A stretch of 64,000 nt of DNA from Bradyrhizobium cytisi. Its GTDB lineage: Bacteria; Pseudomonadota; Alphaproteobacteria; Rhizobiales; Xanthobacteraceae. Below the pieces are notes generated by a model. That model made no database searches. It was not told the DNA's origin and was given only the letters and a program-made list of their open reading frames with translations. The stretch covers positions 186,001-250,000 of the forward strand of contig NZ_VSSR01000013.1 in the NCBI RefSeq assembly GCF_008123515.1, written 5' to 3'. This document shows positions 1 to 64,000 of the stretch, piece by piece (the first letter of the stretch is position 1; every line of letters begins with the position of its first letter). A program made the translations under genes and the position numbers.

Positions 1-487
1 AGAGATAGTCGAACTGGGTGCGCGCCAGCCGCAGCACCTCGATCGGCACGGAAACGGCGGTCTCGTTGAAGCTGTCGACGGAGGCGCGCAGCGTGTCGAG
101 CTCGGTCGAGAGCTTGCCAATATGGCTTTCCGCATTTTGCATCAGGCCGAGCAGCTTGCCGCGCTCGGCGTCGAACGTGGCCCGCTCGGCGGCTGCGGCC
201 GAGGTCACCTCGGCAAGCTGCGCCCGCAGTGCGGCGATCTGGCTGACCATGGCGTCGGAGGCGAGCTCGGCGGCCTCGCGCAGCTCGGCATGGCGCGTGT
301 TCTCTTCCTGTTGCTGGTGATAGAGCCGCTCAGCCGTCATCGCCCGCTGCGCCAGCGACTCGATCAGGCTTGCCGCGCGCAGCAGCATCTCGCCGTTCCG
401 CCCCGACACCATGCTGGCCATCCGCCGCAGGAAACCGGTGGTCTCGGACGCGCTGTTCGGAAGCAGGGGAACGACCGTGGCGGACAT
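1..487 (-). CDS. coiled-coil protein of unknown function, C-terminus beyond the window
   Basis: The minus frame starting at the ATG ending at 487 stays open to the window edge, giving 162 codons and a missing C-terminus. The protein starts MSATVVPLLPNSASETTG. From about residue 45 to 150 it is dominated by Glu, Ala, Leu, Gln and Arg in heptad-like spacing (for example ERLYHQQQEENTRHAELREA), which suggests a long coiled coil. No signal peptide or membrane segment is visible. There is no clear Shine-Dalgarno before the ATG; in-frame Met codons at residues 23 and 28 are alternatives. I do not recognise the family. The uninterrupted frame and third-position GC bias support a real gene. Confidence 0.7.
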   Translation of the reverse strand, partial: MSATVVPLLPNSASETTGFLRRMASMVSGRNGEMLLRAASLIESLAQRAMTAERLYHQQQEENTRHAELREAAELASDAMVSQIAALRAQLAEVTSAAAAERATFDAERGKLLGLMQNAESHIGKLSTELDTLRASVDSFNETAVSVPIEVLRLARTQFDYL

Positions 488-650
488 GAGGTGATGCTTG
501 CAGCCGGACGTGATGACCGCCGCCGTACCGACTGAGCTCACGCAACATTCGGCGCCTGATCGAAAGGGGAGCAAGCCTGAATCGGCAGGCCCGGTCAACC
601 GGCCAGCGGCGACAAAATGGCGGCCATCCCGCCGCTAAAGCGCGCAAGCC

Positions 651-1055
651 TCAGGCGTCTTTCTGCCGGCCGATCCGCCCGAGATGAGTGAAGCCGAAGC
701 CGGCCGAATATTTCAGGCCATAGCCCAGCGCCCGGTCGATGCCGATATGGGCGAGCCAGATCAAGGCGATGGACAAGGTGAGGGGCGAGGCGAAGCCGAA
801 GCCCAGCGTCATCAGCGTCACCGGCGCCATGTAGCTGTGGGCGGCGTTGTAGACCAGCGCGCCAAATCTGGCGTCGGACAGATAGGCCAGGAAGCTCAGA
901 TCTGGCACGAAAAACAGCAGGGCAAAGACCAGCCAGGAGCCGCCCCAGACCGCGTAAAGCATCACCATCCCTACGAACAGGGTCAGCCCCTCCACGCGGA
1001 GCAGGATGTTGACGCCGCCTGTCGCAGCCCCGGTCTCGGCAGCTTGCTCGTCCAT
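651..1055 (-). CDS. DUF4260 family membrane protein
   Basis: This 134-residue protein has about four hydrophobic helices: residues 18-40, 43-60, 75-90 and 93-110. The C-terminal motif HIGIDRALGYGLKY followed by FTHLGRIGR is characteristic of DUF4260 proteins, small inner-membrane proteins of unknown function. The start at 1055 is supported by a GGGAGG Shine-Dalgarno 5 bases upstream. It faces away from pccB across about 150 bases that should hold divergent promoters. Function unknown. Confidence 0.85.
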   Translation of the reverse strand: MDEQAAETGAATGGVNILLRVEGLTLFVGMVMLYAVWGGSWLVFALLFFVPDLSFLAYLSDARFGALVYNAAHSYMAPVTLMTLGFGFASPLTLSIALIWLAHIGIDRALGYGLKYSAGFGFTHLGRIGRQKDA

Positions 1056-1204
1056 GGTCGCCTCCCAGGCAAAACTTTGTAATTCCTTGCGCTTTCACGC
1101 TGCGGCAAGGCAGCCCTGCGGCGCCGAAAGCCGCTTTCCGGCTTACAAAATGCCGTGTTAGAACCCCCGGCAATCGCATTTAGGCTAAGAACTGGCGGGA
1201 GCAA

Positions 1205-2737
<1,533 letters not shown>

Positions 2738-2828
2738 GGGAAGCGTAGGGCGAGTTAGCGAAGTGTAACCCGCCAACTTATCTGAATGCGGTGGATTACG
2801 GCTGCGCCTAATCCGCCCTACCATCGGC

Positions 2829-3188
2829 ATGCTCGATCCAATGACCGAAGACGATCCGACCGACGAAATCTCCGACATCGAAGCGCGGATCGAGGCACTC
2901 GCCGAGATCGCGGAGCGCTGCCGGAAATACATCCTGGCGTCCAGGATCGCCATCGCCAGCGGTGCGGCTCTGCTGTTGATCACGATCCTAGGGCTGTTTG
3001 GATTTGGTCAGACCGCCGCGCTCGGATCGATCGCATTGATCCTGGGCGGCATCGTCTCGCTCGGCTCGAACGTCAGCACGTTGCGGCAGACGGATGACGC
3101 TATCCACGCCGCGGAAGCGCTTCGTGCGCAATTGATCGCCAGGATCGACCTTCGCCTGGTCGAAGACGCGCCGCTCAAGCTGATGTGA
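2829..3188 (+). CDS. small two-helix membrane protein
   Basis: A 119-residue protein with an acidic N-terminus (TEDDPTDEISDIEARIEALAE), two adjacent hydrophobic segments at about residues 36-56 and 61-80 separated by a short turn, and a charged C-terminal helix. It probably forms a helical hairpin in the inner membrane with both ends in the cytoplasm. It lies 91 bases downstream of pccB and may be read through from it. A second Met at 2841 (MTEDDPTDE) is an equally plausible start. I do not recognise a family. Confidence 0.65.
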   Translation: MLDPMTEDDPTDEISDIEARIEALAEIAERCRKYILASRIAIASGAALLLITILGLFGFGQTAALGSIALILGGIVSLGSNVSTLRQTDDAIHAAEALRAQLIARIDLRLVEDAPLKLM

Positions 3189-3439
3189 GGCGCCGCTGTG
3201 GGCCAGGCTAACCGAGGCCCTCGACACCGACCAGGCGGGCCGAGCTGCAAATGTCTCGGATCGATTTCAGCCCCTGGTGAGTCGCCGTTGTAGAACGCTT
3301 CCTATGCCGCAAAGGACGGAAATTCAGCAGAACAATACTGCGCGGCTCCCAGTCGTCCTCACATATAGCGTATCCAAGAAATCCGCGATCTTTTCACCGC
3401 GGATAGCCAATCGCCGGTTCGTGATGAAATGGCTGCTGC

Positions 3440-4099
3440 CTATCTAGGCCTTGGGTTTTCGTCTGCCGCAGCGAAATGCGCCATCTGATCCGCATGGGCC
3501 TTCGCGAAAGCGGGGCGGCCCGTTGCTCGCGCCACGTACGCGCGGCAGGCGGGGCTGTCCGCGAGCCCGTCGAAGCGATCGACGAGGCGCAGCACGTCCG
3601 ACATCAGGATGTCGGCGACGGAGAAGGACCCCGCCAGCCACTCGCGGCCCGCAAGCACCGGCTCGAGGTGCTTGAGCCGGTGGGCCCTCAGGAAGTCGTC
3701 GAAGAACTTCACGGCAGGCGAACCATCGTCGTTGCCGGTGAACTTGAAAAGCGACCAGGGCAGGCTTGCCATCTCCACGGAGTTGAGCGCTGCGAACAGC
3801 CATTCCGTCGCTTCGCTGCGACCGCGAGGATCGGTGGGCATCAGCTTGGCGCTGCGCTCGCCGAGATGCAGCAGGATCGCGCCGCTCTCGAAGATCGAGA
3901 TGTCGCCATCGGTCAGCCACGGCACCTGGCCAAACGGCTGGTGCGCGAAGTGCTCGGCATCGCGCGGGCCGAACGGCACGCTCGCGACGCGATAGGGCAG
4001 ATCGGCCTCTTCAAGGGCCCAGCGCACGCGGAGATCGCGCACGAAACCGCGCGGGGGTTCGGGAACCCAGTCGAAGGTGGTCAGGGTGAGGTCGGGCAT
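3440..4099 (-). CDS. glutathione S-transferase family protein
   Basis: A 219-residue two-domain GST. The thioredoxin-like N-terminal domain covers about residues 1-82, with the cis-proline in GQVPWL (Pro60) and the gamma-glutamyl-binding Glu71-Ser72 in FESGAIL. An all-helical C-terminal domain follows. I chose the start MPDLTLTTFDWV at 4099; the frame stays open to 4201, but that extension looks non-conserved and runs towards repeat sequence. The GSH-activating Ser/Cys/Tyr of classical classes is not obvious near the N-terminus. The substrate cannot be told. It is monocistronic and convergent with the pccB region. Confidence 0.85.
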   Translation of the reverse strand: MPDLTLTTFDWVPEPPRGFVRDLRVRWALEEADLPYRVASVPFGPRDAEHFAHQPFGQVPWLTDGDISIFESGAILLHLGERSAKLMPTDPRGRSEATEWLFAALNSVEMASLPWSLFKFTGNDDGSPAVKFFDDFLRAHRLKHLEPVLAGREWLAGSFSVADILMSDVLRLVDRFDGLADSPACRAYVARATGRPAFAKAHADQMAHFAAADENPRPR

Positions 4100-4188
4100 G
4101 CCGTGTCTCCGTGGTGTCTTGGCATAGGACGGATGGAGCGGGCGCGTTCCGACAGCGTGAGACCGTTTTTCTCCGCAGGCAAAGACCG

Positions 4189-4279
4189 GTAGGGTGGGCA
4201 AAGGCGCAACTGCGCCGTGCCCACCATCTGTTGGCCGGTGTCAAAAGAGGTGGGCACGCTCCCGCTTTGCCCACCCTAC
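4189..4279. repeat. 91-bp inverted-repeat element, family A, copy 1
   Basis: It begins GTAGGGTGGGCAAAG and ends with the perfect 15-base complement CTTTGCCCACCCTAC. Inside, a second nested pair (GTGCCCACC and GGTGGGCAC) would extend a cruciform or hairpin. Copy 2 at 17479-17569 has exactly the same length. It lies between the GST start and the 3' end of the hydrolase. No transposase or clear target duplication is visible. Confidence 0.85.
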
Positions 4280-4297
4280 GGGGGCACTGGGCTTTGC

Positions 4298-6256
4298 TTA
4301 CTGCCCGAGCTTCGCCAGCTTCTCTTGCTTCGCGGCCTCCACCGCACGCTCCGCATCCTCCGGCAGCAATATCCGCTCCGCCACCTGCCTTGCCGCCTCA
4401 CGCTTTACCGCCGCCACATACGCGCCGTCATCGGCATAGCGCTCCGCGATCGACAGCCTGGGATCGTGCACTTCCTTGCGCGCCGCTTCGGTCGGTGCGA
4501 ACGGCACCACCGCGCCTTGCAATGGATAGAGTGCGGTTGGGCCGAATCCTGTCGCGCGCGGATTCCAGGCGGTGTAGGTCGCGCGCGGTACGGCGAGCGC
4601 GAGCTGGCGAATGCCCGCGATCGCCATGCCGTCATCGTCTGCCTTGGGCACGAACACGGGATAGCGGCCGATCTCCTTCGGCGGCAGCACGCTCTGGTCG
4701 GAGAAGGCGGCCAGCGTATGGATGCCGGCATAGGGCAGGCCGGGGATGTCCGTCGGCACCGCGCCTTGCGCGGCTACCAGCGTGCCGTGGGCGCGCATGG
4801 GGACGCGGCTTGCGGGCGGTTTTGTGCTGTCACTGATCCATGCGTTGAGGTCGGTGAGCAGCGCGCGCATCGGCATGCCCGCATGCATCGGGTTTTGCGG
4901 CAGCGACATCCCAGGCAGGCCTTTGCGCATGATATCGGCGGCTTCGGCGAAATGCGGTGTGCCTGATATCATGTAGGCGCGGACATTGTCGGGGAGGTCG
5001 AGGTGATTGCCGGCGAGATCGGTGACCAGCAGCGAGGCGTGCGAGGCCCACCATTCGTGCTCGCTGTCGGTCTGCATCACCTTCGGGCAGGTCGCCGAGA
5101 GCGAGCAGCGGCGCAAGAGGCCGTCGGTCTTGCCGGAATAAGGATCGCTCAGTGTTGCGTAGGTGAAGGGGAAGAGGTCGGCCTGCCACGCCGGGTCTTG
5201 CATGTGGCGCGGGTTGCGGCCGGGCAGGCCGAAGCGGACATTGGTCGCCATCCGCCGCGTGCCGGCGACATGCGGCATCAGTCCATCAAACACCATGCGC
5301 CCCTGGAGATCCTCGTTGAAGCCGAGATAAACGAAGTCGCGCAGGAAGCGGCCGGATTGCGAGACGCCAAAACCGATGGCGCGGCTGACCGACGGATGCA
5401 GGCCGTCGAGCAGCGGGTTGGCCTGCGTCTCGTCGTGGCGAAGGAAGCTGACGACGTCGCGCACGGCGGCATAGCCCATGCCGAGCGGTACCGGATCGCG
5501 CGCCGTGTAGGTGATCTCGTAGAGCGCGCCGGCGTCAAAGCCGTCGGGCCGGGTGATCTCCAGCGTCGAGGGATCAACAAGCTTGGCGGAGAGGCCGGCC
5601 GGCGTTTGCCACGGATCGGCCCAGGCGGCACGCACGGTGACGTTGAGATTGGCTGCATCCGCAGCGGGCCAGGTCAGCGTCGCGCGCACCGGGCTGGTCG
5701 TGTTGTCGAACACGACTTCTTCGCGCGCGGGGCCGGTGACGCCCTTGAGCGCCGGGGCGGCCATCGCAAGTTGTCCCGGCTTGGAGGGGATGTCGCCCTG
5801 CCAGCCGACCCAGACCATCGTGTAACCTTGCCGGTGCAGGAAGCCGATGCCGGCATCCTCGGCCTTGTCCGCATTATTGGCGCCGGGCTGGGCGGAATCG
5901 TCGAACAATTGCGGCGCGAGCTTTCTGCCGCGATTGGGCACGTCCAGCAGCAGCGTGCCGTTGCCGTGGGTCGGATCGGTCGGACGCAGGATCACGACGT
6001 CGGCGGTGGCCTCGACCTTGCCGTCGGCGTTGCGCGGAGCGAGTGCGAGATCGGTGATGACGGCATTGCGGTCGTCGGCCGGGTTCAGCGCGAAGGTCGC
6101 GCGCGCGGTGATGCGCTCATAGGTGCCGACGCTGCCAAAGCTGCGCCCCGAGAAGGCGGGCACGCGTTCCGTGATGTCGAAGCGGACGATCTCGGCGCGC
6201 GAAGCGAGGGGGAAGACGCTGGCGATCGCGATGATGCCCGTGATGATCCTGCGCAT
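4298..6256 (-). CDS. secreted alpha/beta hydrolase domain protein (large, 652 aa)
   Basis: Begins with a signal peptide (MRRIITGIIAIASVFPLASRAE, cleavage near residue 22), so it is probably periplasmic. The N-terminal third is beta-rich; the catalytic part carries GFGVSQSGRFLRDF around residues 296-308, where Ser299 (or Ser301) sits in a nucleophile elbow. This matches the large hypothetical alpha/beta-hydrolase-domain family (Pfam-type Abhydrolase_10) common in soil proteobacteria, whose substrates are unknown. The C-terminal 40 residues are charged and helical (AERILLPEDAERAVEAAKQ). It is a single gene; the start at 6256 fits the signal peptide exactly. Confidence 0.8.
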   Translation of the reverse strand: MRRIITGIIAIASVFPLASRAEIVRFDITERVPAFSGRSFGSVGTYERITARATFALNPADDRNAVITDLALAPRNADGKVEATADVVILRPTDPTHGNGTLLLDVPNRGRKLAPQLFDDSAQPGANNADKAEDAGIGFLHRQGYTMVWVGWQGDIPSKPGQLAMAAPALKGVTGPAREEVVFDNTTSPVRATLTWPAADAANLNVTVRAAWADPWQTPAGLSAKLVDPSTLEITRPDGFDAGALYEITYTARDPVPLGMGYAAVRDVVSFLRHDETQANPLLDGLHPSVSRAIGFGVSQSGRFLRDFVYLGFNEDLQGRMVFDGLMPHVAGTRRMATNVRFGLPGRNPRHMQDPAWQADLFPFTYATLSDPYSGKTDGLLRRCSLSATCPKVMQTDSEHEWWASHASLLVTDLAGNHLDLPDNVRAYMISGTPHFAEAADIMRKGLPGMSLPQNPMHAGMPMRALLTDLNAWISDSTKPPASRVPMRAHGTLVAAQGAVPTDIPGLPYAGIHTLAAFSDQSVLPPKEIGRYPVFVPKADDDGMAIAGIRQLALAVPRATYTAWNPRATGFGPTALYPLQGAVVPFAPTEAARKEVHDPRLSIAERYADDGAYVAAVKREAARQVAERILLPEDAERAVEAAKQEKLAKLGQ

Positions 6257-6597
6257 GGCCGGTCCTTCCCCGATGTCGCGCGCTCCTCATGTTCCGTCGC
6301 GCGGGCTTTTTGTTGCCGGCACTATAACCAGCTATGCTCTGGCCAAACAACAGGAGGAAATCCGATGCCCGCCGCCGACTTCGTCGTCCGCGCCATTGTC
6401 GCCGATGCCAGCAAGCGCGCCGTCTTCGCCACATTGAAGCGCTCGCGCGAGACGCCGGTGCTGGCGCAGGAATTTGCGAAGTAGGACGCGCTCCCGTCGC
6501 CTTTGCAATGAACCTGAACGCGCGATTCAGCAGCAGTTCATGTCGCGAGCCCGACACTTCCTTGGCATCACTTGATCGACCAAGCGGAGGACATGTC
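6257..6597. other. intergenic region with one possible short reading frame
   Basis: About 340 bases between divergent genes. It should hold the promoters of the hydrolase (minus) and of the small Tat protein (plus). Apart from the 39-codon frame at 6365 I see no repeat or hairpin. Confidence 0.4.
6365..6484 (+). CDS. possible 39-residue small protein or gene remnant
   Basis: A 39-codon frame, MPAADFVVRAIVADASKRAV and onward, ending QEFAK, preceded by a strong Shine-Dalgarno (AGGAGG, 8 bases before the ATG). It has no membrane segment and no recognised domain. It could be a true microprotein, or the 5' stub of a decayed gene, since the ribosome site looks better than the product. It lies upstream of the Tat-signal protein on the same strand, with a 113-base gap. 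Confidence 0.3.
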   Translation: MPAADFVVRAIVADASKRAVFATLKRSRETPVLAQEFAK

Positions 6598-6891
6598 ATG
6601 GAGCGCCGGAGTTTTTTGAAGCTAGCTTTGAGTGTCGCGGCCGGTGCCGCCACGTTCACGGCCGCCGCACAGGCGGCGCCATTGGCGCCCCAAATGCTCG
6701 GTGATCCCCGCATGCCGCAAGGCAATCCGGACGCTCATCCTGCCGTCACCAGCAGCGAGGAAGCAGCCCAACTCAAGCCGGAGCAGGTGCGCTGGGGCCA
6801 CGGCCACTGGCATCACCGGCACTGGGGCTGGCGCCATCGTCATTGGGGCTGGCGCCGTCGCTGGCACCGCCGCCACTGGCGTCGCTGGTAA
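6598..6891 (+). CDS. small exported protein with His/Trp/Arg-rich tail and Tat-like signal
   Basis: A 97-residue protein. The N-terminus MERRSFLKLALSVAAGAATF is a twin-arginine-type signal (RRSFLK, then a hydrophobic stretch and an Ala-rich cleavage region near residue 27). A short acidic linker (SSEEAAQLKPEQV) follows, and then about 34 residues made only of His, Trp, Arg and Gly with a few others (GHWHHRHWGWRHRHWGWRRR). Such a tail could bind divalent metal or haem, or bind membrane; this is inference. It is followed within 20 bases by a good terminator, so it is monocistronic. Confidence 0.7.
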   Translation: MERRSFLKLALSVAAGAATFTAAAQAAPLAPQMLGDPRMPQGNPDAHPAVTSSEEAAQLKPEQVRWGHGHWHHRHWGWRHRHWGWRRRWHRRHWRRW

Positions 6892-6907
6892 CGCCGCGCC
6901 TGGACTG

Positions 6908-6939
6908 AAAAAGGGGATCGCGATTGCGATCCCTTTTTT
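6908..6939 (+). terminator. rho-independent terminator of the His/Trp-rich protein gene
   Basis: An 8-bp stem GGGATCGC / GCGATCCC (6914-6921 and 6926-6933) with a GATT loop, followed by six T residues and preceded by A residues. Confidence 0.9.
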
Positions 6940-6974
6940 GCTATGGGCGAATTGCTATGGGCCAAGCCTCTCAA

Positions 6975-7007
6975 CAAAAAAGGCCGCGCAGCTTTCGCCG
7001 CGCGGCC
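6975..7007 (-). terminator. rho-independent terminator of the GCG_CRPN-type protein gene
   Basis: On the minus strand GGCCGCGC / GCGCGGCC (7000-7007 and 6982-6989) forms a stem with a short loop and is followed by six T residues (plus-strand A run at 6976-6981). It faces the previous terminator, separating convergent genes. Confidence 0.9.
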
Positions 7008-7026
7008 ATTTCGCAAGTGCGAGAGA

Positions 7027-7272
7027 TCAGAATGGGCGGCAGCGACCGGCGTACCAGCGGAAGCCATAGGGGCACACGCGCGGACGCACGACGACGACCG
7101 GCGGAGCGACCACGACCGGGCCGGGAGCCACGACGACCGGGCCGCGCATCGGACGGCAGCCGCCATAGGGACCGCGGTACCAGCCTGGGCCGCAACCACC
7201 GGCGGCACTGGCCGCCTCGCTGAAGCCGACGACCGCGCTGGCGAGCATCACGGCGGCAAACAGATATTTCAT
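7027..7272 (-). CDS. small secreted GCG_CRPN-type protein
   Basis: An 81-residue exported protein: signal peptide MKYLFAAVMLASAVVGFSEA with Ala-Ser-Ala cleavage, then GGCGPGWYRGPYGGCRPM, which matches the GGCG...CRPN prefix found in a Bradyrhizobium family of small secreted proteins (here CRPM). A Val/Pro-rich low-complexity stretch follows, ending in CPYGFRWYAGRCRPF. The four Cys residues probably form two disulfides. The start at 7272 has AAGGAAG upstream; a longer frame to 7344 lacks this. Function unknown; the architecture suggests a surface or envelope role. Confidence 0.8.
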   Translation of the reverse strand: MKYLFAAVMLASAVVGFSEAASAAGGCGPGWYRGPYGGCRPMRGPVVVAPGPVVVAPPVVVVRPRVCPYGFRWYAGRCRPF

Positions 7273-7481
7273 TTGATCTTCCTTCTCGTCCTTCGGGGCA
7301 AGTTTATGGGGGTAGATTGTAGGGTTTGCGCGCTTGTGGCGCACAATGAATCAAAAGATACGATTCGACATGTTAATTTTTGCGACATGTCGGCACGGCG
7401 CGATCCAAACCTGCCAATCATGACCTGAATGCGGCATGAACATTCGCTGCGTACGGCATTGCGCGACATGACTGGCGCTAG

Positions 7482-8489
7482 CTAGCGGCCGAGAAAGCCC
7501 AGCACCAATTCCCGGTACTTCTCCGGCGCCTCCAGGAAGACGAGGTGGCCCGTGTCCGGAATGACTTCAGCCCGCGCGTTCGGCATCTTCGCCGCGAACG
7601 CTTTTGCCAGCTCGGCGTTCTGCCCCATCTTCGGCCGCAGCGCCTCCGGTGCGTTGGGCCGGCCCGGTGCGTTGTGGTCATCGGTGCCCATGATGAACAG
7701 CGTCGGCTCGGTAATCAGCGGAATCTCGTGCGCGACCGGCTCGCGATAGATCATCTGGCCCGAAGAGACGAAGGCGCGCAGCCAGCGCGGATAATCCGGG
7801 CTGCCCTTGATATTGAAGCGGGCGTCGATGAACGGCGTGATCGCATCGCCCGGCAGCTTGATCGCGTAATTGGTCTGGAGCTGTTTTCGATAGCCGTCGG
7901 CGGTAAGCTTGTCCTCGGTCTCGATCATCTTCTCGGTCGGCGTCGGCGGCACGTAGAGGCGGTAGTCTTCCAGCCCGATCGGCGCGGTCAGCACCAGATG
8001 GGCGACGCGATCAGGATAGGCGCGGGCGATGCGCACGCCCAGCATGCCGCCGAGCGAATGCGCGACGACATCTGCCTTGTTGATCTCCAAGTGATCGAGC
8101 AGCGCAATGGTGTTGCGCGCCAGCGTGTCGAAATGCAGCTCGCCCACAGGCTTGGATGATTTGCCGAAGCCGACCTGGTCCGGCACCACGACGCGATAAC
8201 CGGCCTCGTTGAGCATCTTGATGACAGGCGCCCAATAGCTCGACGGAAAATTGCGCCCGTGCAGCAGCACCACAGTGCGGCCGTTCGGCTGCGCCGGCGC
8301 GACGTCCATATAGGCCATGCTGAGCTGCTCGCCGTCATTGACGACCGGCAGCACGTGCACGGGATAGGGATAGGCAAAGCCTTCGAGCGCGATGCCGTAG
8401 GGCTCGCGTTGGGGCGTGTCGGCCGCGCGGGCGGCGAATGGGAAAACGAGCAGGGTGGCGGCGAGGGCGGCCGGGAGGATGCGGATCAT
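7482..8489 (-). CDS. exported alpha/beta hydrolase
   Basis: A 335-residue alpha/beta-hydrolase with an N-terminal signal peptide (MIRILPAALAATLLVFPFAARAA). It has the oxyanion motif HGRNF, the nucleophile elbow AHSLGG (Ser145), an acid candidate in GTDDH and the catalytic His315 in DTGHLVF. The order and spacing fit a complete catalytic triad. It is close to periplasmic esterase or epoxide-hydrolase-like enzymes; the substrate cannot be assigned. The ATG at 8489 fits the signal peptide. Monocistronic. Confidence 0.85.
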   Translation of the reverse strand: MIRILPAALAATLLVFPFAARAADTPQREPYGIALEGFAYPYPVHVLPVVNDGEQLSMAYMDVAPAQPNGRTVVLLHGRNFPSSYWAPVIKMLNEAGYRVVVPDQVGFGKSSKPVGELHFDTLARNTIALLDHLEINKADVVAHSLGGMLGVRIARAYPDRVAHLVLTAPIGLEDYRLYVPPTPTEKMIETEDKLTADGYRKQLQTNYAIKLPGDAITPFIDARFNIKGSPDYPRWLRAFVSSGQMIYREPVAHEIPLITEPTLFIMGTDDHNAPGRPNAPEALRPKMGQNAELAKAFAAKMPNARAEVIPDTGHLVFLEAPEKYRELVLGFLGR

Positions 8490-8535
8490 GGAGGTCTCTG
8501 ACGGTCACGAAATGACCATCCGCATAAGCGCGTGC

Positions 8536-8558
8536 ATGGCCGGGTCAAGCCCGGCCAT
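8536..8558. repeat. short palindrome ATGGCCGGG-TCAAG-CCCGGCCAT
   Basis: A perfect 9-bp inverted repeat with a 5-base loop between the ArsR-type gene end and the hydrolase start. The phrase resembles the half-unit at 11140-11163 (CCCGGTCAAGCCGGG) and is probably a fragment of the same repeat family. Confidence 0.6.
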
Positions 8559-8595
8559 CATGAGAGTGGAAGCTCACACGCAATTGTGTGCGTGG

Positions 8596-9294
8596 TCACT
8601 CCTTCTCGCCGCCGAACAGCGCCGCAAACTGCTTCTCGCCGGTGCGGGTGAAATTCACCACGCGACTGCCGGGCGTGGCGTCGCGCGCGGCCCATTTCAG
8701 CTCGGCGAAACGCTGCATGATCGCGGCACCTAGTGTGCCGGCGAGATGGTGACGCCGCTCGCTCCAGTCGAGGCAGGCCTTGCACACCGGGCGGCGCGGA
8801 TGGCTGAGCATATCGGTCGAGATCTGCAAATTCTTGGCGAGGAAGCGCTCGCCCTCGGCGGTCAGCTCGATCTCCTGCTTCTTCTGCTTGACCAGGTTTC
8901 GCGTGCGCAGGCTATCTAGCATCTGCACGCCGAGATCGCCGGCCAAATGGTCGTAGCAGATCCGTGCGCGCCGCAGCGCCGGATCCTTCGGCCCGGTGCG
9001 CACGCGCATGTGCCCGGTGCGCGCGGCAAGGCCGGCAAGGCCTTCGAGCACGCCGGCGACGTCGTCGTCGGTGAGGCGGTAGTAACGGTGGCGGCCCTGC
9101 TTCTCCGGCTCGACCAGCCTGCCGGCCTCGAGCTTTGAAAGATGCGAGCTCGCGGTCTGCGGCGTGATGCCGGCCTCCTGCGCGAGCTCGCTTGCGGTGA
9201 GCGCGCGGCCGTTCATCAGCGCCGTGAGCATGTTGGCGCGGGCGGGATCGCCAACCAGCGCGGCGACCATGGCGATGTCGGGGCCTGATTTCAT
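8596..9294 (-). CDS. ArsR-type winged-helix transcriptional regulator
   Basis: A 232-residue regulator. An N-terminal ArsR-like winged helix covers about residues 1-95, with the recognition region [20 protein letters not shown] at 31-50 and the wing [10 protein letters not shown]. The C-terminal half is an extra domain with two Cys ([17 protein letters not shown]) that may sense a ligand, metal or redox state. I chose [17 protein letters not shown] at 9294; the frame continues upstream only into repeat sequence. It diverges from the NIPSNAP operon and is the obvious candidate to control it; this is inference. Confidence 0.85.
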
Positions 9295-9350
9295 GCTTCG
9301 ATGATAGCCGAAGCATTGCGGTCGGGCAAGGGCGTAGCTTTTCACCAACT

Positions 9351-9438
9351 CGTCATTGCGAGGCGCGCAGCGACGAAGCAATCCAGACTGTCCCTGCAGA
9401 GGGATTCCTGGATTGCTTCGCTGCGCTCGCAATGACGG
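9351..9438. repeat. long inverted-repeat element, family C, copy 1
   Basis: The 5' arm CGTCATTGCGAGGCGCGCAG leads into AAGCAATCCAG; the 3' arm is CTGGATTGCTTCGCTGCGCT and onward to AATGACGG. It folds into a long hairpin. It ends only 23 bases before the NIPSNAP start codon, so it is either in that gene's leader or overlaps its promoter. Other copies: 12399, 57237 and 63342. Confidence 0.9.
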
Positions 9439-9461
9439 AGGAAACATCAGGAGAGCCCCAC

Positions 9462-9770
9462 ATGTCCGTCACCGTCTTCATCCGCTACCAGCTCGATCCG
9501 TTCAAGCGCGCGCAGTTCGAGGAGTACTCGAAACGCTGGCTCACCATCATCCCGAAATGCGGCGGCGACCTGATCGGCTACTTCATGCCGCATGAGGGCA
9601 CCAACAATATCGCGTTCGCGCTGATCAGCTTCGAGAGTCTCGCAGCTTATGAGGCCTATCGTGCGCGGCTGCGGCAGGATGCCAATGGCATGGCGAACTT
9701 CCATTTTGCCGAGGACAACAAATTCATCCTCGCGGAAGAGCGCACCTTCCTGCGCAAGGTGGTAGTGTAG
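9462..9770 (+). CDS. NIPSNAP family protein
   Basis: A 102-residue ferredoxin-like (dimeric alpha-beta barrel) protein. [20 protein letters not shown] at the N-terminus and the aromatic-rich centre ([20 protein letters not shown]) followed by YEAYRARL match NIPSNAP proteins. Members are of uncertain function and often sit with small-molecule degradation genes. The start has AGGAG 8 bases upstream. It is first in an apparent three-gene operon with the ABM protein (24-base gap) and an isocitrate-lyase-family protein. Confidence 0.85.
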
Positions 9771-9794
9771 GCCATCAACGATAAGGAGCCGCCC

Positions 9795-10145
9795 ATGATC
9801 GCCGTGATCTTCGAAGTCTGGCCCAAGCCGGAACATCGCCAGGACTACTTCGACCTCGCGGCCGATCTGAAGCCGATCCTGCAAACCATCGACGGCTTCA
9901 TCTCGGTCGAGCGCTTCGAAAGCCTGACCGAGCAAGGCAAGGTCCTGTCGCTGTCATTCTGGCGGGATGAGGCCGCCGTCCAGGCCTGGCGCAACACGAT
10001 GGAGCACCGGCGCACGCAGGCCAAGGGCAGGGCGCAGATTTTTGCCGACTATCATCTGCGCATCGCAAGCGTCATCCGCGACTACGGCATGAATGATCGC
10101 GCGCAGGCACCCAAGGACAGCCGCGCCGTGCACGACGCGCACTAG
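9795..10145 (+). CDS. antibiotic biosynthesis monooxygenase (ABM) domain protein
   Basis: A 116-residue single ABM domain (MIAVIFEVWPKPEHRQDYFD, then the central SVERFESLTEQGKVLSLSFW and EHRRTQAKGR). The family comprises dimeric ferredoxin-like proteins, some of which are cofactor-free monooxygenases or haem-degrading enzymes. No haem ligand pattern of IsdG type is evident. It sits second in the operon after the NIPSNAP gene, which has the same fold, suggesting a related pair. Confidence 0.85.
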   Translation: MIAVIFEVWPKPEHRQDYFDLAADLKPILQTIDGFISVERFESLTEQGKVLSLSFWRDEAAVQAWRNTMEHRRTQAKGRAQIFADYHLRIASVIRDYGMNDRAQAPKDSRAVHDAH

Positions 10146-10196
10146 CGCTCGTGGGCGCGTGTGCCTATCTCTGCGCGGCCAACAAGGGAGAGAAAC

Positions 10197-11006
10197 ATGC
10201 ATGTGACAACTGCTGACAAGCGCGCGACGTTCAGGAAGATGCACGAGGGCGGCTGCTTCATCCTGCCAAATCCGGTCGATGTCGGCGGCGCCAAGGCGTT
10301 GCAGCATCTCGGTTTCAAGGCAATCGCGTCGTCGAGTGCAGGCTTTGCCTGGACCATCGGCAAGGCCGACAATCGCGTCAACGTCGAGGACGTCTGTCAA
10401 CATCTGGCGGCATTGAGTTCCTCGGTCGACATTCCCGTGAATGCGGATTTCGAGGGCGGTTTTGCGGTCGAGCCGGACAAGGTCGCGGACAATGTCGCGC
10501 GCGGCGTGCGCACCGGTGTCGCGGGCCTGTCGATCGAGGATTCCACCGGCGACAAGGACAAGCCGATCTATGATCGCGCACTTGCGATCGAGCGTATCAA
10601 GGCTTCGCGCAAGGCAATCGGCGACAGCGGCACGCTGCTGGTCGGCCGTTGCGAAGCGTTCTTATGGGGCGTGACCGATCTCAAGCTCGTCATCGATCGA
10701 CTCACGGCCTATGCCGATGCCGGTGCCGACTGTCTTTACGCGCCGGGCTTGAAGACGCGCGAGGACATCGCCGCAGTGGTGAAGGCTGTCGCACCAAAAC
10801 CTTTCAACCTGCTGATCGGCGGCTCCGGCCTGTCGTTGCAGGAAGCCGAGGATCTCGGCGTCCGGCGCATCAGCGTCGGCGGCTCGCTCGCCCGCGCCGC
10901 CTGGGGCGGGTTCATGCGCGCCGCAAAGGAGATGGCGGAGAAGGGGACGTTTGCCGAGCTCGCAACCGGTTATCCCGGCGGCGAGCTGAACAAGATGTTC
11001 AGCTAG
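10197..11006 (+). CDS. isocitrate lyase / PEP mutase family protein
   Basis: A 269-residue TIM-barrel protein of the isocitrate lyase/PEP mutase superfamily. Recognisable segments are FILPNPVDVGGAKAL, the substrate and metal segment VNADFEGGFA, SIEDSTGD, and LIGGSGLSLQEAEDLGVRRI at the end of the barrel. The KKCGH loop cysteine needed by true isocitrate and methylisocitrate lyases is absent, so a C-C lyase, decarboxylase or hydrolase on another 2-oxo acid is more likely. Start at 10197 (MHVTTADKRATF) with GGGAGAG upstream. Third gene of the operon. Confidence 0.85.
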   Translation: MHVTTADKRATFRKMHEGGCFILPNPVDVGGAKALQHLGFKAIASSSAGFAWTIGKADNRVNVEDVCQHLAALSSSVDIPVNADFEGGFAVEPDKVADNVARGVRTGVAGLSIEDSTGDKDKPIYDRALAIERIKASRKAIGDSGTLLVGRCEAFLWGVTDLKLVIDRLTAYADAGADCLYAPGLKTREDIAAVVKAVAPKPFNLLIGGSGLSLQEAEDLGVRRISVGGSLARAAWGGFMRAAKEMAEKGTFAELATGYPGGELNKMFS

Positions 11007-11018
11007 GTAGAAACAAAC

Positions 11019-11045
11019 AGCGGCGGGATGTTGTGTCCCGCCGCT
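11019..11045 (+). terminator. strong hairpin after the isocitrate-lyase-family gene
   Basis: A perfect 10-bp stem AGCGGCGGGA / TCCCGCCGCT with a 7-base loop, 12 bases after the stop codon. The following T tract is weak (CTTGCGT), so it could stop transcription or protect the 3' end. Confidence 0.6.
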
Positions 11046-11060
11046 CTTGCGTCCGCTCGA

Positions 11061-11163
11061 CGTCATGCCCGCGAAGGCGGGGCATCCAGTAAGCCGAGGC
11101 CTATCGATCAATCGCTGCCGTCTCGGAGTACCTGGATCGCCCGGTCAAGCCGGGCGATGACAG
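11061..11163. repeat. inverted-repeat element between convergent genes
   Basis: It begins CGTCATGCCCGCGAAGGCGG and GGCATCCAGT, and ends CTGGATCGCCCGGTCAAGCC and GGGCGATGACAG. The outer arms (GTCATGCCC/CATCCAG and CTGGAT/GGGCGATGAC) pair imperfectly. It lies in the gap between two convergent genes. Confidence 0.7.
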
Positions 11164-11170
11164 TGGTGCA

Positions 11171-11563
11171 TTACTTGGCGCCGTCCGACGGTGCCTGAGT
11201 ATCCGGGGCCGGCTTGCTTGGCGCCGCACCGGTGGTCACGCCCGGCGCAGTGTTGTTGCGCGGGGTCGCGTCACGCATGCCAGGAGGCGCAGCCGGGTTG
11301 GTTGGCGGCGCCTGCTGTGCGGTCTGGTTTGCCGGCGCGTTACTCGCCTGGTTACTGGTGCTGGTATTATTCAGCCCGTAGAACACGGCGCCCAGTATCA
11401 AGGCGACGGCCACGGCAAACAGGGCAACCTTGCCGCTGGAGGCGGGGCCCTCGCCAAGCTCGGGATCGGCCTGCAGGTCGGCGTCCCGGCGTGCCGCGCG
11501 AAGATACTCATCGTCGGCGAAGTTCGGGCGATACGGATCGTTGGGAAAACGGTCGTCAGCCAT
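11171..11563 (-). CDS. single-pass membrane protein with Pro/Ala/Asn-rich periplasmic tail
   Basis: A 130-residue protein. The charged cytoplasmic N-terminus (DDRFPNDPYRPNFADDEYLR) is followed by one membrane helix at about residues 46-64 (VALFAVAVALILGAVFYGL) and a disordered tail rich in Asn, Ala, Pro, Thr and Gln. Tails of this kind are common in Bradyrhizobium envelope proteins of unknown role. The ATG at 11563 is the only sensible start. No family recognised. Confidence 0.7.
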   Translation of the reverse strand: MADDRFPNDPYRPNFADDEYLRAARRDADLQADPELGEGPASSGKVALFAVAVALILGAVFYGLNNTSTSNQASNAPANQTAQQAPPTNPAAPPGMRDATPRNNTAPGVTTGAAPSKPAPDTQAPSDGAK

Positions 11564-11728
11564 CGATTGGGTCTCCTCGATTATTGCGGCGAGACAACCC
11601 GGAGATGCGAGATTCTGTTCCGCGTCCCTTTATGCTTTCGTCGTATGTTGCCTCGCATCGGGAATCGGGAACCTGTTCATCCGGGAACCCCGACATAGGT
11701 TCCACTGCGGGACTGAGGGAACAAAGCG

Positions 11729-12370
11729 ATGTGGAGCCTGCCGCCGAGCGATAGCGTGCTGCATTTCCTCTCCTTGGTCGCGGTCGCCGCGCAGGCCATG
11801 ACGGCTGCACTCTCGGCTGGCCGCCGCAGCATGGATTGGTTAGGTGTCTGCTTCCTCGGCTGCATCACCGCGCTCGGTGGCGGCACGCTGCGCGATCTCT
11901 TTCTCGGGCATTATCCGCTGGCCTGGGTGCAAAACCCGATCTATCTCGCGCTGGCCGGCAGCGCCGCCTTCCTCACCATCCTGTTCGCCCGGCTCGTGCA
12001 CCGGCTGAAGCTCGCCTTCATCGTGCTCGATGCCATCGGCCTCGTCGTCTTCACCATGACCGGCTGCGACATCGCCTGGCAGATCGATGCTTCGCTGCCG
12101 ATCGTCATCGTCTCCGGCATGGTGACGGGCTGCGCCGGCGGGGTGTTGCGCGACGTGCTCTGCAATGACGTGCCGCTGCTGTTCCGCTCGGAGCTCTACG
12201 CCAGCGTCTCGGTGGTGACGGGGCTGTTCTATGCCACCGCTTTCGGCCTCAATCTCAACGCCGAGCTCTGGACCATTTTGACCTTCGTGCTCGGCATCAG
12301 CTTTCGCCTGCTCGCGGTGCGCTACAAATGGGATATGCCGAAATTCGCGTTCACGGGCGATGAGGAGTGA
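11729..12370 (+). CDS. trimeric intracellular cation (TRIC) channel family protein
   Basis: A 213-residue inner-membrane protein with seven hydrophobic helices and the two inverted repeats typical of bacterial TRIC (UPF0126/YicG) channels. The glycine-rich segments ALGGGTLRDLFLGHYPL (about residues 49-65) and GCAGGVLRDVLCNDVPLLF (about 134-152) are the paired kinked-helix signatures. These proteins are homotrimeric K+ or monovalent-cation channels. Monocistronic; it converges on the cytochrome c gene across a family C repeat. Confidence 0.9.
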   Translation: MWSLPPSDSVLHFLSLVAVAAQAMTAALSAGRRSMDWLGVCFLGCITALGGGTLRDLFLGHYPLAWVQNPIYLALAGSAAFLTILFARLVHRLKLAFIVLDAIGLVVFTMTGCDIAWQIDASLPIVIVSGMVTGCAGGVLRDVLCNDVPLLFRSELYASVSVVTGLFYATAFGLNLNAELWTILTFVLGISFRLLAVRYKWDMPKFAFTGDEE

Positions 12371-12398
12371 GGCTGACGTCGCCCCTCTCCATCCACGT

Positions 12399-12478
12399 CG
12401 TCATTGCGAGCGCAGCGAAGCAATCCAGACCGCCGCCGCGCAAAGATTCTGGATTGCTTCGCTGCGCTCGCAATGACG
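12399..12478. repeat. long inverted-repeat element, family C, copy 2
   Basis: Perfect terminal inverted repeats of about 31 bases starting CGTCATTGCGAGCGCAGCGA, with a short GC-rich centre. It occupies almost the entire gap between the convergent TRIC and cytochrome c genes, where it could act as a bidirectional 3' end. Confidence 0.9.
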
Positions 12479-12486
12479 GAGGAGAG

Positions 12487-13698
12487 CTACGGCTGCTGTC
12501 CGCGTGCCTTGGCCACTTGTGCGGGCGTCACCAGCGGGCCGGCATTGCCCCAGGAATTGCGGATGTAGTTCGTCACCGCCGCGATCTCGTCGTCGGACAA
12601 TTGCCTGGCGTAGCCTGGCATCTCGCCGGTGTTCGGCGCCCGCGGCGTTGTCACGGTGTGGGCGCCGTCGAGGATGATGCGCAGGGTGGAGGACGGGTTG
12701 ATCGATTGCAGCAGCGCATTGCCCGGCAGCGGCGGGTAGATCCGCGGCGCGCCGGAGCCGTCGGCTTCATGGCAGGCGATGCAGAGTTTTGCGTAGACGG
12801 CCTGACCGGCTTTCATCTCGGCCTCATCCGGCGGCGTCACCTTCGGCTCGCGGCGTACCGGCGGCAGGTCCTTCAGATACGCTGCCATGGCGCGGACATC
12901 GGCATCGCTCATCTTCGAGGTCGAATTGACGATCACTTCCGCCATCGGCCCGTCGGCGTGGCTCCTCGCATTGCGGCCGCTCTGCAGATATTCGGTGATG
13001 TCGTCCGCACTCCACGATTGCAGGCCGGTGCGGGAGGCGCCATCGAGGCGCGGCGCGTACCAGCCGCCGAGCTCGCTGCCCGCCAGCGCCTGCACGGTCT
13101 TGTCGGCGCCAAAATAGTTCTTCGGCGTGTGGCAGGCGCCGCAATGGCCAAGCCCGGTGACGAGATAGCCGCCCCTGTTCCACATAGCGCTCTTGCTTTG
13201 GTCGGGTTCGAACAGGCCGGGTGTGAAGAACAGCAAATTCCAGGCCCGCATCAAGCCGCGATAGCCGAACGGCCAGCGCAGCTCCGGCGGCTTGTTGCGG
13301 CTGGCGACCGGCGCGAGGGTGCCGAGATAGGCCCGGATCGCCAGCGTATCGTCCTTGGTCATCCGGGTGAAGTAGGGGTAGGGGAAGGCCGGGTAGTAAA
13401 GCGAGCCGTCCGGCGCGAAGCCGTAGCGCACGGCGCGGGTGAAATCGGCATCCTGCCAGGCGCCGATCCCGGTGTCGCGGTCCGGCGTCAGGTTCGGCGC
13501 ATAGATCGCGCCGAAAGGCGTGTCGATGCGCTTGCCGCCCGCAAACGGCTTGGTGGGATCGGCGGTGTGACAGCCGGCGCAGTTGCCGGCCTCGACCAAT
13601 GTCTTGCCGTAGGCGATCAGCTCGGGCGATGGCTCAGCGGCAACGGCTGCACCCGCAACCGCACTGCACAAGACCAGGCCAACCAGAATCCTCCGCAT
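12487..13698 (-). CDS. triheme cytochrome c, dehydrogenase-subunit type
   Basis: A 403-residue periplasmic protein with a signal peptide (MRRILVGLVLCSAVAGAAVA) and three CxxCH haem sites: Cys40-His44 (CAGCH), Cys186-His190 (CGACH) and Cys306-His310 (CIACH). The three-domain layout and segments such as GAIYAPNLTPDRDTGIGAW and YFTRMTKDDTLAIRAYL match the cytochrome subunits of membrane alcohol, gluconate or aldehyde dehydrogenases. These pass electrons to ubiquinone or a terminal oxidase. There is no flavin or molybdenum dehydrogenase gene next to it, so the electron donor is unknown. No C-terminal membrane helix is evident. Confidence 0.9.
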   Translation of the reverse strand: MRRILVGLVLCSAVAGAAVAAEPSPELIAYGKTLVEAGNCAGCHTADPTKPFAGGKRIDTPFGAIYAPNLTPDRDTGIGAWQDADFTRAVRYGFAPDGSLYYPAFPYPYFTRMTKDDTLAIRAYLGTLAPVASRNKPPELRWPFGYRGLMRAWNLLFFTPGLFEPDQSKSAMWNRGGYLVTGLGHCGACHTPKNYFGADKTVQALAGSELGGWYAPRLDGASRTGLQSWSADDITEYLQSGRNARSHADGPMAEVIVNSTSKMSDADVRAMAAYLKDLPPVRREPKVTPPDEAEMKAGQAVYAKLCIACHEADGSGAPRIYPPLPGNALLQSINPSSTLRIILDGAHTVTTPRAPNTGEMPGYARQLSDDEIAAVTNYIRNSWGNAGPLVTPAQVAKARGQQP

Positions 13699-13979
13699 CG
13701 TCGACCCTTCTTGCTGCGACTCATCAGCCCATTCGCATCATACGGGCGGCACGTCGTTTCGCGACGCCGGGCCATGGTGACACAAACTGAAAATCGCCAT
13801 GCCTTTCCGGCCACGAAATTGCGTTTTTTTCCCGTCGTCGCCGAAGGCCCAGATTTGTGATGCGCCGCGTCAAATATCCGACATAGAGTGGCGGCGGTGG
13901 TCGGCGCGCCCTAGCTAAAAACGACGGGCAGGCAACGGCTTAATGAGCAAGGCCTGAGCAGGGCGGCAAAGAGGACAAC

Positions 13980-16900
13980 ATGGGCATCAACCAGGGTCCG
14001 ATCAGTCTCGATCAAAAATACACCCAGGACACCGGCCATATCTTCACGACGGGCATCCAGGCGCTGGTCCGCCTGCCCATGGCCCAGATCCGTCGCGACC
14101 GTGCCGCTGGCCTGAACACCGCGGGCTTCATCTCCGGCTACCGCGGCTCGCCGCTCGGCGGCTACGACCAGCAGCTCTTCGCGGCGCGAAAGCATCTCGA
14201 GCAGTACAACATCAAGTTCCAGCCCGGCGTGAACGAAGATCTGGCGGCCACCGCCGTCTGGGGCTCGCAGCAGCTCAACCTCTCGCCCGGTGCCAAATAC
14301 GACGGTGTCGTCGGCATCTGGTACGGCAAGGGCCCCGGCGTCGATCGCAGCGGCGACGTGTTTCGCCACGGCAACGCGGCCGGCTCCGCCAAGAACGGCG
14401 GCGTGCTGTGCCTCGCCGGCGACGACCACGGCGCAAAATCCTCCACCGTCCCGCATCAGTCCGACCACGCCTTCATCTCGGCGCTGATGCCGTATCTCTA
14501 TCCCTCGAGCATCCACGAGATGATCGAGATGGGCCTGCTCGGCATCGCGATGTCACGCTATTCGGGCTGCTGGGTCGGCATGAAGGTGATCACCGAGACG
14601 GTGGAGACCACCGCCGAGATCGACCTCACCGACGAGATGAAGCCTTTCATCATCCCACCCGATTTCGAGCTGCCGCCCGGCGGGCTCAATCTGCGCTGGC
14701 CCGACGACCGTTTCGAGCAGGACCGGCGCCTGCAGGATTACAAGGGCTTTGCCGCGATCGCCTTTGCGCGCGCCAACAAGGTCAACCGCGTCACCATGGA
14801 TTCGCCGAACGCCCGCTTCGGCATCATGGCCTCGGGCAAGAGCTACGAGGACGTCCGCCAGGCGCTGCGCGAGCTCGGGATTACCGAGCAGGTCGCCGCC
14901 AGGATCGGTCTTCGCCTCTACAAGATCGGCATGCCCTGGCCGCTGGAGCCGGAAGGGGTGCGGCAATTCGCGGTCGGGCTCGAGGAGATCTTCATCGTCG
15001 AGGAACGGCGCGAGATCGTCGAGAACCAGGTCAAGCAGGAGCTGTTCAACTGGCGCGATGACGTCCGTCCGCGCATCGTCGGCAAGATGGACGAGCACGA
15101 CAAGCGCTTCCTGACCTTCTCGGCCGAGCTCAGCGTCGCCTCGCTTGCGACCTCGCTCACCGAACGTCTCCTTCGACTTAATCTCAATCCTGAAATCGCG
15201 GAGATGCTCCGCGCCAAGGCCGACTGGTTCAATGGCCGCCAGGCCACCCAGATGCAGGCGACAGCGCCTGTCTCCCGCACTCCCTACTTCTGCTCCGGCT
15301 GTCCCCACAACACATCGACGAAAGTCCCCGAAGGCAGCCGCGCGCTAGCCGGCATCGGCTGCCACTTCATGGCGCTGTGGATGGACCGCTCGACCGAGAC
15401 CTTTACGCATATGGGCGGCGAGGGCGTGCCGTGGGTCGGCATCGCGCCCTTCACCAACGAGAACCACATTTTCGCCAACCTCGGCGACGGCACCTATTTC
15501 CACTCGGGCCTTCTCGCCATCCGGCAGGCGGTCGCCTCCAAGACCAACATCACCTACAAGATCCTCTACAACGATGCGGTGGCCATGACCGGCGGCCAGC
15601 GTCATGACGGCGATCTCTCGCCGCAGCAGATCACCTTCCAGCTCCATGCCGAGGGCATTCGCGAGATCTATCTGGTCTCGGAAGCGCCCGACACTTATCC
15701 GGCCGGCACCATCGCACCCGGCGTGAAGAAGTATCACCGCGACGAGCTCGACAACGTCATGAAGATGTGCCGGGACTCCAAGGGCACCTCGGCCATCGTC
15801 TTCGTGCAGACCTGCGCCGCCGAGAAGCGCCGCCGCCGCAAGCGCGGCCTGATGGAGGATCCGGCGCGCCGCGTCATGATCAACCCGGCCGTGTGCGAGG
15901 GCTGCGGCGACTGCTCGGTGCAGTCGAACTGCATCTCGGTCGAGCCGCTGGAGACCGAGTTCGGCCGCAAGCGCGCCATCAACCAGTCGTCCTGCAACAA
16001 GGACTATTCATGCCTCAAGGGGTTCTGCCCGTCCTTCGTCACCATCGATGGCGGCGCGCCGCGCCACCGCGCGCCGGCCGAGCTCGCTGACATCGGCACG
16101 CTGCCGGAGCCGGCCTCGCGCCCGACGCTCGACAAGCCCTACAACATCGCGGTCGGCGGCGTTGGCGGCACCGGCGTGCTCACCATCGGCGCACTGCTCG
16201 GCATGGCCGCGCATATCGAGGGCAAGGCCTCGATGATCCTCGACATGTCCGGCCTCGCACAGAAGGGCGGCGCGGTGCTCAGCCACGTCCGCCTCTCGGA
16301 TCATCCGGCGGAAGTGACGTGCTCGCGCATCGTCACCGGCACCGCCGACGTCGTGCTCGCCGCCGACGAGGTGGTCGCGGTCGCCAAGGATACGATCTCG
16401 CTCTGCGACACCACCCGCACCCGCGGCATCATCAACAGCCACGTCATTCCCACCGCCGATTTCGTCCTCAACCGCGACTTCAACTTCCAGACCCGCAAGC
16501 TGAACGGACTTTTGGAAACGGCGCTACACAAGGACTCCGTCTTCTTCGACTTCACCAAGCCGGCCGAGCAGCTGCTGGGTGACAGCATCGCCACCAACAT
16601 GATGATGATGGGCTTTGCCTATCAGAAGGGCCTGCTGCCGCTGTCGGCGGAGGCGATCGAGCAGGCGATCGAGGTCAACGGCGTCTCGATCAAGATGAAC
16701 AAGGAAGCCTTCCGCCTCGGCCGCCTCGCGATCGCGGACCCCGCGCGCCTCGCCGAGATGCTGAAGGGGACGGACGAGGTTGCGGCACCCAAGACGTTGG
16801 ATGCCATGACGCTGGACGAGGTCATCGCGCATCGCGCCAAGCATCTCGCCGCCTACCAGAACGGCCGCCTGGCCAAGCGCTATCGCAAGCTGGTCGATCA

Positions 16901-17471
16901 GGTCAGTGACGCCGCCAAGCAGGGCGGCTACGACGAGGCGCTACCGCGTGCTGTCGCGATCAACTACGCAAAGCTGCTCGCCTACAAGGACGAGTACGAG
17001 GTCGCGCGGCTCTTCACCGATGGCGCCTTCGAAAAACAGCTCCGCGACCAGTTCGAGGGCGACTTCAAGTTCAGCTTCAACCTGGCCCCGCCGATCCTCA
17101 GCCGCGGCGTCGACGTGCTCGGCCGCCCGAAGAAGCGTGCCTTCGGCCCGTGGATGCTGAAGGCATTCCGCGTGCTGGCAAAATTCAAGTTCCTGCGCGG
17201 CACGGCACTCGACATCTTCGGCCGCAGCGCCGACCGCAAGCTCGAGCGCGATTTGATCACAGGCTACGAGAAGGACGTCGCCACCGTGCTCGGCCTGCTG
17301 TCGCCGCTCACGATCGACACCGCGGTCGAGCTGTTGTCACTGCCGGACCGCATCCGCGGCTACGGTCCGGTGAAGGAGAAGGCGGTGGCGGACGCCAAGG
17401 CCCGCTACGCCCAGCTCGCCGCGGACCTGGCGAACCCGCCGCCGGCGCCGAGGCAGATCGCGGCGGAGTAG
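13980..17471 (+). CDS. indolepyruvate ferredoxin oxidoreductase, single-chain form
   Basis: A 1163-residue fusion of the alpha and beta subunits of an aryl- or branched-chain 2-oxo acid:ferredoxin oxidoreductase, which oxidatively decarboxylates indolepyruvate-type acids to acyl-CoA. In order: N-terminal pyrimidine domain (SGYRGSPLGGYDQQLFAARK, about residues 52-71); C-terminal TPP domain (LGDGTYFHSG and NDAVAMTGGQ, about 500-545); a ferredoxin-like Cys cluster near 637-690 (CEGCGDCSVQSNC, then CNKDYSCLKGFC); and a gamma-type domain starting VGGVGGTGVLTIGALLG near 725. The Cys pattern indicates Fe-S clusters. It lies upstream of the acyl-CoA cluster on the same strand, but 500 bases of repeats separate them. 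Confidence 0.92.
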   Translation: MGINQGPISLDQKYTQDTGHIFTTGIQALVRLPMAQIRRDRAAGLNTAGFISGYRGSPLGGYDQQLFAARKHLEQYNIKFQPGVNEDLAATAVWGSQQLNLSPGAKYDGVVGIWYGKGPGVDRSGDVFRHGNAAGSAKNGGVLCLAGDDHGAKSSTVPHQSDHAFISALMPYLYPSSIHEMIEMGLLGIAMSRYSGCWVGMKVITETVETTAEIDLTDEMKPFIIPPDFELPPGGLNLRWPDDRFEQDRRLQDYKGFAAIAFARANKVNRVTMDSPNARFGIMASGKSYEDVRQALRELGITEQVAARIGLRLYKIGMPWPLEPEGVRQFAVGLEEIFIVEERREIVENQVKQELFNWRDDVRPRIVGKMDEHDKRFLTFSAELSVASLATSLTERLLRLNLNPEIAEMLRAKADWFNGRQATQMQATAPVSRTPYFCSGCPHNTSTKVPEGSRALAGIGCHFMALWMDRSTETFTHMGGEGVPWVGIAPFTNENHIFANLGDGTYFHSGLLAIRQAVASKTNITYKILYNDAVAMTGGQRHDGDLSPQQITFQLHAEGIREIYLVSEAPDTYPAGTIAPGVKKYHRDELDNVMKMCRDSKGTSAIVFVQTCAAEKRRRRKRGLMEDPARRVMINPAVCEGCGDCSVQSNCISVEPLETEFGRKRAINQSSCNKDYSCLKGFCPSFVTIDGGAPRHRAPAELADIGTLPEPASRPTLDKPYNIAVGGVGGTGVLTIGALLGMAAHIEGKASMILDMSGLAQKGGAVLSHVRLSDHPAEVTCSRIVTGTADVVLAADEVVAVAKDTISLCDTTRTRGIINSHVIPTADFVLNRDFNFQTRKLNGLLETALHKDSVFFDFTKPAEQLLGDSIATNMMMMGFAYQKGLLPLSAEAIEQAIEVNGVSIKMNKEAFRLGRLAIADPARLAEMLKGTDEVAAPKTLDAMTLDEVIAHRAKHLAAYQNGRLAKRYRKLVDQVSDAAKQGGYDEALPRAVAINYAKLLAYKDEYEVARLFTDGAFEKQLRDQFEGDFKFSFNLAPPILSRGVDVLGRPKKRAFGPWMLKAFRVLAKFKFLRGTALDIFGRSADRKLERDLITGYEKDVATVLGLLSPLTIDTAVELLSLPDRIRGYGPVKEKAVADAKARYAQLAADLANPPPAPRQIAAE

Positions 17472-17478
17472 GGGCTTC

Positions 17479-17569
17479 GTAGGGTGGGCAAAGGCGCAAA
17501 GTGCCGTGCCCACCATCTCACCAACATTGCGGTCTGAAGAGGTGGGCACCTTCGCTTTGCCCACCCTAC
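17479..17569. repeat. 91-bp inverted-repeat element, family A, copy 2
   Basis: Terminal repeats GTAGGGTGGGCAAAG and CTTTGCCCACCCTAC are identical to copy 1 at 4189, as is the total length of 91 bases. The centre differs (CACCAACATTGCGGTCTGAA). It begins 8 bases after the oxidoreductase stop codon. Confidence 0.88.
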
Positions 17570-17570
17570 G

Positions 17571-17700
17571 ATTTCCTGTTTGAAATCAACCACCGTTCTA
17601 CTGTGCATGGGGTTGTTTTCGACCAATATGGTTGTTCCGATAAAAAGAAAATCGCTTGTGCCGTCGGGCAAAACACCTTTAGGGTTTTGGCCGATCGAAG
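17571..17700. repeat. possible fragment of the long Bradyrhizobium repeat
   Basis: AT-richer stretch with CTGTGCATGGGGTTGTTTTC and GTGCCGTCGGGCAAAACACC. The CCGTCGGGCAA phrase also closes the long repeat at 39518-40110. From memory such strings recur in Bradyrhizobium intergenic regions. No gene is visible here. Confidence 0.4.
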
Positions 17701-17702
17701 CT

Positions 17703-17842
17703 CTCGTGCCCCGGACGCAGCGCAGCGCTTCTTTAGCGGTGCGCTGCAGAGCCGGGGCCCATGTTGCAACGATGTGCGCGGGCGGCATGGGTCCCGGCTC
17801 TGCGCAGCAAAGCTAAGGCGTTGCAGCGCGTCCGGGACATGA
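17703..17842. repeat. inverted-repeat element, family B, copy 1
   Basis: Outer arms GTGCCCCGGACGCAGCGCAG and TTGCAGCGCGTCCGGGACAT; inner arms GGTGCGCTGCAGAGCCGGGG and TCCCGGCTCTGCGC. It forms a long interrupted hairpin. Other copies: 20585 and 39354. Copy 1 lies about 125 bases upstream of the thiolase. Confidence 0.85.
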
Positions 17843-17967
17843 GACGTCAGCGAGAATTGCGCCAACCCGCTACCCTCTCGCCCGACGGAATATTTCCGCG
17901 CTTGCCAATCCGCCCAGTGCGGTTCAGAAAAACGAAGCAACAAGAAACGCGAGCGGAGACCTCTGTT

Positions 17968-19125
17968 TTGACCATCAAGGGCAAGGCCTACATTGCCGGG
18001 ATCTACGAACACCCGACCCGGCATGCGCCGGACAAATCCACTGCCCAGCTTCACGCCGAGGTCGCGAAGGGCGCGATCGAGGATGCCGGGCTCAGTAAGG
18101 ACGATGTCGACGGCTATTTCTGCGCGGGCGACGCGCCCGGCGGTGCCTGGCCGATGGTCGATTATCTCGGCCTCAACACCAAGAAGCTCCGCCACGTCGA
18201 CTCGACCGAGACCGGCGGCTGTTCCTACATCATCCATCTCGGCCACGCGGCTGAGGCGATCGCGGCGGGCAAGTGCTCGATCGCGCTGATCACGTTGGCC
18301 GGCAAGCCGCGGACCGGCGTGATGCCGCCGCGCGCGGCCGGCGCGGAAGCCGATTTCGAGTCCGCTTACGGCGCGACCACGCACAATGCCTATGGCATGT
18401 GTGCCATGCGTCACATGCACGACTATGGCACCACCTCGGAGCAGCTCGCCTGGATCAAGGTCGCGGCCTCGCATCATGCGCAATACAATCCGCATGCGAT
18501 GCTCAAGGACGTCGTCACCGTCGAGGACGTGCTGAACTCGCCGATGATCTCCGATCCCTTGCATCGCATGGATTGCTGCGTCGTCTCCGACGGCGGCGGC
18601 GCGCTGATCGTGACGACGCCGGAGATCGCCAAGAGCCTGAAGAAGCCGCTGGTCAAGCTGATCGGCCATGGCGAGGCGATGAAGGGTCCGCGCGGCGGCA
18701 AGGATCTCGATCTCACCTACTCCGCCGGCATCTGGTCCGGCCCGCGCGCGTTCGAGGAAGCCGGCATCACGCCGAAGGACATCAAATACGCTTCCATCTA
18801 CGACAGCTTCACCATCACGGTGCTGATGCAGCTCGAGGACCTCGGCTTCTGCAAGAAGGGCGAGGGTGGCAAGTTCGTCGCCGACGGCAACCTGATCTCG
18901 GGCGTCGGCAAGCTGCCGTTCAACACCGACGGCGGCGGCCTCTGCAGCAACCATCCCGTCAACCGCGGCGGCATGACCAAGGTCATCGAGGCCGTCCGGC
19001 AGCTGCGCGGCGAGGCGCATCCGAAAGTGCAGGTCAAGAATTGCGATCTCGCCATCGCCCACGGCACCGGCGGCCTTTTGGGCGTTCGCCACGCCGCCTC
19101 GACGGCCATTCTGGAGCGCGTGTGA
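17968..19125 (+). CDS. SCP-x-type thiolase (acetyl-CoA acyltransferase)
   Basis: A 385-residue thiolase of the SCP2/SCP-x class, which cleaves 3-oxoacyl-CoA with CoA. The nucleophile Cys85 sits in TGGCSYIIHLGHAAEAI, His329 in SNHPVNRGGM and His365 in IAHGTGG, the standard catalytic order. I chose the TTG at 17968 (product TIKGKAYIAGIYEH after the initiator), with GGAG 9 bases upstream; the frame runs back to 17761 but through repeat B. It overlaps the next gene by one base (TGATG), the usual pairing of such thiolases with a DUF35 OB-fold partner. Confidence 0.88.
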   Translation: MTIKGKAYIAGIYEHPTRHAPDKSTAQLHAEVAKGAIEDAGLSKDDVDGYFCAGDAPGGAWPMVDYLGLNTKKLRHVDSTETGGCSYIIHLGHAAEAIAAGKCSIALITLAGKPRTGVMPPRAAGAEADFESAYGATTHNAYGMCAMRHMHDYGTTSEQLAWIKVAASHHAQYNPHAMLKDVVTVEDVLNSPMISDPLHRMDCCVVSDGGGALIVTTPEIAKSLKKPLVKLIGHGEAMKGPRGGKDLDLTYSAGIWSGPRAFEEAGITPKDIKYASIYDSFTITVLMQLEDLGFCKKGEGGKFVADGNLISGVGKLPFNTDGGGLCSNHPVNRGGMTKVIEAVRQLRGEAHPKVQVKNCDLAIAHGTGGLLGVRHAASTAILERV

Positions 19126-19514
19126 TGGTAGATGCAAAAAAATACCCGGCCCCGGTCACGAACCCCGAGACCGCGGCGTTCTGGGACGCGGCCAGCCGCG
19201 GCAAGTTCATGATCAAGCGCTGCACGGCCTGCGGCGAAGCGCATTACTTCCCGCGCTCGATCTGCCCGTTCTGCTATTCCGACAAGACGGTGTGGGAAGA
19301 GGCCTCGGGCGAAGGCACGATTTACACCTGGAGCCTGATGCGGAAGTCGCCGACCGGTCCGTATGCGATCGGTTACGTCACGCTGAAGGAGGGCCCGTCG
19401 TTGCAAACCAATTTTGTCGACTGCGATCTTGAGAAGCTGAAGATCGGCCAGAAGGTGAAGGTGGTGTTCAAGCCGACCGACGGCGCCCCGCTACCGTTCT
19501 TCACGCCGGCCTGA
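19125..19514 (+). CDS. Zn-ribbon OB-fold (DUF35) thiolase partner
   Basis: A 129-residue two-part protein: a zinc ribbon with Cys33, Cys36, Cys47 and Cys50 (RCTACGEAHYFPRSICPFC), then an OB-fold (GEGTIYTWSLMRKSPTGPYA and onward). DUF35 proteins bind acyl-CoA and form tight complexes with SCP-x-like thiolases or hydratases. The start codon overlaps the thiolase stop, so translation is coupled, which supports a complex. Confidence 0.9.
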   Translation: MVDAKKYPAPVTNPETAAFWDAASRGKFMIKRCTACGEAHYFPRSICPFCYSDKTVWEEASGEGTIYTWSLMRKSPTGPYAIGYVTLKEGPSLQTNFVDCDLEKLKIGQKVKVVFKPTDGAPLPFFTPA

Positions 19515-19520
19515 AATTCT

Positions 19521-19667
19521 TCCCTTCCCCCCTTGTGGGGGAAGGTGGCGCGAAGCGCCGGATGAGGGGTATCGCTCCGCAGATTGTTCGATGTGGAGGC
19601 AACCCCTCACCCAAACGAGTTCGCCGCACGGCTCTCGCGGCCCTCTCTCACAAGGGGAGAGGGCACA
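19521..19667. repeat. repeat element, family D (CCCCTCACCC type)
   Basis: It starts CCCTTCCCCCCTTGTGGGGG and AAGGTGGCGCGAAGCGCCGG, and ends CGGCCCTCTCTCACAAGGGG and AGAGGGCACA. It is composed of hairpins (CCCTTGTGGGGG; GGCGCGAAGCGCC; CTCTCTCACAAGGGGAGAG). It fills the gap between the OB-fold and MaoC genes. A single copy in this window. Confidence 0.75.
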
Positions 19668-19717
19668 TTAACGAGCGCCGCTGTTCGCTGAGAAGAATAC
19701 CGGGAGGAAACAACAAA

Positions 19718-20578
19718 ATGTCCGCCAGATACGAAGAACTCAAAGGCCTAAAAAACCTCGGCCAGAAATATGGCTACAGCGATCGCGAGGTCATGCTCTA
19801 CGCTTACGGCATCGGCCTCGGCGCTGATCCCATGGACGAGAACGAACTCGCCTTCGTCAACGAAGGCACGTTGACACCGCGGCCGCTGAAAGTAGTGCCG
19901 ACCTTTGCCTCCGTCGCCGCATGGGGCTCGGGCCCGGGTGAGATGAATCTCAACCGCGTCATGGTGGTCGACGGCGAGCGCGACATCACCTTCCACCAGC
20001 CGCTGCCGGTCGCCGCCAACATCACCGCCGATTCCTCCGTGGTCGAGGTCTACGATAAGGGCAAGGACAAGGGTGTCGTGATCAGCCACCAGACCGTGCT
20101 GAAGAACGAGAAGGGCGAGAAGCTCGCCACGCTGGTTGCCTCGCGCTTCGCCCGCGGCGACGGTGGCTTCGGCGGTCCGAACCTGACCCAGCCAGATCCG
20201 CACAGGATTCCCTCGCGCGCGCCCGACAAGACCATCGACATCGTCACGCGCCCTGACCAGGCGCTGATCTATCGCCTCTGCGGCGACCGCAATCCGCTGC
20301 ATTCTGATCCGGAGTTTGCGAAGAAGGCCGGCTTCCCGCGTCCGATCCTGCACGGCATGTGCACCTACGGCATCACCTGCCGCGGCGTGCTGCAGACCTA
20401 TGCCGACTACGACGCCAGCGCGTTCCGCCAGCACGTCGCGCGGTTCTCCTCGCCGGTGTATCCCGGCGAGACCGTGACCATGGACCTCTGGAAGGACGGC
20501 AACACGATCTCGTTCGAAGCCAAGGTGAAGTCGCGCGGTGTCACCGTGATCAAAAACGGCAAGACGATCTTAGGTTAG
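19718..20578 (+). CDS. MaoC-type enoyl-CoA hydratase 2
   Basis: A 286-residue double hot-dog hydratase like the hydratase-2 part of peroxisomal multifunctional enzyme 2. It hydrates trans-2-enoyl-CoA to (3R)-hydroxyacyl-CoA. The signature GDRNPLHSDPEFAKKAGFPR carries the catalytic Asp190 and His195. The N-terminal half (residues 1-140) is the non-catalytic hot-dog that holds the acyl chain. The start at 19718 has GGGAGGAAA upstream. Its natural partner, a (3R)-specific SDR, is encoded 160 bases downstream. Confidence 0.9.
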   Translation: MSARYEELKGLKNLGQKYGYSDREVMLYAYGIGLGADPMDENELAFVNEGTLTPRPLKVVPTFASVAAWGSGPGEMNLNRVMVVDGERDITFHQPLPVAANITADSSVVEVYDKGKDKGVVISHQTVLKNEKGEKLATLVASRFARGDGGFGGPNLTQPDPHRIPSRAPDKTIDIVTRPDQALIYRLCGDRNPLHSDPEFAKKAGFPRPILHGMCTYGITCRGVLQTYADYDASAFRQHVARFSSPVYPGETVTMDLWKDGNTISFEAKVKSRGVTVIKNGKTILG

Positions 20579-20584
20579 GGGGAC

Positions 20585-20710
20585 TCTCATGCCCCGGACG
20601 CAGCGTTCCTTCAGCGGTGCGCTGCTGAGCCGGGGCCCAGAGCCGCCCAAGGAAGAACTGGGTCCCGGCGCTGCGAAACAGCGTTTCACGCTGCATCGCG
20701 TCCGGGACAC
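20585..20710. repeat. inverted-repeat element, family B, copy 2
   Basis: Outer arms ATGCCCCGGACGCAGCG and CATCGCGTCCGGGACA; inner arms GAGCCGGGGCCCAG and CTGGGTCCCGGC. It ends 28 bases before the SDR start codon and fills most of the MaoC-SDR gap. Confidence 0.85.
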
Positions 20711-20738
20711 AAAACAACAAAAGCAGGGAGAAGCCACC

Positions 20739-21617
20739 ATGGGACTACTCGACGGCAAGGTTGCGCTGATCACCGGCGCGGGCGGGGGGCTCGGTGAAGC
20801 CTATGCAAAGCTGTTCGCGCGGGAAGGGGCCTCGATCGTCGTCAACGACCTCGGCGGGCCCCGCGACGGCTCCGGCGCCGACAAGTCGATGGCGCAGCTC
20901 GTGGTGGACGCGATCAAGGCGGAGGGCGGCAAGGCGGTCGCGAATGGTGCCGACATCTCGACCATGGAAGGCGGCCAGTCGGTGTTCGACGACGCCATCA
21001 AGCACTTCGGCCGCGCCGACATCCTCGTCAACAATGCCGGCATCTTGCGCGACCAGACGTTTGCCAAGGCTAGCGAGTCCGACTGGGACAAGGTCATCAA
21101 GGTGCATCTGAAGGGCACCTTCTGTTGCACCATGCCGGTATTTCGCTGGATGCGGGAAAATGGTGGTGGTGTCATCGTCAACACCTCCTCGACCTCGGGA
21201 TTGATCGGTAATTTCGGCCAGAGCAATTACGGCGCGGCCAAGGGCGGCATCTGGGGCCTGTCCAATGTGCTGGCGATCGAGGGCCGCAAATACAACATCC
21301 GGATCTGGACGCTGGCCCCAGGCGCGCTGACCCGCATGACCGCAGACCTGCCCCGCTATAAGGAGAACCCCTCGGCGGCGCTGGGGCCGGACGGCATCGC
21401 GCCGGCCGTGCTATACATGGTCAGCGACTTGTCGGGCGACCAGACCGGCAAGGTGCTGGGCGTGTCCGGGCCCCGCGGCGTGCGCGAAATGCGGATGATG
21501 GAGATGGAAGGCTGGAAACCGCCGCACTCGGGCTGGAACGCCCAGGACATCGCCGATCATGCCAAGGAGATCTTCTTCTCCGAGGAGCAGATCAAGATGG
21601 GTGCGCGGCGGTTTTAG
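20739..21617 (+). CDS. SDR 3-hydroxyacyl-CoA dehydrogenase (MFE-2 dehydrogenase type)
   Basis: A 292-residue short-chain dehydrogenase. Cofactor motif TGAGGGLGEAYAKLFAREGA near residue 13, then NDLGGPRDGSGADKS, an insertion typical of the dehydrogenase unit of multifunctional enzyme 2 (HSD17B4 type). NNAG and the catalytic Ser region NTSSTSG, with Tyr164 and Lys168 in SNYGAAKGG, are intact. It probably oxidises (3R)-hydroxyacyl-CoA to 3-oxoacyl-CoA with NAD+, feeding the thiolase. The C-terminal extension (KPPHSGWNAQDIADHAKEIF) fits the same subfamily. Confidence 0.9.
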   Translation: MGLLDGKVALITGAGGGLGEAYAKLFAREGASIVVNDLGGPRDGSGADKSMAQLVVDAIKAEGGKAVANGADISTMEGGQSVFDDAIKHFGRADILVNNAGILRDQTFAKASESDWDKVIKVHLKGTFCCTMPVFRWMRENGGGVIVNTSSTSGLIGNFGQSNYGAAKGGIWGLSNVLAIEGRKYNIRIWTLAPGALTRMTADLPRYKENPSAALGPDGIAPAVLYMVSDLSGDQTGKVLGVSGPRGVREMRMMEMEGWKPPHSGWNAQDIADHAKEIFFSEEQIKMGARRF

Positions 21618-21623
21618 CCACAC

Positions 21624-21664
21624 TGTCATTCCGGGCCTGTCCCTTCGGGCCATCCCGGAATGAC
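21624..21664. repeat. palindromic element E (CATTCCGGG / CCCGGAATG)
   Basis: GTCATTCCGGG pairs with CCCGGAATGAC around a CCTGTCCCTTCGGGCCAT loop that contains a second small stem. It begins a few bases after the SDR stop codon and ends 25 bases before the DapA-like start. Confidence 0.8.
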
Positions 21665-21689
21665 GAATAGAGAGAGACAAGGTAAGACG

Positions 21690-22643
21690 ATGAAACTGAC
21701 CGCCGACGCCAAGGGCACCTTCGCAATCGCGCCGACGCCGTTCCACGATGACGGAAGGATCGACGAGCGCTCGATCGACCGCCTGACCGATTTCTACGAG
21801 GAGGTCGGCTGCGACGGCGTCACGGTGTTGGGCATTTTGGGTGAGGCGCCGAAGCTCGATGCTGCCGAGGCCGAGCAGGTGGCGGTGCGCTTCGTCAAGC
21901 GCGCCAAGACAATGCAGGTGATCGTCGGCGTCTCCGCGCCGGGCTTTGCCACCATGCGCTCGCTGGCGAAGGCCTCGATGGACGCAGGCGCCGCCGGCGT
22001 CATGATCGCGCCGCCGCCCTCGCTCCGCACCGACGACCAGATCATCGGCTATTACAAGCAGGCGGCCGAGGCGATCGGTCCCGACGTGCCCTGGGTGCTC
22101 CAGGACTATCCGCTGACCTTGCAGGTGGTGTTCACGCCGGCCGTGATCCGCAAGATCGTCACCGACAATGCGAACTGTGTGATGCTCAAGCACGAGGACT
22201 GGCCGGGTCTCGAAAAGATCTCGACCCTGCGCAATTTCCAGAAGGACGGCTCGCTCCGTCCGCTCTCGATCCTCTGCGGCAATGGCGGTCTCTTTTTGGA
22301 TTTCGAGATGGAGCGCGGCGCCGACGGCGCCATGACCGGCTACGCCTTTCCCGAGCTTCTGATCGACGTCGTGGACCTCTCCAAGGCCGGCAAGCGCGAT
22401 GCGGCGCATGATCTGTTCGACGCGCATCTGCCGCTTATCCGCTACGAGCAGCAGCCGGGTGCCGGCCTTGCCGTGCGCAAGCACGTGCTGCAGAAGCGCG
22501 GCATCATCGCCTCCAGCGCCCAGCGCAAGCCCGGCGCGACCATCACGCCGGCGGCGAAGGCGGAGGTCGACTACCTGCTGTCGCGCGTCGCCCGCGTCGA
22601 CAAGCGCGCCAATCTCGGCCCGCAATCGAGTGCCGCAGGTTAG
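21690..22643 (+). CDS. dihydrodipicolinate synthase (DapA) family aldolase
   Basis: A 317-residue class I aldolase-fold (TIM barrel) protein. It has the Schiff-base Lys167 in CVMLKHED and the acid/base Tyr140 in LQDYPL, equivalent to the DapA lysine and tyrosine. The usual GTTGE loop is replaced by LGILGEAPKL, so the substrate is probably not aspartate semialdehyde. The family includes many pyruvate-dependent aldolases and dehydratases of sugar acids and aromatic compounds. It is followed after 4 bases by the Nudix gene, so the two are co-transcribed. Confidence 0.88.
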   Translation: MKLTADAKGTFAIAPTPFHDDGRIDERSIDRLTDFYEEVGCDGVTVLGILGEAPKLDAAEAEQVAVRFVKRAKTMQVIVGVSAPGFATMRSLAKASMDAGAAGVMIAPPPSLRTDDQIIGYYKQAAEAIGPDVPWVLQDYPLTLQVVFTPAVIRKIVTDNANCVMLKHEDWPGLEKISTLRNFQKDGSLRPLSILCGNGGLFLDFEMERGADGAMTGYAFPELLIDVVDLSKAGKRDAAHDLFDAHLPLIRYEQQPGAGLAVRKHVLQKRGIIASSAQRKPGATITPAAKAEVDYLLSRVARVDKRANLGPQSSAAG

Positions 22644-22647
22644 TTGA

Positions 22648-23442
22648 ATGCCCGAGACATCAGCATCGCGTCCCGCGTCGACGATCCTCCTGCTGCGCGA
22701 CGCAGCAAAGGAAGTTGAGGTCTTCATGATGGTCCGCCATCATCAGATCGAGTTCAACTCGGGCGCGCTGGTGTTTCCCGGCGGCAGCGTCGATGCCGGC
22801 GATCAGGAGATCGTCAAGCGGTCCGACCTCTACTCGGGCGGCGAGGGCCTGAGCGAATCCGATCGCGGCTTCCGTATCGCCGCGATCCGCGAAACCTTCG
22901 AGGAAAGCGGTATCCTGCTGGCGCGGTCGAAGGGCTCGAACACGCCCGTTGATGCCAGGCGCGCCGGCGAGATCGCCGATGCGCATCGCGTCGCGCTCAA
23001 CGAGCACAAGATCAGTTTCATGAGCATCCTGGCCGACAATGGCCTCCAACTCGCGCTCGACACGCTGGTGCCGTACGCACACTGGATCACGCCGGAGGGC
23101 ATGCCGAAGCGTTTCGACACCTGGTTTTTTCTTGCGGCAGCACCGCCCGACCAGCTCGGCGCGCATGACGGACGGGAGTCGACCGACTCGATCTGGGTCT
23201 CGCCGCGCGAGGCTGTCGAGGGCGGCGAGAGCGGCCGCTTCAAGCTGCCGTTCCCGACCACGCGCAACCTGATCCGGCTTGCCAAGCAAGGCAGCGTGAG
23301 CGCCGCGCTAGATCATGCCAAGGGTATGTCGATCGTCACGGTGATGCCGGTCATGACCAAGACCGAGAGCGGCCGCCAGCTCCGCATCCCCCGCGAGGCC
23401 GGCTATGACGGCGAAGTGTTCGAGGTCGGCGCGGTCGGCTGA
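22648..23442 (+). CDS. Nudix hydrolase, NUDT19-like
   Basis: A 264-residue Nudix hydrolase. The core box is split as in NUDT19/NUDT7 types: GGxxxxGD region at about residues 50-56 (FPGGSVDAGDQE), then Arg81-Glu82-x2-Glu85-Glu86-x-Gly88 in REtfEEsGi, the metal-binding helix. The long insert before the helix and the C-terminal helical part resemble mammalian NUDT19, a CoA diphosphatase. Given the acyl-CoA neighbours, CoA or acyl-CoA hydrolysis is a reasonable inference. It starts 4 bases after the DapA-like gene. Confidence 0.85.
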   Translation: MPETSASRPASTILLLRDAAKEVEVFMMVRHHQIEFNSGALVFPGGSVDAGDQEIVKRSDLYSGGEGLSESDRGFRIAAIRETFEESGILLARSKGSNTPVDARRAGEIADAHRVALNEHKISFMSILADNGLQLALDTLVPYAHWITPEGMPKRFDTWFFLAAAPPDQLGAHDGRESTDSIWVSPREAVEGGESGRFKLPFPTTRNLIRLAKQGSVSAALDHAKGMSIVTVMPVMTKTESGRQLRIPREAGYDGEVFEVGAVG

Positions 23443-23520
23443 CACAGTTCGACGTACGACGAACTATTGCGCCTGTGGCCGCTGTATGTTCCATCCACTG
23501 AAAGCTGGACGGAGCGCGCC

Positions 23521-24435
23521 ATGGATAACCGGCAGGACACAAATGTCGCCTTCGAGCTGGCGCTGCTGATCGTGCTCGCCACGCTCTGGGGCGGCTCCTA
23601 CACCTTCATCAAGCTTGGCGTCGCCACCATCCCGCCGGTCACGCTGATCGCCGCGCGCACCACGATCGCAGGCCTGCTGCTGCTCGTCGTCATGTGGGCG
23701 AGGGGCATCAGGATTCCCAGGGACGTCGCGACCTGGCAGCGCTTCGCGTTCCAGGCCGTGCTCAACAGCGTCATCCCCTGGACGCTGATCGCTTGGGGCG
23801 AGCGCCATGTCGATGCTGCGCTGGCTACCATCCTCAACTCGGCCGGCCCGATCTTCACTTTCCTGCTCACCGCGGTCGTCACCCGCCATGAGGCCACGAC
23901 CCCGCGAAAACTGTTCGGCGTGGTGGCCGGCATGGCCGGCATCCTGCTGATCGTCGGCGTCGATGCGCTCCACGACATCGGCAGCGGCCTCGTCGCGGAA
24001 GCCGCGATCGTTGCCGCCACCATCTGCTACGCTTGCGCTGCGATCTTCGGCCGGAGCTTCAAGGGCCTCGATCCCTTGGCGCCCGCGGCCGGCTCGCTGC
24101 TGGCGGGCGCGGCCGTGCTGATCCCGGCCTCGCTCGTGCTCGAAGCGCCCTGGACACTATCGCCCTCGCTGAGCTCGGTCCTGGCGCTGCTCGCGCTGGC
24201 GGTGTTTTCGACCGCAGCGGCGTTCGCCATTTACTTCCGCCTGATCCAGACCCTCGGCTCGGTCGGAACCACCGCCCAGGCCTATCTCCGTGTCCCGATC
24301 GGGGTCGCCATCAGCGTCGCCTTCCTGGAGGAAACCCTGAGCCAGACCGCCTGGATTGGCTTGGCCTGCGTCGTCCTCGGCGTTGCCGCCATGACGGTCC
24401 CGGCCCGGCGCCCGGCTGTTGCTAAACCATCATGA
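23521..24435 (+). CDS. EamA/DMT family transporter
   Basis: A 304-residue inner-membrane protein with ten hydrophobic helices and two EamA repeats (first starting LATLWGGSYTFIKLGVATIPPV, second near residue 160). The start MDNRQDTNVAFELALL at 23521 was preferred to an upstream in-frame codon at 23467 because the N-terminus then enters the first helix directly. Drug/metabolite exporters of this type move amino acids or other metabolites; the substrate is unknown. Confidence 0.85.
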   Translation: MDNRQDTNVAFELALLIVLATLWGGSYTFIKLGVATIPPVTLIAARTTIAGLLLLVVMWARGIRIPRDVATWQRFAFQAVLNSVIPWTLIAWGERHVDAALATILNSAGPIFTFLLTAVVTRHEATTPRKLFGVVAGMAGILLIVGVDALHDIGSGLVAEAAIVAATICYACAAIFGRSFKGLDPLAPAAGSLLAGAAVLIPASLVLEAPWTLSPSLSSVLALLALAVFSTAAAFAIYFRLIQTLGSVGTTAQAYLRVPIGVAISVAFLEETLSQTAWIGLACVVLGVAAMTVPARRPAVAKPS

Positions 24436-24504
24436 AAAACAACTGCTTCCCAATGTCGGAGGCATGTTCCCCCGGAGCCGCGATACAGCGTATATTAGGG
24501 GTGT

Positions 24505-27213
24505 ATGGAGTCCGGTTCCGCCCCAATGCCCGTCGAAACGCCACCGAATCTGCCGCCGAATCGATCGTTTTCGCTGTCGATCGGTCAGATGACGTTCGGC
24601 AGCTTCATTCTGGTGCTGGCGGTAATCATCGTCACCTCGACCGCCAGCGTGATCGCGATCCGGCATATCGACGCCACCTTCGCCGAGCTGCAGCGGCTGC
24701 AAAGCGTCGGCGATCTGGCGGAAGACATCGACCGCCGCATGAACGACCTGCGGCTCGCCGCGCGTGACTTCGTCACCGATCCCGGTGCCGGCATCCAGTT
24801 CAAGCAGGTGGGCGAGGCCGCCTCGACCCTGAGCGACATCCTCAAGAAGACCCGTATCGATCTTGCCCCTGAACAGCAGGACATGATCGACGGCGTCTCC
24901 GAGCGGCTAGCGACTTACCGCAGCGGGCTGGAGCGGATCTCGACCCTGATCGATCGCCGAGCGCAGTTGCTCGCCGGGCTGCCGCCGCTGCGCGACCAGT
25001 TCGATGCGGCAGTCTCCGAAAGTGGAGACCGCGATCTCGCCGCCCGCCTGTCGGAGGCGCAGAGCCGGATCGCGCTCGGGCTGCTCGCACGCAACCCGTC
25101 CGCTGCCGAACAGGCTGCGCAGGGCATGTTGGCGATGGACATCGCAGATAGCAGGCTGAAGGCGGCCGTGAACAATTACGCCGATGCCCTCGTCGCGGTC
25201 GCTGTCCGCGAACGGCAGATCGCCGATATCGACCGCGAGGTGCTGGGAACCGAGGGCCGGCTGATCGGCCGCGTCACCGAATTGCTCCGTGACGTCAGCG
25301 ACCGCCGCGGCCACGTGCTGTCGCGCGATTTCGCCCGGACGCTTGCGGAGGCGCGCTGGCAGAGCATCGTGCTCGGCAGCATGGGTGTGTTGATCGGCAT
25401 CCTCGCCGCGGGCTTCGTGGTGCGCCGGACGGTGCGTCCGCTGGCCCAGATCGCGCGCTCCATTCGCGCCCTTGCGGCGGGCGAGAAGAATACGTCGATC
25501 CCGTCGGCCGATCTCAACAACGAGATCGGCGACATCGCACGCGCGGCAGAGGTGTTCCGTCGCGCGTTGGAAGAAGCCGACACCGCACGAGAGGCAGCCG
25601 TGCGAGCGCTCACCGAGCAGCGGCTGGCCGAGGAAAGCTATCGCAAACTGTTTGAGGGTTCGGTCGACGGCATCTACGTGACGACGCCGTCCGGCGACCT
25701 CCTCAACGCCAATCCGGCCCTGGCGCGGATGATGGGCTATGACAGCCCGCAGCACCTGATCGACAGCATCAACGACATCGCCCACACCATCTACGTCGAT
25801 CCCGAGGCGCGCGTCGAGTATCAGCGGCTGATGCACCGCGACGGCATGGTGCGCGAGTTCGAATATCAGGTGCGCCAGCGCAGCGGCAATGTTCTCTGGC
25901 TTTCCGACAGCGCAACCGGGGTGCGGGATGAGCAGGGCAGGATCGTCCGCTACGAGGGCACACTGCGCGACATCACCGACCAGAAGCGGGCGGAAGACGC
26001 CATCGCCGAAGGCCGGCGCCTGCTCCAGCAGGTCATCGACACCGTGCCGGCCGTCATCAACGTCAAGGACCGCGACCTGCGTTACGTGCTGATGAACCGC
26101 TACATGGCCGGCATCTTCGGCATCGAGCCCGGTGACGCGCTCGGTCGCACCACCGCGGACCTGATGTCGCGCTATGGCGCGGCCAAGACCGACGAGAACG
26201 ACAAGCGCGTGCTCAATTTCCGCAAAGGTCTCGGCTTCTACGAGGAGGAGTACAAGGATTCCTCCGGCAACATGCGGCAATGGCTGGTCAACAAGCTGCC
26301 GCTGCTTGATGCCGAGGGCGAGATCGAGCGGATCGTCACCGTGGCGCTCGACATCGGTGAGCGCAAGCGTGGCGAGCAGGAGATGCGGAAGGCGAAGGAC
26401 GCCGCCGAGACCGCGCTGCGCAATCTGCGCGAGACCCAGGCCTCGCTGATCGAGGCGGAGAAGCTCGCGGCCCTCGGCCGCCTGGTCGCCGGCGTCGCGC
26501 ATGAGGTCAACAATCCCGTCGGCATCAGCCTCACGGTTGCCTCTGCGCTGGAACGCAAGACCGCGATCTTCAGCGCCGAGGTCGAGCGCGGCGAGCTTCG
26601 CCGCTCGACACTGAACGACTATCTCAACACCAGCCGCGACGCGTCCTCGCAGCTCGTCTCCAATCTCAACCGCGCAGCCGAGCTGATCCAGTCGTTCAAG
26701 CAGGTCGCGGCCGACCGCAACTATTCGGACCAGCGCAGCTTCGATCTCGCCGACCTCACCGAGCAGGTGGTGATGAGCCTGCGCCCGGGCCTGCGCAAGC
26801 AGAACCTGACGCTCAACGTCGAGTGCCAGCCCAACCTCACCATGAACAGCTATCCCGGCCCGTACGGCCAGGTGCTGACGAATCTGTTCCTGAATTCGGT
26901 GGCGCACGCCTTTCCGGACGGACGTCCGGGGATCATCGACATCCGGGTGCGCGAGTCCGGCAAGGACAATGTCGAGATCATCGTCGCTGACAATGGCTGC
27001 GGCATGTCGCTCGACGTGCGTCGCCGCGCCTTCGATCCGTTCTTCACGACGCGGCGCGACCAGGGTGGCACCGGTCTCGGATTGCACATCGTCTACAGCA
27101 TCGTGACGAACCGACTCGGCGGGCGGCTCGACCTCGATTCCGAGACGGGCGAGGGGACGCGCATCCAGATAATCCTGCCGCGCACAGCACCGCTCGAGCA
27201 GGCTGCGGAATAG
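24505..27213 (+). CDS. membrane sensor histidine kinase with HAMP and two PAS domains
   Basis: A 902-residue kinase. First membrane helix at about residues 30-52; a periplasmic four-helix-bundle-like sensor (53-288); a second helix at about 290-312; HAMP (313-365); two PAS domains (about 380-500 and 505-625); HisKA with the phospho-acceptor His666 in VAGVAHEVNNPVG; then HATPase_c with the N box NLFLNSVAHAF, DNGCGM, FDPFFTTR and GGTGLGLHIV. All ATP-binding boxes are intact. No response regulator is adjacent, so it is an orphan. The periplasmic domain resembles methyl-accepting-type 4-helix sensors; the signal is unknown. Confidence 0.9.
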   Translation: MESGSAPMPVETPPNLPPNRSFSLSIGQMTFGSFILVLAVIIVTSTASVIAIRHIDATFAELQRLQSVGDLAEDIDRRMNDLRLAARDFVTDPGAGIQFKQVGEAASTLSDILKKTRIDLAPEQQDMIDGVSERLATYRSGLERISTLIDRRAQLLAGLPPLRDQFDAAVSESGDRDLAARLSEAQSRIALGLLARNPSAAEQAAQGMLAMDIADSRLKAAVNNYADALVAVAVRERQIADIDREVLGTEGRLIGRVTELLRDVSDRRGHVLSRDFARTLAEARWQSIVLGSMGVLIGILAAGFVVRRTVRPLAQIARSIRALAAGEKNTSIPSADLNNEIGDIARAAEVFRRALEEADTAREAAVRALTEQRLAEESYRKLFEGSVDGIYVTTPSGDLLNANPALARMMGYDSPQHLIDSINDIAHTIYVDPEARVEYQRLMHRDGMVREFEYQVRQRSGNVLWLSDSATGVRDEQGRIVRYEGTLRDITDQKRAEDAIAEGRRLLQQVIDTVPAVINVKDRDLRYVLMNRYMAGIFGIEPGDALGRTTADLMSRYGAAKTDENDKRVLNFRKGLGFYEEEYKDSSGNMRQWLVNKLPLLDAEGEIERIVTVALDIGERKRGEQEMRKAKDAAETALRNLRETQASLIEAEKLAALGRLVAGVAHEVNNPVGISLTVASALERKTAIFSAEVERGELRRSTLNDYLNTSRDASSQLVSNLNRAAELIQSFKQVAADRNYSDQRSFDLADLTEQVVMSLRPGLRKQNLTLNVECQPNLTMNSYPGPYGQVLTNLFLNSVAHAFPDGRPGIIDIRVRESGKDNVEIIVADNGCGMSLDVRRRAFDPFFTTRRDQGGTGLGLHIVYSIVTNRLGGRLDLDSETGEGTRIQIILPRTAPLEQAAE

Positions 27214-27221
27214 TCGGCCGG

Positions 27222-27572
27222 CTAATCGATATCGGCGAGCTTGTGCAGGGTGGCGCCAAAGATCTGGCTGGCCTTTCCGACGAGAGCGGTGCCCGTCATA
27301 TCACCCCGTGTATCGGTGAAGGTGCCGCTGACGCCAACGCCGACTGCCGTTGGGCCGCCGAACAGAGGATTGTCGTCGCCGCGCGGGGAGGTGTGCCGTT
27401 GCACCAGCACCTCGCCCTTGAAGGTGTTGTCCTTCACCTTGTAGCTGCCGGTGTAATAGAGATAGGCATCGCCGCCAAGGATCTGGCCGTCGCGGAAAAG
27501 AATCACGCCGCTGCCCTTGCCGACTCGACCGTCGAGCAGGGTCACGTGAATCGAATAGAGGCCGTTCTTCAT
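27222..27572 (-). CDS. GrlR-like small regulatory-fold protein
   Basis: A 116-residue beta-rich protein: MKNGLYSIHVTLLDGRVGKG, then GVILFRDGQILGGDAYLYYT, GSYKVKDNTFKGEVLVQRHT and a final GTFTDTRGDMTGTALVGKAS. Repeated strands with Gly/Asp turns match the lipocalin-like GrlR family, first known as a negative regulator of type III secretion but widespread in Rhizobiales. The start at 27572 has GGGA 5 bases upstream; an alternative start lies at 27596. No secretion genes are nearby, so the GrlR name describes the fold only. Confidence 0.65.
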   Translation of the reverse strand: MKNGLYSIHVTLLDGRVGKGSGVILFRDGQILGGDAYLYYTGSYKVKDNTFKGEVLVQRHTSPRGDDNPLFGGPTAVGVGVSGTFTDTRGDMTGTALVGKASQIFGATLHKLADID

Positions 27573-27834
27573 AACGTCCCGTTGGCCGGCCGCCATCGCC
27601 CAATGGCGTAACCAGTGAAGCTTTTATGCCAAAGCGCAACCCCTCGCGCAACGCGGCAGTTTTGCCGGCGGTGGTGTCCCGTGCCGGCACGCGAGCCGTA
27701 ATTGTCCCAGCTTGTGTGTGACGCGGTTATGACGGTCTCATCCTACAGCGAGGCCAGTCGTTGCGAATCAGAGTTGGCCCGCGAAATGCATAACCATCGT
27801 TGCACTGGCCGCGGGGTGCTGGAGCAAGACGAAC

Positions 27835-28332
27835 GTGAGCAACTGGATCGATTCCGGCGGCGATGAGCCGCATCTGTACAGTGCGCGTCCCACGAATTGC
27901 GAAACACAACGACGGCGGATCGGCCGTCCCACACGGTGGCGAAGCGCGGCAAGTCTTGCTTGCGCGCTGGCGCTGATCGCGCTGGTTGCCCCGATTGGGC
28001 ACGCACGCGATCGCGGCCAGTTTGTCAACACCAGTACAGAGCTGAAAGCCTGGTTCGACGGCTTGCGCAGCGGCAAGGGGCCATGCTGCTCCGATGCCGA
28101 CGGCTCCGCGATCTCGGATTCCGATTGGGAGAGCAAGGACGGGCACTACCGTGTCCGCATCCCGCGCCTCGGCTACGTGATCGAGGGCCGGGAGCAAGAG
28201 CTCGTCTGGGTCGACGTGCCCGAGGAGGCCGTGATCTCTGAGCCCAATCGGGTCGGACGCACCATGGTCTGGCCGATCTACGGCTACATGGGCGTCACGA
28301 TCCGCTGCTTTATGCCAGGTAGCATGACTTAG
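27835..28332 (+). CDS. hypothetical exported protein
   Basis: A 165-residue protein starting at GTG 27835 (GGAG 10 bases upstream). It has a long basic N-terminus (TQRRRIGRPTRW) and a hydrophobic segment at residues 38-55 (SLACALALIALVAPIGHA) that ends in an Ala-x-Ala-like site, so it is exported or anchored. The mature part has a conserved-looking CCSDADG near residue 84, a WxxxDxxYRVRIP strand, VWVDVPEEAVI and a C-terminal IRCFMPGSMT. Three Cys. I do not recognise a named family. Confidence 0.6.
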   Translation: MSNWIDSGGDEPHLYSARPTNCETQRRRIGRPTRWRSAASLACALALIALVAPIGHARDRGQFVNTSTELKAWFDGLRSGKGPCCSDADGSAISDSDWESKDGHYRVRIPRLGYVIEGREQELVWVDVPEEAVISEPNRVGRTMVWPIYGYMGVTIRCFMPGSMT

Positions 28333-28382
28333 CCGGGCGATAGCGCACCCGGCTTATCCTCGATCTCAGATGCGGCGCTGCG

Positions 28383-28769
28383 TCAGGTATACTTCTTGTC
28401 GCGCTCGAGCAGCTCGATGGAGATGCCTTCGGGGCCGCGGATGAAGCAGATGCGGACGCCGGGCCGGATCGTGGTCGGCTCGCGGGTGAACGCCACGCCC
28501 TTGGCCTTGATCTCGGCGGCGACGGCGTCGATGTCCTTCACCGTGAGGCCGAAATGGTCGAGGCCCTGATGGGGGTGCGGGGGCGGCGGGTTGACGGCGC
28601 TCTCGCCCTCCAGCGGCGCGATGAAGATCCTTGCGCCGCCCAGGTTCACGTCGATGCGTCCCGGCGCGCGCACGATTTCGCCGCCGAGGATATCGCGCAG
28701 CCAGGCCGCGGTCGTTTCCGGATCGGGGCTGCGCAGATGGATGTGATCCCAGGTGACGACGACTGGCAT
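28383..28769 (-). CDS. VOC (glyoxalase/bleomycin-resistance) family protein
   Basis: A 128-residue protein with two beta-alpha-beta-beta-beta modules: VTWDHIHLRSPDPETTAAWL at the N-terminus and GLDHFGLTVKDIDAVAAEIK in the second half. His10 or His12, His71 and the C-terminal Glu in ISIELLERD are candidate metal ligands. Such proteins are lyases, dioxygenases or binding proteins. The start at 28769 has a strong GGGAGGAA Shine-Dalgarno; the frame to 28811 lacks one. Confidence 0.85.
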   Translation of the reverse strand: MPVVVTWDHIHLRSPDPETTAAWLRDILGGEIVRAPGRIDVNLGGARIFIAPLEGESAVNPPPPHPHQGLDHFGLTVKDIDAVAAEIKAKGVAFTREPTTIRPGVRICFIRGPEGISIELLERDKKYT

Positions 28770-28921
28770 TTCAATTCCTCCCGATAGGGCCTTCGCGGTG
28801 TTGCAGCGCATGTTAGCGATCCCGATCGATGATCGCTACCGTGGCTCCTATCCGAGATTCGCGCGGTTGCGGGAACCTTAGTTCGTCTCACGGATTGAGG
28901 AAGGAGGCGAGTGACGCACCC

Positions 28922-29464
28922 ATGAACGCAGGGTTTGGCCGGATCGGACGGGGAAGCTTCGCTGGCAATGGCGAAGACCCGCCGCGGCGCCAGCCCCCGA
29001 CTAGTGTCTGGCTCAAGCGAGGCCTGTTGTGGCTGCTGGCCATGCTCGTGGTTGGCGGTGCCCTCTGGCTGCTGATGCCGTCTTCCGAAGGCGAGCCTAC
29101 GAAATTGGCGCTGGCAAGCATCGATCCAGCTCCCCCGACAACCGCCTCAGATACCTCCACTGCGGAGGCGGCCGGGCTCGACCGGATGACGATCTCATCG
29201 CAGACCTGGCGGCGCGGCGGACTCGGCTCGAAGGCACTTGTTACGTTTACCGTGCGAAATGACAATGAGTATGCCGTAAGAGATGTCGAGATCGTCTGCG
29301 CCTTCACGCGGCGCGACGGCAGCCATCTGACCGACCGCAGCCGTGTGCTGGCCGATATTGTCGGCATGAAGAGTCGCAAGACCTTTGCGCGCGTCCCCGT
29401 CGGATTCGTCAACGTGAACGCCGATCAGGCGAAGTGCTCGCTGGTGACGGCGCGGCGCGCCTAA
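28922..29464 (+). CDS. single-pass membrane protein with beta-sandwich-like periplasmic domain
   Basis: A 180-residue protein starting MNAGFGRIGRGSFAG. One membrane helix at about residues 33-52 (GLLWLLAMLVVGGALWLLMP), a Ser/Thr/Pro linker, then a domain from residue 85 with alternating strands (ALVTFTVRNDNEYAVRDVEI, then VCAFTRRDGSHL). The pattern FTVRNDNEYAVRDVEIVC resembles FxLYD-like beta-sandwiches that modify charged side groups of secreted domains. No signal cleavage site, so it is probably anchored. No family named with confidence. Confidence 0.65.
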   Translation: MNAGFGRIGRGSFAGNGEDPPRRQPPTSVWLKRGLLWLLAMLVVGGALWLLMPSSEGEPTKLALASIDPAPPTTASDTSTAEAAGLDRMTISSQTWRRGGLGSKALVTFTVRNDNEYAVRDVEIVCAFTRRDGSHLTDRSRVLADIVGMKSRKTFARVPVGFVNVNADQAKCSLVTARRA

Positions 29465-29627
29465 AGGGCCCCCACATTCCGCTAGCGGAAAAGTTACCGT
29501 CCTTGCCCCTTGGTGGAAAAACTTGGCGTTGCCATTTGAACCGAACGGCTGGGCCTAGGAACCAATTAAAGGATCGCCTGTTAAGGCGGTTAGTCCACGC
29601 GGGGATGCGGGGGGCGGAGCGCGGCCA

Positions 29628-30143
29628 ATGCCCATCTTTCGCTATTTCATGTTCGTCGGTGGAGCTCTGCTCGCCCTGTTGTTCGTGGCTGATTTCGTTT
29701 GGCCGACGTCGCCGGTTGCGCAGGTCGTTGCGGGTGTAAGCTACGATCAGCCGCTGATCCGGATCCGGTCCGATCGCCATCCGCCCGAACGCGTCGTGCT
29801 CGACACCAGCCAGCCGACCGTTGCCGCGCCGGTGACGAAGACGGCTGCCGTCGCGGCACCTCAGCCGACCGCGCAGGCGGACGTATTGGCTGACATGTCG
29901 GCAAAGACGCGGGTGCGCGAGACCTTTGCTCAGTTTACGCCGAAGGGCGACGTGGCGGCGGCCAGCAAGGTCGACGCCAAGCCGCAGGGTCAGGTGGCTC
30001 AGACGACCCAGGCTCCGCAAGTTCAGGTCCCAGCCCAGCGCAAGCGCAAGGTGGCCCGGGCGCGTCCGGCGCCTCAGCGTGGTCAGCCGATGATGCTGGT
30101 CGCACAGCAGCCGCATTTCGGTCTTTTCAACACGACCTGGTAA
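29628..30143 (+). CDS. hypothetical membrane-anchored protein with basic tail
   Basis: A 171-residue protein with an N-terminal membrane segment (FMFVGGALLALLFVADFVW), a short conserved-looking stretch (YDQPLIRIRSDRHPPERVVL), an Ala/Gln/Pro/Val-rich disordered middle and a basic RKRKVARARPAPQRGQP region near the end. The compositional bias is typical of Bradyrhizobium envelope proteins. Function unknown. The start ATG at 29628 lacks a strong Shine-Dalgarno (GGAGCG 13 bases upstream). Confidence 0.6.
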   Translation: MPIFRYFMFVGGALLALLFVADFVWPTSPVAQVVAGVSYDQPLIRIRSDRHPPERVVLDTSQPTVAAPVTKTAAVAAPQPTAQADVLADMSAKTRVRETFAQFTPKGDVAAASKVDAKPQGQVAQTTQAPQVQVPAQRKRKVARARPAPQRGQPMMLVAQQPHFGLFNTTW

Positions 30144-30157
30144 CAGCGCGCCTCTGT

Positions 30158-30185
30158 CCTGCCTCGATAAAGGCGGGGAGGGCTT
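30158..30185 (+). terminator. possible terminator after 29628-30143
   Basis: CCTGCC pairs with GGCGGG (one wobble) around TCGATAAA, followed by GAGGGCTTTTTATT. The stem is short, so the call is weak. Confidence 0.4.
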
Positions 30186-30300
30186 TTTATTGTTCGACCT
30201 CTCTGCTAATTCGTACCGATCCGAGCGTCGCAGATCAGCTGGCCTCCCGGCCTATGTCCGCGACGCTTCGGTTTGTGGCCCAATACACGGGGTCATCAGG

Positions 30301-30377
30301 GCGCTCGTAGCTCAGCTGGATAGAGCATCGGATTTCGATTCCGAGGGCCGGAGGTTCGAATCCTTCCGAGCGCGCCA
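30301..30377 (+). tRNA. tRNA-Arg (anticodon TCG)
   Basis: A full cloverleaf. Acceptor GCGCTCG pairs with CGAGCGC; D-arm GCTC / GAGC; anticodon stem TCGGA / TCCGA with loop TTTCGAT, so the anticodon is TCG; T-arm GGAGG-TTCGAAT-CCTTC. The CCA end is encoded (GCCA to 30377). A lone tRNA with no integrase or att-like duplication seen nearby. Confidence 0.97.
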
Positions 30378-30547
30378 TTCAAGCGGTGTCCAGACCGTGC
30401 CAGAGCCTTCAGGTCTGACCGATTCTGCAAGTCCTCGCCCTGGGGTTGGCGGCGCATTGCTCGGACCGGCCAACGCGGCTCGAAGGAACGGGTTCCGAAG
30501 CGGCCTCACGGGCGAGCCAGGGCAGGCACCGCGCCGTGTGGTTGTGA

Positions 30548-31513
30548 TCAGTTGGCCGGAAGACCGGTTTGCCGGGCCCGCGCGAGAGTGTCCGAGGGCG
30601 CTTCGTGGAAGGTCGTCCGGTACGCTGCGGCAAACTCGCCGAGGTGATGAAAGCCCTGGGCGCGCGCGCACGAGGCGACCGACGCACCACCGCTCCTGAG
30701 AAGCTGCGTGCGGGTAGCCCACAGCCGCTTCAGGCGGATGTATTGATGCAGGCTCATGCCGCGCACTTTGGCCACAGCACCGCCGAGGGTCCGGATCGAG
30801 ACGCCGAACTCACCAGCAAGCTCGGCGGTATAGATCGGGGAGGTCGGATAGGCAGCGACGTAATCGTCGATCCGCTGCACGAGCCTGGCAGATCGCGCGC
30901 CCGCATTCGGGGCGCTACGCTCCGACAGCGGATTCGTTCGAAACAGGTCATCGAAGGCGAGCAGCAGCCCCTCCTGGAGATGGGCGGCGGCTTCCGTGGT
31001 CTCGAACATCCGCGGCGCGACCGATGCGGTCCTGAGGATGTCTTGCACAAGCTGCCGCGCGTAGAGATGAGCGGCGGGGTCTGCGATGCGAACCCGCAAT
31101 GCGTCGGCTCGATCGAACCATCCGCGATCCCTGAGCGTGGGCGAGAACATGATCAGCGCATGATGATTGATCTGGGGCTCGACGAAGTGGCAGTCATGGT
31201 AGCCACGCAGGGCAATGAAGAAGCGCGAGTCGATGTCCATTCCGCTCGAGCTGGCGCGCAGATCATCGCTCATCGGCAGGATCACCATGCCGCCCGGCGC
31301 GCGGTAGGCGGTGTCAAGGATACGCGCAAACGATCTCGCGACGATAATCCTGCATGCCGGCAAGTTCACGATTGCCCGCGCGGCTGCGAAATTGGCGACG
31401 TCGAGCGGAATGCTGCGGGCGTCTTCCAGCGACTCAGCCGGTCGAAACGCGTCGACGTCGGTAAACCGGGTCAGCTGGAGCGCCGAGGACGGGGCGAGAG
31501 CGTCGAAGAACAT
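30548..31513 (-). CDS. AraC family transcriptional regulator
   Basis: A 321-residue regulator with a ligand-binding or dimerisation N-terminal part and a C-terminal AraC/XylS DNA-binding domain of about 100 residues. The first helix-turn-helix is around IYTAELAGEFGVSIRTLGGA and the second around ASVASCARAQGFHHLGEFAA with the conserved AYRTTFHEAPSDTLAR ending. I chose the ATG at 31513 (MFFDALAPSSALQ); the frame can start at a TTG at 31534. No adjacent target operon is evident. It converges with tRNA-Arg. Confidence 0.85.
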   Translation of the reverse strand: MFFDALAPSSALQLTRFTDVDAFRPAESLEDARSIPLDVANFAAARAIVNLPACRIIVARSFARILDTAYRAPGGMVILPMSDDLRASSSGMDIDSRFFIALRGYHDCHFVEPQINHHALIMFSPTLRDRGWFDRADALRVRIADPAAHLYARQLVQDILRTASVAPRMFETTEAAAHLQEGLLLAFDDLFRTNPLSERSAPNAGARSARLVQRIDDYVAAYPTSPIYTAELAGEFGVSIRTLGGAVAKVRGMSLHQYIRLKRLWATRTQLLRSGGASVASCARAQGFHHLGEFAAAYRTTFHEAPSDTLARARQTGLPAN

Positions 31514-31712
31514 GCGTCTGGCCGGATGCTGCAATGTGACAATAAAATGAACGTTGGTACATGGCCATCAATGGCGAAACACGACGATTCAGTAAACAGG
31601 ATTCAGTGCCGTAATATTGCGGACATCATGCCACGAGGAGCTCTCAGACCGATGTCACCGTCAACGGTCTCGGCTCATCGGCTGACCGGTGGTGAGGTCT
31701 TTTCGCAAAAGC

Positions 31713-31735
31713 GAAGGGGCCCCGAGGGCCCCTTC
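31713..31735 (-). terminator. hairpin downstream of the PRYYG-repeat protein gene
   Basis: A perfect 10-bp stem GAAGGGGCCC / GGGCCCCTTC with a 3-base loop, 4 bases after the minus-strand stop. On the minus strand it is followed by GCTTTTGC, a short T run. Confidence 0.65.
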
Positions 31736-31739
31736 AATC

Positions 31740-32009
31740 TTACCAGCGGCGATAGCGGGGGCCATAATAACGCGGTCCGTAATAGCGGGGACCGTAATAG
31801 CGCGGCGGCCCATAATATCCGGGGCCGTAGCCGTAGACGTTCGGCTGCCACCAGCAGCGTCCCCAGGCGTTGCAGACCATGCGGACCTGCTCGACGTCGG
31901 AGACCTGCGGCGTCGCAGGTGCAGGCGCAACGGACATGGCCGACGCCGACGATGATGCCGCGATGGCACCGAACAGGGACGCGGCGACGAGGCCGATCTT
32001 CAGCTTCAT
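31740..32009 (-). CDS. small exported protein with Tyr/Pro/Arg repeats
   Basis: An 89-residue protein with signal peptide MKLKIGLVAASLFGAIAASS ending ASA, a short core with two Cys (VRMVCNAWGRCWWQPNVYGY) and a C-terminal run of PRYYG units (four close copies, then RYRRW). The start at 32009 has GGAGAAA 8 bases upstream, better than the GTG at 32024. The Cys-containing segment VCNAWGRCWW recurs in small Bradyrhizobium secreted proteins, from memory. Function unknown. Confidence 0.75.
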   Translation of the reverse strand: MKLKIGLVAASLFGAIAASSSASAMSVAPAPATPQVSDVEQVRMVCNAWGRCWWQPNVYGYGPGYYGPPRYYGPRYYGPRYYGPRYRRW

Positions 32010-32251
32010 GATGTCTTTCTCCACTTACGCAATACAGAATATCGAAGTTGTTCTGATCAAATTGTGGCAGAACCGAAATGTAATACTGATGAAAGGCGAG
32101 CGGCGCGCTCCGGACGATCGATGCCACGCGCTCCGGGAGCGAGGTCGGCAAGGACCCGTCAAGCTGCTGGTCTATGAAATCGAGAAGCAGGTGCTGCTGT
32201 CGAGGGGCCCTCGGTTAGACAGCCCGCCGCAAGACGCCGCCGCGGCGCCCC

Positions 32252-32515
32252 TCAGTAGCAGGGGTGCCGCCGGCCATCCTGGCCGACATAGGCGGCCGCG
32301 CTCTGATAGCAGTGGTTGGTCGACGGGCCATCGTAAAAGGCGAAGGTGCGGGGGGTGATACCCGGGCCGTAATTGTGCAGATAGCTGATCTGGTAGGGCA
32401 GTGGGTTGGCGTAATAGCGATGGTACCGATGGTGTCCCCGTGCCTCCGCAAGGCCAGGGGCTAGGATTGCGGCCGACAGGGCAGCAACCGCGGCTACAAG
32501 CTTCAACTTGCTCAT
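32252..32515 (-). CDS. small exported His/Tyr-rich protein
   Basis: An 87-residue protein: signal peptide MSKLKLVAAVAALSAAILAP then GLAEA; mature start RGHHRYHRYYANPLPYQISY; a C-terminal pair of Cys (NHCYQSAAAYVGQDGRRHPC) that may form a disulfide. No known domain. It is transcribed in the same direction as the PRYYG protein but 240 bases apart, so probably separately. Confidence 0.7.
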   Translation of the reverse strand: MSKLKLVAAVAALSAAILAPGLAEARGHHRYHRYYANPLPYQISYLHNYGPGITPRTFAFYDGPSTNHCYQSAAAYVGQDGRRHPCY

Positions 32516-32820
32516 CTCGATTCTCCGGAACCCGCGCGACTAAGTCTGCCATCTATAGCCATATCGGGCCGCCGGGGCACCCGTCCCAGGCCCGGAAATC
32601 GGGGCAAATCCAGCAGATTCCCCGGTGGGTGTGACAGAATTGCCGGAACTGGGCTCGAAGCCTGCCCATTTTTGGCCTTTTGGGGATGCTTAACGAATTC
32701 CCCACACAAGTATGGCCAAAGAGAATTCGGTTTAAGATTCCTTCCGCCGGCGTCCTGGGGTTTTCCTTGGGGGCTCTTCGAGGCCGGTTCATTCCTGCAA
32801 GGTTTCGTCGTCACGCCGCC
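32516..32820. other. intergenic region with nested inverted repeats
   Basis: 305 bases between divergent genes. It holds the nested palindrome at 32671-32736 (separate entry). The reading frame of the downstream gene continues upstream to 32680, but the sequence there lacks coding character. Confidence 0.5.
32671..32736. repeat. nested inverted repeats upstream of the periplasmic ClpP-fold gene
   Basis: TTTGGCC (32671-32677) pairs with GGCCAAA (32714-32720); GGGGA (32682-32686) pairs with TCCCC (32699-32703); and CTTAACGAATTC (32689-32700) is nearly repeated inverted in GAATTCGGTTTAAG (32723-32736). Two alternative folds are possible. It could be an operator or a leader structure. Confidence 0.5.
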
Positions 32821-33267
32821 ATGCGCATCACGCTCCTCAGCCTGCTGTTGCTCTTCGTCGCTGCTGCCACGCCAGCGCGCGCCGAGCTGCATATCACGCG
32901 TGACCATGGCGGTTACGTCGAGGAGTACAAGGTCAGGTACAAGCGCGTTCGCGACAAGGGCGAGCGGGTCATCATCGACGGCATCTGCAACTCGGCCTGC
33001 ACGCTGGTGCTCGGCATCGTGCCGATGAACAAGATCTGCGTGACGCCGCGCGCAAGCCTCGGCTTCCACCAGGCGTATTACGACAAGGCCTTCACCTTCG
33101 GCATGAAGATCACCAGTGCGGAAGGGACGTCCGACCTGATGTCGTACTATCCTGATACGGTGAAGGACTGGATCCGCCGCAACGGCGGACTCACCACCGA
33201 CATGAAGAAAATCAAGAACGGGGTCGAGCTCTGGAAGATCATCGATCCCTGTCCGGAAGAATGGTGA
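32821..33267 (+). CDS. periplasmic COG3904-like (ClpP-fold) protein
   Basis: A 148-residue protein with signal peptide MRITLLSLLLLFVAAATPARA. The segments GICNSACTLVLGIVP and CVTPRASLGFHQAYYD match the predicted periplasmic COG3904 family, which has a ClpP/crotonase-like fold with a Ser in SACT and a His in GFHxA as probable catalytic residues. The third catalytic acid is not certain. No substrate known. I chose the ATG at 32821 because it gives a clean signal peptide. Confidence 0.75.
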   Translation: MRITLLSLLLLFVAAATPARAELHITRDHGGYVEEYKVRYKRVRDKGERVIIDGICNSACTLVLGIVPMNKICVTPRASLGFHQAYYDKAFTFGMKITSAEGTSDLMSYYPDTVKDWIRRNGGLTTDMKKIKNGVELWKIIDPCPEEW

Positions 33268-33356
33268 TCGGCTGATCTGAGCCGTCGTCTTCCTCGCAGC
33301 GCAGCATCCGAAATTCGCATTGCCGCACCGCCCCCGCTCGGGCAATGAGGACGGCA

Positions 33357-34235
33357 ATGAATCATAATCAAGATCATTTGGCCGCAAGGGCGGCACCGGT
33401 GCTGTTCGTGCTGCTCTGGAGCACCGGTTTCATCGGCACCAAATACGTCATCAACAACGCCGATCCATTGACCTACCTCGCCATCCGCATGGCGGTGGTG
33501 GTCGGCTTGATGACGATCATTGCAGGCGTTGCCCGTCCGAAATGGCCCGATCGCATCGGCATCGCGCACAGCGCGGTCGCCGGCATTCTCGTCCACGGCT
33601 TCTATCTCGGCGGCACCGCGATTGCGATCGCCCATTCGATTCCGGCGGGACTCTCCGCGCTCATTCCGGGCCTGCAGCCGATCCTGACCTCGACCATCGC
33701 CAACCGCTGGCTCGGCGAGAAGGTGACGCCGGTGCAATGGGGCGGACTGCTGCTCGGTCTTGGCGGCGTGGCGCTGATCCTGCACAACCGCCCAATGACC
33801 GGCGAGGCCGGGCTCGGCTGGCTCGCTTCGGTGGTCTCGCTGATCAGCATCACGCTCGGCACGCTCTATCAGCGCCGCTATTGCAACCACATCGACTGGC
33901 GCGCCGGCAACCTCGTCCAGTATGTGGCCGTCACGATCTTCTTCACGGTCGGCGCCTTCCTGTTCGAAGATCGTGTCGTGCACTGGACGCAGGAGTTCGT
34001 GCTCGCGCTCGGCTGGCTTGCGGTCGCCCTCTCGATCGGATCGATAGGCCTTTTGTACTGGCTGATCCGCCACGCCGCTGCGACGTCGGTTGCGAGCCTG
34101 TTCTACCTCGTGCCGGCCGTCACGGCGCTGATGGCCTATCTGCTGTTCGGCGAGAAGCTCGATGCGCTGGCGATCGCCGGCATGGCGATGTGCGCGGCCG
34201 CGGTATTCGTGGTCAACCGGCGCTTCGGCTCGTAG
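33357..34235 (+). CDS. EamA/DMT family transporter
   Basis: A 292-residue inner-membrane protein with ten helices and two EamA repeats (LLWSTGFIGTKYVINNADPL near the start; SLISITLGTLYQRRYC opening the second). The start at 33357 has GAGG 6 bases before; another Met at 33345 is possible. It is probably an exporter of a small metabolite. Single gene. Confidence 0.87.
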   Translation: MNHNQDHLAARAAPVLFVLLWSTGFIGTKYVINNADPLTYLAIRMAVVVGLMTIIAGVARPKWPDRIGIAHSAVAGILVHGFYLGGTAIAIAHSIPAGLSALIPGLQPILTSTIANRWLGEKVTPVQWGGLLLGLGGVALILHNRPMTGEAGLGWLASVVSLISITLGTLYQRRYCNHIDWRAGNLVQYVAVTIFFTVGAFLFEDRVVHWTQEFVLALGWLAVALSIGSIGLLYWLIRHAAATSVASLFYLVPAVTALMAYLLFGEKLDALAIAGMAMCAAAVFVVNRRFGS

Positions 34236-34324
34236 GCGCCGCTGCCGAAATACATCCCTGACGTGCAGGCCGCGTTCGTGCTAGGCTTGCCGCATTTCAG
34301 TTTCCCTTTCACGCGGTGATTTCC

Positions 34325-35068
34325 ATGAAGAAGGCGAAGCGCGCACTGCTCGGCAGATCCCTGAAGCCGGTTCGGATTGCCTGCATCAACTACGCCTGGG
34401 AGTCGATCAACGACCGTGAGATGAGCCAGCTCACCGCGGCGCTCCAGAAGTGTTACGACAAGCATTTCCTGCCGGTGTGGGGCTATCCGGTCGACCTCTA
34501 TGTCACGCGCAAGCCGAAGGCCACCGACTGGCAACTGGTCTATTTCGAAGATGCCTTGCACAAGAACATGCTCGGGCGCCATGAGCTGACCCATCGCGGC
34601 CAGCCGATCTCGAAGATCTTCGTCAAGGCACTGGGCGAGGAGCCGATCAGCGTGGCGGCGTCGCACGAGCTGTTCGAGATGGTGCTCGACCCCATGGCCA
34701 ATCTCTGGGCTGACAAGAATCCGAATACCCAATACGCCTATGAGGTCTGCGACGCCGTGGAGGAGGATTCCTTCGACGTCGGCGGCTTGCCGATGTCGAA
34801 CTTCGTCTATCCGTCCTGGTTCGAGCCATTCAAGCATCCCCGCGGCACCAAGTTCGACCACAAGGGAACGCTGAAGGCGCCGTTCTCGATGACCGAGGGT
34901 GGCTATGTCATCAAGAAGGTCAACGGGAGGAAGGTGATCAAGGCGTTCGGCTCACCCGCAAAGCGGCGGCGCTTCAACGCCGAAGACCGGCGCGGCCATC
35001 GCAGCGAATTTCGCGATCCGAAGGGAAAGCACCACCCGGGCCGGCGCGCGTCGAAGCGGAGAGGGTAG
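34325..35068 (+). CDS. hypothetical protein with SHELFEMVLDP motif
   Basis: A 247-residue soluble protein. Around residue 110 it has VAASHELFEMVLDPMANLW, an HExxE arrangement with a downstream DP that resembles a zinc-binding helix seen in several uncharacterised bacterial proteins; a metallopeptidase-like site is possible but unproven. The C-terminus is strongly basic (RRRFNAEDRRGHRSEFRD, then HHPGRRASKRRG). No signal peptide. The ATG at 34325 was chosen; a GTG lies at 34316. It converges on the histone-like gene. Confidence 0.65.
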   Translation: MKKAKRALLGRSLKPVRIACINYAWESINDREMSQLTAALQKCYDKHFLPVWGYPVDLYVTRKPKATDWQLVYFEDALHKNMLGRHELTHRGQPISKIFVKALGEEPISVAASHELFEMVLDPMANLWADKNPNTQYAYEVCDAVEEDSFDVGGLPMSNFVYPSWFEPFKHPRGTKFDHKGTLKAPFSMTEGGYVIKKVNGRKVIKAFGSPAKRRRFNAEDRRGHRSEFRDPKGKHHPGRRASKRRG

Positions 35069-35090
35069 GGCCGGGCCGGTAGAGGAGACA

Positions 35091-35116
35091 TCTCCGGGCG
35101 CACCCGCACCCGGAGA
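35091..35116. terminator. hairpin between convergent genes
   Basis: A perfect 8-bp stem TCTCCGGG / CCCGGAGA with a 10-base loop, between the ends of the SHELFE protein gene and the histone-like gene. No clear T tract on either strand. Confidence 0.45.
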
Positions 35117-35134
35117 CTTGCGCTCGCACTGCGA

Positions 35135-35443
35135 TCAGCGCTTGGCCTTCTTTTTCTTCTTGGCAGCCTTCTTCGCCGTTTTCTTCGCGGCTTTCTTGGC
35201 GGTTTTCTTGGCTGCTTTCTTGGCCGTCTTCTTCACGGACTTCTTGGCTGCCTTTTTCGACGACTTCTTGGCGGCCTTTTTGGCCTTCTTCTTGGAAGCC
35301 TTCTTCGGCGCGACTTTCTTCGCAACCTTCTTGGCGGCCTTCTTCACCTTCTTCGCGGCGGTGACTGCGGCGTCCTTGGTCACGTCCACGGCGCTGGTGA
35401 TCGTCTGCATCGCCTGCTCGGTGATTGGCTTATCGTCGTCCAT
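35135..35443 (-). CDS. histone H1-like Lys/Ala-repeat protein
   Basis: A 102-residue protein. The first 30 residues are acidic or neutral (MDDDKPITEQAMQTITSAVD); the rest is almost entirely Lys, Ala, Val and Thr in AAKK-type units (KKTAKKAAKKTAKKAAKK). This is the composition of histone H1 C-terminal tails and of bacterial HC1/HC2 and AlgP-like proteins, which bind DNA non-specifically. It is probably nucleoid-associated. The repeat region is prone to length variation. Confidence 0.8.
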   Translation of the reverse strand: MDDDKPITEQAMQTITSAVDVTKDAAVTAAKKVKKAAKKVAKKVAPKKASKKKAKKAAKKSSKKAAKKSVKKTAKKAAKKTAKKAAKKTAKKAAKKKKKAKR

Positions 35444-35649
35444 ATCGTGTCCCCCACGGTTTGCATGGAGCGATGACGATAGCGGGTTTCATAATAGTGT
35501 CAAAGCAACGCTCAACCTTTGCGGAAGCGGCGAGCGCGCGCTCGCGTCCCTTGGCATGATCGAGGATCGGTTGCTGGGGCGCGGTGGTGACCGCGGTCTC
35601 GTCGACCGCGGGTCCGTTGGTGGCGGATCGTGTGACCGGATAACGGTCC

Positions 35650-36309
35650 TTATTTCGGCTGCGGCACGATCCGGATGTAGGGCTTCGGTTCCTTCCAGCC
35701 CTGCGGGTAGATGGTCTTGGCCTCGTCGTTGGAGACCGAGCCCGCAATGATGACGTCCTCGCCCTGCGACCAGTCGGCCGGCGTCGCGACGCGATGCTTC
35801 GCTGTGAGCTGGAGCGAGTCGATCACGCGCAGGATTTCCTGAAAATTCCGGCCCGTGGTCATCGGATAGACCAGCACCAGCTTGATCTTCTTGTCCGGCC
35901 CGATGATGAAGACGTTGCGGACGGTCTGGTTGTCGGCCGGCGTGCGGGTGAGGGGATCGCCCGAGGTCGAGGCCGGCAGCATCTCGTAGAGCTTCGAGAC
36001 GTTGAAATCGGTGTCGCCGATCATCGGGTAGTTCGGGGCGGCACCCTGGGTCTCCTTGATGTCCTCCGACCACTTCGAATGGCGATCGACCGGATCGACC
36101 GAGAGGCCCATCAACTTGACGCCACGCTTGTCGAACTCCGGCTTCAACTTGGCGAGAGCGCCGAGCTCCGTCGTACAAACCGGCGTGAAGTCCTTCGGGT
36201 GCGAGAACAGCAGGGCCCAGCTGTTGCCGATCCAGTCGTGGAACTTGATCTTCCCTTCGGTGGTCTCGGCTTCGAAGTCGGGTGCGGTGGTGCCGATCGG
36301 AAGTGTCAT
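35650..36309 (-). CDS. 1-Cys peroxiredoxin (Prx6 family)
   Basis: A 219-residue thioredoxin-fold peroxidase. The peroxidatic Cys45 lies in DFTPVCTTEL with Thr42 and Pro43. It is the only cysteine in the protein, so there is no resolving Cys. The C-terminal dimerisation domain (residues about 160-219) and length fit the Prx6/1-Cys group, which reduces H2O2 and alkyl hydroperoxides using an external reductant. Start ATG at 36309. Monocistronic. Confidence 0.93.
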   Translation of the reverse strand: MTLPIGTTAPDFEAETTEGKIKFHDWIGNSWALLFSHPKDFTPVCTTELGALAKLKPEFDKRGVKLMGLSVDPVDRHSKWSEDIKETQGAAPNYPMIGDTDFNVSKLYEMLPASTSGDPLTRTPADNQTVRNVFIIGPDKKIKLVLVYPMTTGRNFQEILRVIDSLQLTAKHRVATPADWSQGEDVIIAGSVSNDEAKTIYPQGWKEPKPYIRIVPQPK

Positions 36310-36701
36310 GGTTCTACCTCATCGCATTGAATTTGCTTGGGAATTACTGTCTGGCCGTCAGCATCATTATAGGGCCTCGGCGAGGCCAAGTGAACGCCAA
36401 GTGAACCGCTTCAAGTAAAATGTGAATTCCTTCTCTGAAGAGCCGATCTCCTAGCATCTTTCTGTTACAGGGGCACCTGCGGCGAAGCATCTCGACCGGG
36501 GATGACGGGGCTGGATTGCCCCGATAAAGCCTTTTATGACCCGCATCACGCTCGCCCGACGCTCTCCGGAACCGAAACGGTCCTCATAGCGACTAATCGG
36601 CAACCATTGAGAAAAGTCGCGATCCCCATATCGAATCGTTAACCACCCCTTTACGCCCGCATGAAAATGCTGGTCGATCAGAAGAAATCTGGAAGTGAAC
36701 T
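36310..36701. other. intergenic region, 392 bases
   Basis: Divergent promoter region. It contains a 6-bp hairpin CGGGGC-TGGATT-GCCCCG at 36505-36522 and a TTAA-N7-TTTAC box at 36639-36654 that deviates by one base from a CtrA site. I see no gene or repeat family here. Confidence 0.4.
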
Positions 36702-37280
36702 ATGTCCGCCGCACTGCCCAAGTCCGTTGAGAAGTCCGTTGAGTCGCCGTCCCTCGAACCGTCCTGCCGCGATACCGCGGCCCATGCGCTCTCCATCGTG
36801 CGCGACGGCGTGATCACGGGCGAAGGCCCAACCACGAAGGGCCGGGTGCACTTTTCCCGCTCGCTCGATGCCGATGACACCGCCTGGTGCGTCCGTATCC
36901 TGACCGCAACCGCCGTCAACGACCAGCCGGTCAGCCGCGCCGAAGCCGAGGCGCTGTTTGAGATCAACGAGGCCGCGACCGAGCGCACCGATGGTGGCCG
37001 GTTCGACGATCTGCTTGCCAAGGCCGTGGCCCATTACGCCGCGAGCGCCTCCGGCCTGAAGGTGCCGCCGCGCAACGTCGCGCTGGTGCAGGACATCGAG
37101 AGCTGGGCACCGGCCTATGCCTCGAAGGTCAACAGCGAGATGCTGGAGTGGATCGCCGGCCAGATGCGCGGCAAGCGTCACAACAACCGTCGCCTGATGG
37201 CGATGGTGGCGACCTTCCTGGGCGCCACCGCCTTGCCTCTGGCGGGCCAATTGCCGAACGTGTTCGACATTGGCATGTAA
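36702..37280 (+). CDS. hypothetical protein with helical core
   Basis: A 192-residue protein. The N-terminal 20 residues are Ser/Pro/Glu-rich (KSVEKSVESPSLEPS). The middle is mostly helical (VSRAEAEALFEINEAA, FDDLLAKAVAHYAASAS), followed by QDIESWAPAYASKVN and a basic KRHNNRRLMAMVA segment leading into a weakly hydrophobic stretch. No signal peptide. I do not recognise the family. A strong terminator follows within 80 bases, so it is expressed alone. Confidence 0.65.
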   Translation: MSAALPKSVEKSVESPSLEPSCRDTAAHALSIVRDGVITGEGPTTKGRVHFSRSLDADDTAWCVRILTATAVNDQPVSRAEAEALFEINEAATERTDGGRFDDLLAKAVAHYAASASGLKVPPRNVALVQDIESWAPAYASKVNSEMLEWIAGQMRGKRHNNRRLMAMVATFLGATALPLAGQLPNVFDIGM

Positions 37281-37330
37281 GAACTAAGGACCGAGATATT
37301 CTCGCGCCCCTTGCGAGGCGCGAGCGCAGG

Positions 37331-37358
37331 CGGCGGGGCTATTTCCCCGCCGTTTTTT
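37331..37358 (+). terminator. rho-independent terminator overlapping the end of the phosphodiesterase gene
   Basis: An 8-bp stem CGGCGGGG / CCCCGCCG with loop CTATTT and six T residues at 37353-37358. It ends the plus-strand gene at 36702 while overlapping the last codons of the convergent minus gene (stop at 37339-37341). Confidence 0.9.
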
Positions 37359-39195
37359 GCTTGCCGGCGTCCGGCTCGAGGCCGAGCGTGCGGCCGGGGA
37401 AGCCGGCGGCGTCGAAATAGCGTTGGCTGCCGACGCGCTGGACGTTGAGCACGGTCTCGAGACCGTTCTCGGACTTCTTCTTCGACTTCTCCACGGCCTT
37501 GAATGCCTTCGGCACGATGCCGTTGGGCAGCGCCTCCGACATCACCCGGCCGACCAAGCCGCCGTTCTCCGAGCCGCGCAGGCCGAGGAGCTGAGCCGCA
37601 GTCATGCCGACGTCGGCATTGCTGACCGGCAGCTCGTCGACGAAGCCGGCTTTGAAGTCCGGACCGATCGCAGCCATGAAGTTGTAGGTGTCGCCACGGC
37701 TGAAGCTGCCGTGCATGCCCTGGCCCTGGCGCAGCACGGTGTCGGCCACCTGCACCGAGCAGTTGGTCGGCGCCTCGCCGCACTCGCTGGCATAGGAGCG
37801 GAAGTTGACCACGATCGCCGGCGTCGGCGTTGCCGCCTTGCCGCGCAGATTGATGCTCGACAGCGGCAGGGTGCCGGGGAAGCGACCGAGCTGGTCGTCG
37901 ACGAACAGGCCGGAGACGTAGTCCTGCTCCATCAGCGCCTTGATGGTCTTCGCTGCCAGCTTCTTGTCCTTATTCGGCAGGTAGATCAGGTCCGAACCGC
38001 CATTGGTGGCGATGACGAGGTCGGGCTTGGTCGGATCCTTGCCGAGCACGCCGTTGCCGGCCTTCGGATGGGCGTTGCCGGTGACGGCGGCGTTCTTGTC
38101 GTTGGGGTCGAACAGCGGCAGGTCCAGCGCTTTCGCAAGGTCGATCGCCAGGAATCCCATCGGCAAAAAGTCCTTCGGCGTGTCGTCGTAGCTGAGCTTG
38201 GCCGATGGGCTGGTCTTGCTCTCCTTGGAGATGGTCGAGAAGCCGTGGTCGGCCTGGATCATGATGTTGGTGTTGGCGGAAAGGCCAAGCTCGTCGAGTG
38301 CCTTGCGGATCTGGGCGAGGTTGTTGTCGGCGTTCTTGATACCAGCCATCGAGGTCGGCCCGTTGATGCCTGGCAGGATCTGGTTCAGGCTGTCGCCGGT
38401 GTTGTGCTGGCTGCCATCGGGATCGCGCGACCAGAAAACGAGGACGAACGGCTTGTTGCGTGCCTTGAACATCGGCAGCAGCACCTTGGTGGCGACGTCG
38501 GCGAAATAAGCCTGCTGCGCGACGTTGGCGACGGTGGTGCCGGGCGTCTTGGCATCGCCCGCCTTGGCATTGTCGCCGCGCGACGGCGCGGCGAGGGCAA
38601 GGCCGGCCTTGGTCAACGCCGCCTTCACCTCGTCCGACAGCGGTACGCCAATCTTGGTGCCGGTGGCGTCGTCGAACACGACCGAATGCAGGCCCGGCTT
38701 GTCGGGATGATCGGTGTGGTCCCACTGGTAGGTCGGACCGTGCTTGCCCAGCGCGGCAGTGCTGAAGCCCTTGTCGCGGGCCATCTTCAACACGGTCTCT
38801 TCGTTGAGATAGTCGCCCTTGAAATGCTCGTCGATGTCGCCGAGCACCGCGTCGTTCTCGATGAAGGGGACCACGGTGTCGCCGGCGGGCACCGAGGTGT
38901 AGTTGGTCCAGATCGTGTTGGAGAACACGCCGGTGTCGCCGAGATAATGGCCGGTCGACATCGCCGAGCCGTTGGCCATGGTGAAAGTCGGGAACAGCGA
39001 ATGCGAGTTCTTGAAATTGACGCCCTTGTCGCGGACCTCGGCCATGGCCGGCGCGGTCTCGGGGGTGATCTTCAGTGCGCGCAGCCCGTCGGGAATGAAC
39101 AGGATCAGGTTGCGGGGCGTGTTGTTCTGGGCGGAGGCAAATCCGGTGGAAAGCACTGTCAGTCCGGCTGACAGCAACACCAGTGAACGGCGCAT
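37339..39195 (-). CDS. secreted ENPP-like phosphodiesterase / alkaline phosphatase family protein
   Basis: A 618-residue exported metalloenzyme with signal peptide MRRSLVLLSAGLTVLSTGFA. Metal ligand Asp36 in ILFIPDG, probable nucleophile Thr72 in FPTFTMANGSAMSTG, then FWSRDPDGSQHNTGD and QADHGFST supplying the remaining Asp and His metal ligands. This order matches nucleotide pyrophosphatase/phosphodiesterases with two Zn ions. It probably hydrolyses phosphodiesters or nucleotides in the periplasm, giving phosphate. ATG at 39195 with AGGAG 6 bases upstream (a TTG at 39198 also precedes it). Confidence 0.88.
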   Translation of the reverse strand: MRRSLVLLSAGLTVLSTGFASAQNNTPRNLILFIPDGLRALKITPETAPAMAEVRDKGVNFKNSHSLFPTFTMANGSAMSTGHYLGDTGVFSNTIWTNYTSVPAGDTVVPFIENDAVLGDIDEHFKGDYLNEETVLKMARDKGFSTAALGKHGPTYQWDHTDHPDKPGLHSVVFDDATGTKIGVPLSDEVKAALTKAGLALAAPSRGDNAKAGDAKTPGTTVANVAQQAYFADVATKVLLPMFKARNKPFVLVFWSRDPDGSQHNTGDSLNQILPGINGPTSMAGIKNADNNLAQIRKALDELGLSANTNIMIQADHGFSTISKESKTSPSAKLSYDDTPKDFLPMGFLAIDLAKALDLPLFDPNDKNAAVTGNAHPKAGNGVLGKDPTKPDLVIATNGGSDLIYLPNKDKKLAAKTIKALMEQDYVSGLFVDDQLGRFPGTLPLSSINLRGKAATPTPAIVVNFRSYASECGEAPTNCSVQVADTVLRQGQGMHGSFSRGDTYNFMAAIGPDFKAGFVDELPVSNADVGMTAAQLLGLRGSENGGLVGRVMSEALPNGIVPKAFKAVEKSKKKSENGLETVLNVQRVGSQRYFDAAGFPGRTLGLEPDAGKQKTAGK

Positions 39196-39353
39196 CAAAA
39201 TCTCCTAGCGGTGAGGCGGCTTGGCCGCCGAACCGCGGCCCCCGGCAATCGTTTAGTTTTGCTGTGTGACGGTTTTGTTACAAGAGCGAAAGTACATGCA
39301 GAAGTGACGGGAAGGTGGCGTCCACGGATTCGTCGTTGCTCGGTACGGACGCC

Positions 39354-39492
39354 CTCGTATCCCGGACGCGCTGCAATGCGTCGCATTGCTGCGCAGAGCC
39401 GCGACCCAGAAAGCGACACAGTGCGCTGATGCACGGGCCCCGGCTCTGCAGCGCACCGGCGAAGGAGCGCTGCGCTGCGTCCGGGGCACGAG
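39354..39492. repeat. inverted-repeat element, family B, copy 3
   Basis: Outer arms TATCCCGGACGCGCTGCAAT and GCGCTGCGTCCGGGGCA; an inner GGGCCCCGGCTCTGCAGCGC region corresponds to the inner arm of copies 1 and 2 in inverse order. It lies upstream of the phosphodiesterase gene. Confidence 0.8.
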
Positions 39493-39517
39493 ACCGTCTT
39501 TGAAATATCAACATGGG

Positions 39518-40110
39518 TTCGCATCCTCGCGGCTTGTTTCGCCCGAGCTTTGCTCCGTCGCCTCACCCTCATTTGAAAGAGGGCGCAGGGAAGGCCGGGA
39601 GCCGGCTGGCTCCCATTGACCGCTATGCCATGAGTAGATTGCGCTACACTGCACAGCGGGTAACAGGGCAGCCGGAGGCATCCCGGCCTTCCCTGCGCGG
39701 ATGGTTGGAACGGCTTATGTCGTGCTCTCCCCGGGGAGCGATGCACTATTGCCCCCGTCGCCTTGCGGATGATTGATACGCGTGTCCGGTTGGACACAAC
39801 GCATCACCGCAAGCCTTGACGCACAGGCTCCGGGCGCCAGGACCACACGATTTGGCCGTACGCAGATCGCACCGGTCGTGTGCGCGAGGCCTTCGCTCAC
39901 GGTTGCCCGCCCTGCAAAACCCTTCGCGCCGATGTGACCCTCGCCCACCGCCGCCCGGCCCGCGTTCGTGACGATCGCGATGCGCCCCTCTTCCTTGGGC
40001 CGGAGTGGGACCATACATACGCCGTTTCCGAATTTCGGTAAAGTAGAATATTTTTGACCGTGCGGATTGACCGAGGGCTTGGGTGTTCTGCCCGTCGGGC
40101 AACGCAAGTG
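39518..40110. repeat. long (about 590-base) structured intergenic repeat of Bradyrhizobium type
   Basis: Noncoding stretch with several strong palindromes. An 18-bp perfect inverted repeat begins GCGCAGGGAAGGCCGGGA (39582-39599) and closes at 39681-39698. A competing hairpin GGGAGCC-GGCT-GGCTCCC lies at 39596-39613. CTCCCCGGGGAG is at 39727-39738, CACACGA / TCGTGTG at 39844-39882, and a TGCCCGTCGGGCA hairpin is near 40090. From memory, close relatives of this sequence recur in Bradyrhizobium intergenic regions. Minus-strand open frames inside it look spurious. The boundaries are approximate. Confidence 0.65.
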
Positions 40111-40181
40111 TTGGGCCTCCGGGCTACGGTCGCCGACTTCCGGGCGTTCGGTCGCACCCGGTTCCCTGTTAATCCCGTGCC

Positions 40182-40197
40182 TTAACCAACAATTAAT
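40182..40197 (+). promoter_or_regulatory. CtrA-like box TTAA-N7-TTAA
   Basis: TTAACCAACAATTAAT fits the alphaproteobacterial CtrA consensus TTAA-N7-TTAA, about 85 bases upstream of the gene at 40282. Sequence match only; the AT-rich stretch makes chance possible. Confidence 0.35.
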
Positions 40198-40281
40198 TAT
40201 ACGTTTGCGGGTGGGCAACAGCCCGGCCTAGCGTGCGGTGGGGAGCCGTTATCCGCGAAGCCAAACGAGTTGGTGCGTATC

Positions 40282-40743
40282 ATGATGTCCAGATCAAATG
40301 GGGCCTTGCTCGCCTCGCTCAGCGCAGCCGCGCTGCTCCTTCCCCCCAGCGACAGTTTTGCGCGACCGGGCGGTGCCGCCCCGCATGGCATGGTGAGCGC
40401 TGCCGCACCGCCGGTTGCGGCACGTCCGCCGATCGCGCCGGGGATGCGGTTCCGCGGCCGCAACAATGCTCGCAACAATCCCTGGGTTTATTGGCCGGGC
40501 GGCGGCGGGTTCTTCTACGACGGTGCGGCGTACAGCGAACCTTTCGCCGATGCCGGCCAGCCTGTCACCAACGACGTTCGCTATACCTACACCTACGACG
40601 TTCCCTGGGACTGGGCGCATCGCTTCCCGCCGAACGTCGTGCCGTCCGATCGGCCCTATGTGCCGAGCTGCCCGACGGAATCCGTGACGGTGCCCGGCCG
40701 CGGCGGCGGCGAGCACACCGTCAACATCATGCGCTGCTACTGA
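40282..40743 (+). CDS. hypothetical exported protein
   Basis: A 153-residue protein with a signal peptide (MMSRSNGALLASLSAAALLL) and a low-complexity Ala/Pro region. A conserved-looking core follows: NPWVYWPGGGGFFYDGAAYS, YTYTYDVPWDWAHRFPPNVV, and CPTESVTVPGRGGGEHTVNI ending in MRCY. Two Cys may form a disulfide. Rich in aromatic residues. The start is one of two adjacent ATGs at 40282 and 40285. I recall the type from Bradyrhizobiaceae but not a named domain. Confidence 0.7.
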   Translation: MMSRSNGALLASLSAAALLLPPSDSFARPGGAAPHGMVSAAAPPVAARPPIAPGMRFRGRNNARNNPWVYWPGGGGFFYDGAAYSEPFADAGQPVTNDVRYTYTYDVPWDWAHRFPPNVVPSDRPYVPSCPTESVTVPGRGGGEHTVNIMRCY

Positions 40744-40768
40744 GCGGCGCAACTCATTTCAGAATGCA

Positions 40769-41083
40769 CTACAAGATTCCGACCGCGGCCGCCCGGTCGC
40801 GGTCGGATTGTTTCTGCCTGACGTTTGCGAGCTCGCGGCTGCAGGCCGCAAAAGAGGTCGTCCCCGGGCGCAGCCCGAACTGACCGCAGACGTCCCGATC
40901 CTCATCGGCAATGGCGCGCACGAGCTCCGCTTCGGCGGCCTCGCGCAGCGTGGGAGCCGAGACGAGCGTGTGCATCGCGAAGGCCGCCACAACGGCGAGC
41001 AGCAACGCAGCCCCGATTCCAAGGCGCGGCAGGTCGTCGGCCGCATGCTGAGAGGGGCGAGCCTTGCTTCTGGTTTCGGTCAT
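40769..41083 (-). CDS. small membrane-anchored hypothetical protein
   Basis: A 104-residue protein with a cytoplasmic N-terminus of about 22 residues, one membrane helix (LGIGAALLLAVVAAFAMHTL) and a periplasmic helical domain with two Cys (DEDRDVCGQFGLRPGTTSFAAC, abbreviated by position: Cys70 and Cys85 approximately). The start at 41083 has GAGGA 6 bases upstream. No family recognised. Confidence 0.65.
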   Translation of the reverse strand: MTETRSKARPSQHAADDLPRLGIGAALLLAVVAAFAMHTLVSAPTLREAAEAELVRAIADEDRDVCGQFGLRPGTTSFAACSRELANVRQKQSDRDRAAAVGIL

Positions 41084-41237
41084 GAAATCCTCGCGAATGA
41101 AATATAGATAATCAGAAAAATAATGATCGAGCCGTCCGGCAAATCGGCGGATTGAACACGAATACACGCCGCGCCGCAGCGCAGACGTGAAACAGATTAC
41201 AAATTCAGGCCGGCATGGGCCAAATTCAGAGGCGATA

Positions 41238-42077
41238 CTAGCCGAGTTCAAAACTGGTTACGCCGAACACGCGGTCGAGCCGCAGCGACGGGACTGGTCC
41301 AGTGTACATTCGCGCCGTTTCGAATGTCGGCTTCAGGCCAAGGGATTCCGCAAGCGCAATAGCTTCGCGGTTCACCGCGGGGATGTCGAGCACAATCTCG
41401 CTGCTTCCGGGACTGGCCAGCAAAGCCTGCACGATGGCATCTGCCGCGGCGCGGTCATCGGCTACCAGCGGACCGATCTTGCGGCCGGTTCGGCAGGTGC
41501 GGATCACGCCCCACGCGGCGAGCTTATTGTCACGCATCAACGCGCGCCCGACGTGCCCAGGCGTGCTGATCCAGGCGCGCAGAAAGGCCGCGCGCGGGGC
41601 GGGGAAGACGGTTGCATCGTCGGCTTCCACAAGTGCGAATGGGATCGCGTCGAGCGCAACGAGATCGGCGTGCGGCGGCGGAGTCACGACAGCGCCACTG
41701 TAGCGGATATTGGCGTAAGCAAGCTGGAAGCCGGATTTTCTGTAATTGTCCTGCTGTGCGACGACGCCGTCGAGCCCGATCACGCGTGAGCCCGCATGCG
41801 CGATCGCAGCATTCCAGATGCGCAGGCCGTGGCCTCTGCCGCGAAATCCTGCCCGCACGATGTAGAAGCCGAGGAAGGCGAAACGGTCGTCGTAATTGAC
41901 GCAGGAGACAGTCGCGACGGGTTCGCCGTCGATCTCGCCGACGAAGAAGCCTTTCGCGTCGGGGATTGCGAAGCAGGCAGCGTCGCGCAAGCCCGGATTC
42001 CAGCCCTCGGCCGCGGCCCACTCGATCGCGATGGAGATCTCCTCACGGCCCAAATGGCGGATCTGCAAATCGCTCAT
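41238..42077 (-). CDS. GNAT family N-acetyltransferase
   Basis: A 279-residue protein with an N-terminal GNAT domain (residues about 1-140). Motif A reads FRGRGHGLRIWNAA, the acetyl-CoA pyrophosphate loop. The C-terminal half (from about residue 145) is a second domain of the Acetyltransf_18 kind, with GVIRTCRTGRKIGPLVAD and VLDIPAVNREAIALAESLGL. Such two-part enzymes are widespread and their substrates are unknown. The start is MSDLQIRHLGREE at 42077; the frame to 42188 is not conserved-looking. Confidence 0.85.
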   Translation of the reverse strand: MSDLQIRHLGREEISIAIEWAAAEGWNPGLRDAACFAIPDAKGFFVGEIDGEPVATVSCVNYDDRFAFLGFYIVRAGFRGRGHGLRIWNAAIAHAGSRVIGLDGVVAQQDNYRKSGFQLAYANIRYSGAVVTPPPHADLVALDAIPFALVEADDATVFPAPRAAFLRAWISTPGHVGRALMRDNKLAAWGVIRTCRTGRKIGPLVADDRAAADAIVQALLASPGSSEIVLDIPAVNREAIALAESLGLKPTFETARMYTGPVPSLRLDRVFGVTSFELG

Positions 42078-42202
42078 GTCGCGTGGCCTCGTGGCGATGG
42101 ACTTGTTAGCAAGTCTGGTTTGCGGGCAAGTCTGGCTGTAGAAGGCCTGATGACAGGCTGAGCCTTCGGTTCGCCTCAACGCTAACACAGGGATGATCGA
42201 TC

Positions 42203-42907
42203 ATGGCAGCAGAGAAGGTCGCACTCGTCACCGCGGGCGGCAGCGGCATGGGGGCAGGGGCGGCGCGGCGGCTCGCAGCCGATGGCTTTCGTGTGGCGAT
42301 CCTGTCGTCCTCCGGCAAGGGTGAGGCGCTCGCGGCCGAGCTCGGCGGGTTCGGTGTGACCGGCTCGAACAAGTCCAATGACGATCTGAAGCGCCTCGTC
42401 GACGGCGCGCTGGCAAAGTGGGGACGCATCGACGTGCTCGTCAACAGCGCCGGCCACGGCCCGCGCGCGGCTATCACGGAGATTACCGACGAGCAGTGGC
42501 ACCTTGGTCTCGACACGTATTTGCTCAACGTGATCCGTCCGACCCGGCTGGTCATGCCGGTGATGCAGGCGCAGAAGGGCGGCGCCATCATCAACATCTC
42601 GACCGCCTGGGCGTTCGAGCCGAGCGCGATGTTCCCGACCTCGGCGGTGTTCCGCGCGGGCCTTGCCGCCTTCGCCAAGATCTTCACCGACACCCATGCG
42701 GCCGACAACATCCGCATGAACAATGTGCTGCCGGGCTGGATCGACAGCCTGCCACAGCTAGATGCGCGCCGCGACAGCGTGCCGCTGAAGCGCTACGGCA
42801 AGGTCGAGGAGATCGCGGCGACGGTCTCGTTCCTCGCATCCGACGGCGCCGCCTATATCACCGGCCAGAACATCCGCGTCGACGGCGGGCTGACGCGCTC
42901 GGTCTGA
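42203..42907 (+). CDS. SDR family protein with non-canonical active site
   Basis: A 234-residue Rossmann protein of the short-chain dehydrogenase superfamily. The cofactor loop TAGGSGMGAGAARRLA, NSAG and the C-terminal SDGAAYITGQNIRVDGG are normal. At the usual YxxxK position the sequence is PTSAVFRAGLAAF: Tyr is replaced by Ser and Lys by Arg. Dehydrogenase activity of the standard kind is therefore doubtful; it may bind NAD(P) and do something else. It diverges from the GNAT gene. Confidence 0.85.
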   Translation: MAAEKVALVTAGGSGMGAGAARRLAADGFRVAILSSSGKGEALAAELGGFGVTGSNKSNDDLKRLVDGALAKWGRIDVLVNSAGHGPRAAITEITDEQWHLGLDTYLLNVIRPTRLVMPVMQAQKGGAIINISTAWAFEPSAMFPTSAVFRAGLAAFAKIFTDTHAADNIRMNNVLPGWIDSLPQLDARRDSVPLKRYGKVEEIAATVSFLASDGAAYITGQNIRVDGGLTRSV

Positions 42908-43193
42908 GGCGCGCGCCCGGCTGGAGCAGATTCGGATATTCGCTCGCGCGCGCCTGTCCTGACGCGACGCGGGCCTGCATTTTGCGTCGCTGCAATGAGA
43001 AAATGCGTGGCGCTTCGGCCACACCCGTCGCACTTCGCGCGTGGCGGGACCGCACCCTTCGTCACAGTCCTTGCGAACTTCGCCGCAGCCCAAGACGCCG
43101 AGCGGTATGCCGCCTATGCCTAGGTTGGGCCGGATCCACTTGGCTGGCGCATTAGAGAACGCGGCTCCGATCGCGTGGGGCAAGGAGATTGCA

Positions 43194-44009
43194 ATGAAGA
43201 AGTTTTTGCTGGCGGTCGCGTCGGTTGTTTTAGGCACCGTGTCTGCAATGGCGGCCGACCTCGCGCCGCAGTACACCAAGGCGCCGGCGATGGCGCCCAG
43301 CTACAACTGGACCGGGTTCTATGTCGGCGCCAATGTCGGCGGACAATGGGGCAGCGCCGACCCGACCACATCGACCGTGTTTTCTCCGACCGGCTACTTC
43401 GCCGCCAGCAGTGTTCCGGCCATCGCCGCGGTCGGCGCCCAGAAAGTCAACAGCTCCAGCGTGACCGGCGGTTTGACCGCCGGCTATAATTGGCAGGTCA
43501 ACCAGGCCGTATTCGGCCTCGAAGGCGACATCAACTATTTCGGCTTCAAGGGGGGTGCGACCGGCTCGGCGGTCTATCCCTGCTGCGCGCCGTTCAGCTT
43601 CGCCGTCAGCTCCCAGGTCTCGGCCGACTGGCTTGCCACTATCCGTGGCCGTATCGGCTTCGTCGCGACGCCGAATTGGCTCATCTATGCGACGGGCGGC
43701 GCGGCGATCGCCGAGGTCAGGAGCAATTTCAAATTCACCGACACGTTCACGGTAACGGAATCGGCCGCGATCCGCGACACGCGCGTAGGATGGACTGCTG
43801 GCGTCGGCAGCGAACATGCCATTGGCGGTGGCTGGTCGCTCAAGGCGGAATATCTCTATGTTGATCTCGGGCGCAGCACGGCGACAAGCACTAATCTGAC
43901 TGCGGGCGCGCTGCAGAACGTCTTCACCCACTCGGTCGATCTCAAGTCGAACATCGTGCGCGTCGGCGTGAACTACAAGTTCGGCGGACCGGTCGTCGCC
44001 AGATACTGA
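43194..44009 (+). CDS. outer-membrane beta-barrel protein (Omp25/RopB type)
   Basis: A 271-residue porin-family protein. Signal peptide MKKFLLAVASVVLGTVSAMA, mature start ADLAPQYTKAP, then the hallmark WTGFYVGANVGGQWG. Amphipathic strands follow throughout, with FGLEGDINYFGFKGG and WLATIRGRIGFVATPNWLIY, ending in an aromatic C-terminus (VNYKFGGPVVARY). This is the 8-stranded surface-antigen family abundant in Rhizobiales. AAGGAG precedes the ATG at 43194. It is expressed alone, with a hairpin downstream. Confidence 0.93.
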   Translation: MKKFLLAVASVVLGTVSAMAADLAPQYTKAPAMAPSYNWTGFYVGANVGGQWGSADPTTSTVFSPTGYFAASSVPAIAAVGAQKVNSSSVTGGLTAGYNWQVNQAVFGLEGDINYFGFKGGATGSAVYPCCAPFSFAVSSQVSADWLATIRGRIGFVATPNWLIYATGGAAIAEVRSNFKFTDTFTVTESAAIRDTRVGWTAGVGSEHAIGGGWSLKAEYLYVDLGRSTATSTNLTAGALQNVFTHSVDLKSNIVRVGVNYKFGGPVVARY

Positions 44010-44034
44010 GCATTCCGTTCCTGTTCTCGCGTGG

Positions 44035-44059
44035 AAAGCCCTGGCTCGGCCGGGGCTTT
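44035..44059 (+). terminator. hairpin after the Omp25-type gene
   Basis: AAAGCCC (44035-44041) pairs with GGGCTTT (44053-44059) around TGGCTCGGCCG. It sits between convergent genes and may serve both strands; T residues are within the stem. Confidence 0.6.
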
Positions 44060-44071
44060 CTGCTCCGAAGC

Positions 44072-45259
44072 TCAGCCGCCGTGCGAGCTCACCAGATGCG
44101 CCAGCGCGGGCAGGATCTTGTAGCGGGCGATCTCGTGCGGATATTCGCCGCGATTGGCGAGCAGCACAATGCCGATCCGGTGGGCCGGTACGAGGCCGAT
44201 ATAACCTGACGCGTTGTTGAGGCCGCCCGGCTTGTCGACGACGGTGACGCCGGGAAGGTGCACGGTCTCCCAGGCCATGGATTGGCCGAACGTGGCTTGG
44301 GCGAACCTTTGGTCTACGCGGAAACGTTCGCGCTGTGTCATGCTCAGCGCTTCGCGCAGGTTCGGATCGATCGAACGGCCATCGACGGCCGCCGCAACGA
44401 AGGCTGCAAGATCCCGCGCGGACGAGAACATCTGGCCGGTGCCGGGGAAGTCGAAATAGCTCTGCTGGTTGCCGATCGGGCCGATCGCTCCGCCCTGGTC
44501 GGAATAGCCCTGCACGACGCGCCGCATCGAGGCCGCGTCCATGATCGCGCGGTTGTGCGCTCCGCATTCGGGGATGGACGTGGCTTGCATGCCGAGCGGC
44601 GTGAGCACGCGGCTCTCGATCAGTCCAGCGATCGGTGTGTGATAGCAGCGCTCGAGCACGAGCTGGAGCAGGACGTAGCCGGCATGACTGTAGATGCGCT
44701 GCTTGCCGGGCGCGACGCCGGCGGGCGGTGTCCAGGCGTTGAGCATCGCGATGAATTGCGTCTGCGAGTAGGAATCATTCGGCCAGGGCGGGTGATCGGT
44801 CGGCAGCAGCAGTCCCGAGGTGTGCGTGGCGAGCTCGCCGACGGTGACGCGGCGGACATAGTCGCCGTCGAGCTCCGGCAGATATTTCGGCAGGGGATCG
44901 TCGAGCCGCAGCTCACCGCGGAGCGCGCCGAGGGCCACCAGCGTCGCCTCAAACGGTTTGCGCAAGGAGGCGAGGCTGAACAGCGTGTCCGGCTTGACCG
45001 GCCGCTTGGTGGCGCCGTCTGCGAGGCCGTAATTGAAGAATTCGATATGTTGGCCGGCGTATAGAGCGGCTGCGAGGCCGCCGGGGTGGTCCGGCGTTGC
45101 GGTCGGCGCGAGTTCCTCCGCAACGATGTCGCGCATCTGCGCGATCATGTCGGAGTCCGCCGATGCGCGACGCGGCCGGAGCGCGATCGCAACAGGAACG
45201 AGCGCGGCGCGTGCGAGGGTTCGCCGGGTGAATTGCGGTGGGATGACAACAGGCGGCAC
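44072..45259 (-). CDS. serine hydrolase, beta-lactamase/penicillin-binding-protein fold
   Basis: A 395-residue class C beta-lactamase-like enzyme. Ser98-x-x-Lys101 in SLASLRKPF is the nucleophile motif. The second motif is Tyr-Ser-His (YSHAGY) and the third is DKPGG in place of KTG. These deviations favour an esterase or D-aminopeptidase-like role over beta-lactam hydrolysis. The N-terminus (TRRTLARAALVPVAIALRPR) looks like a Tat signal. I chose the GTG at 45259; a TTG at 45391 would add 44 unconserved residues and would lie inside the ArsR operator. It diverges from the ArsR gene. Confidence 0.8.
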   Translation of the reverse strand: MPPVVIPPQFTRRTLARAALVPVAIALRPRRASADSDMIAQMRDIVAEELAPTATPDHPGGLAAALYAGQHIEFFNYGLADGATKRPVKPDTLFSLASLRKPFEATLVALGALRGELRLDDPLPKYLPELDGDYVRRVTVGELATHTSGLLLPTDHPPWPNDSYSQTQFIAMLNAWTPPAGVAPGKQRIYSHAGYVLLQLVLERCYHTPIAGLIESRVLTPLGMQATSIPECGAHNRAIMDAASMRRVVQGYSDQGGAIGPIGNQQSYFDFPGTGQMFSSARDLAAFVAAAVDGRSIDPNLREALSMTQRERFRVDQRFAQATFGQSMAWETVHLPGVTVVDKPGGLNNASGYIGLVPAHRIGIVLLANRGEYPHEIARYKILPALAHLVSSHGG

Positions 45260-45371
45260 GTGATCCGGATAATATGTGTGTGCGCCCCCGGGGAATCTTC
45301 TAGCGGGGAGCGCCCGCTGTCCCAAGTCACAATTGCGCGCTCCGGGTTCCACATCGCGGTCGGGCGAAATA

Positions 45372-45389
45372 CTTAGCTTACGAGCTAAC
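45372..45389. promoter_or_regulatory. upstream ArsR operator candidate, CTTAGC-N6-GCTAAC
   Basis: An 18-base inverted repeat CTTAGCTTACGAGCTAAC with the same half-sites and spacing as the site at 45422. Centre-to-centre distance is 50 bases. It lies just upstream of the predicted -35 of the ArsR gene and within the leader of the divergent hydrolase. Confidence 0.7.
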
Positions 45390-45394
45390 AATCA

Positions 45395-45424
45395 TTGACG
45401 TCGGATCGCGGCAAGCTTATAGTT
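45395..45424 (+). promoter_or_regulatory. promoter of the ArsR-AHSA1 operon
   Basis: TTGACG at 45395-45400 and TATAGT at 45419-45424, 18 bases apart (17 if TTATAG is used). The start site would fall near 45430, at or next to the ATG at 45431, so the transcript would be essentially leaderless. No Shine-Dalgarno is present before that ATG, which agrees. Confidence 0.6.
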
Positions 45425-45439
45425 AGCTACATGGCTAAC
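45422..45439. promoter_or_regulatory. ArsR operator candidate over the start codon, GTTAGC-N6-GCTAAC
   Basis: A perfect inverted repeat GTTAGCTACATGGCTAAC that overlaps the -10 box and the ATG. Repressor bound here would block RNA polymerase. Pairs with the site at 45372-45389. Confidence 0.75.
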
Positions 45440-45835
45440 CAAATATCCCAGCTCGACCAGGTTTTTGCTGCGCTCGCCGACCCCACGCGGCGGGCCATCG
45501 TGATGCGGCTGTGCGCCGGCGAGGCCTCGGTCGGCGAACTCGCGGAGCCCTTCGAGATGGCGCTGCCGAGTTTCATGAAGCACATCCACGTGCTGGAGCT
45601 GAGCGGGCTCGTGCAGTCGGAGAAATCCGGTCGCGTGCGCACCTGCCGCCTCAGTCCGGACGCGCTCCTCAGTGCGGAAGACTGGTTCCAGCACCAGCGC
45701 GCGATCTGGGAGGCGCGGCTCGACCGGTTCGAGGCTTACGTGATGAAGCTCAAGAAGGAGAGGGCGGCCGCCAGGCGGCCGCCCAAGACGACCGACAAGA
45801 CCACCAACAAGACAAGCAAACGGAAAGGTGCCTGA
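45431..45835 (+). CDS. ArsR family transcriptional regulator
   Basis: A 134-residue winged-helix repressor. VFAALADPTRRAIVMRLCAG is the family opening, followed by the recognition region ASVGELAEPFEMALPSFMKH and the wing SGRVRTCRLSPDAL. The classical metal site ELCVCDL is missing (SVGELAEPF instead), so the effector is not arsenite. Basic C-terminal tail. This ArsR subtype is usually co-encoded with an AHSA1 protein, as here (next gene 2 bases downstream), and probably represses itself through the inverted repeats at 45372 and 45422. Confidence 0.92.
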   Translation: MANQISQLDQVFAALADPTRRAIVMRLCAGEASVGELAEPFEMALPSFMKHIHVLELSGLVQSEKSGRVRTCRLSPDALLSAEDWFQHQRAIWEARLDRFEAYVMKLKKERAAARRPPKTTDKTTNKTSKRKGA

Positions 45836-45837
45836 CG

Positions 45838-46329
45838 ATGACGAGTTCTGCCAATGCTGCCCTGTCGCAATGGTCGATCGACCGCGAGATCGTGATGTCG
45901 CGCGTGATCGACGCGCCGCGCGACCTGGTGTTCGAGGCCTGGTCCGACCCGAAGCATCTGCCGCAATGGTTCGGGCCGAAGGGATTCAAGATCGAGACCT
46001 TCGAGATCGACGTGCGTGTCGGCGGCGTCTGGCGCTTCAACATGATCGGTCCCGACGGCACCGTCTATCCGAACCGCATGCGCTTCCGCCGCATCGAGCG
46101 GCCGTCCTTCATGGAGATGGACCACGGCGACGACCAGGGCGATGACCCCGGCATGTTCCGCTTCACCATCACCTTTGCCGAGCAGAGCAATGGCAAGACC
46201 GTGCTGATGATGCGACAGCTGGCAGCGAGCACCGAGCAGCGCGACGGCATGATCGGCTTCGGCGCCGTCGAATACGGCTACCAGACGCTGGACAAGCTCG
46301 CGGCCTATGTCGGCGGGCTGAAGAAGTAA
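45838..46329 (+). CDS. SRPBCC/AHSA1 domain protein
   Basis: A 163-residue START-like (Bet v1-fold) protein. SRVIDAPRDLVFEAWSDPKH, then PQWFGPKGFKIETFEIDVRV and GGVWRFNMIGPDG, is the AHSA1 signature. Such proteins bind hydrophobic ligands in a deep cavity. Only two bases separate it from the ArsR gene, so the pair is translated together; it may bind or clear the ligand that ArsR senses (inference). ATG at 45838 with GGAAAGG upstream. Confidence 0.92.
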   Translation: MTSSANAALSQWSIDREIVMSRVIDAPRDLVFEAWSDPKHLPQWFGPKGFKIETFEIDVRVGGVWRFNMIGPDGTVYPNRMRFRRIERPSFMEMDHGDDQGDDPGMFRFTITFAEQSNGKTVLMMRQLAASTEQRDGMIGFGAVEYGYQTLDKLAAYVGGLKK

Positions 46330-46404
46330 GTTCCCCGCTTTATTCCGGGGGCCTCAAAGAGTGCCCTCGGGATGAACTCGGAAACGAGTGGTGACCGTCG
46401 TGAA

Positions 46405-46503
46405 TATGACAGCGCGCAGGCCAATTATGACAGCGCCGTCACGCAGATTTTTGTCGCGCCTTGCTGCTGATTTATGACAGAATTACTACCGTTGGATGTC
46501 ATA
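46405..46503 (+). promoter_or_regulatory. cluster of TATGACA boxes upstream of the membrane protein gene
   Basis: TATGACAGCGC at 46405-46415 and again at 46426-46436 (21 bases apart, two helix turns), TATGACAG at 46473-46480, and the inverted TGTCATA at 46497-46503. Four copies in 99 bases directly before the gene at 46525 suggest binding sites for an unknown regulator. Confidence 0.5.
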
Positions 46504-46524
46504 TTGACTACGGCGGAGCGATTC

Positions 46525-47367
46525 ATGTTGCAGTGGCAGGCACGGTCAAATCCCCTCGCGTGGTGGTGGGGGTCCCTGACGCTGGTCAGCGCTGCCAACA
46601 TTCTCGTCTGGTTCATGCTGTACCGCGAGTTCTATCCGACTGTTGCCGGCAGTGTCGGCGGCGGTTCGGATATCGGCCTGATGTTCCTGCTCTGCGCGGG
46701 CTATGTGTTCGGCTGCGCCTTCCGCTCGGTGCTGCCGCGCGCCGACGTGCAGCGCATCTGCCTGTTCGACACCTGGCTGTCGAGCGTGTTCGTCGGCCGC
46801 ACGGTCGCGACCGTGGCCGAGGTCTGCTTCGCCGCGCAATGGGCGATCATCCTGCATCAGCTCGGTCACATGACCGGCGCAGAGACTGCGGTGAATATCG
46901 CGCTGGTGATCGTGCCGATCATCATCATCGCGGAATGTTTTTCCTGGTACGCGGTGGTGACCACCAACTTCCTCTTCAACGCAATCGAGAACTCGCTGTG
47001 GGCAGTGACCTTCTTCCTTGCCGGCATCGCGCTGTGCCGGCTGATGCCGGAATTCCAGGGCCCGGTGCGCTGGGCGCTGATTGCCGGCATCGTCGGCATC
47101 GCCTGCTTCCTTGCCTTCCTCGTCACCGTCGACGTTCCCATGTATCTCAGCCGCTGGCGGGCCGGGCATGCCGAAGGCGGCAGGTTCCTTGGATTCCTCG
47201 AGGGCCTGCATGACGTCTCGACCAGATGGGTGGTGACCCACGACATCGCGCATTGGAAGGGCGAGCTGACCTGGATGTTCCTGTATTTCAGCGCCGCGGT
47301 GTGGTCGAGCCTTGCGCTCTGCGCGCTCTATGCCATGGAAGGCTATCTCGCGCGCTATCTCGCCTGA
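46525..47367 (+). CDS. polytopic membrane protein of unknown function
   Basis: A 280-residue protein with about seven hydrophobic helices (for example WWWGSLTLVSAANILVWFML, ALVIVPIIIIAECFSWYAVV and LIAGIVGIACFLAFLVTVDV). It contains several polar residues in or near helices (DTWLSSVFVGRT, THDIAHWKGELTW). I chose the ATG at 46525 (MLQWQARSNPLAWWWGS) because GGAG lies 7 bases upstream; the ATG at 46474 falls inside the TATGACA repeat. No transporter or enzyme family recognised. Confidence 0.75.
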   Translation: MLQWQARSNPLAWWWGSLTLVSAANILVWFMLYREFYPTVAGSVGGGSDIGLMFLLCAGYVFGCAFRSVLPRADVQRICLFDTWLSSVFVGRTVATVAEVCFAAQWAIILHQLGHMTGAETAVNIALVIVPIIIIAECFSWYAVVTTNFLFNAIENSLWAVTFFLAGIALCRLMPEFQGPVRWALIAGIVGIACFLAFLVTVDVPMYLSRWRAGHAEGGRFLGFLEGLHDVSTRWVVTHDIAHWKGELTWMFLYFSAAVWSSLALCALYAMEGYLARYLA

Positions 47368-47371
47368 GCGT

Positions 47372-48025
47372 TCACGCCTCGCCGAGATCGAGCTGCGTCA
47401 AAATTCCCTGGCGCAGCGCCAGCCGGACCAGCTCGATGTCGGAGCCGACGCCGAGCTTGTCCTTGATCAGCGAATGCAAATTCGCCACCGTCTTCGGGCT
47501 GACGTGGAGCGTCTCGGCGATCTCCTCCGTGGTGTTTTCGGCGAGCAGCAGCCGCAGCACCTCGAACTCGCGCGGGGTAAGCACGTCGGCGGCCGAGCTC
47601 TCGCCGCTGATCCGGCTCAGCGCAAGCTCGTGGTCGATATCCGGGCTGATCGCGATCTTGCCGGCGAGCACGTCCATCACCGCGCGCACCAGCGTCTCCG
47701 GCGGGCTGGTCTTGGTGACGTAGCCCCTCGCGCCGGCGCGGATCGCCTGCACGGCGAAGCCGGCATTCTCGTGCATGGTGAAGACGAGGATCTTGGCCGC
47801 CTTGTCCCATTGCCGGATGCGCCTGACCGCCTCGACGCCGCCGATGCCGGGCATGCTGAGATCCATGATGACGAGGTCCGGCGTTTCGGATTTGAACAGG
47901 CGATAGGCCTCCGCGCCGTCGCCGGCCTCGGCGATGACGCGCAGGCCCGGCTGCTTCTCGAGCACGGAGCGATAGCCTTCGCGGACCACGGAATGGTCGT
48001 CGACCAGCAGAATGGTCGCGGTCAT
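47372..48025 (-). CDS. NarL/LuxR-type response regulator
   Basis: A 217-residue two-domain regulator. Receiver domain (residues 1-120) with Asp9-Asp10, phospho-acceptor Asp55 in VIMDLSMPG, Thr83 region and Lys105 in VTKTSPPE. C-terminal LuxR-type helix-turn-helix: LTPREFEVLRLLLAENTTEE then ETLHVSPKTVANLHSLIKDK. Its start overlaps the kinase stop by 4 bases (ATGA), so the two are a cognate pair. It converges on the membrane protein gene with a 4-base gap. Confidence 0.93.
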   Translation of the reverse strand: MTATILLVDDHSVVREGYRSVLEKQPGLRVIAEAGDGAEAYRLFKSETPDLVIMDLSMPGIGGVEAVRRIRQWDKAAKILVFTMHENAGFAVQAIRAGARGYVTKTSPPETLVRAVMDVLAGKIAISPDIDHELALSRISGESSAADVLTPREFEVLRLLLAENTTEEIAETLHVSPKTVANLHSLIKDKLGVGSDIELVRLALRQGILTQLDLGEA

Positions 48026-49407
48026 GCCGCGTGCTCCAGCGCTGGCGGATTGGCGGCTGCGAGCGGAATGACGACGCGCAGCGCCGAGCCACCGGCGGGG
48101 CCGGCCTCAAAACTCAGGCGGCCGCGCAGCGCCGCAACGCGCTCGCGCATGCCGAGCAGGCCCATGCCGGATTTCGCGGCGCGATCGGTCGAGCGTCCGT
48201 CATCGTCGATGGCGAGTGCGATCTCGCCGGCATGCATCGTCAATTCCATGCTGACCTTGGTGGCGCCGGCATGCTTGGCGGCATTGGTGAGCGCCTCCTG
48301 CACGATGCGGTAGAGGTTGGCGCTGATCGTGGCCGGCAGGGTCTCGAACGAGCCGTCGAAACGGATCGAAAAACGGGTCTCGCCGCGGCTGCGTCCATTC
48401 CAGCCGGCAACGAGACCTTCGAGGCTGGCGACGAGACCGAGCTCCTCGACGTCAGGCGGGCGCAGCCGGAACAGCGTGCCGCGCAGCGTCTCCATCATGC
48501 CGGTTGCGGTCCGCGCAATGCCGTCGCACTCGCCAAGCAAGGAGGGACACTCCTGCGCGGCAGTCTGGCGGGCGGAGGCGGCGAGCGCGCGGATGGCGGC
48601 GAGCGACTGGCCGAATTCGTCGTGCAGCTCGCGGGCGAGATGGCGGCGCTCCTCGTCCTGGAGCGCGATCAGTTTCCGCGTCAGCTCGGCGCGCTCGGCC
48701 AGCGCAGTGTCGAGGCTTTCGGCGAGATGATTGAAGACGTCGCGAACCGCGGACAGCTCGGCAAGATCGAACGGCGGCAACCGGGCGGTGAGGTCGTTGG
48801 CGGCGATCCGCTCGAGGCCGGCGCGGATCATGCGCGTCGGGCGCAGCGCGCGGGCAAGCGCCGCGTAGACCAGGACGCACAACAGCGGCAGCGCGATCGC
48901 AAGCGCCAGCATCAGGCGGCCGGCCTCGTGCCAGGCCTCGGCCGTCTGCACGGCCGGATCGACCGAGACCACGGCCTCGCCGAGCTTGGTTCCGCGCAGG
49001 ATTACGGGCCGCGCGGCCTCACGGCCGGGGTCGAACAGGCTGTGGTAGAACGCCGTGAAGATCTGCGGCGGCGGGTCCTCCGGGATCGGCGCGCCGCTAC
49101 AGAAGCGCTGCAGCATCTCGCCGCCGACGCCACGGAAGGCCAGGCATAGGCCGGGCGTCATCACATAGGCTGAAACAGGATCGAGGTTAGGAAAGTCCGA
49201 GCGGGGGCTCGCCGCCCACAGGACCTTGCCCTGTTGCAGCTCTAGGGTCTTTGCCACGATAGCGGCAATGCCGTCGATGCGCGCATGGGCTGCGCGGTCG
49301 GCCGTGATCAGGAAATAGGCGGAGATTGCGGCGAAGCAGGCGGCCGATATGGCGGCCACGCGCAAGGTCAGGCGGACCTTGAGATCGAATCTCGGGCGGT
49401 TCCACAT
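48022..49407 (-). CDS. sensor histidine kinase, NarX/UhpB (HisKA_3) type
   Basis: A 461-residue inner-membrane kinase. Two membrane helices (about residues 15-31 and 166-186) flank a periplasmic sensor of about 135 residues; HAMP follows (about 190-240); then HisKA_3 with phospho-acceptor His262 in RHLARELHDEFGQSL and a HATPase_c with VQEALTNAAKHA and GMGLLGMRERVAAL. Complete catalytic boxes. It is followed by its response regulator. The divergent gene at 49595 encodes a DUF2380-type protein of the kind I associate with PQQ alcohol dehydrogenase regulation, so the stimulus could be an alcohol; this is speculative. Confidence 0.92.
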   Translation of the reverse strand: MWNRPRFDLKVRLTLRVAAISAACFAAISAYFLITADRAAHARIDGIAAIVAKTLELQQGKVLWAASPRSDFPNLDPVSAYVMTPGLCLAFRGVGGEMLQRFCSGAPIPEDPPPQIFTAFYHSLFDPGREAARPVILRGTKLGEAVVSVDPAVQTAEAWHEAGRLMLALAIALPLLCVLVYAALARALRPTRMIRAGLERIAANDLTARLPPFDLAELSAVRDVFNHLAESLDTALAERAELTRKLIALQDEERRHLARELHDEFGQSLAAIRALAASARQTAAQECPSLLGECDGIARTATGMMETLRGTLFRLRPPDVEELGLVASLEGLVAGWNGRSRGETRFSIRFDGSFETLPATISANLYRIVQEALTNAAKHAGATKVSMELTMHAGEIALAIDDDGRSTDRAAKSGMGLLGMRERVAALRGRLSFEAGPAGGSALRVVIPLAAANPPALEHAA

Positions 49408-49594
49408 CGGCGGGCACCTGGCGCGAACGGAATTGTCGCCTCCACATTAAACGGCAGAACGCGAGCCGCGCAAAGCGGCACCCTTACTGCGGTGCAACGT
49501 CGTGAAATTTTCCCGGCGCTGGCCGGGATGGCCACGGCTGCATTGCGCGAAGCGTCCGCCTAGCCTGCAGTCTTTCCGTCACGTGAGGGCTGTC

Positions 49595-50032
49595 ATGCGC
49601 CGAACCCTGTCGTTGCTGTCTTTCGTTGTTCTTCTCGGCGCCGGGCTGGATGGCCGGGCCGTAGCCGCTGAGACCACCGTCGCGCTCGACGATTTCAGCT
49701 ATGCCGATACCTCGGCCGAACCGGCCGACCAGAGCGCCGCCCACGAGCGGCGGCTGCAGGCATTCATGGTCGCGCTCCGGCGGGATATCGCCGCCGACCC
49801 GCGCTACCGGCTTGCGCCGTCGATGCAGCAGGGGGCGGCGTTCAAGGTCATCGGCGGCATCCAGAAGACCAGCACGCTGGTGCAATGGGCCAAGGTCGCG
49901 GTGATCGACGTCGGCGCCAAAAAGGTCGTGATGGACAAGCTCTACACCTTCCGCGGCGACAATGATGAATCGTGGGAGCGTGCCGAGATCTTCGTCTCCC
50001 GCGAGGTCATGGCCGCGCTGGCGCAGCCCTGA
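49595..50032 (+). CDS. exported DUF2380/DUF3280-type protein
   Basis: A 145-residue protein with signal peptide MRRTLSLLSFVVLLGAGLDG ending around AVAAE. The mature part VALDDFSYADTSAE, then VIGGIQKTSTLVQWAKVAVI and LYTFRGDNDESWERAE, matches DUF2380 periplasmic proteins of unknown role. The start ATG at 49595 was chosen to give the signal peptide. It diverges from the two-component pair. Confidence 0.8.
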   Translation: MRRTLSLLSFVVLLGAGLDGRAVAAETTVALDDFSYADTSAEPADQSAAHERRLQAFMVALRRDIAADPRYRLAPSMQQGAAFKVIGGIQKTSTLVQWAKVAVIDVGAKKVVMDKLYTFRGDNDESWERAEIFVSREVMAALAQP

Positions 50033-50044
50033 GGCCGGCCGGCG

Positions 50045-51076
50045 CTAGAACGTCAGCTGCACCTTCATCGATTGCGCGCGGTCGCTGGCGAGCTCGAAGG
50101 CGGCGACCGCGTTCTCGAATGGCATGGTCGCCGTGATCAGCGGCTTCACGTCGATCAGGCCTTCGCCCATCAGCCGTACCGCCAGCTCGAATTCCGGATC
50201 GAAACGGAAGGTGCCGCGGAGCTGCAATTCCTTGGCGACGATGGAGTTGATCGGCAGCGTCATCTCACCGCCGAGGCCGAGTTGCACCAGCGTCGCGCCG
50301 GGACGGAGCACCTCGAGCGCGGTGCGCAGCGCGGCCTGATTGCCAGAGGCTTCAAACAGCGTGTCGAACACGCCCTTGCCGGCGCGCCAGCGATCGAGCG
50401 CCGTGGCACTGGTCGCGACGTTGATCGCATGCGTGGCGCCGAGCTTTTTTGCGACCGCGAGCGGCGCGTCGGCGACATCGGTCACGACGATCTCGGACGC
50501 GCCGCCGAAGCGCGAGACAAGAATCATCAGCGCGCCGATCGGGCCGCAGCCGGTGATCAGCACGCGCTTGCCGAGGAGGGCGCCGGCCTGCTTGCCGGCG
50601 TGGAGACACACCGCGAGCGGCTCGGCGACCGCGGCTTCCGCGAGCGACAGCTTGTCGGCGATCGGCACGGCCTGCGCCGCATCGACCGTGATGAACTCGC
50701 GAAAACCGCCCTGCACGTGAGGAAAGCGCATCGCGCTGCCGAGGAAGCGCATGTCGAGGCACTGGTTGCGCATGCCTTCCTGGCAATGCAGGCACTTGCC
50801 GCACGGCTTGCTCGGATTGACCGCAACGCGCGTCCCGGTCTTTACGCCGGTGACGCCGTCACCGATGGCCGCGACCACGCCCGCGATCTCGTGACCCAGC
50901 GCCATCGGCTGCTGGATCCGGACGACGCCGAAGCCGCCATGATGGTAGTAATGCAGATCGGAGCCGCAGATGCCGCCATTGGCGATCTTGACGCGGACCT
51001 CGCCCGGGCCGGGTGCGGGATCGGGATAGCTGTCGATCCGCAAATCCTTCGGGGCGTGAATGACGACGGCGCGCAT
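50045..51076 (-). CDS. idnD: zinc-dependent dehydrogenase, L-idonate 5-dehydrogenase type
   Basis: A 343-residue medium-chain dehydrogenase. Catalytic zinc ligands Cys37 (GGICGSD), His62 and Glu63 (GHEIAGVV); structural zinc Cys92, Cys95, Cys98 and Cys106 in CGKCLHCQEGMRNQC; and a Rossmann GCGPIGALMI motif. The segment DLHYYHHGGFGVVRIQQPMA is the usual opening of L-idonate 5-dehydrogenases, which oxidise L-idonate to 5-ketogluconate. It is the last gene of a three-gene minus-strand operon with a 25-base gap to the idnO-like gene. Confidence 0.85.
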   Translation of the reverse strand: MRAVVIHAPKDLRIDSYPDPAPGPGEVRVKIANGGICGSDLHYYHHGGFGVVRIQQPMALGHEIAGVVAAIGDGVTGVKTGTRVAVNPSKPCGKCLHCQEGMRNQCLDMRFLGSAMRFPHVQGGFREFITVDAAQAVPIADKLSLAEAAVAEPLAVCLHAGKQAGALLGKRVLITGCGPIGALMILVSRFGGASEIVVTDVADAPLAVAKKLGATHAINVATSATALDRWRAGKGVFDTLFEASGNQAALRTALEVLRPGATLVQLGLGGEMTLPINSIVAKELQLRGTFRFDPEFELAVRLMGEGLIDVKPLITATMPFENAVAAFELASDRAQSMKVQLTF

Positions 51077-51101
51077 GGTCTCGTTCCCTCAGGTTTCGCG
51101 A

Positions 51102-51869
51102 TTACATCGCGGCGATCATGCCGCCATCGACATAGATGATCTGGCCGTTGACGTAAGTGGAGGCATCCGACGCCAGGAAGATGGCCGCGCCGACCAGCTC
51201 GTCAGGCTTGCCCCAGCGCTTTGAGGGGACGCGGCCCATCAGCCAGTTGTTGAAATCGGTGTTGTTGACCAGCGCCTCGTTCATGTCCGTGAGCATGTAG
51301 CCGGGGCCGATCGCATTGGCCTGGATGCCGTGCTGGGCCCATTCCACCGCCATCGAGCGGGTCAGGTTCTTGATGCCGCCCTTGGCCGCGGTGTAAGGCG
51401 CAATGGTGGGACGCGCCAGCTCGCTGCCGAGCGAGCCGATGTTGATGATCTTGCCGTGCTTGCGCGGGATCATGCGCTTGGCGGCTTCGCGGCCGATCAC
51501 GAAGGCGCTGGTGAGGTTGGTCTCGATCACCTTGCGCCACTCGTCGGTGGTGAATTCCACCAGCGGCTTGCGGTGCTGGATGCCGGCATTGTTGACGACG
51601 ATGTCGACCTCGAGCCCTTCGCGGTCGAAGCGGTCGAAGGCCCCGACGATCGCGGGCTCGTCGGTGACGTTGAACGCGACGCCCTCGGCCTGATGTCCGG
51701 CGGCGCGAAATTCGACGACGGCCTGCTCGACGCGCTTCGGGTCGACGCCATTGACGATGATCCTGGCACCAGCCCTGGCCATGCCCTCGGCAATGGCGCG
51801 GCCGAGCCCGCGGGAGGAGCCGGTCACAAGCGCGGTGCGGCCGGAAAGGTCGAAGAGTGCGATGCTCAT
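51102..51869 (-). CDS. idnO: SDR, gluconate 5-dehydrogenase type
   Basis: A 255-residue SDR: FDLSGRTALVTGSSRGLGRA at the N-terminus, NNAG, Ser in INIGSLGSELARP, Tyr and Lys in PYTAAKGGIKNL, and YVNGQIIYVDGGM. FNVTDEPAIVGAFDRFDREG and QHRKPLVEFTTDEWRKVIET are typical of IdnO/gluconate 5-dehydrogenase, which interconverts 5-ketogluconate and D-gluconate. Catalytic residues are intact. Middle gene of the operon, 13 bases after the dehydratase. Confidence 0.85.
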   Translation of the reverse strand: MSIALFDLSGRTALVTGSSRGLGRAIAEGMARAGARIIVNGVDPKRVEQAVVEFRAAGHQAEGVAFNVTDEPAIVGAFDRFDREGLEVDIVVNNAGIQHRKPLVEFTTDEWRKVIETNLTSAFVIGREAAKRMIPRKHGKIINIGSLGSELARPTIAPYTAAKGGIKNLTRSMAVEWAQHGIQANAIGPGYMLTDMNEALVNNTDFNNWLMGRVPSKRWGKPDELVGAAIFLASDASTYVNGQIIYVDGGMIAAM

Positions 51870-51882
51870 CCTAAAAAAATCC

Positions 51883-53082
51883 TCAAGCGTTGGAGCGACG
51901 CACGGTCAGATCGGCGCGATCGAACACGGCGGGCAGAAGGTCGACGCCGAGACCGGGACCTTCCATCGGATAGACATGGCCGTCCTTGATCGTGGGCATC
52001 GTGGTGACGAGCTCATTGTACCAGCCCCTGTAGAAGGCGCGCACGGATTCCTGGATCAGCGTGTTGGGCTGGCTGAACGACATGTGGATGGCGGCGATGA
52101 ACCCGATCGGGCCGATGCAATCATGCGGCGCGAAGGGCCGGTGATAGGTCTCGGCCATCGCCGCGATCTTGCGGCCCTCGGTGAGGCCGCCGGTCCAGCA
52201 CAGATCGGCCATCACCACATGCATGGCGTCGCGGTCGAGCATGTCCTTGTAGGGGAAACGCGAGCCCAGTGTCTCGCTGGCGCAGACCCAGACGTCGGTC
52301 GAGCGCGCATATTCGGCGAGCGCCTGCGGCGAGTTCATCCGGATCGGGTCTTCGTACCAGGTCGGCTTGTAGGGCTCGAGCGCGCGGGCGATCTGCTTTG
52401 CGGTCGGCAAATTCCACAACGAATGGAGCTCGACCATGATCTCCATCTTGTCGCCCACCGCCTTGCGGATCTTCTCGAATGGCTCGATCGCCCGCTTCAT
52501 CTGCGCCGCCGTGATGTAGAGGCCCTTGTTCTCCTGTGCCGCCGGATCGAACGGCCAGATCTTCATCGCGGAGATGCCGCTCTCCAGCAGGCTTTCGGCG
52601 AGCGCATCGGCATGGTGCATGAAGCCGTCGAGGTCCTCGTAGGGACCTTTGGAGGCGCCGAGATTCCAGTTGGCGACCGGGCTGATATTGGTTGAGCGGA
52701 CATATTGCGTGCCGGCGCAGGTGTTGTAGATGCGCTGCTTGTCGCGGCAGAGGCCGCCGAGCATCTGGTGCACCGGCTGATTGCAGACCTTGCCGAACAG
52801 ATCCCACAGCGCGATGTCGATCGCCGACGCTGCGCGATATTCGACGCCGGTCGAGGACTGCGCCATCGGCAGGTTCAGCATGTCGCGATGGATGGCTTCG
52901 ATGTGGAGGGGATTACGGCCGAGCAGGCGGCCGGCAAAGGTGTCGTGGATCTGCGCTTCGACTGCGCCAGCGCCATAAAAGGTTTCGCCGAGACCGATCA
53001 TGCCGGTATCGGTGTGAACGCGCACCCAGATGACGTTGGAAAATTCCTCGGTGCGCAGCGTCTCGATCGAGGTGATCTTCAC
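51883..53082 (-). CDS. enolase-superfamily sugar-acid dehydratase (mandelate racemase/muconate lactonizing type)
   Basis: A 399-residue protein with the N-terminal capping domain and C-terminal barrel of the mandelate racemase subgroup. Probable metal ligands and acid/base residues: MVELHSLWNL, WYEDPIRM and CASETLGSR, and His in APHDCIGPIG; AMKIWPFDP supplies the barrel Lys. The family contains dehydratases for gluconate, galactonate and other sugar acids, giving 2-keto-3-deoxy sugar acids. The start is GTG at 53082 with GGGAGGA upstream. First gene of the operon, so it is probably controlled by the divergent GntR gene. Confidence 0.85.
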   Translation of the reverse strand: MKITSIETLRTEEFSNVIWVRVHTDTGMIGLGETFYGAGAVEAQIHDTFAGRLLGRNPLHIEAIHRDMLNLPMAQSSTGVEYRAASAIDIALWDLFGKVCNQPVHQMLGGLCRDKQRIYNTCAGTQYVRSTNISPVANWNLGASKGPYEDLDGFMHHADALAESLLESGISAMKIWPFDPAAQENKGLYITAAQMKRAIEPFEKIRKAVGDKMEIMVELHSLWNLPTAKQIARALEPYKPTWYEDPIRMNSPQALAEYARSTDVWVCASETLGSRFPYKDMLDRDAMHVVMADLCWTGGLTEGRKIAAMAETYHRPFAPHDCIGPIGFIAAIHMSFSQPNTLIQESVRAFYRGWYNELVTTMPTIKDGHVYPMEGPGLGVDLLPAVFDRADLTVRRSNA

Positions 53083-53174
53083 GGCAATGTCCTCCCGTCA
53101 CAGGCGCCTCGCACCGGTCGTGTTTTCATTTTGCGCTGCAGCACGTAGCGCATCCGCGAAAGTCTTACGCTTGC

Positions 53175-53190
53175 TTGTAATATATCACAA
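53175..53190. promoter_or_regulatory. GntR operator candidate, near-palindrome
   Basis: TTGTAATATATCACAA is symmetric at 14 of 16 positions (TTGT-N-ATATAT-N-ACAA) and lies in the gap between the divergent dehydratase and GntR genes. FadR-type GntR proteins favour T(T)GT...AC(A)A sites. Confidence 0.7.
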
Positions 53191-53260
53191 CATGTTTTAA
53201 GGGTGCCACAAATAAGGCGCCACCCGGCAACGAGAGCGCGGGCTGACGGGAGAGGACGAC

Positions 53261-54025
53261 ATGGCACGGCGCAAGCGCTCGCTCGAGGTGGTGAGAAACG
53301 ACGACGGCGAGGGCAAGCCCTCGCGGCGCAACCGGCTCAATTTCTTCGAGCTGGCCTATCAGAAGATCGAGGAGCTGCTCGTTCATTGCGAGCTCAAGCC
53401 CGGCCAGTTCATGACGATGCTGGAATTGCAGCAGATCACCGGCTTCGGGCGCACGCCGGTGCATCACGCCGTCAACCGTCTCTCCGCCGATACGCTCATC
53501 ATCATCCGCCCGCGCCATGGCCTGCACATCGCGCCGATCGATCTCGCGCGCGAGCGCATGCTGCTGGCCTTGCGCCGGGACATGGAGCGCTTCGTCGTGC
53601 GTCTTGCGGCCGATCGCGCCAGCCTCTCGCACCGCAATCAGGCGCTGCACATCGAGCGTTTGCTGCGCGAGCGCCGCGCCACCCTGACCCTCGACGAGTT
53701 CAACAGTATCGATCGCCGCATCGATGCGCTGGTGCTGGAAGCCGCGGGCGAGCCGTTCCTGGTGCATACGCTGCGGCCACTGCACACGCTGTATCGCCGC
53801 ATCGGCTACATCCACCATCGCTTCATGCCGGGACAGACCGACCTGTCCGGCACGATCGATCGCCATCTTGCCATTCTCGCAGCCGTTGCCGGCCGCCGCG
53901 TCGAGGACGCGGTGAAGGCGAGCGATGCCCTGATCGACTACATGGACCTGATGTTCACCGGCATGGAGGCGGGGATCGATCCGCGCCTGCTCGATTGCAG
54001 CATCGAGCCGCTGCTTGGCGCTTAA
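53261..54025 (+). CDS. GntR family (FadR-type) transcriptional regulator
   Basis: A 254-residue regulator: basic N-terminus, winged helix at about residues 30-95 (MTMLELQQITGFGRTPVHHA is the recognition region) and an all-helical FCD-like effector domain with RDMERFVVRLAADR and HRFMPGQTDLSGTIDRHLAI, where Asp and His residues often bind metal or a carboxylate ligand. It diverges from the sugar-acid operon and precedes the MFS gene by 58 bases, so it probably controls both via the palindrome at 53175. Confidence 0.9.
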   Translation: MARRKRSLEVVRNDDGEGKPSRRNRLNFFELAYQKIEELLVHCELKPGQFMTMLELQQITGFGRTPVHHAVNRLSADTLIIIRPRHGLHIAPIDLARERMLLALRRDMERFVVRLAADRASLSHRNQALHIERLLRERRATLTLDEFNSIDRRIDALVLEAAGEPFLVHTLRPLHTLYRRIGYIHHRFMPGQTDLSGTIDRHLAILAAVAGRRVEDAVKASDALIDYMDLMFTGMEAGIDPRLLDCSIEPLLGA

Positions 54026-54061
54026 GCTACTTGGCGCTTAAGAAGTACTTGGCGCGTAAAG
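54014..54061 (+). repeat. short tandem repeat after the GntR gene (CTTGGCGCTTAAG)
   Basis: Three units: CTTGGCGCTTAAG at 54014-54026 and 54030-54042, and CTTGGCGCGTAAAG at 54048-54061. The first contains the GntR stop codon, so the last codons were apparently duplicated twice. Confidence 0.8.
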
Positions 54062-54083
54062 AGTTTTGAAGAGAGGACCAAAG

Positions 54084-55448
54084 ATGTCAACGATGGCCGT
54101 GCCACAACCGACCGCGAGCGAAGCCGCGGTCCGCTACCTCATCACCAATTACAGCCCCAAGGGCAACAAGGTCGGCTGGCTGATGATGGCCTCGATCCTG
54201 GTCGAGGCCTGGGATCTCTATTCGATCGCCTTCGTCCTGATCTTCATCAAGGAGCAGTACAATCCCGATCCGCTGATGCTGGGCCTTGCCGCAGCGGGCA
54301 CGCAGGGCGGCGCACTCATCGGCGCGCTCCTTGGTGGCTGGCTCTCCGACAAGATCGGCCGCCGCGTGATGTTCCTGGTGACGATGGTGATGTTCATCGT
54401 GCTGGCACTGGCGCAGGCCTTCGTGCCCAGCGTCGGCTGGCTCGTCGTGATCCGTTTCCTGCTCGGCATTCCGCTCGGCTCGGATATCTCGACCGGCTAC
54501 ACCTACATCATGGAATCCATGGCCAAGGGTGAGCGCGAGGTGATGGGCAATCGCTGGCAGTTCATGTTCGCCGTCGGCGAAGTGCTGACCATCGGCGTCA
54601 TCGTGATCTTCCTGTTGTTCGACATCCACCACGAGACACTGTGGCGCGTGACGCTCGGCCTCGGTGCGGTGCCCGCTCTGATCATCCTGATCATGCGCCA
54701 CGACGTGCCGGAGACGGCTGTGTGGCTGGTGCAGAAGGGACGTTATCGTGAGGCCAAGCAGGTCGCGCGCGAGATGTTCAACGACGATCTCGCCATGCTG
54801 CCCGATCAGGACGTGGTGATGCCGAAGGTTTCGACCCGAGACTTCATCGCCGACCTGAGGAAGGACCCGATCCGCTGGCGCGCCACGATCTACGGCTGGA
54901 TCGCCTGCTTTGCGCAAGGCAGCGAGTTCTCGACCTTCGCGTTCTACCTGCCCGTGCTGTTCGTGATGGTCGGCGTATCGAGCGTGCTCGGCATCAATCT
55001 GGTGACGATGGCGCTGTTCTGCTTCGCCGCGCTGTCCGGCTGGGTCGGTCCGCTGCTAACGCCGAAGATTGGCCATCGCGGCATCTCGATCGCCGGTTTC
55101 GGCATCGTGCTGGTCTCGCTGCTGGTTGCGGCCTTTGCGCTCTACACCGACAACAAGATCCTGCTGCCGTTCGCGGCGGCCGCGATGTTGTGGGGCCATT
55201 ATTGGGACGCGTCGAACTGCATGACCATTCCGACGATGGTCGCCAAGCCCAAGTATCGCGGCACCGCCAGCGGCTTCGCCTACATGTTCGTGAAGCTGCC
55301 GTCGTTCCTGGCGATCTTCCTGTTCCCTTCGCTGTTCGCCGCGATCGGGCAAGCCGGCGCCACGCTGTTCGTCGCAATCTTCCCGCTGATCGGATTGCTC
55401 GCCGCAATCTTTATCCTGCCGGAAGTTTACGGTTACGAGAACGACTGA
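54084..55448 (+). CDS. MFS transporter, sugar-acid type
   Basis: A 454-residue protein with twelve membrane helices. The loop 2-3 signature GGWLSDKIGRRVMFLVTMVM is intact, and PETAVWLVQKGRYREAKQVA follows helix 6 in the sugar-porter/anion-symporter manner. The start at 54084 has GAGAGGA upstream. It follows the GntR gene, facing the dehydratase operon, and probably imports the sugar acid that operon degrades; the exact substrate is inferred. Confidence 0.87.
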   Translation: MSTMAVPQPTASEAAVRYLITNYSPKGNKVGWLMMASILVEAWDLYSIAFVLIFIKEQYNPDPLMLGLAAAGTQGGALIGALLGGWLSDKIGRRVMFLVTMVMFIVLALAQAFVPSVGWLVVIRFLLGIPLGSDISTGYTYIMESMAKGEREVMGNRWQFMFAVGEVLTIGVIVIFLLFDIHHETLWRVTLGLGAVPALIILIMRHDVPETAVWLVQKGRYREAKQVAREMFNDDLAMLPDQDVVMPKVSTRDFIADLRKDPIRWRATIYGWIACFAQGSEFSTFAFYLPVLFVMVGVSSVLGINLVTMALFCFAALSGWVGPLLTPKIGHRGISIAGFGIVLVSLLVAAFALYTDNKILLPFAAAAMLWGHYWDASNCMTIPTMVAKPKYRGTASGFAYMFVKLPSFLAIFLFPSLFAAIGQAGATLFVAIFPLIGLLAAIFILPEVYGYEND

Positions 55449-55457
55449 TCTCGCGAG

Positions 55458-56717
55458 CTACCTGATCGCGGCGGCCAAGGCCGCGATCAGGGCCGGCGGC
55501 GTTACCAGCATGCCGAGCTTGAGGAAGCGCCAGGCGCCGACCTCGATCTTCTCCCGCCGCAGCGCGACCAGCCAGAGGATGGTCGCGAGCGATCCCGTCA
55601 CCGACAGATTGGGCCCGAGATCGACGCCGATCAGGATGGCACTGACGACGGGCGCCGGCAGGTGATCGCTGGCCGCGACCGAGCCCGCGACGAGGCCGAC
55701 CGGCAGATTGTTGGCGATGTTGGTGGCGATTGCCGTCGCAACGCCGACGCTCCAGGCGGCCTTCGGCACCGATTGCGCCACCGCTTCGTGGAGCAGTGCG
55801 CTGAGCTGCCCGATCACACCGGTCTTCACCAGCGCTTCCACCATCACAAAGAGCCCGCCGACCAGTGGCAGCACGCTCCAGGAAACCCCCTTCAGCACGG
55901 GGAGAGGCGACTGGCGGTTGATGAGCAGCACGGCGGCCGCCGTCGTACTCCCGCAGAGGAAAGTCGGCAGACCCAATTGCAGATCGAGTGCAGAGGCCCA
56001 GATCAACACGATGCCGATGGCGCCGATGCCGTAGGCGGTCAATCGGCCGCCGCGGCCGAGCTTCGGGTGAGGGACCCGCATTTCGATCGTTTCTTCCTTG
56101 AGCTCGCGATGCAGCACGAGGCGCAGTGCGACATAGGTGAGACCGATCGAAGCAAGCGAGGGCAGGGCGAACTGGCGCAGCCACGCCCCGAGATGCGGCA
56201 TGTGCTTGCCGAAGACCACGAGGTTGGCCGGATTGGAGATTGGCAGCACGAAGCTCGCGGCATTGGCGATGAAGGCGCAGACGAACAGATAAGGCAGGGG
56301 CTTGGCGCCGGCCGCGCGCGTCGCGGCGTAGACGGCCGGCGTCAGCACGATCGCGGTGGCGTCGTTCGAGAGCAGCACCGTGACGAATGTGCCGACGAGA
56401 TAGATCAGCAGGAACAGCCGCTGCGGCGAGCCGCGCGCATGTTCAACCGCGAACGCGGCCAGATAATCGAACAGGCCTTCAAGCCGGGCGAGCTCTGCGA
56501 TCAGCATCATGCCGATCAGGAAGAGGTAGACGTCGACGCCCTTCTCGATGCCGGTGAGCGCATCCTGCCACGGCAGGAAGCCGAGCAGGACCAGGGCGCC
56601 GGCGCCGAGCACGGCCCAGATCGCTTCGGGCAGTCGAAAAGGGCGGATGATGACGCCCGCGGTCGCGACGACGATGATGCTCCAGGCCCAGATGGCGTCA
56701 GACGGCACGTTCGGCAA
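55458..56717 (-). CDS. ArsB/ion-transporter superfamily permease
   Basis: A 419-residue membrane protein with about ten to eleven helices. LLSNDATAIVLTPAVYAA and the second half's ATNIANNLPVGLVAGS are the paired Asn-rich re-entrant motifs of the ArsB/NhaD ion transporter superfamily. VLPISNPANLVVFG also fits. It may export arsenite or exchange Na+/H+ or carry dicarboxylate; no ars regulator or reductase is near, so I leave the substrate open. It converges with the MFS gene with a 9-base gap. Confidence 0.82.
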   Translation of the reverse strand: MPNVPSDAIWAWSIIVVATAGVIIRPFRLPEAIWAVLGAGALVLLGFLPWQDALTGIEKGVDVYLFLIGMMLIAELARLEGLFDYLAAFAVEHARGSPQRLFLLIYLVGTFVTVLLSNDATAIVLTPAVYAATRAAGAKPLPYLFVCAFIANAASFVLPISNPANLVVFGKHMPHLGAWLRQFALPSLASIGLTYVALRLVLHRELKEETIEMRVPHPKLGRGGRLTAYGIGAIGIVLIWASALDLQLGLPTFLCGSTTAAAVLLINRQSPLPVLKGVSWSVLPLVGGLFVMVEALVKTGVIGQLSALLHEAVAQSVPKAAWSVGVATAIATNIANNLPVGLVAGSVAASDHLPAPVVSAILIGVDLGPNLSVTGSLATILWLVALRREKIEVGAWRFLKLGMLVTPPALIAALAAAIR

Positions 56718-56758
56718 TTGCAGTCTCCCGGTTGCGCCCGACTATCGTATCCGCAGGC

Positions 56759-57199
56759 TCAAAGCTTCACCGCCAGCAGCACCGCGCCTGCGCCGATCAT
56801 GGCGATGCCGACCCAGCCTTGCGCGGTCGGACGCTCGCCGAGAAAGGCAAAGGCGAACAGGGCAACCAGTACGACGCTGAGCTTGTCGATCGGCGCCACC
56901 AGTGTTGCGGGCCCGAGTTTCAACGCGCGGAAGTAACACAGCCAGGACGCGCCGGTCGCAAGCCCAGACATCACCAGGAATAGCCATGTTTTCGACGAGA
57001 CCGCCGAGGGCACGGCGAATTGGCCGGTGAAGAACAGCAGCACCGAGAAGGCCAGGAGCACCACGATGGTGCGGATGAAGGTGGCGAGGTCCGGATTGAT
57101 GTTCTCGACGCCAACCTTGGCGAAGATCGCAGTCAGTGCGGCGAAGCAGGCAGAGAGCAGCGCCCAGGTCTGCCAGGCGGAGAAGAGGGTGGATTTCAT
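56759..57199 (-). CDS. half-size EamA domain membrane protein
   Basis: A 146-residue protein with five helices and one EamA repeat (WALLSACFAALTAIFAKVGV to GWVGIAMIGAGAVLLAVKL). Full DMT exporters have two repeats, so this one must dimerise, as known for single-repeat EamA/SMR-like proteins. The start MKSTLFSAWQTW at 57199 was chosen; longer frames enter a family C repeat. The substrate is unknown. Confidence 0.82.
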   Translation of the reverse strand: MKSTLFSAWQTWALLSACFAALTAIFAKVGVENINPDLATFIRTIVVLLAFSVLLFFTGQFAVPSAVSSKTWLFLVMSGLATGASWLCYFRALKLGPATLVAPIDKLSVVLVALFAFAFLGERPTAQGWVGIAMIGAGAVLLAVKL

Positions 57200-57236
57200 A
57201 TCATCAGGATCCGTTGGTGCATGACGGCGCCCTAGC

Positions 57237-57320
57237 GCCGCCATTGCGAGCGAAGCGAAACAATCCAGAATCTTTCCGCGGAGGGACTCTGGATTGCTTC
57301 GCTGCGCTCGCAATGACGGA
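57237..57320. repeat. long inverted-repeat element, family C, copy 3
   Basis: Arms GCCATTGCGAGCGAAGCGAA (with CAATCCAGA) and CTGGATTGCTTCGCTGCGCT (with CGCAATGACGG) around CTTTCCGCGGAGGG. It sits between the hybrid kinase stop and the EamA start, both on the minus strand. Confidence 0.88.
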
Positions 57321-57350
57321 ATGTGGGGCAACTTTCCACGGCCAAAACTC

Positions 57351-59828
57351 TCACCGCGCCACCGACAGCTTCTCCGTGATCGCCTTGCGCAAGATGCGCG
57401 ACAGCGACTCCACCGAATATGGCTTCTGGATCAATTCAAATCCGCGATGGGCGTTTTCGGCGAGCACGTTGCTGTAGCCGCTGGTCAGCACGACGGGCAG
57501 GCCCGGATAGCGCTCGCGGATGATGCCGGCGAGCTCGACGCCGTTCATGCCGGGCATGATGACGTCGGAGAACACCAGATCGACCGCGAACTCGTTCTCA
57601 CCGAGGATGACGAGTGCGGCATTGGCGTTGGCGACGCGGCGGGTGACGTAGCCGAGGTCTTCCAAAAGTTCGGTCGAGAACTGGCCGACATCGTCATTGT
57701 CCTCTACCACGAGCACGCGGTAGCCGCGCCCGGTGGTCGCGCTCTCGCTGGTGAGCGATGCGGATTCCTTCCCGGCGGCCGGGCTCTCCGCCTGTGGCAG
57801 GTAGATCGTGAAGGTCGCGCCCTTACCAGGCGTGCTCGTCACCGCGACGTCGCCCTCGGACTGCTTTGCGAAGCCGAACGCCTGGCTGAGGCCAAGGCCG
57901 GTGCCTTTGCCGACCTCCTTGGTGGTGAAGAACGGCTCGAAGATGGCGTCGATGTTTCCGGGCGCGATGCCGCTGCCGGTATCGGCCACCGAGATTGCGA
58001 CGTAATCGCCGCCGCGCGCCGATTGCGTGCGCAGGCTCGGAATGCCCTGGACTTTGCGGACGGCGATGGTGAGGAGGCCTTCGCCGTCCATGGCGTCGCG
58101 GGCGTTGATGGCGAGGTTGATCAGCGCAGTCTCGAACTGGGCGATGTCGGCGACGGTAAAACAGTCGGCATCGTCGATCTCGACAGCGATCTCGATGCGG
58201 CCGCCGACCAGCGGCCGGACCAGCTGCGCCACGCCCTCGACCTGGCTGCCGACATTGAAGATCTGCGGTTTCAGCGGTTGCCGCCGCGCGAACGCCAGGA
58301 GCTGCGCGGTCAGTTTTGAAGCGCGCTCGACGGTCTCGGAGATCGCATCGACATAGCGGCGGCGGCGCTCCTCCGGCAGCTCGCGCCGGCGCAGGAAGTC
58401 GGTCGCAGAGCGGATGATGGTGAGGAGGTTGTTGAAGTCGTGCGCGACGCCGCCGGTGAGCTGGCCGATCGCCTCCATTTTCTGCGACTGCCGCAGCGCC
58501 TCCTCGCCGCGGCGGCGCTCGGTAATGTCGACGGCCTCTGGCACCGCGCCGGTGATGTTGCCGTGGCGGTCGAGCACCGGGCGCATGCCGAACTCGAAAT
58601 CGCGCTCGCCGATGGGAAGGCGCAACCGCATCTCCATCCGCACCGCTTCGCCTTTCAGCACGGTATCGAAGGCCTCGCGCACGGCGGTGCTCATGCCCTC
58701 GGTTGTGCTGAACCAGGGCGTATCCCAGAACGGCTTTCCGATCACGTCCGACGCGTTCGCCGTGATGCCGTCGAGCGCGGTCTTGTTGGCGTAGAGCAAT
58801 TCACCCCTAAGGTTGACCAGCCCCTGGTACTGGTTGCTGGTGCCCAAAATCGCGCGCAGCCGCGCCTCGTTGGATTCGAGCTCGGCGGTGCGCTCGACGA
58901 TGCGCTCTTCCAAGGTCTCGTTGAGTTGCCGCAGCTCGATCTCGGCCCGCTTGGCGACGGTGATGTCGTGGGCAACGCCGATGAAGCCGATATGCTTGCC
59001 GGTTGGATCCCAGCGCGGCTGCGATTCCGAGCGCAGCCAGCGCCATTCGCCGGAGGCATCCTTGTAGCGCGCCTCCAGCACGAACGGCTTGAGCGAAGCT
59101 TCGCCCTGAACCGATTGCTGCAAGACATGCGGCAGGTCGTCTGGATGCAGCACCTTGCGCCAGTCGAATGCGATCGCCTGGTCGTAGGGCAGGCCGACGA
59201 AATCGACATAGGCCTGGTTGACGAAGGAGCGCGTGCGGTCGAGCTTTGTGACCCAGATCGGCACCGGCGCGCTGTCGGCGATCAGCCGAAAGCGCTCCTC
59301 GCTCTCGCGCAAGGTCTCGCGCACCAGCATCTGGTCGGTGGCGTCGATATGGGCACCGACGAGGCGGATCGCGCGGCCGTCGCCGTCACGCTCGATCTTG
59401 GCGACGACGCGGATCCAGCGGGTTTCGCCATCGCTCGGGCGGATGATGCGGTATTCGGCGGTGTAGTCCTCACTGGTCCCGGACAGCGCCTCGAAGAAAT
59501 GATTGACGGTCGCGTCGCGGTCATCGGGATGGATGCGGCTGACCCAGTCTTCATGGGTCTCGTCGACGGCCTCGGGCGGCAGCCCGTGGATCATCAGATA
59601 TTCCGGCGAGCGGCGGTTCTTGAAGCCTTCGCGGAAGTCGACCTCGAGCCCGCCGACCTTGCCGATGCGCTGGATGCGCGCGAGCTCGGCCTCGCGCTCC
59701 TGGAGCGCGCGATAGGCTTCATCGCGCTCGCGCGCAATGTCTTCGAGGTGCTGGCGCAGCCTTTCGGCGGCAATGGTCTCGGGCAAAGGATCGTTCAAGG
59801 CGTCGGCCGTTGTGATGCGGGAGCGCAC
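57351..59828 (-). CDS. hybrid sensor histidine kinase with PAS domains and receiver
   Basis: An 825-residue soluble kinase (no membrane helix). An N-terminal coiled coil (HLEDIARERDEAYRALQERE) is followed by PAS domains at about residues 50-175, 180-305 and 330-440, with a short coiled coil (LRQLNETLEERIVERTAELE) in between. HisKA has phospho-acceptor His463 in GGVAHDFNNLLT; HATPase_c has INLAINARDAM, DTGSGI and GTGLGLSQ. A C-terminal receiver (about 700-820) carries Asp755 in VFSDVIMPGMNG. The start is GTG at 59828. The output partner is not encoded nearby. Confidence 0.92.
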   Translation of the reverse strand: MRSRITTADALNDPLPETIAAERLRQHLEDIARERDEAYRALQEREAELARIQRIGKVGGLEVDFREGFKNRRSPEYLMIHGLPPEAVDETHEDWVSRIHPDDRDATVNHFFEALSGTSEDYTAEYRIIRPSDGETRWIRVVAKIERDGDGRAIRLVGAHIDATDQMLVRETLRESEERFRLIADSAPVPIWVTKLDRTRSFVNQAYVDFVGLPYDQAIAFDWRKVLHPDDLPHVLQQSVQGEASLKPFVLEARYKDASGEWRWLRSESQPRWDPTGKHIGFIGVAHDITVAKRAEIELRQLNETLEERIVERTAELESNEARLRAILGTSNQYQGLVNLRGELLYANKTALDGITANASDVIGKPFWDTPWFSTTEGMSTAVREAFDTVLKGEAVRMEMRLRLPIGERDFEFGMRPVLDRHGNITGAVPEAVDITERRRGEEALRQSQKMEAIGQLTGGVAHDFNNLLTIIRSATDFLRRRELPEERRRRYVDAISETVERASKLTAQLLAFARRQPLKPQIFNVGSQVEGVAQLVRPLVGGRIEIAVEIDDADCFTVADIAQFETALINLAINARDAMDGEGLLTIAVRKVQGIPSLRTQSARGGDYVAISVADTGSGIAPGNIDAIFEPFFTTKEVGKGTGLGLSQAFGFAKQSEGDVAVTSTPGKGATFTIYLPQAESPAAGKESASLTSESATTGRGYRVLVVEDNDDVGQFSTELLEDLGYVTRRVANANAALVILGENEFAVDLVFSDVIMPGMNGVELAGIIRERYPGLPVVLTSGYSNVLAENAHRGFELIQKPYSVESLSRILRKAITEKLSVAR

Positions 59829-60030
59829 GTGCCGAGCCGATATTCACACAGACAAAGCGTGATAGCCATTGCTCAAAAGGGAATAGACAAGGAAACGCCC
59901 TCGCCGAACGGCATGTGGCGGGTATGAGCGAACGCGGGGTCTGGCTATTTGTTCCAAACATTGGAACGATGGGCCGTCGATAGGCCTGTCCGCGAGGCGC
60001 TTCAACTCCCCTATCCGAAGAGGCTAAATC

Positions 60031-61113
60031 TTGAAGCTCTTTGTCTGCCAGGCCTGCGGCAACGTTCTCTATTTCGAGAACCGCGCCTGCGAACGTTGCG
60101 GCCACAAGGTCGCCTTTCTGCCGGAGAAGGAGACGATGTCGGCGATCGAGCCTGACGAGGAGGCTGGAGGCGGGACCTGGACCACGCTCGCCGACAGGGG
60201 CAAGGGGCGGATGCTGTGCCGCAATGCCGAGTATGATGCCTGCAACTGGCTGACGGATGTTAGCGATACCACCGGCTATTGCCGCGCCTGTCGCCATAAC
60301 GGCATCGTGCCTGATCTCTCCGACCCCGCGCAGCTGGCGGGCTGGCGAGAGCTGGAGGTGGCGAAGCACCGGTTGTTCTATTCGCTGATCCGCTGGAAGC
60401 TGCCGCTTCAGACCCGGCAGGACAATCCCGAGCACGGGCTGATCTTCAATTTCCTCGCCGACGATCCCAACAGCGGCCAGAGAATCCTGACCGGCCATGA
60501 CAACGGCCTGATCACGATCGCGCTGACTGAGACCGATGGCATCGAGCGCGAGCGGCGCAGGCTGGAGATGGGCGAGCCGTACCGGACGCTGCTCGGGCAT
60601 TTCCGCCACGAGGTCGGGCACTATTTCTGGGATGTACTGGTGCGCGATGGCGGGAAACTGGAGGAATGCCGCTCCGTGTTCGGCGACGATTCCGCCGATT
60701 ACGGTGAAGCCCTGCAGCGTCACTATGTCGAACGCGCGCCGCCGGACTGGCAGCAGGGCTACGTGTCGGCCTATGCGACGATGCACCCTTGGGAAGATTT
60801 CGCGGAGACCTGGGCGCATTACCTCCACATCGTCGACACCCTGGAGATGGCTAGAGAGTTCGGCATGGAGGTGCGCCCCAAGGTCGATCGCGACGGGGAG
60901 TTGTCGACGCGGATCCGGTTCAACCCTTACGAGGCGAAAGGCGTCGAGGCGATCGTCGACGCATGGCTGCCCTTCACCTTCGCCATGAACAGCGTGAACC
61001 GCGCCATGGGCCTGCGCGACCTCTATCCCTTCATCCTGTCATCGGCCGTGGTCGCCAAGCTGGGCTTCATCCACAGCCTGGTCCGGGACGTGGCCAAGGC
61101 CGGGAAGCCGTAG
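60031..61113 (+). CDS. zinc-ribbon putative metallopeptidase (DUF2248 type)
   Basis: A 360-residue protein. The N-terminus has a zinc ribbon (CQACGNVLYFENRACERCG) and a second Cys set (CRNAEYDAC, CRAC near residue 90). The catalytic motif HEVGHYF (HExxH) lies near residue 193, with a downstream candidate third ligand in WEDFAETWAHYLH near residue 255. The start is TTG at 60031 with AGAGG 5-7 bases before it. The family is conserved in alphaproteobacteria but its substrate is unknown. It faces the same way as pccA, 175 bases upstream. Confidence 0.87.
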   Translation: MKLFVCQACGNVLYFENRACERCGHKVAFLPEKETMSAIEPDEEAGGGTWTTLADRGKGRMLCRNAEYDACNWLTDVSDTTGYCRACRHNGIVPDLSDPAQLAGWRELEVAKHRLFYSLIRWKLPLQTRQDNPEHGLIFNFLADDPNSGQRILTGHDNGLITIALTETDGIERERRRLEMGEPYRTLLGHFRHEVGHYFWDVLVRDGGKLEECRSVFGDDSADYGEALQRHYVERAPPDWQQGYVSAYATMHPWEDFAETWAHYLHIVDTLEMAREFGMEVRPKVDRDGELSTRIRFNPYEAKGVEAIVDAWLPFTFAMNSVNRAMGLRDLYPFILSSAVVAKLGFIHSLVRDVAKAGKP

Positions 61114-61287
61114 GTCATCCGAGGGCTTGGCGAGGCCCGTTCGGTCTTGCGCCGGTACGCCAGCGGGGCCGGATTTAGACCGTTGCCTCCGGCCAGTTTT
61201 GATGTACCACGGGAGCCACACGGCCCGTCCTATAGGCCCCAAACGGTCAGGGAAGGGTCCCGCCCCAGGTCGAGACTCAAGAAAAGC

Positions 61288-63303
61288 ATGTTCAAACGCA
61301 TTCTGATCGCCAACCGCGGCGAAATCGCCTGCCGGGTCATCAAGACCGCGCGCAAGATGGGAATTCAGACGGTCGCGGTCTATTCCGAGGCCGACCGCGA
61401 CGCTCTCCATGTCGAGATGGCCGATGAGGCCGTGCTGATCGGCCCGCCGGCCGCGGCCGAGAGCTATCTGGTGATTGAGAAGATCGTGGAGGCCTGCCGC
61501 AAGACCGGCGCCGAGGCCGTTCATCCCGGTTACGGCTTCCTGTCCGAGCGCGAGGCATTTCCGCGCGCGCTGGAAGCCGCCGGCATCGTCTTCATCGGCC
61601 CGAACCCGGGCGCGATCGCCGCGATGGGCGACAAGATCGAATCCAAGAAGGCGGCCGCGAAAGCCAAGGTTTCGACCGTGCCGGGCCATCTCGGCGTCAT
61701 TGAGGACGGCAAGCACGCGGTCACGATCGCCGACGAGATCGGCTATCCCGTGATGATCAAGGCCTCCGCAGGCGGTGGCGGCAAGGGCATGCGCATCGCG
61801 CATTCGAAGGCCGAAGTCGCGGAAGGTTTCAATCTCGCCAAGGCCGAGGCCAAGGCTTCGTTCGGCGACGACCGCGTCTTCGTCGAAAAGTTCATCGTCG
61901 ATCCCCGCCACATCGAGATCCAGGTGCTGGGCGACAAGCACGGCAACGTCATCCATCTTGGCGAGCGCGAATGCTCGATCCAGCGCCGCAACCAGAAGGT
62001 GATCGAGGAGGCGCCGTCGCCGCTGCTCGACGAAGCCACCCGCCGCAAGATGGGCGAGCAGGCGGTCGCGCTGGCCAAGGCCGTGAACTACGATTCCGCC
62101 GGCACTGTCGAGTTCGTCGCAGGGCAGGACAAGAGCTTCTACTTCCTCGAGATGAACACGCGTCTCCAGGTCGAGCATCCCGTCACCGAGCTCGTCACCG
62201 GCGTCGACCTCGTCGAGCAGATGATCCGTGTTGCCGCCGGCGAGAAGCTCGCGCTCGCGCAGAAGGACGTCACGCTCACCGGCTGGGCCGTGGAAACGCG
62301 CCTCTACGCCGAAGACCCGTTCCGCAACTTCCTGCCCTCGATCGGGCGGCTGGTGAAGTATCGCCCGCCGGCGGAAGTGAGCAAGGACGGCATCACCGTG
62401 CGCAACGACACCGGCGTGCAAGAGGGCGGCGAGATCTCGATCCATTACGATCCGATGATCGCAAAGCTCGTCACGCACGCGCCGTCACGCGCGGCCGCGA
62501 TCGAGGCGCAGGCGACCGCGCTGGATTCGTTCTATGTCGAGGGTATCCGCCACAACATCCCGTTCCTGTCGGCGCTGATGCATCATCCGCGCTGGCGTGA
62601 GGGCAATCTGTCGACCGGCTTCATCGCCGAGGAATTCCCGAAGGGCTTTGCGGTGCGCGTGCCCGAAGGTGAGGTCGCGCGACGGATCGCCGCGGTCGGC
62701 GCCGCCATCGATCACGTGCTCGGCGAGCGCAAGCGGCAGATCTCCGGCCAGCTGGGCGGCCGCATCGTGCAACGCGAGCGCCGCCGCGCGGTCTGGCTCG
62801 ACCGCCAGGAGATTTTGCTCGAGGTTGCCCGCGAGGGCGAGGCGATCGCGGTGCGGTTCGTCGACGCCGAGGGCAAGGCCGGCAATGCGCATCTGCTGCA
62901 GTCCGCATGGAAGCCGGGCGATCCGGTCTGGCAGGGCACCATCGACGGCCACGTGGTCGCAGTGCAGGCGCGCCCGATCGCCAACGGCATCCGCCTCGCG
63001 CATCAGGGCGTCGAGGTGCCGGTCTATGTCTGGACCGAAACGGAAGCCGCCTCGGCGAAGCTGATGCCGGTGACGACGGCCTCCGACACCGGCAAGAAGC
63101 TGCTCTGTCCGATGCCCGGGCTCATCGTCTCGATCGCTGTGACCGAAGGCCAGGAGATCAAGGCCGGCGAGACGCTGGCCGTGGTCGAGGCCATGAAGAT
63201 GCAGAACGTGCTTCGGGCCGAGCAGGACGGCACCGTGAAGAAGATCCACGCCAGCGCCGGCGCGACGCTCGCGGTGGACGCGCTGATCCTGGAGTTTGCG
63301 TAA
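61288..63303 (+). CDS. pccA: propionyl/acetyl-CoA carboxylase alpha subunit (biotin carboxylase plus biotin carrier)
   Basis: A 671-residue protein. Biotin carboxylase occupies residues 1-450: IANRGEIACRVIKTARKMGI, the ATP loop KASAGGGGKGMRIAH, ERECSIQRRNQKVIEEAPSP and EMNTRLQVEHPVTE. The linker and BT domain (about 470-590) follow, then the biotinyl domain with Lys637 in VVEAMKMQNVLR. It carboxylates biotin for PccB, the propionyl-CoA carboxyltransferase. ATG 61288 was chosen because MFKRILIANRGEI is the standard N-terminus. Confidence 0.95.
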   Translation: MFKRILIANRGEIACRVIKTARKMGIQTVAVYSEADRDALHVEMADEAVLIGPPAAAESYLVIEKIVEACRKTGAEAVHPGYGFLSEREAFPRALEAAGIVFIGPNPGAIAAMGDKIESKKAAAKAKVSTVPGHLGVIEDGKHAVTIADEIGYPVMIKASAGGGGKGMRIAHSKAEVAEGFNLAKAEAKASFGDDRVFVEKFIVDPRHIEIQVLGDKHGNVIHLGERECSIQRRNQKVIEEAPSPLLDEATRRKMGEQAVALAKAVNYDSAGTVEFVAGQDKSFYFLEMNTRLQVEHPVTELVTGVDLVEQMIRVAAGEKLALAQKDVTLTGWAVETRLYAEDPFRNFLPSIGRLVKYRPPAEVSKDGITVRNDTGVQEGGEISIHYDPMIAKLVTHAPSRAAAIEAQATALDSFYVEGIRHNIPFLSALMHHPRWREGNLSTGFIAEEFPKGFAVRVPEGEVARRIAAVGAAIDHVLGERKRQISGQLGGRIVQRERRRAVWLDRQEILLEVAREGEAIAVRFVDAEGKAGNAHLLQSAWKPGDPVWQGTIDGHVVAVQARPIANGIRLAHQGVEVPVYVWTETEAASAKLMPVTTASDTGKKLLCPMPGLIVSIAVTEGQEIKAGETLAVVEAMKMQNVLRAEQDGTVKKIHASAGATLAVDALILEFA

Positions 63304-63341
63304 AGGTGTGAGTTGGGACGGGTGATCGTCCCATAAGCACC

Positions 63342-63423
63342 CGTCATTGCGAGCGCAGCGAAGCAATCCAGACTGGTGCCTGCGGAAAGATTCTGGATTG
63401 CTTCGCTTCGCTCGCAATGACGG
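63342..63423. repeat. long inverted-repeat element, family C, copy 4
   Basis: Arms CGTCATTGCGAGCGCAGCGA (with AGCAATCCAGA) and CTGGATTGCTTCGCTTCGCT (with CGCAATGACGG). It lies between pccA and the lyase gene and ends 39 bases before the latter's ATG. Confidence 0.9.
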
Positions 63424-63462
63424 AGTATGATGCGGCCTCCGTAACTTGACCGAGACAGCACC

Positions 63463-64000
63463 ATGGCCTTTCGTTCCCGCCGCGAAAAACTGCGATCGAT
63501 CCTGTCGGGCGGGACCTGCATCCATCCCGGCTCAGTCTATGACGCGATCTCGATCCGCATTGCCGAGGATCTCGGCTTCCCGCTCGGCATGTTCGGCGGT
63601 TCGGTGGCCTCGCTCGCCGTGCTCGGCGATCCCGATGTTACGCTGATCACGCTCACCGAGTTGGCCGAGCAGATGCGGCGGATGTCGCGCGCCTCCGCGC
63701 TGCCGGTGCTGGTCGATGCCGATCACGGCTATGGCAATGCGCTCAACGTGCGCCGCACGGTGCAGGAGCTGGAGGCGGCGGGAGCGGCCGGTCTCACCAT
63801 CGAGGACACGCTGCTACCGCCCGCCTTTGGCGAGACGAAGGCGCAGCTGGTCTCGCTGGAGGAGGGCGTCGGCAAGATGAAGGCCGCGCTCGACGGTCGC
63901 AGCGATCCCACGCTGGTCATCATGGGCCGCACCGGTGCGGCCTCGATCAGCTCGATCGACGACGCGATCCGCCGCGCCAAGGCTTATGAAGCCACCGGCG
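63463..64000 (+). CDS. isocitrate lyase/PEP mutase family protein, oxaloacetate decarboxylase type (3' end missing)
   Basis: The frame from ATG 63463 is open to the window end (179 codons). MAFRSRREKLRSILSGGTCI, HPGSVYDAISIRIAEDLGFP and the metal site VDADHGYGNALNVRRTV, then LTIEDTLLP, match the oxaloacetate-decarboxylase-type branch (PRK11320-like) of the family. The gene encodes about 285 residues in relatives. It follows pccA with a family C repeat in between. Confidence 0.85.
   Translation, partial: MAFRSRREKLRSILSGGTCIHPGSVYDAISIRIAEDLGFPLGMFGGSVASLAVLGDPDVTLITLTELAEQMRRMSRASALPVLVDADHGYGNALNVRRTVQELEAAGAAGLTIEDTLLPPAFGETKAQLVSLEEGVGKMKAALDGRSDPTLVIMGRTGAASISSIDDAIRRAKAYEATG

Follow-up and report, generated by a model that had tools for sequence, protein, structure and literature searches.

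A dispersed multi-copy family of predicted large structured RNA genes in Bradyrhizobium and related genera

An intergenic stretch of the Bradyrhizobium cytisi genome appears, with a probability of about 0.7, to be one copy of a dispersed multi-copy family of predicted genes for a large structured noncoding RNA, encoded here on the minus strand. Positions refer to the window, that is, the whole 64,000-nucleotide stretch of contig NZ_VSSR01000013.1 that was analysed. The family is a multi-copy RNA family without a match in Rfam 15, and a prior description was not found in open papers: no account of the repeat or of the RNA was recognised in the titles and abstracts of the open literature, and a 2012 paper on small RNAs of the Bradyrhizobium/Rhodopseudomonas lineage may cover it. 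A first-pass annotation, made from the sequence, had marked positions 39518-40110 as an intergenic repeat with competing hairpins that could be a noncoding RNA, a MITE or the remnant of a mobile group. The region is intergenic as described, with a phosphodiesterase-like gene (minus strand) on one side and a small ORF (plus strand) on the other, and two of the ORFs that cross the element gave no Pfam match at the curated cut-off. Predicted ORFs that span such copies are in many cases probably not genes. The features of the locus are the following:

37339-39198, minus strand: phosphodiesterase-like gene (PF01663).
39356-39494, no strand assigned: separate palindromic repeat with GTCCGGGGCACGAGA (motif B at 39479), just past the 3′ end of the RNA; ends estimated by eye.
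39510-40007, minus strand: proposed RNA gene of about 500 nt, running leftward (consensus fold, G-U/A-C asymmetry, covariance model match); the 5′ end is put about 7 nt past the -10 box and the 3′ end at the limit of conservation.
39526-39547, minus strand: terminal hairpin near the 3′ end of the conserved unit (consensus fold).
39565-39584, minus strand: small hairpin following the rod (consensus fold).
39585-39696, minus strand: rod, a long irregular hairpin that holds the 18-bp inverted repeat (inverted repeats, fold).
39597-39614, minus strand: short 7-bp hairpin within the 3′ arm of the rod (canonical pairing).
39697-39951, minus strand: central multibranched domain, which holds CTCCCCGGGGAG at 39727-39738 (fold, covarying pairs).
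39954-40004, minus strand: first (5′) hairpin, with the most widespread core (consensus fold, BLASTN).
40014-40042, minus strand: promoter position, TTTACC (40042-40037), a 17-nt spacer and TATGTA (40019-40014).
40043-40118, minus strand: conserved stretch upstream of the promoter, which holds the TGCCCGTCGGGCA hairpin at 40089-40101 (consensus).
39715-40218 and 39746-40102, minus strand: further ORFs across the element, predicted only.
Start at 40270, plus strand: small ORF flanking the element, without Pfam match.

The structural elements listed by the first-pass annotation were recovered with a single correction. The perfect 18-bp inverted repeat exists and its right arm is at 39681-39698 exactly as claimed; the left arm, which had been placed at 39582-39599, lies one base rightward, at 39583-39600. 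The 7-bp hairpin (GGGAGCC at 39597-39603 pairing with GGCTCCC at 39608-39614), the palindrome CTCCCCGGGGAG and the hairpin TGCCCGTCGGGCA are all present. The annotation had further described the region as one unit of a repeat common in Bradyrhizobium, and this was borne out. BLASTN placed the element at 32 sites in its own genome, where the window copy and five others span nearly the whole element with 86-95% identity, and the ends of the repeat unit fall near those claimed. Additional copies are found across the genus: matches were present in 25 of the 25 Bradyrhizobium genomes examined (the own genome and relatives), two of which had one match only. Among the 40 relatives examined besides the own genome, the 16 from other families of the order gave no BLASTN match.

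The distribution was followed with a covariance model, R1, built from 32 copies with the window copy left out. The window copy, which was outside the training set, was recovered by covariance model at 39865-39693 on the minus strand (164.9 bits, E 2.4e-44). The number of R1 matches was 18 in the genome of the window (G000), 18 in G021, 19 in G008, 54 in G177 and 2 in G103, counts that include weak matches (one of the 18 in G021 and one of the two in G103). Wider searches were run with stricter filters, at which weak matches are lost; R1 then matched 29 of 149 genomes (10 of 47 genera) in a sample of the family, 4 of 150 in a sample of the order, each of them a Bradyrhizobium genome, and 1 of 289 in a sample of the class, namely the own genome. 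BLASTN on the family sample reached 43 of 149 genomes and 17 of 47 genera, many of them through one short core, and the segment most often found outside the genus was 39942-39990. A scan of named genomes with a core pattern returned at least 120 stretches; among the 80 matches listed most were from Bradyrhizobium, with two from Afipia, two from Rhodopseudomonas and several from metagenome bins. The core pattern also occurs in L329, a record titled Frankia sp. RB7 whose name may be wrong, and on two IMG/VR contigs (L378, 9931-9953; L379, 8984-9006), possibly in host flanks of prophages. Removal of duplicate places reduced the loci collected from 120 to 90. No Rfam 15 family reached the gathering threshold on the window element, and none did on the element in ten other loci, so that known Rfam families were rejected as its identity. 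In L193, from another genus, WsnRNA46 matched below threshold at 1109-1240 on the minus strand (43 bits against a gathering score of 65.3, E 5.7e-6), just past the 3′ end of the RNA; both this and a sub-threshold cspA match fall outside the profile match of the element.

The strand of the RNA, which had been absent from the first-pass annotation, is the minus strand. The consensus fold of 48 full-length copies (RNAalifold, energy plus covariation term) scored -386.6 for the minus strand versus -326.2 for the plus strand. The count of G-U and A-C combinations was restricted to the 145 pairs common to the predictions for the two strands, because a fold chosen for one strand would bias it. Read in the minus sense, G-U exceeded A-C by 260 to 108 in the 48 copies used for folding, by 338 to 149 in 35 held-out copies of the genus and by 220 to 171 in 19 sequences from other genera, in which one place is represented twice (L127 is the place of L193; it was retained in the hairpin, energy and G-U counts on 102 sequences and dropped from promoter scoring and the shuffle test of pairing).

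The pairing itself is conserved above what column shuffling gives, shuffles that do not preserve relatedness among the copies. In 101 sequences, 87.6% of the cells pair versus a mean of 80.5% and a maximum of 80.8% in 200 shuffles, and 1139 cells carry double changes versus a shuffle maximum of 438. The 17 copies of the own genome gave 90.1% paired versus a shuffle maximum of 85.9%. In the other genera the excess was small (70.9% versus 68.6%, maximum 69.6%), and their 55 pairs with double change lie inside the shuffle range (maximum 57). A tree-based null was applied with a custom script rather than R-scape, using 12 simulations. Over the whole alignment it left only two pairs with E<=0.25, both of them pairs of the structure, and when the structure pairs alone were tested, 9 of 177 reached E<0.05. 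Nine of the top 60 covarying pairs are in the structure versus 0.06 expected; the other 51 are off-structure and chiefly connect a small set of columns by which the subfamilies differ. The three best-scoring covarying pairs (39754/39735, 39916/39894 and 39794/39785) all lie in the central domain. The stems thus covary in this analysis, more weakly in other genera, which favours a structured feature. The terminal hairpin, by count, has 331 Watson-Crick, 4 G-U and 1 A-C cells with 0 double changes.

A further line of evidence came from the sequence upstream of the first helix. Candidate promoters were compared with TTGACA and TATAAT at a spacing of 16-18 nt, the highest possible score being 12. 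In other genera, 17 of 18 copies score at least 9, compared with 4.3% of shuffles, and these sigma-70-like promoters lie just upstream of the first helix, in the same position as TTTACC/TATGTA of the window. Most of the other-genus profile matches start near columns 60-88 of the Bradyrhizobium alignment, which is the promoter site; the upstream stretch at 40043-40118 is kept across Bradyrhizobium copies and is not apparent in most of the other-genus copies. The -10 box ends about 9 nt ahead of the first helix, and the RNA would therefore start close to that helix. In Bradyrhizobium the commonest form, TTTACC-17-TATGTG, is a weaker match: the 48 and the 35 copies have mean scores of 7.25 and 7.09 versus 6.39 and 6.24 in shuffles, with 6 of 48 and 2 of 35 reaching 9. 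The promoter of the window copy is itself weak, and a scan of this copy for consensus promoters found none; a scan of it for intrinsic terminators likewise returned none. Together, the strand asymmetry of G-U pairs, the covariation and the position of the promoter support the first of the options that had been put forward, a noncoding RNA.

The main rival to an RNA gene is a selfish, non-autonomous mobile element: it would bear a structured RNA whose fold serves the spread of the element, and would depend on a transposase or reverse transcriptase supplied from elsewhere. This is unlikely, although the genomes hold many dispersed copies, the 54 of G177 among them, and the boundaries of the copies are clear-cut: a consensus of 20 copies from G177 has sharp ends on both sides versus unrelated flanks, and in G098, from another genus, the sequences upstream of the copies are unrelated to one another as far as the promoter. 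Terminal inverted repeats, however, were not found. Among the inverted repeats in 39400-40300 no pair joins the two ends, where only a closing helix of 4 pairs is predicted, and the MITE that had been suggested is not supported. The suggested remnant of a mobile group is not established either: at the one clean junction of the three loci compared, in G014, the copy and the adjoining repeats are missing, the flanks lie a few bases apart and no target duplication was recognised by eye, in what may be a deletion. No sure new insertion was seen at the three loci compared for empty sites. Also against such an element, in 42 copies that are truncated or belong to other subfamilies no long insert was found between the two halves, except for a weak second match in L013; loci are common to different species and copies decay in place; and the plasmid and phage collections gave no BLASTN match, on which ground an origin from either was rejected, with the reservation that these collections may lack records near the own genome. 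A group II intron or HEARO element was likewise rejected, no such Rfam family being found on the window copy up to E 10, and among the 20 nearest ORFs a single integrase domain occurs, and neither a reverse transcriptase nor an HNH family. The element may have been mobile in the past.

Returning to a family of RNA genes, the relationships among the copies are informative on how it has evolved. In a tree of 51 copies, from which two duplicate entries had been removed, copies cluster by genome and not by locus. Mean identity is 88.7% between copies of the same genome (69 pairs), 83.2% between copies at the same locus in different genomes (56 pairs) and 83.7% for all other pairs (1150 pairs). The clustering by genome, together with the existence of loci common to several species, therefore constitutes a pattern of concerted evolution. 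Gene conversion would be the simplest cause of the likeness within genomes; repeated insertion at the same sites could be an alternative source of the genome clusters. The window locus was compared with 29 other genomes, of which 8 have a complete copy, 3 a partial copy at or near contig ends, 2 a remnant (G103, and G014 as judged by eye) and 16 no copy detected in the flank covered. At the L002 locus, the 12 genomes comprise 4 with a complete copy, 1 interrupted, 1 partial near a contig end, 2 remnants and 4 without a copy, one of which ends there with its contig. The interrupted copy is that of G197, broken by an insert of about 1.3 kb (L160, 3484-4762). The L005 locus, again in 12 genomes, has 4 complete copies, 1 partial and 6 without, and G103 has no match to the flank. 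Decay in place is visible as fragments at two loci in G103 and at one in G009. G103 represents a near-loss lineage within the genus (L125, L139, L168, L190, L215), and since no more than two R1 matches are left there, one of which is weak, the family is dispensable.

The surroundings of the copies contain palindromes and no constant gene. Fourteen of the 20 loci whose nearest ORFs were analysed have Pfam matches there; M20 peptidase and LysR domains each occur at two loci, no domain is common to more than two of the 20, and a linked partner gene was rejected for lack of a shared neighbour among these ORFs. Eight palindromic repeat motifs were searched within 160 nt of the element and found downstream of the 3′ end of the RNA in 49 of 71 copies, versus upstream in 15 of 71. 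This downstream excess is only suggestive, because the motifs were picked after viewing the flanks and without a random intergenic control. In G177, as counted by eye, such a palindrome lies within 75 nt in 13 of the 16 copies with a placed 3′ end, and these palindromes are of three kinds or more. REPs occur in the 3′-UTRs of other bacteria, as stated in the part of PMC5082802 drawn on here, so palindromes downstream would fit a transcription unit. By eye, L018 and L055 have a tRNA-like sequence near the 3′ end of the RNA, at a distance of a few tens of bases.

The palindromes inside the element and the REP-type repeats adjoining it would also be expected of a DNA-level element, serving chromosome organisation or as a protein-binding repeat, in which the RNA fold is a by-product of palindromy. 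The orientation of the copies points the same way: in three genomes that each form a single contig, 38 of 54, 13 of 17 and 14 of 19 copies are oriented along the presumed direction of replication. Position 0 was taken as the origin, base skew was sampled for G177 alone, at 20 places, and a weak match in G021 was excluded. Relative to a baseline of 60%, however, the bias is not significant in any of these genomes (P 0.08, 0.13 and 0.16). A DNA palindrome is symmetric, whereas G-U is preferred over A-C in the sense of one strand, and the promoter occupies a constant place in other genera; an element acting as DNA is accordingly very improbable.

The two folds at 39582-39613 had been described as mutually exclusive, as in a switch, and this claim did not hold. 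Both are conserved: the short hairpin has 677 canonical cells of 706 in 102 sequences, with 42 cells changed on both sides in 7 pairs, and the overlapping part of the rod has 83 double-change cells in 15 pairs. The rod is nevertheless lower in predicted energy in 102 of 102 sequences, by a mean of 10.6 kcal/mol, and in none of the 102 are the two folds within 2 kcal/mol of each other. A two-state switch between folds of similar stability was therefore rejected; since the rod is favoured in every sequence, the energy model makes an equilibrium switch between the two unlikely, and a kinetic switch is the only form that would still be possible. That the element is a cis-regulatory RNA or attenuator of an adjoining gene, with its two folds acting as the switch, is scarcely credible, for the conserved short hairpin and its double changes have to be set against the stability of the rod, against neighbour genes that vary from locus to locus and against a downstream gene that is co-directional with the RNA in 35 of the 81 loci for which a crude gene caller reported one.

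Large structured bacterial noncoding RNAs such as OLE, GOLLD, ROOL and HEARO have several hundred nucleotides, a complex conserved fold and a narrow distribution, and most of those known exist singly or in a few copies. The RNA predicted here resembles them in its length of several hundred nucleotides, its complex conserved fold and its narrow range. Unlike them, it has no Rfam family at gathering score and no linked protein gene was found, and its copy number, with 18-54 matches in four of the five genomes counted, also contrasts with that of large structured RNAs. The rRNA operons under concerted evolution (PMC6002687, as far as its cited part describes them) are similarly dispersed and more alike within than between genomes; the element differs from them in that its copies diverge by about 11% within a genome and in that one relative has two matches. 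The window element has no Rfam rRNA match. Some of the BjsR sRNAs of B. japonicum USDA 110 are present in several imperfect copies, 2 to 4 of them, in the portion of PMC5082802 used here. Like the family they are RNAs of Bradyrhizobium, and they differ from it in the copy number given there.

The following model is proposed. The RNA gene would be read from the minus strand, starting near 40007 and ending near 39510, and would belong to a family with 18 copies in this genome and up to 54 in the five genomes counted, spread over Bradyrhizobium and related genera. Each copy would have its own sigma-70-type promoter, and the fold of the transcript would comprise a 5′ hairpin, a central multibranched domain, the long rod and a pair of small hairpins. 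The REP-type palindrome that often comes after the RNA may protect or end the transcript. The copies would occupy old positions, with deletion eroding them in some lineages and gene conversion homogenising them within a genome. A candidate trans-acting role is the most likely one for the predicted RNA, which may be an abundant RNA with a structural or regulatory task, its dose distributed over many loci. More tentatively, it might represent a new class of RNA: trans-acting, about 500 nt long, encoded by 18 to more than 50 copies converted in the manner of rRNA genes, with interchangeable REP 3′ caps and a cellular partner lost in G103-like lineages. Large structured bacterial RNAs with unexplained roles are an open field, and tens of dispersed copies, an rRNA-like homogenisation, a near-loss lineage and a well-studied symbiont genus make the function of this one testable.

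The family also has features in common with REPs. Br-REP1 and Br-REP2 (PMC5082802) and the GTAG and CGTC REPs (PMC3733652) are, in the portions of these papers used here, dispersed, intergenic and structured as well, and both the REPs and the element occur in Bradyrhizobium and Rhodopseudomonas (PMC5082802, PMC3733652). REP-type palindromes with the motifs CGTCATTGCGAG and CGTCATTCCGGG often adjoin copies of the element. REPs are short, 20-40 bp in the part of PMC3733652 considered, versus about 600 bp for the element, which folds into a multibranched structure and has a promoter position of its own. Neither the Br-REP1 consensus nor a relaxed, shortened Br-REP2 pattern (PMC5082802) matched the window when up to 3 mismatches were allowed, and identity with Br-REP1 or Br-REP2 was rejected on this basis. 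Other palindromes are scattered over the window. The GTCCGGGGCACGAGA motif recurs at 17706, and pairs of the palindromic motif GTAGGGTGGGC, 80 bases apart in each case, are found at 4189-4280 and 17479-17570 (ends approximate). CGTC-type REP palindromes (CGTCATTGCGAG with GGATTGCTTCG) are located at 9351-9437, 12399-12478, 57291-57318 and 63342-63422, also with approximate ends, and three of these four sites are inverted pairs.
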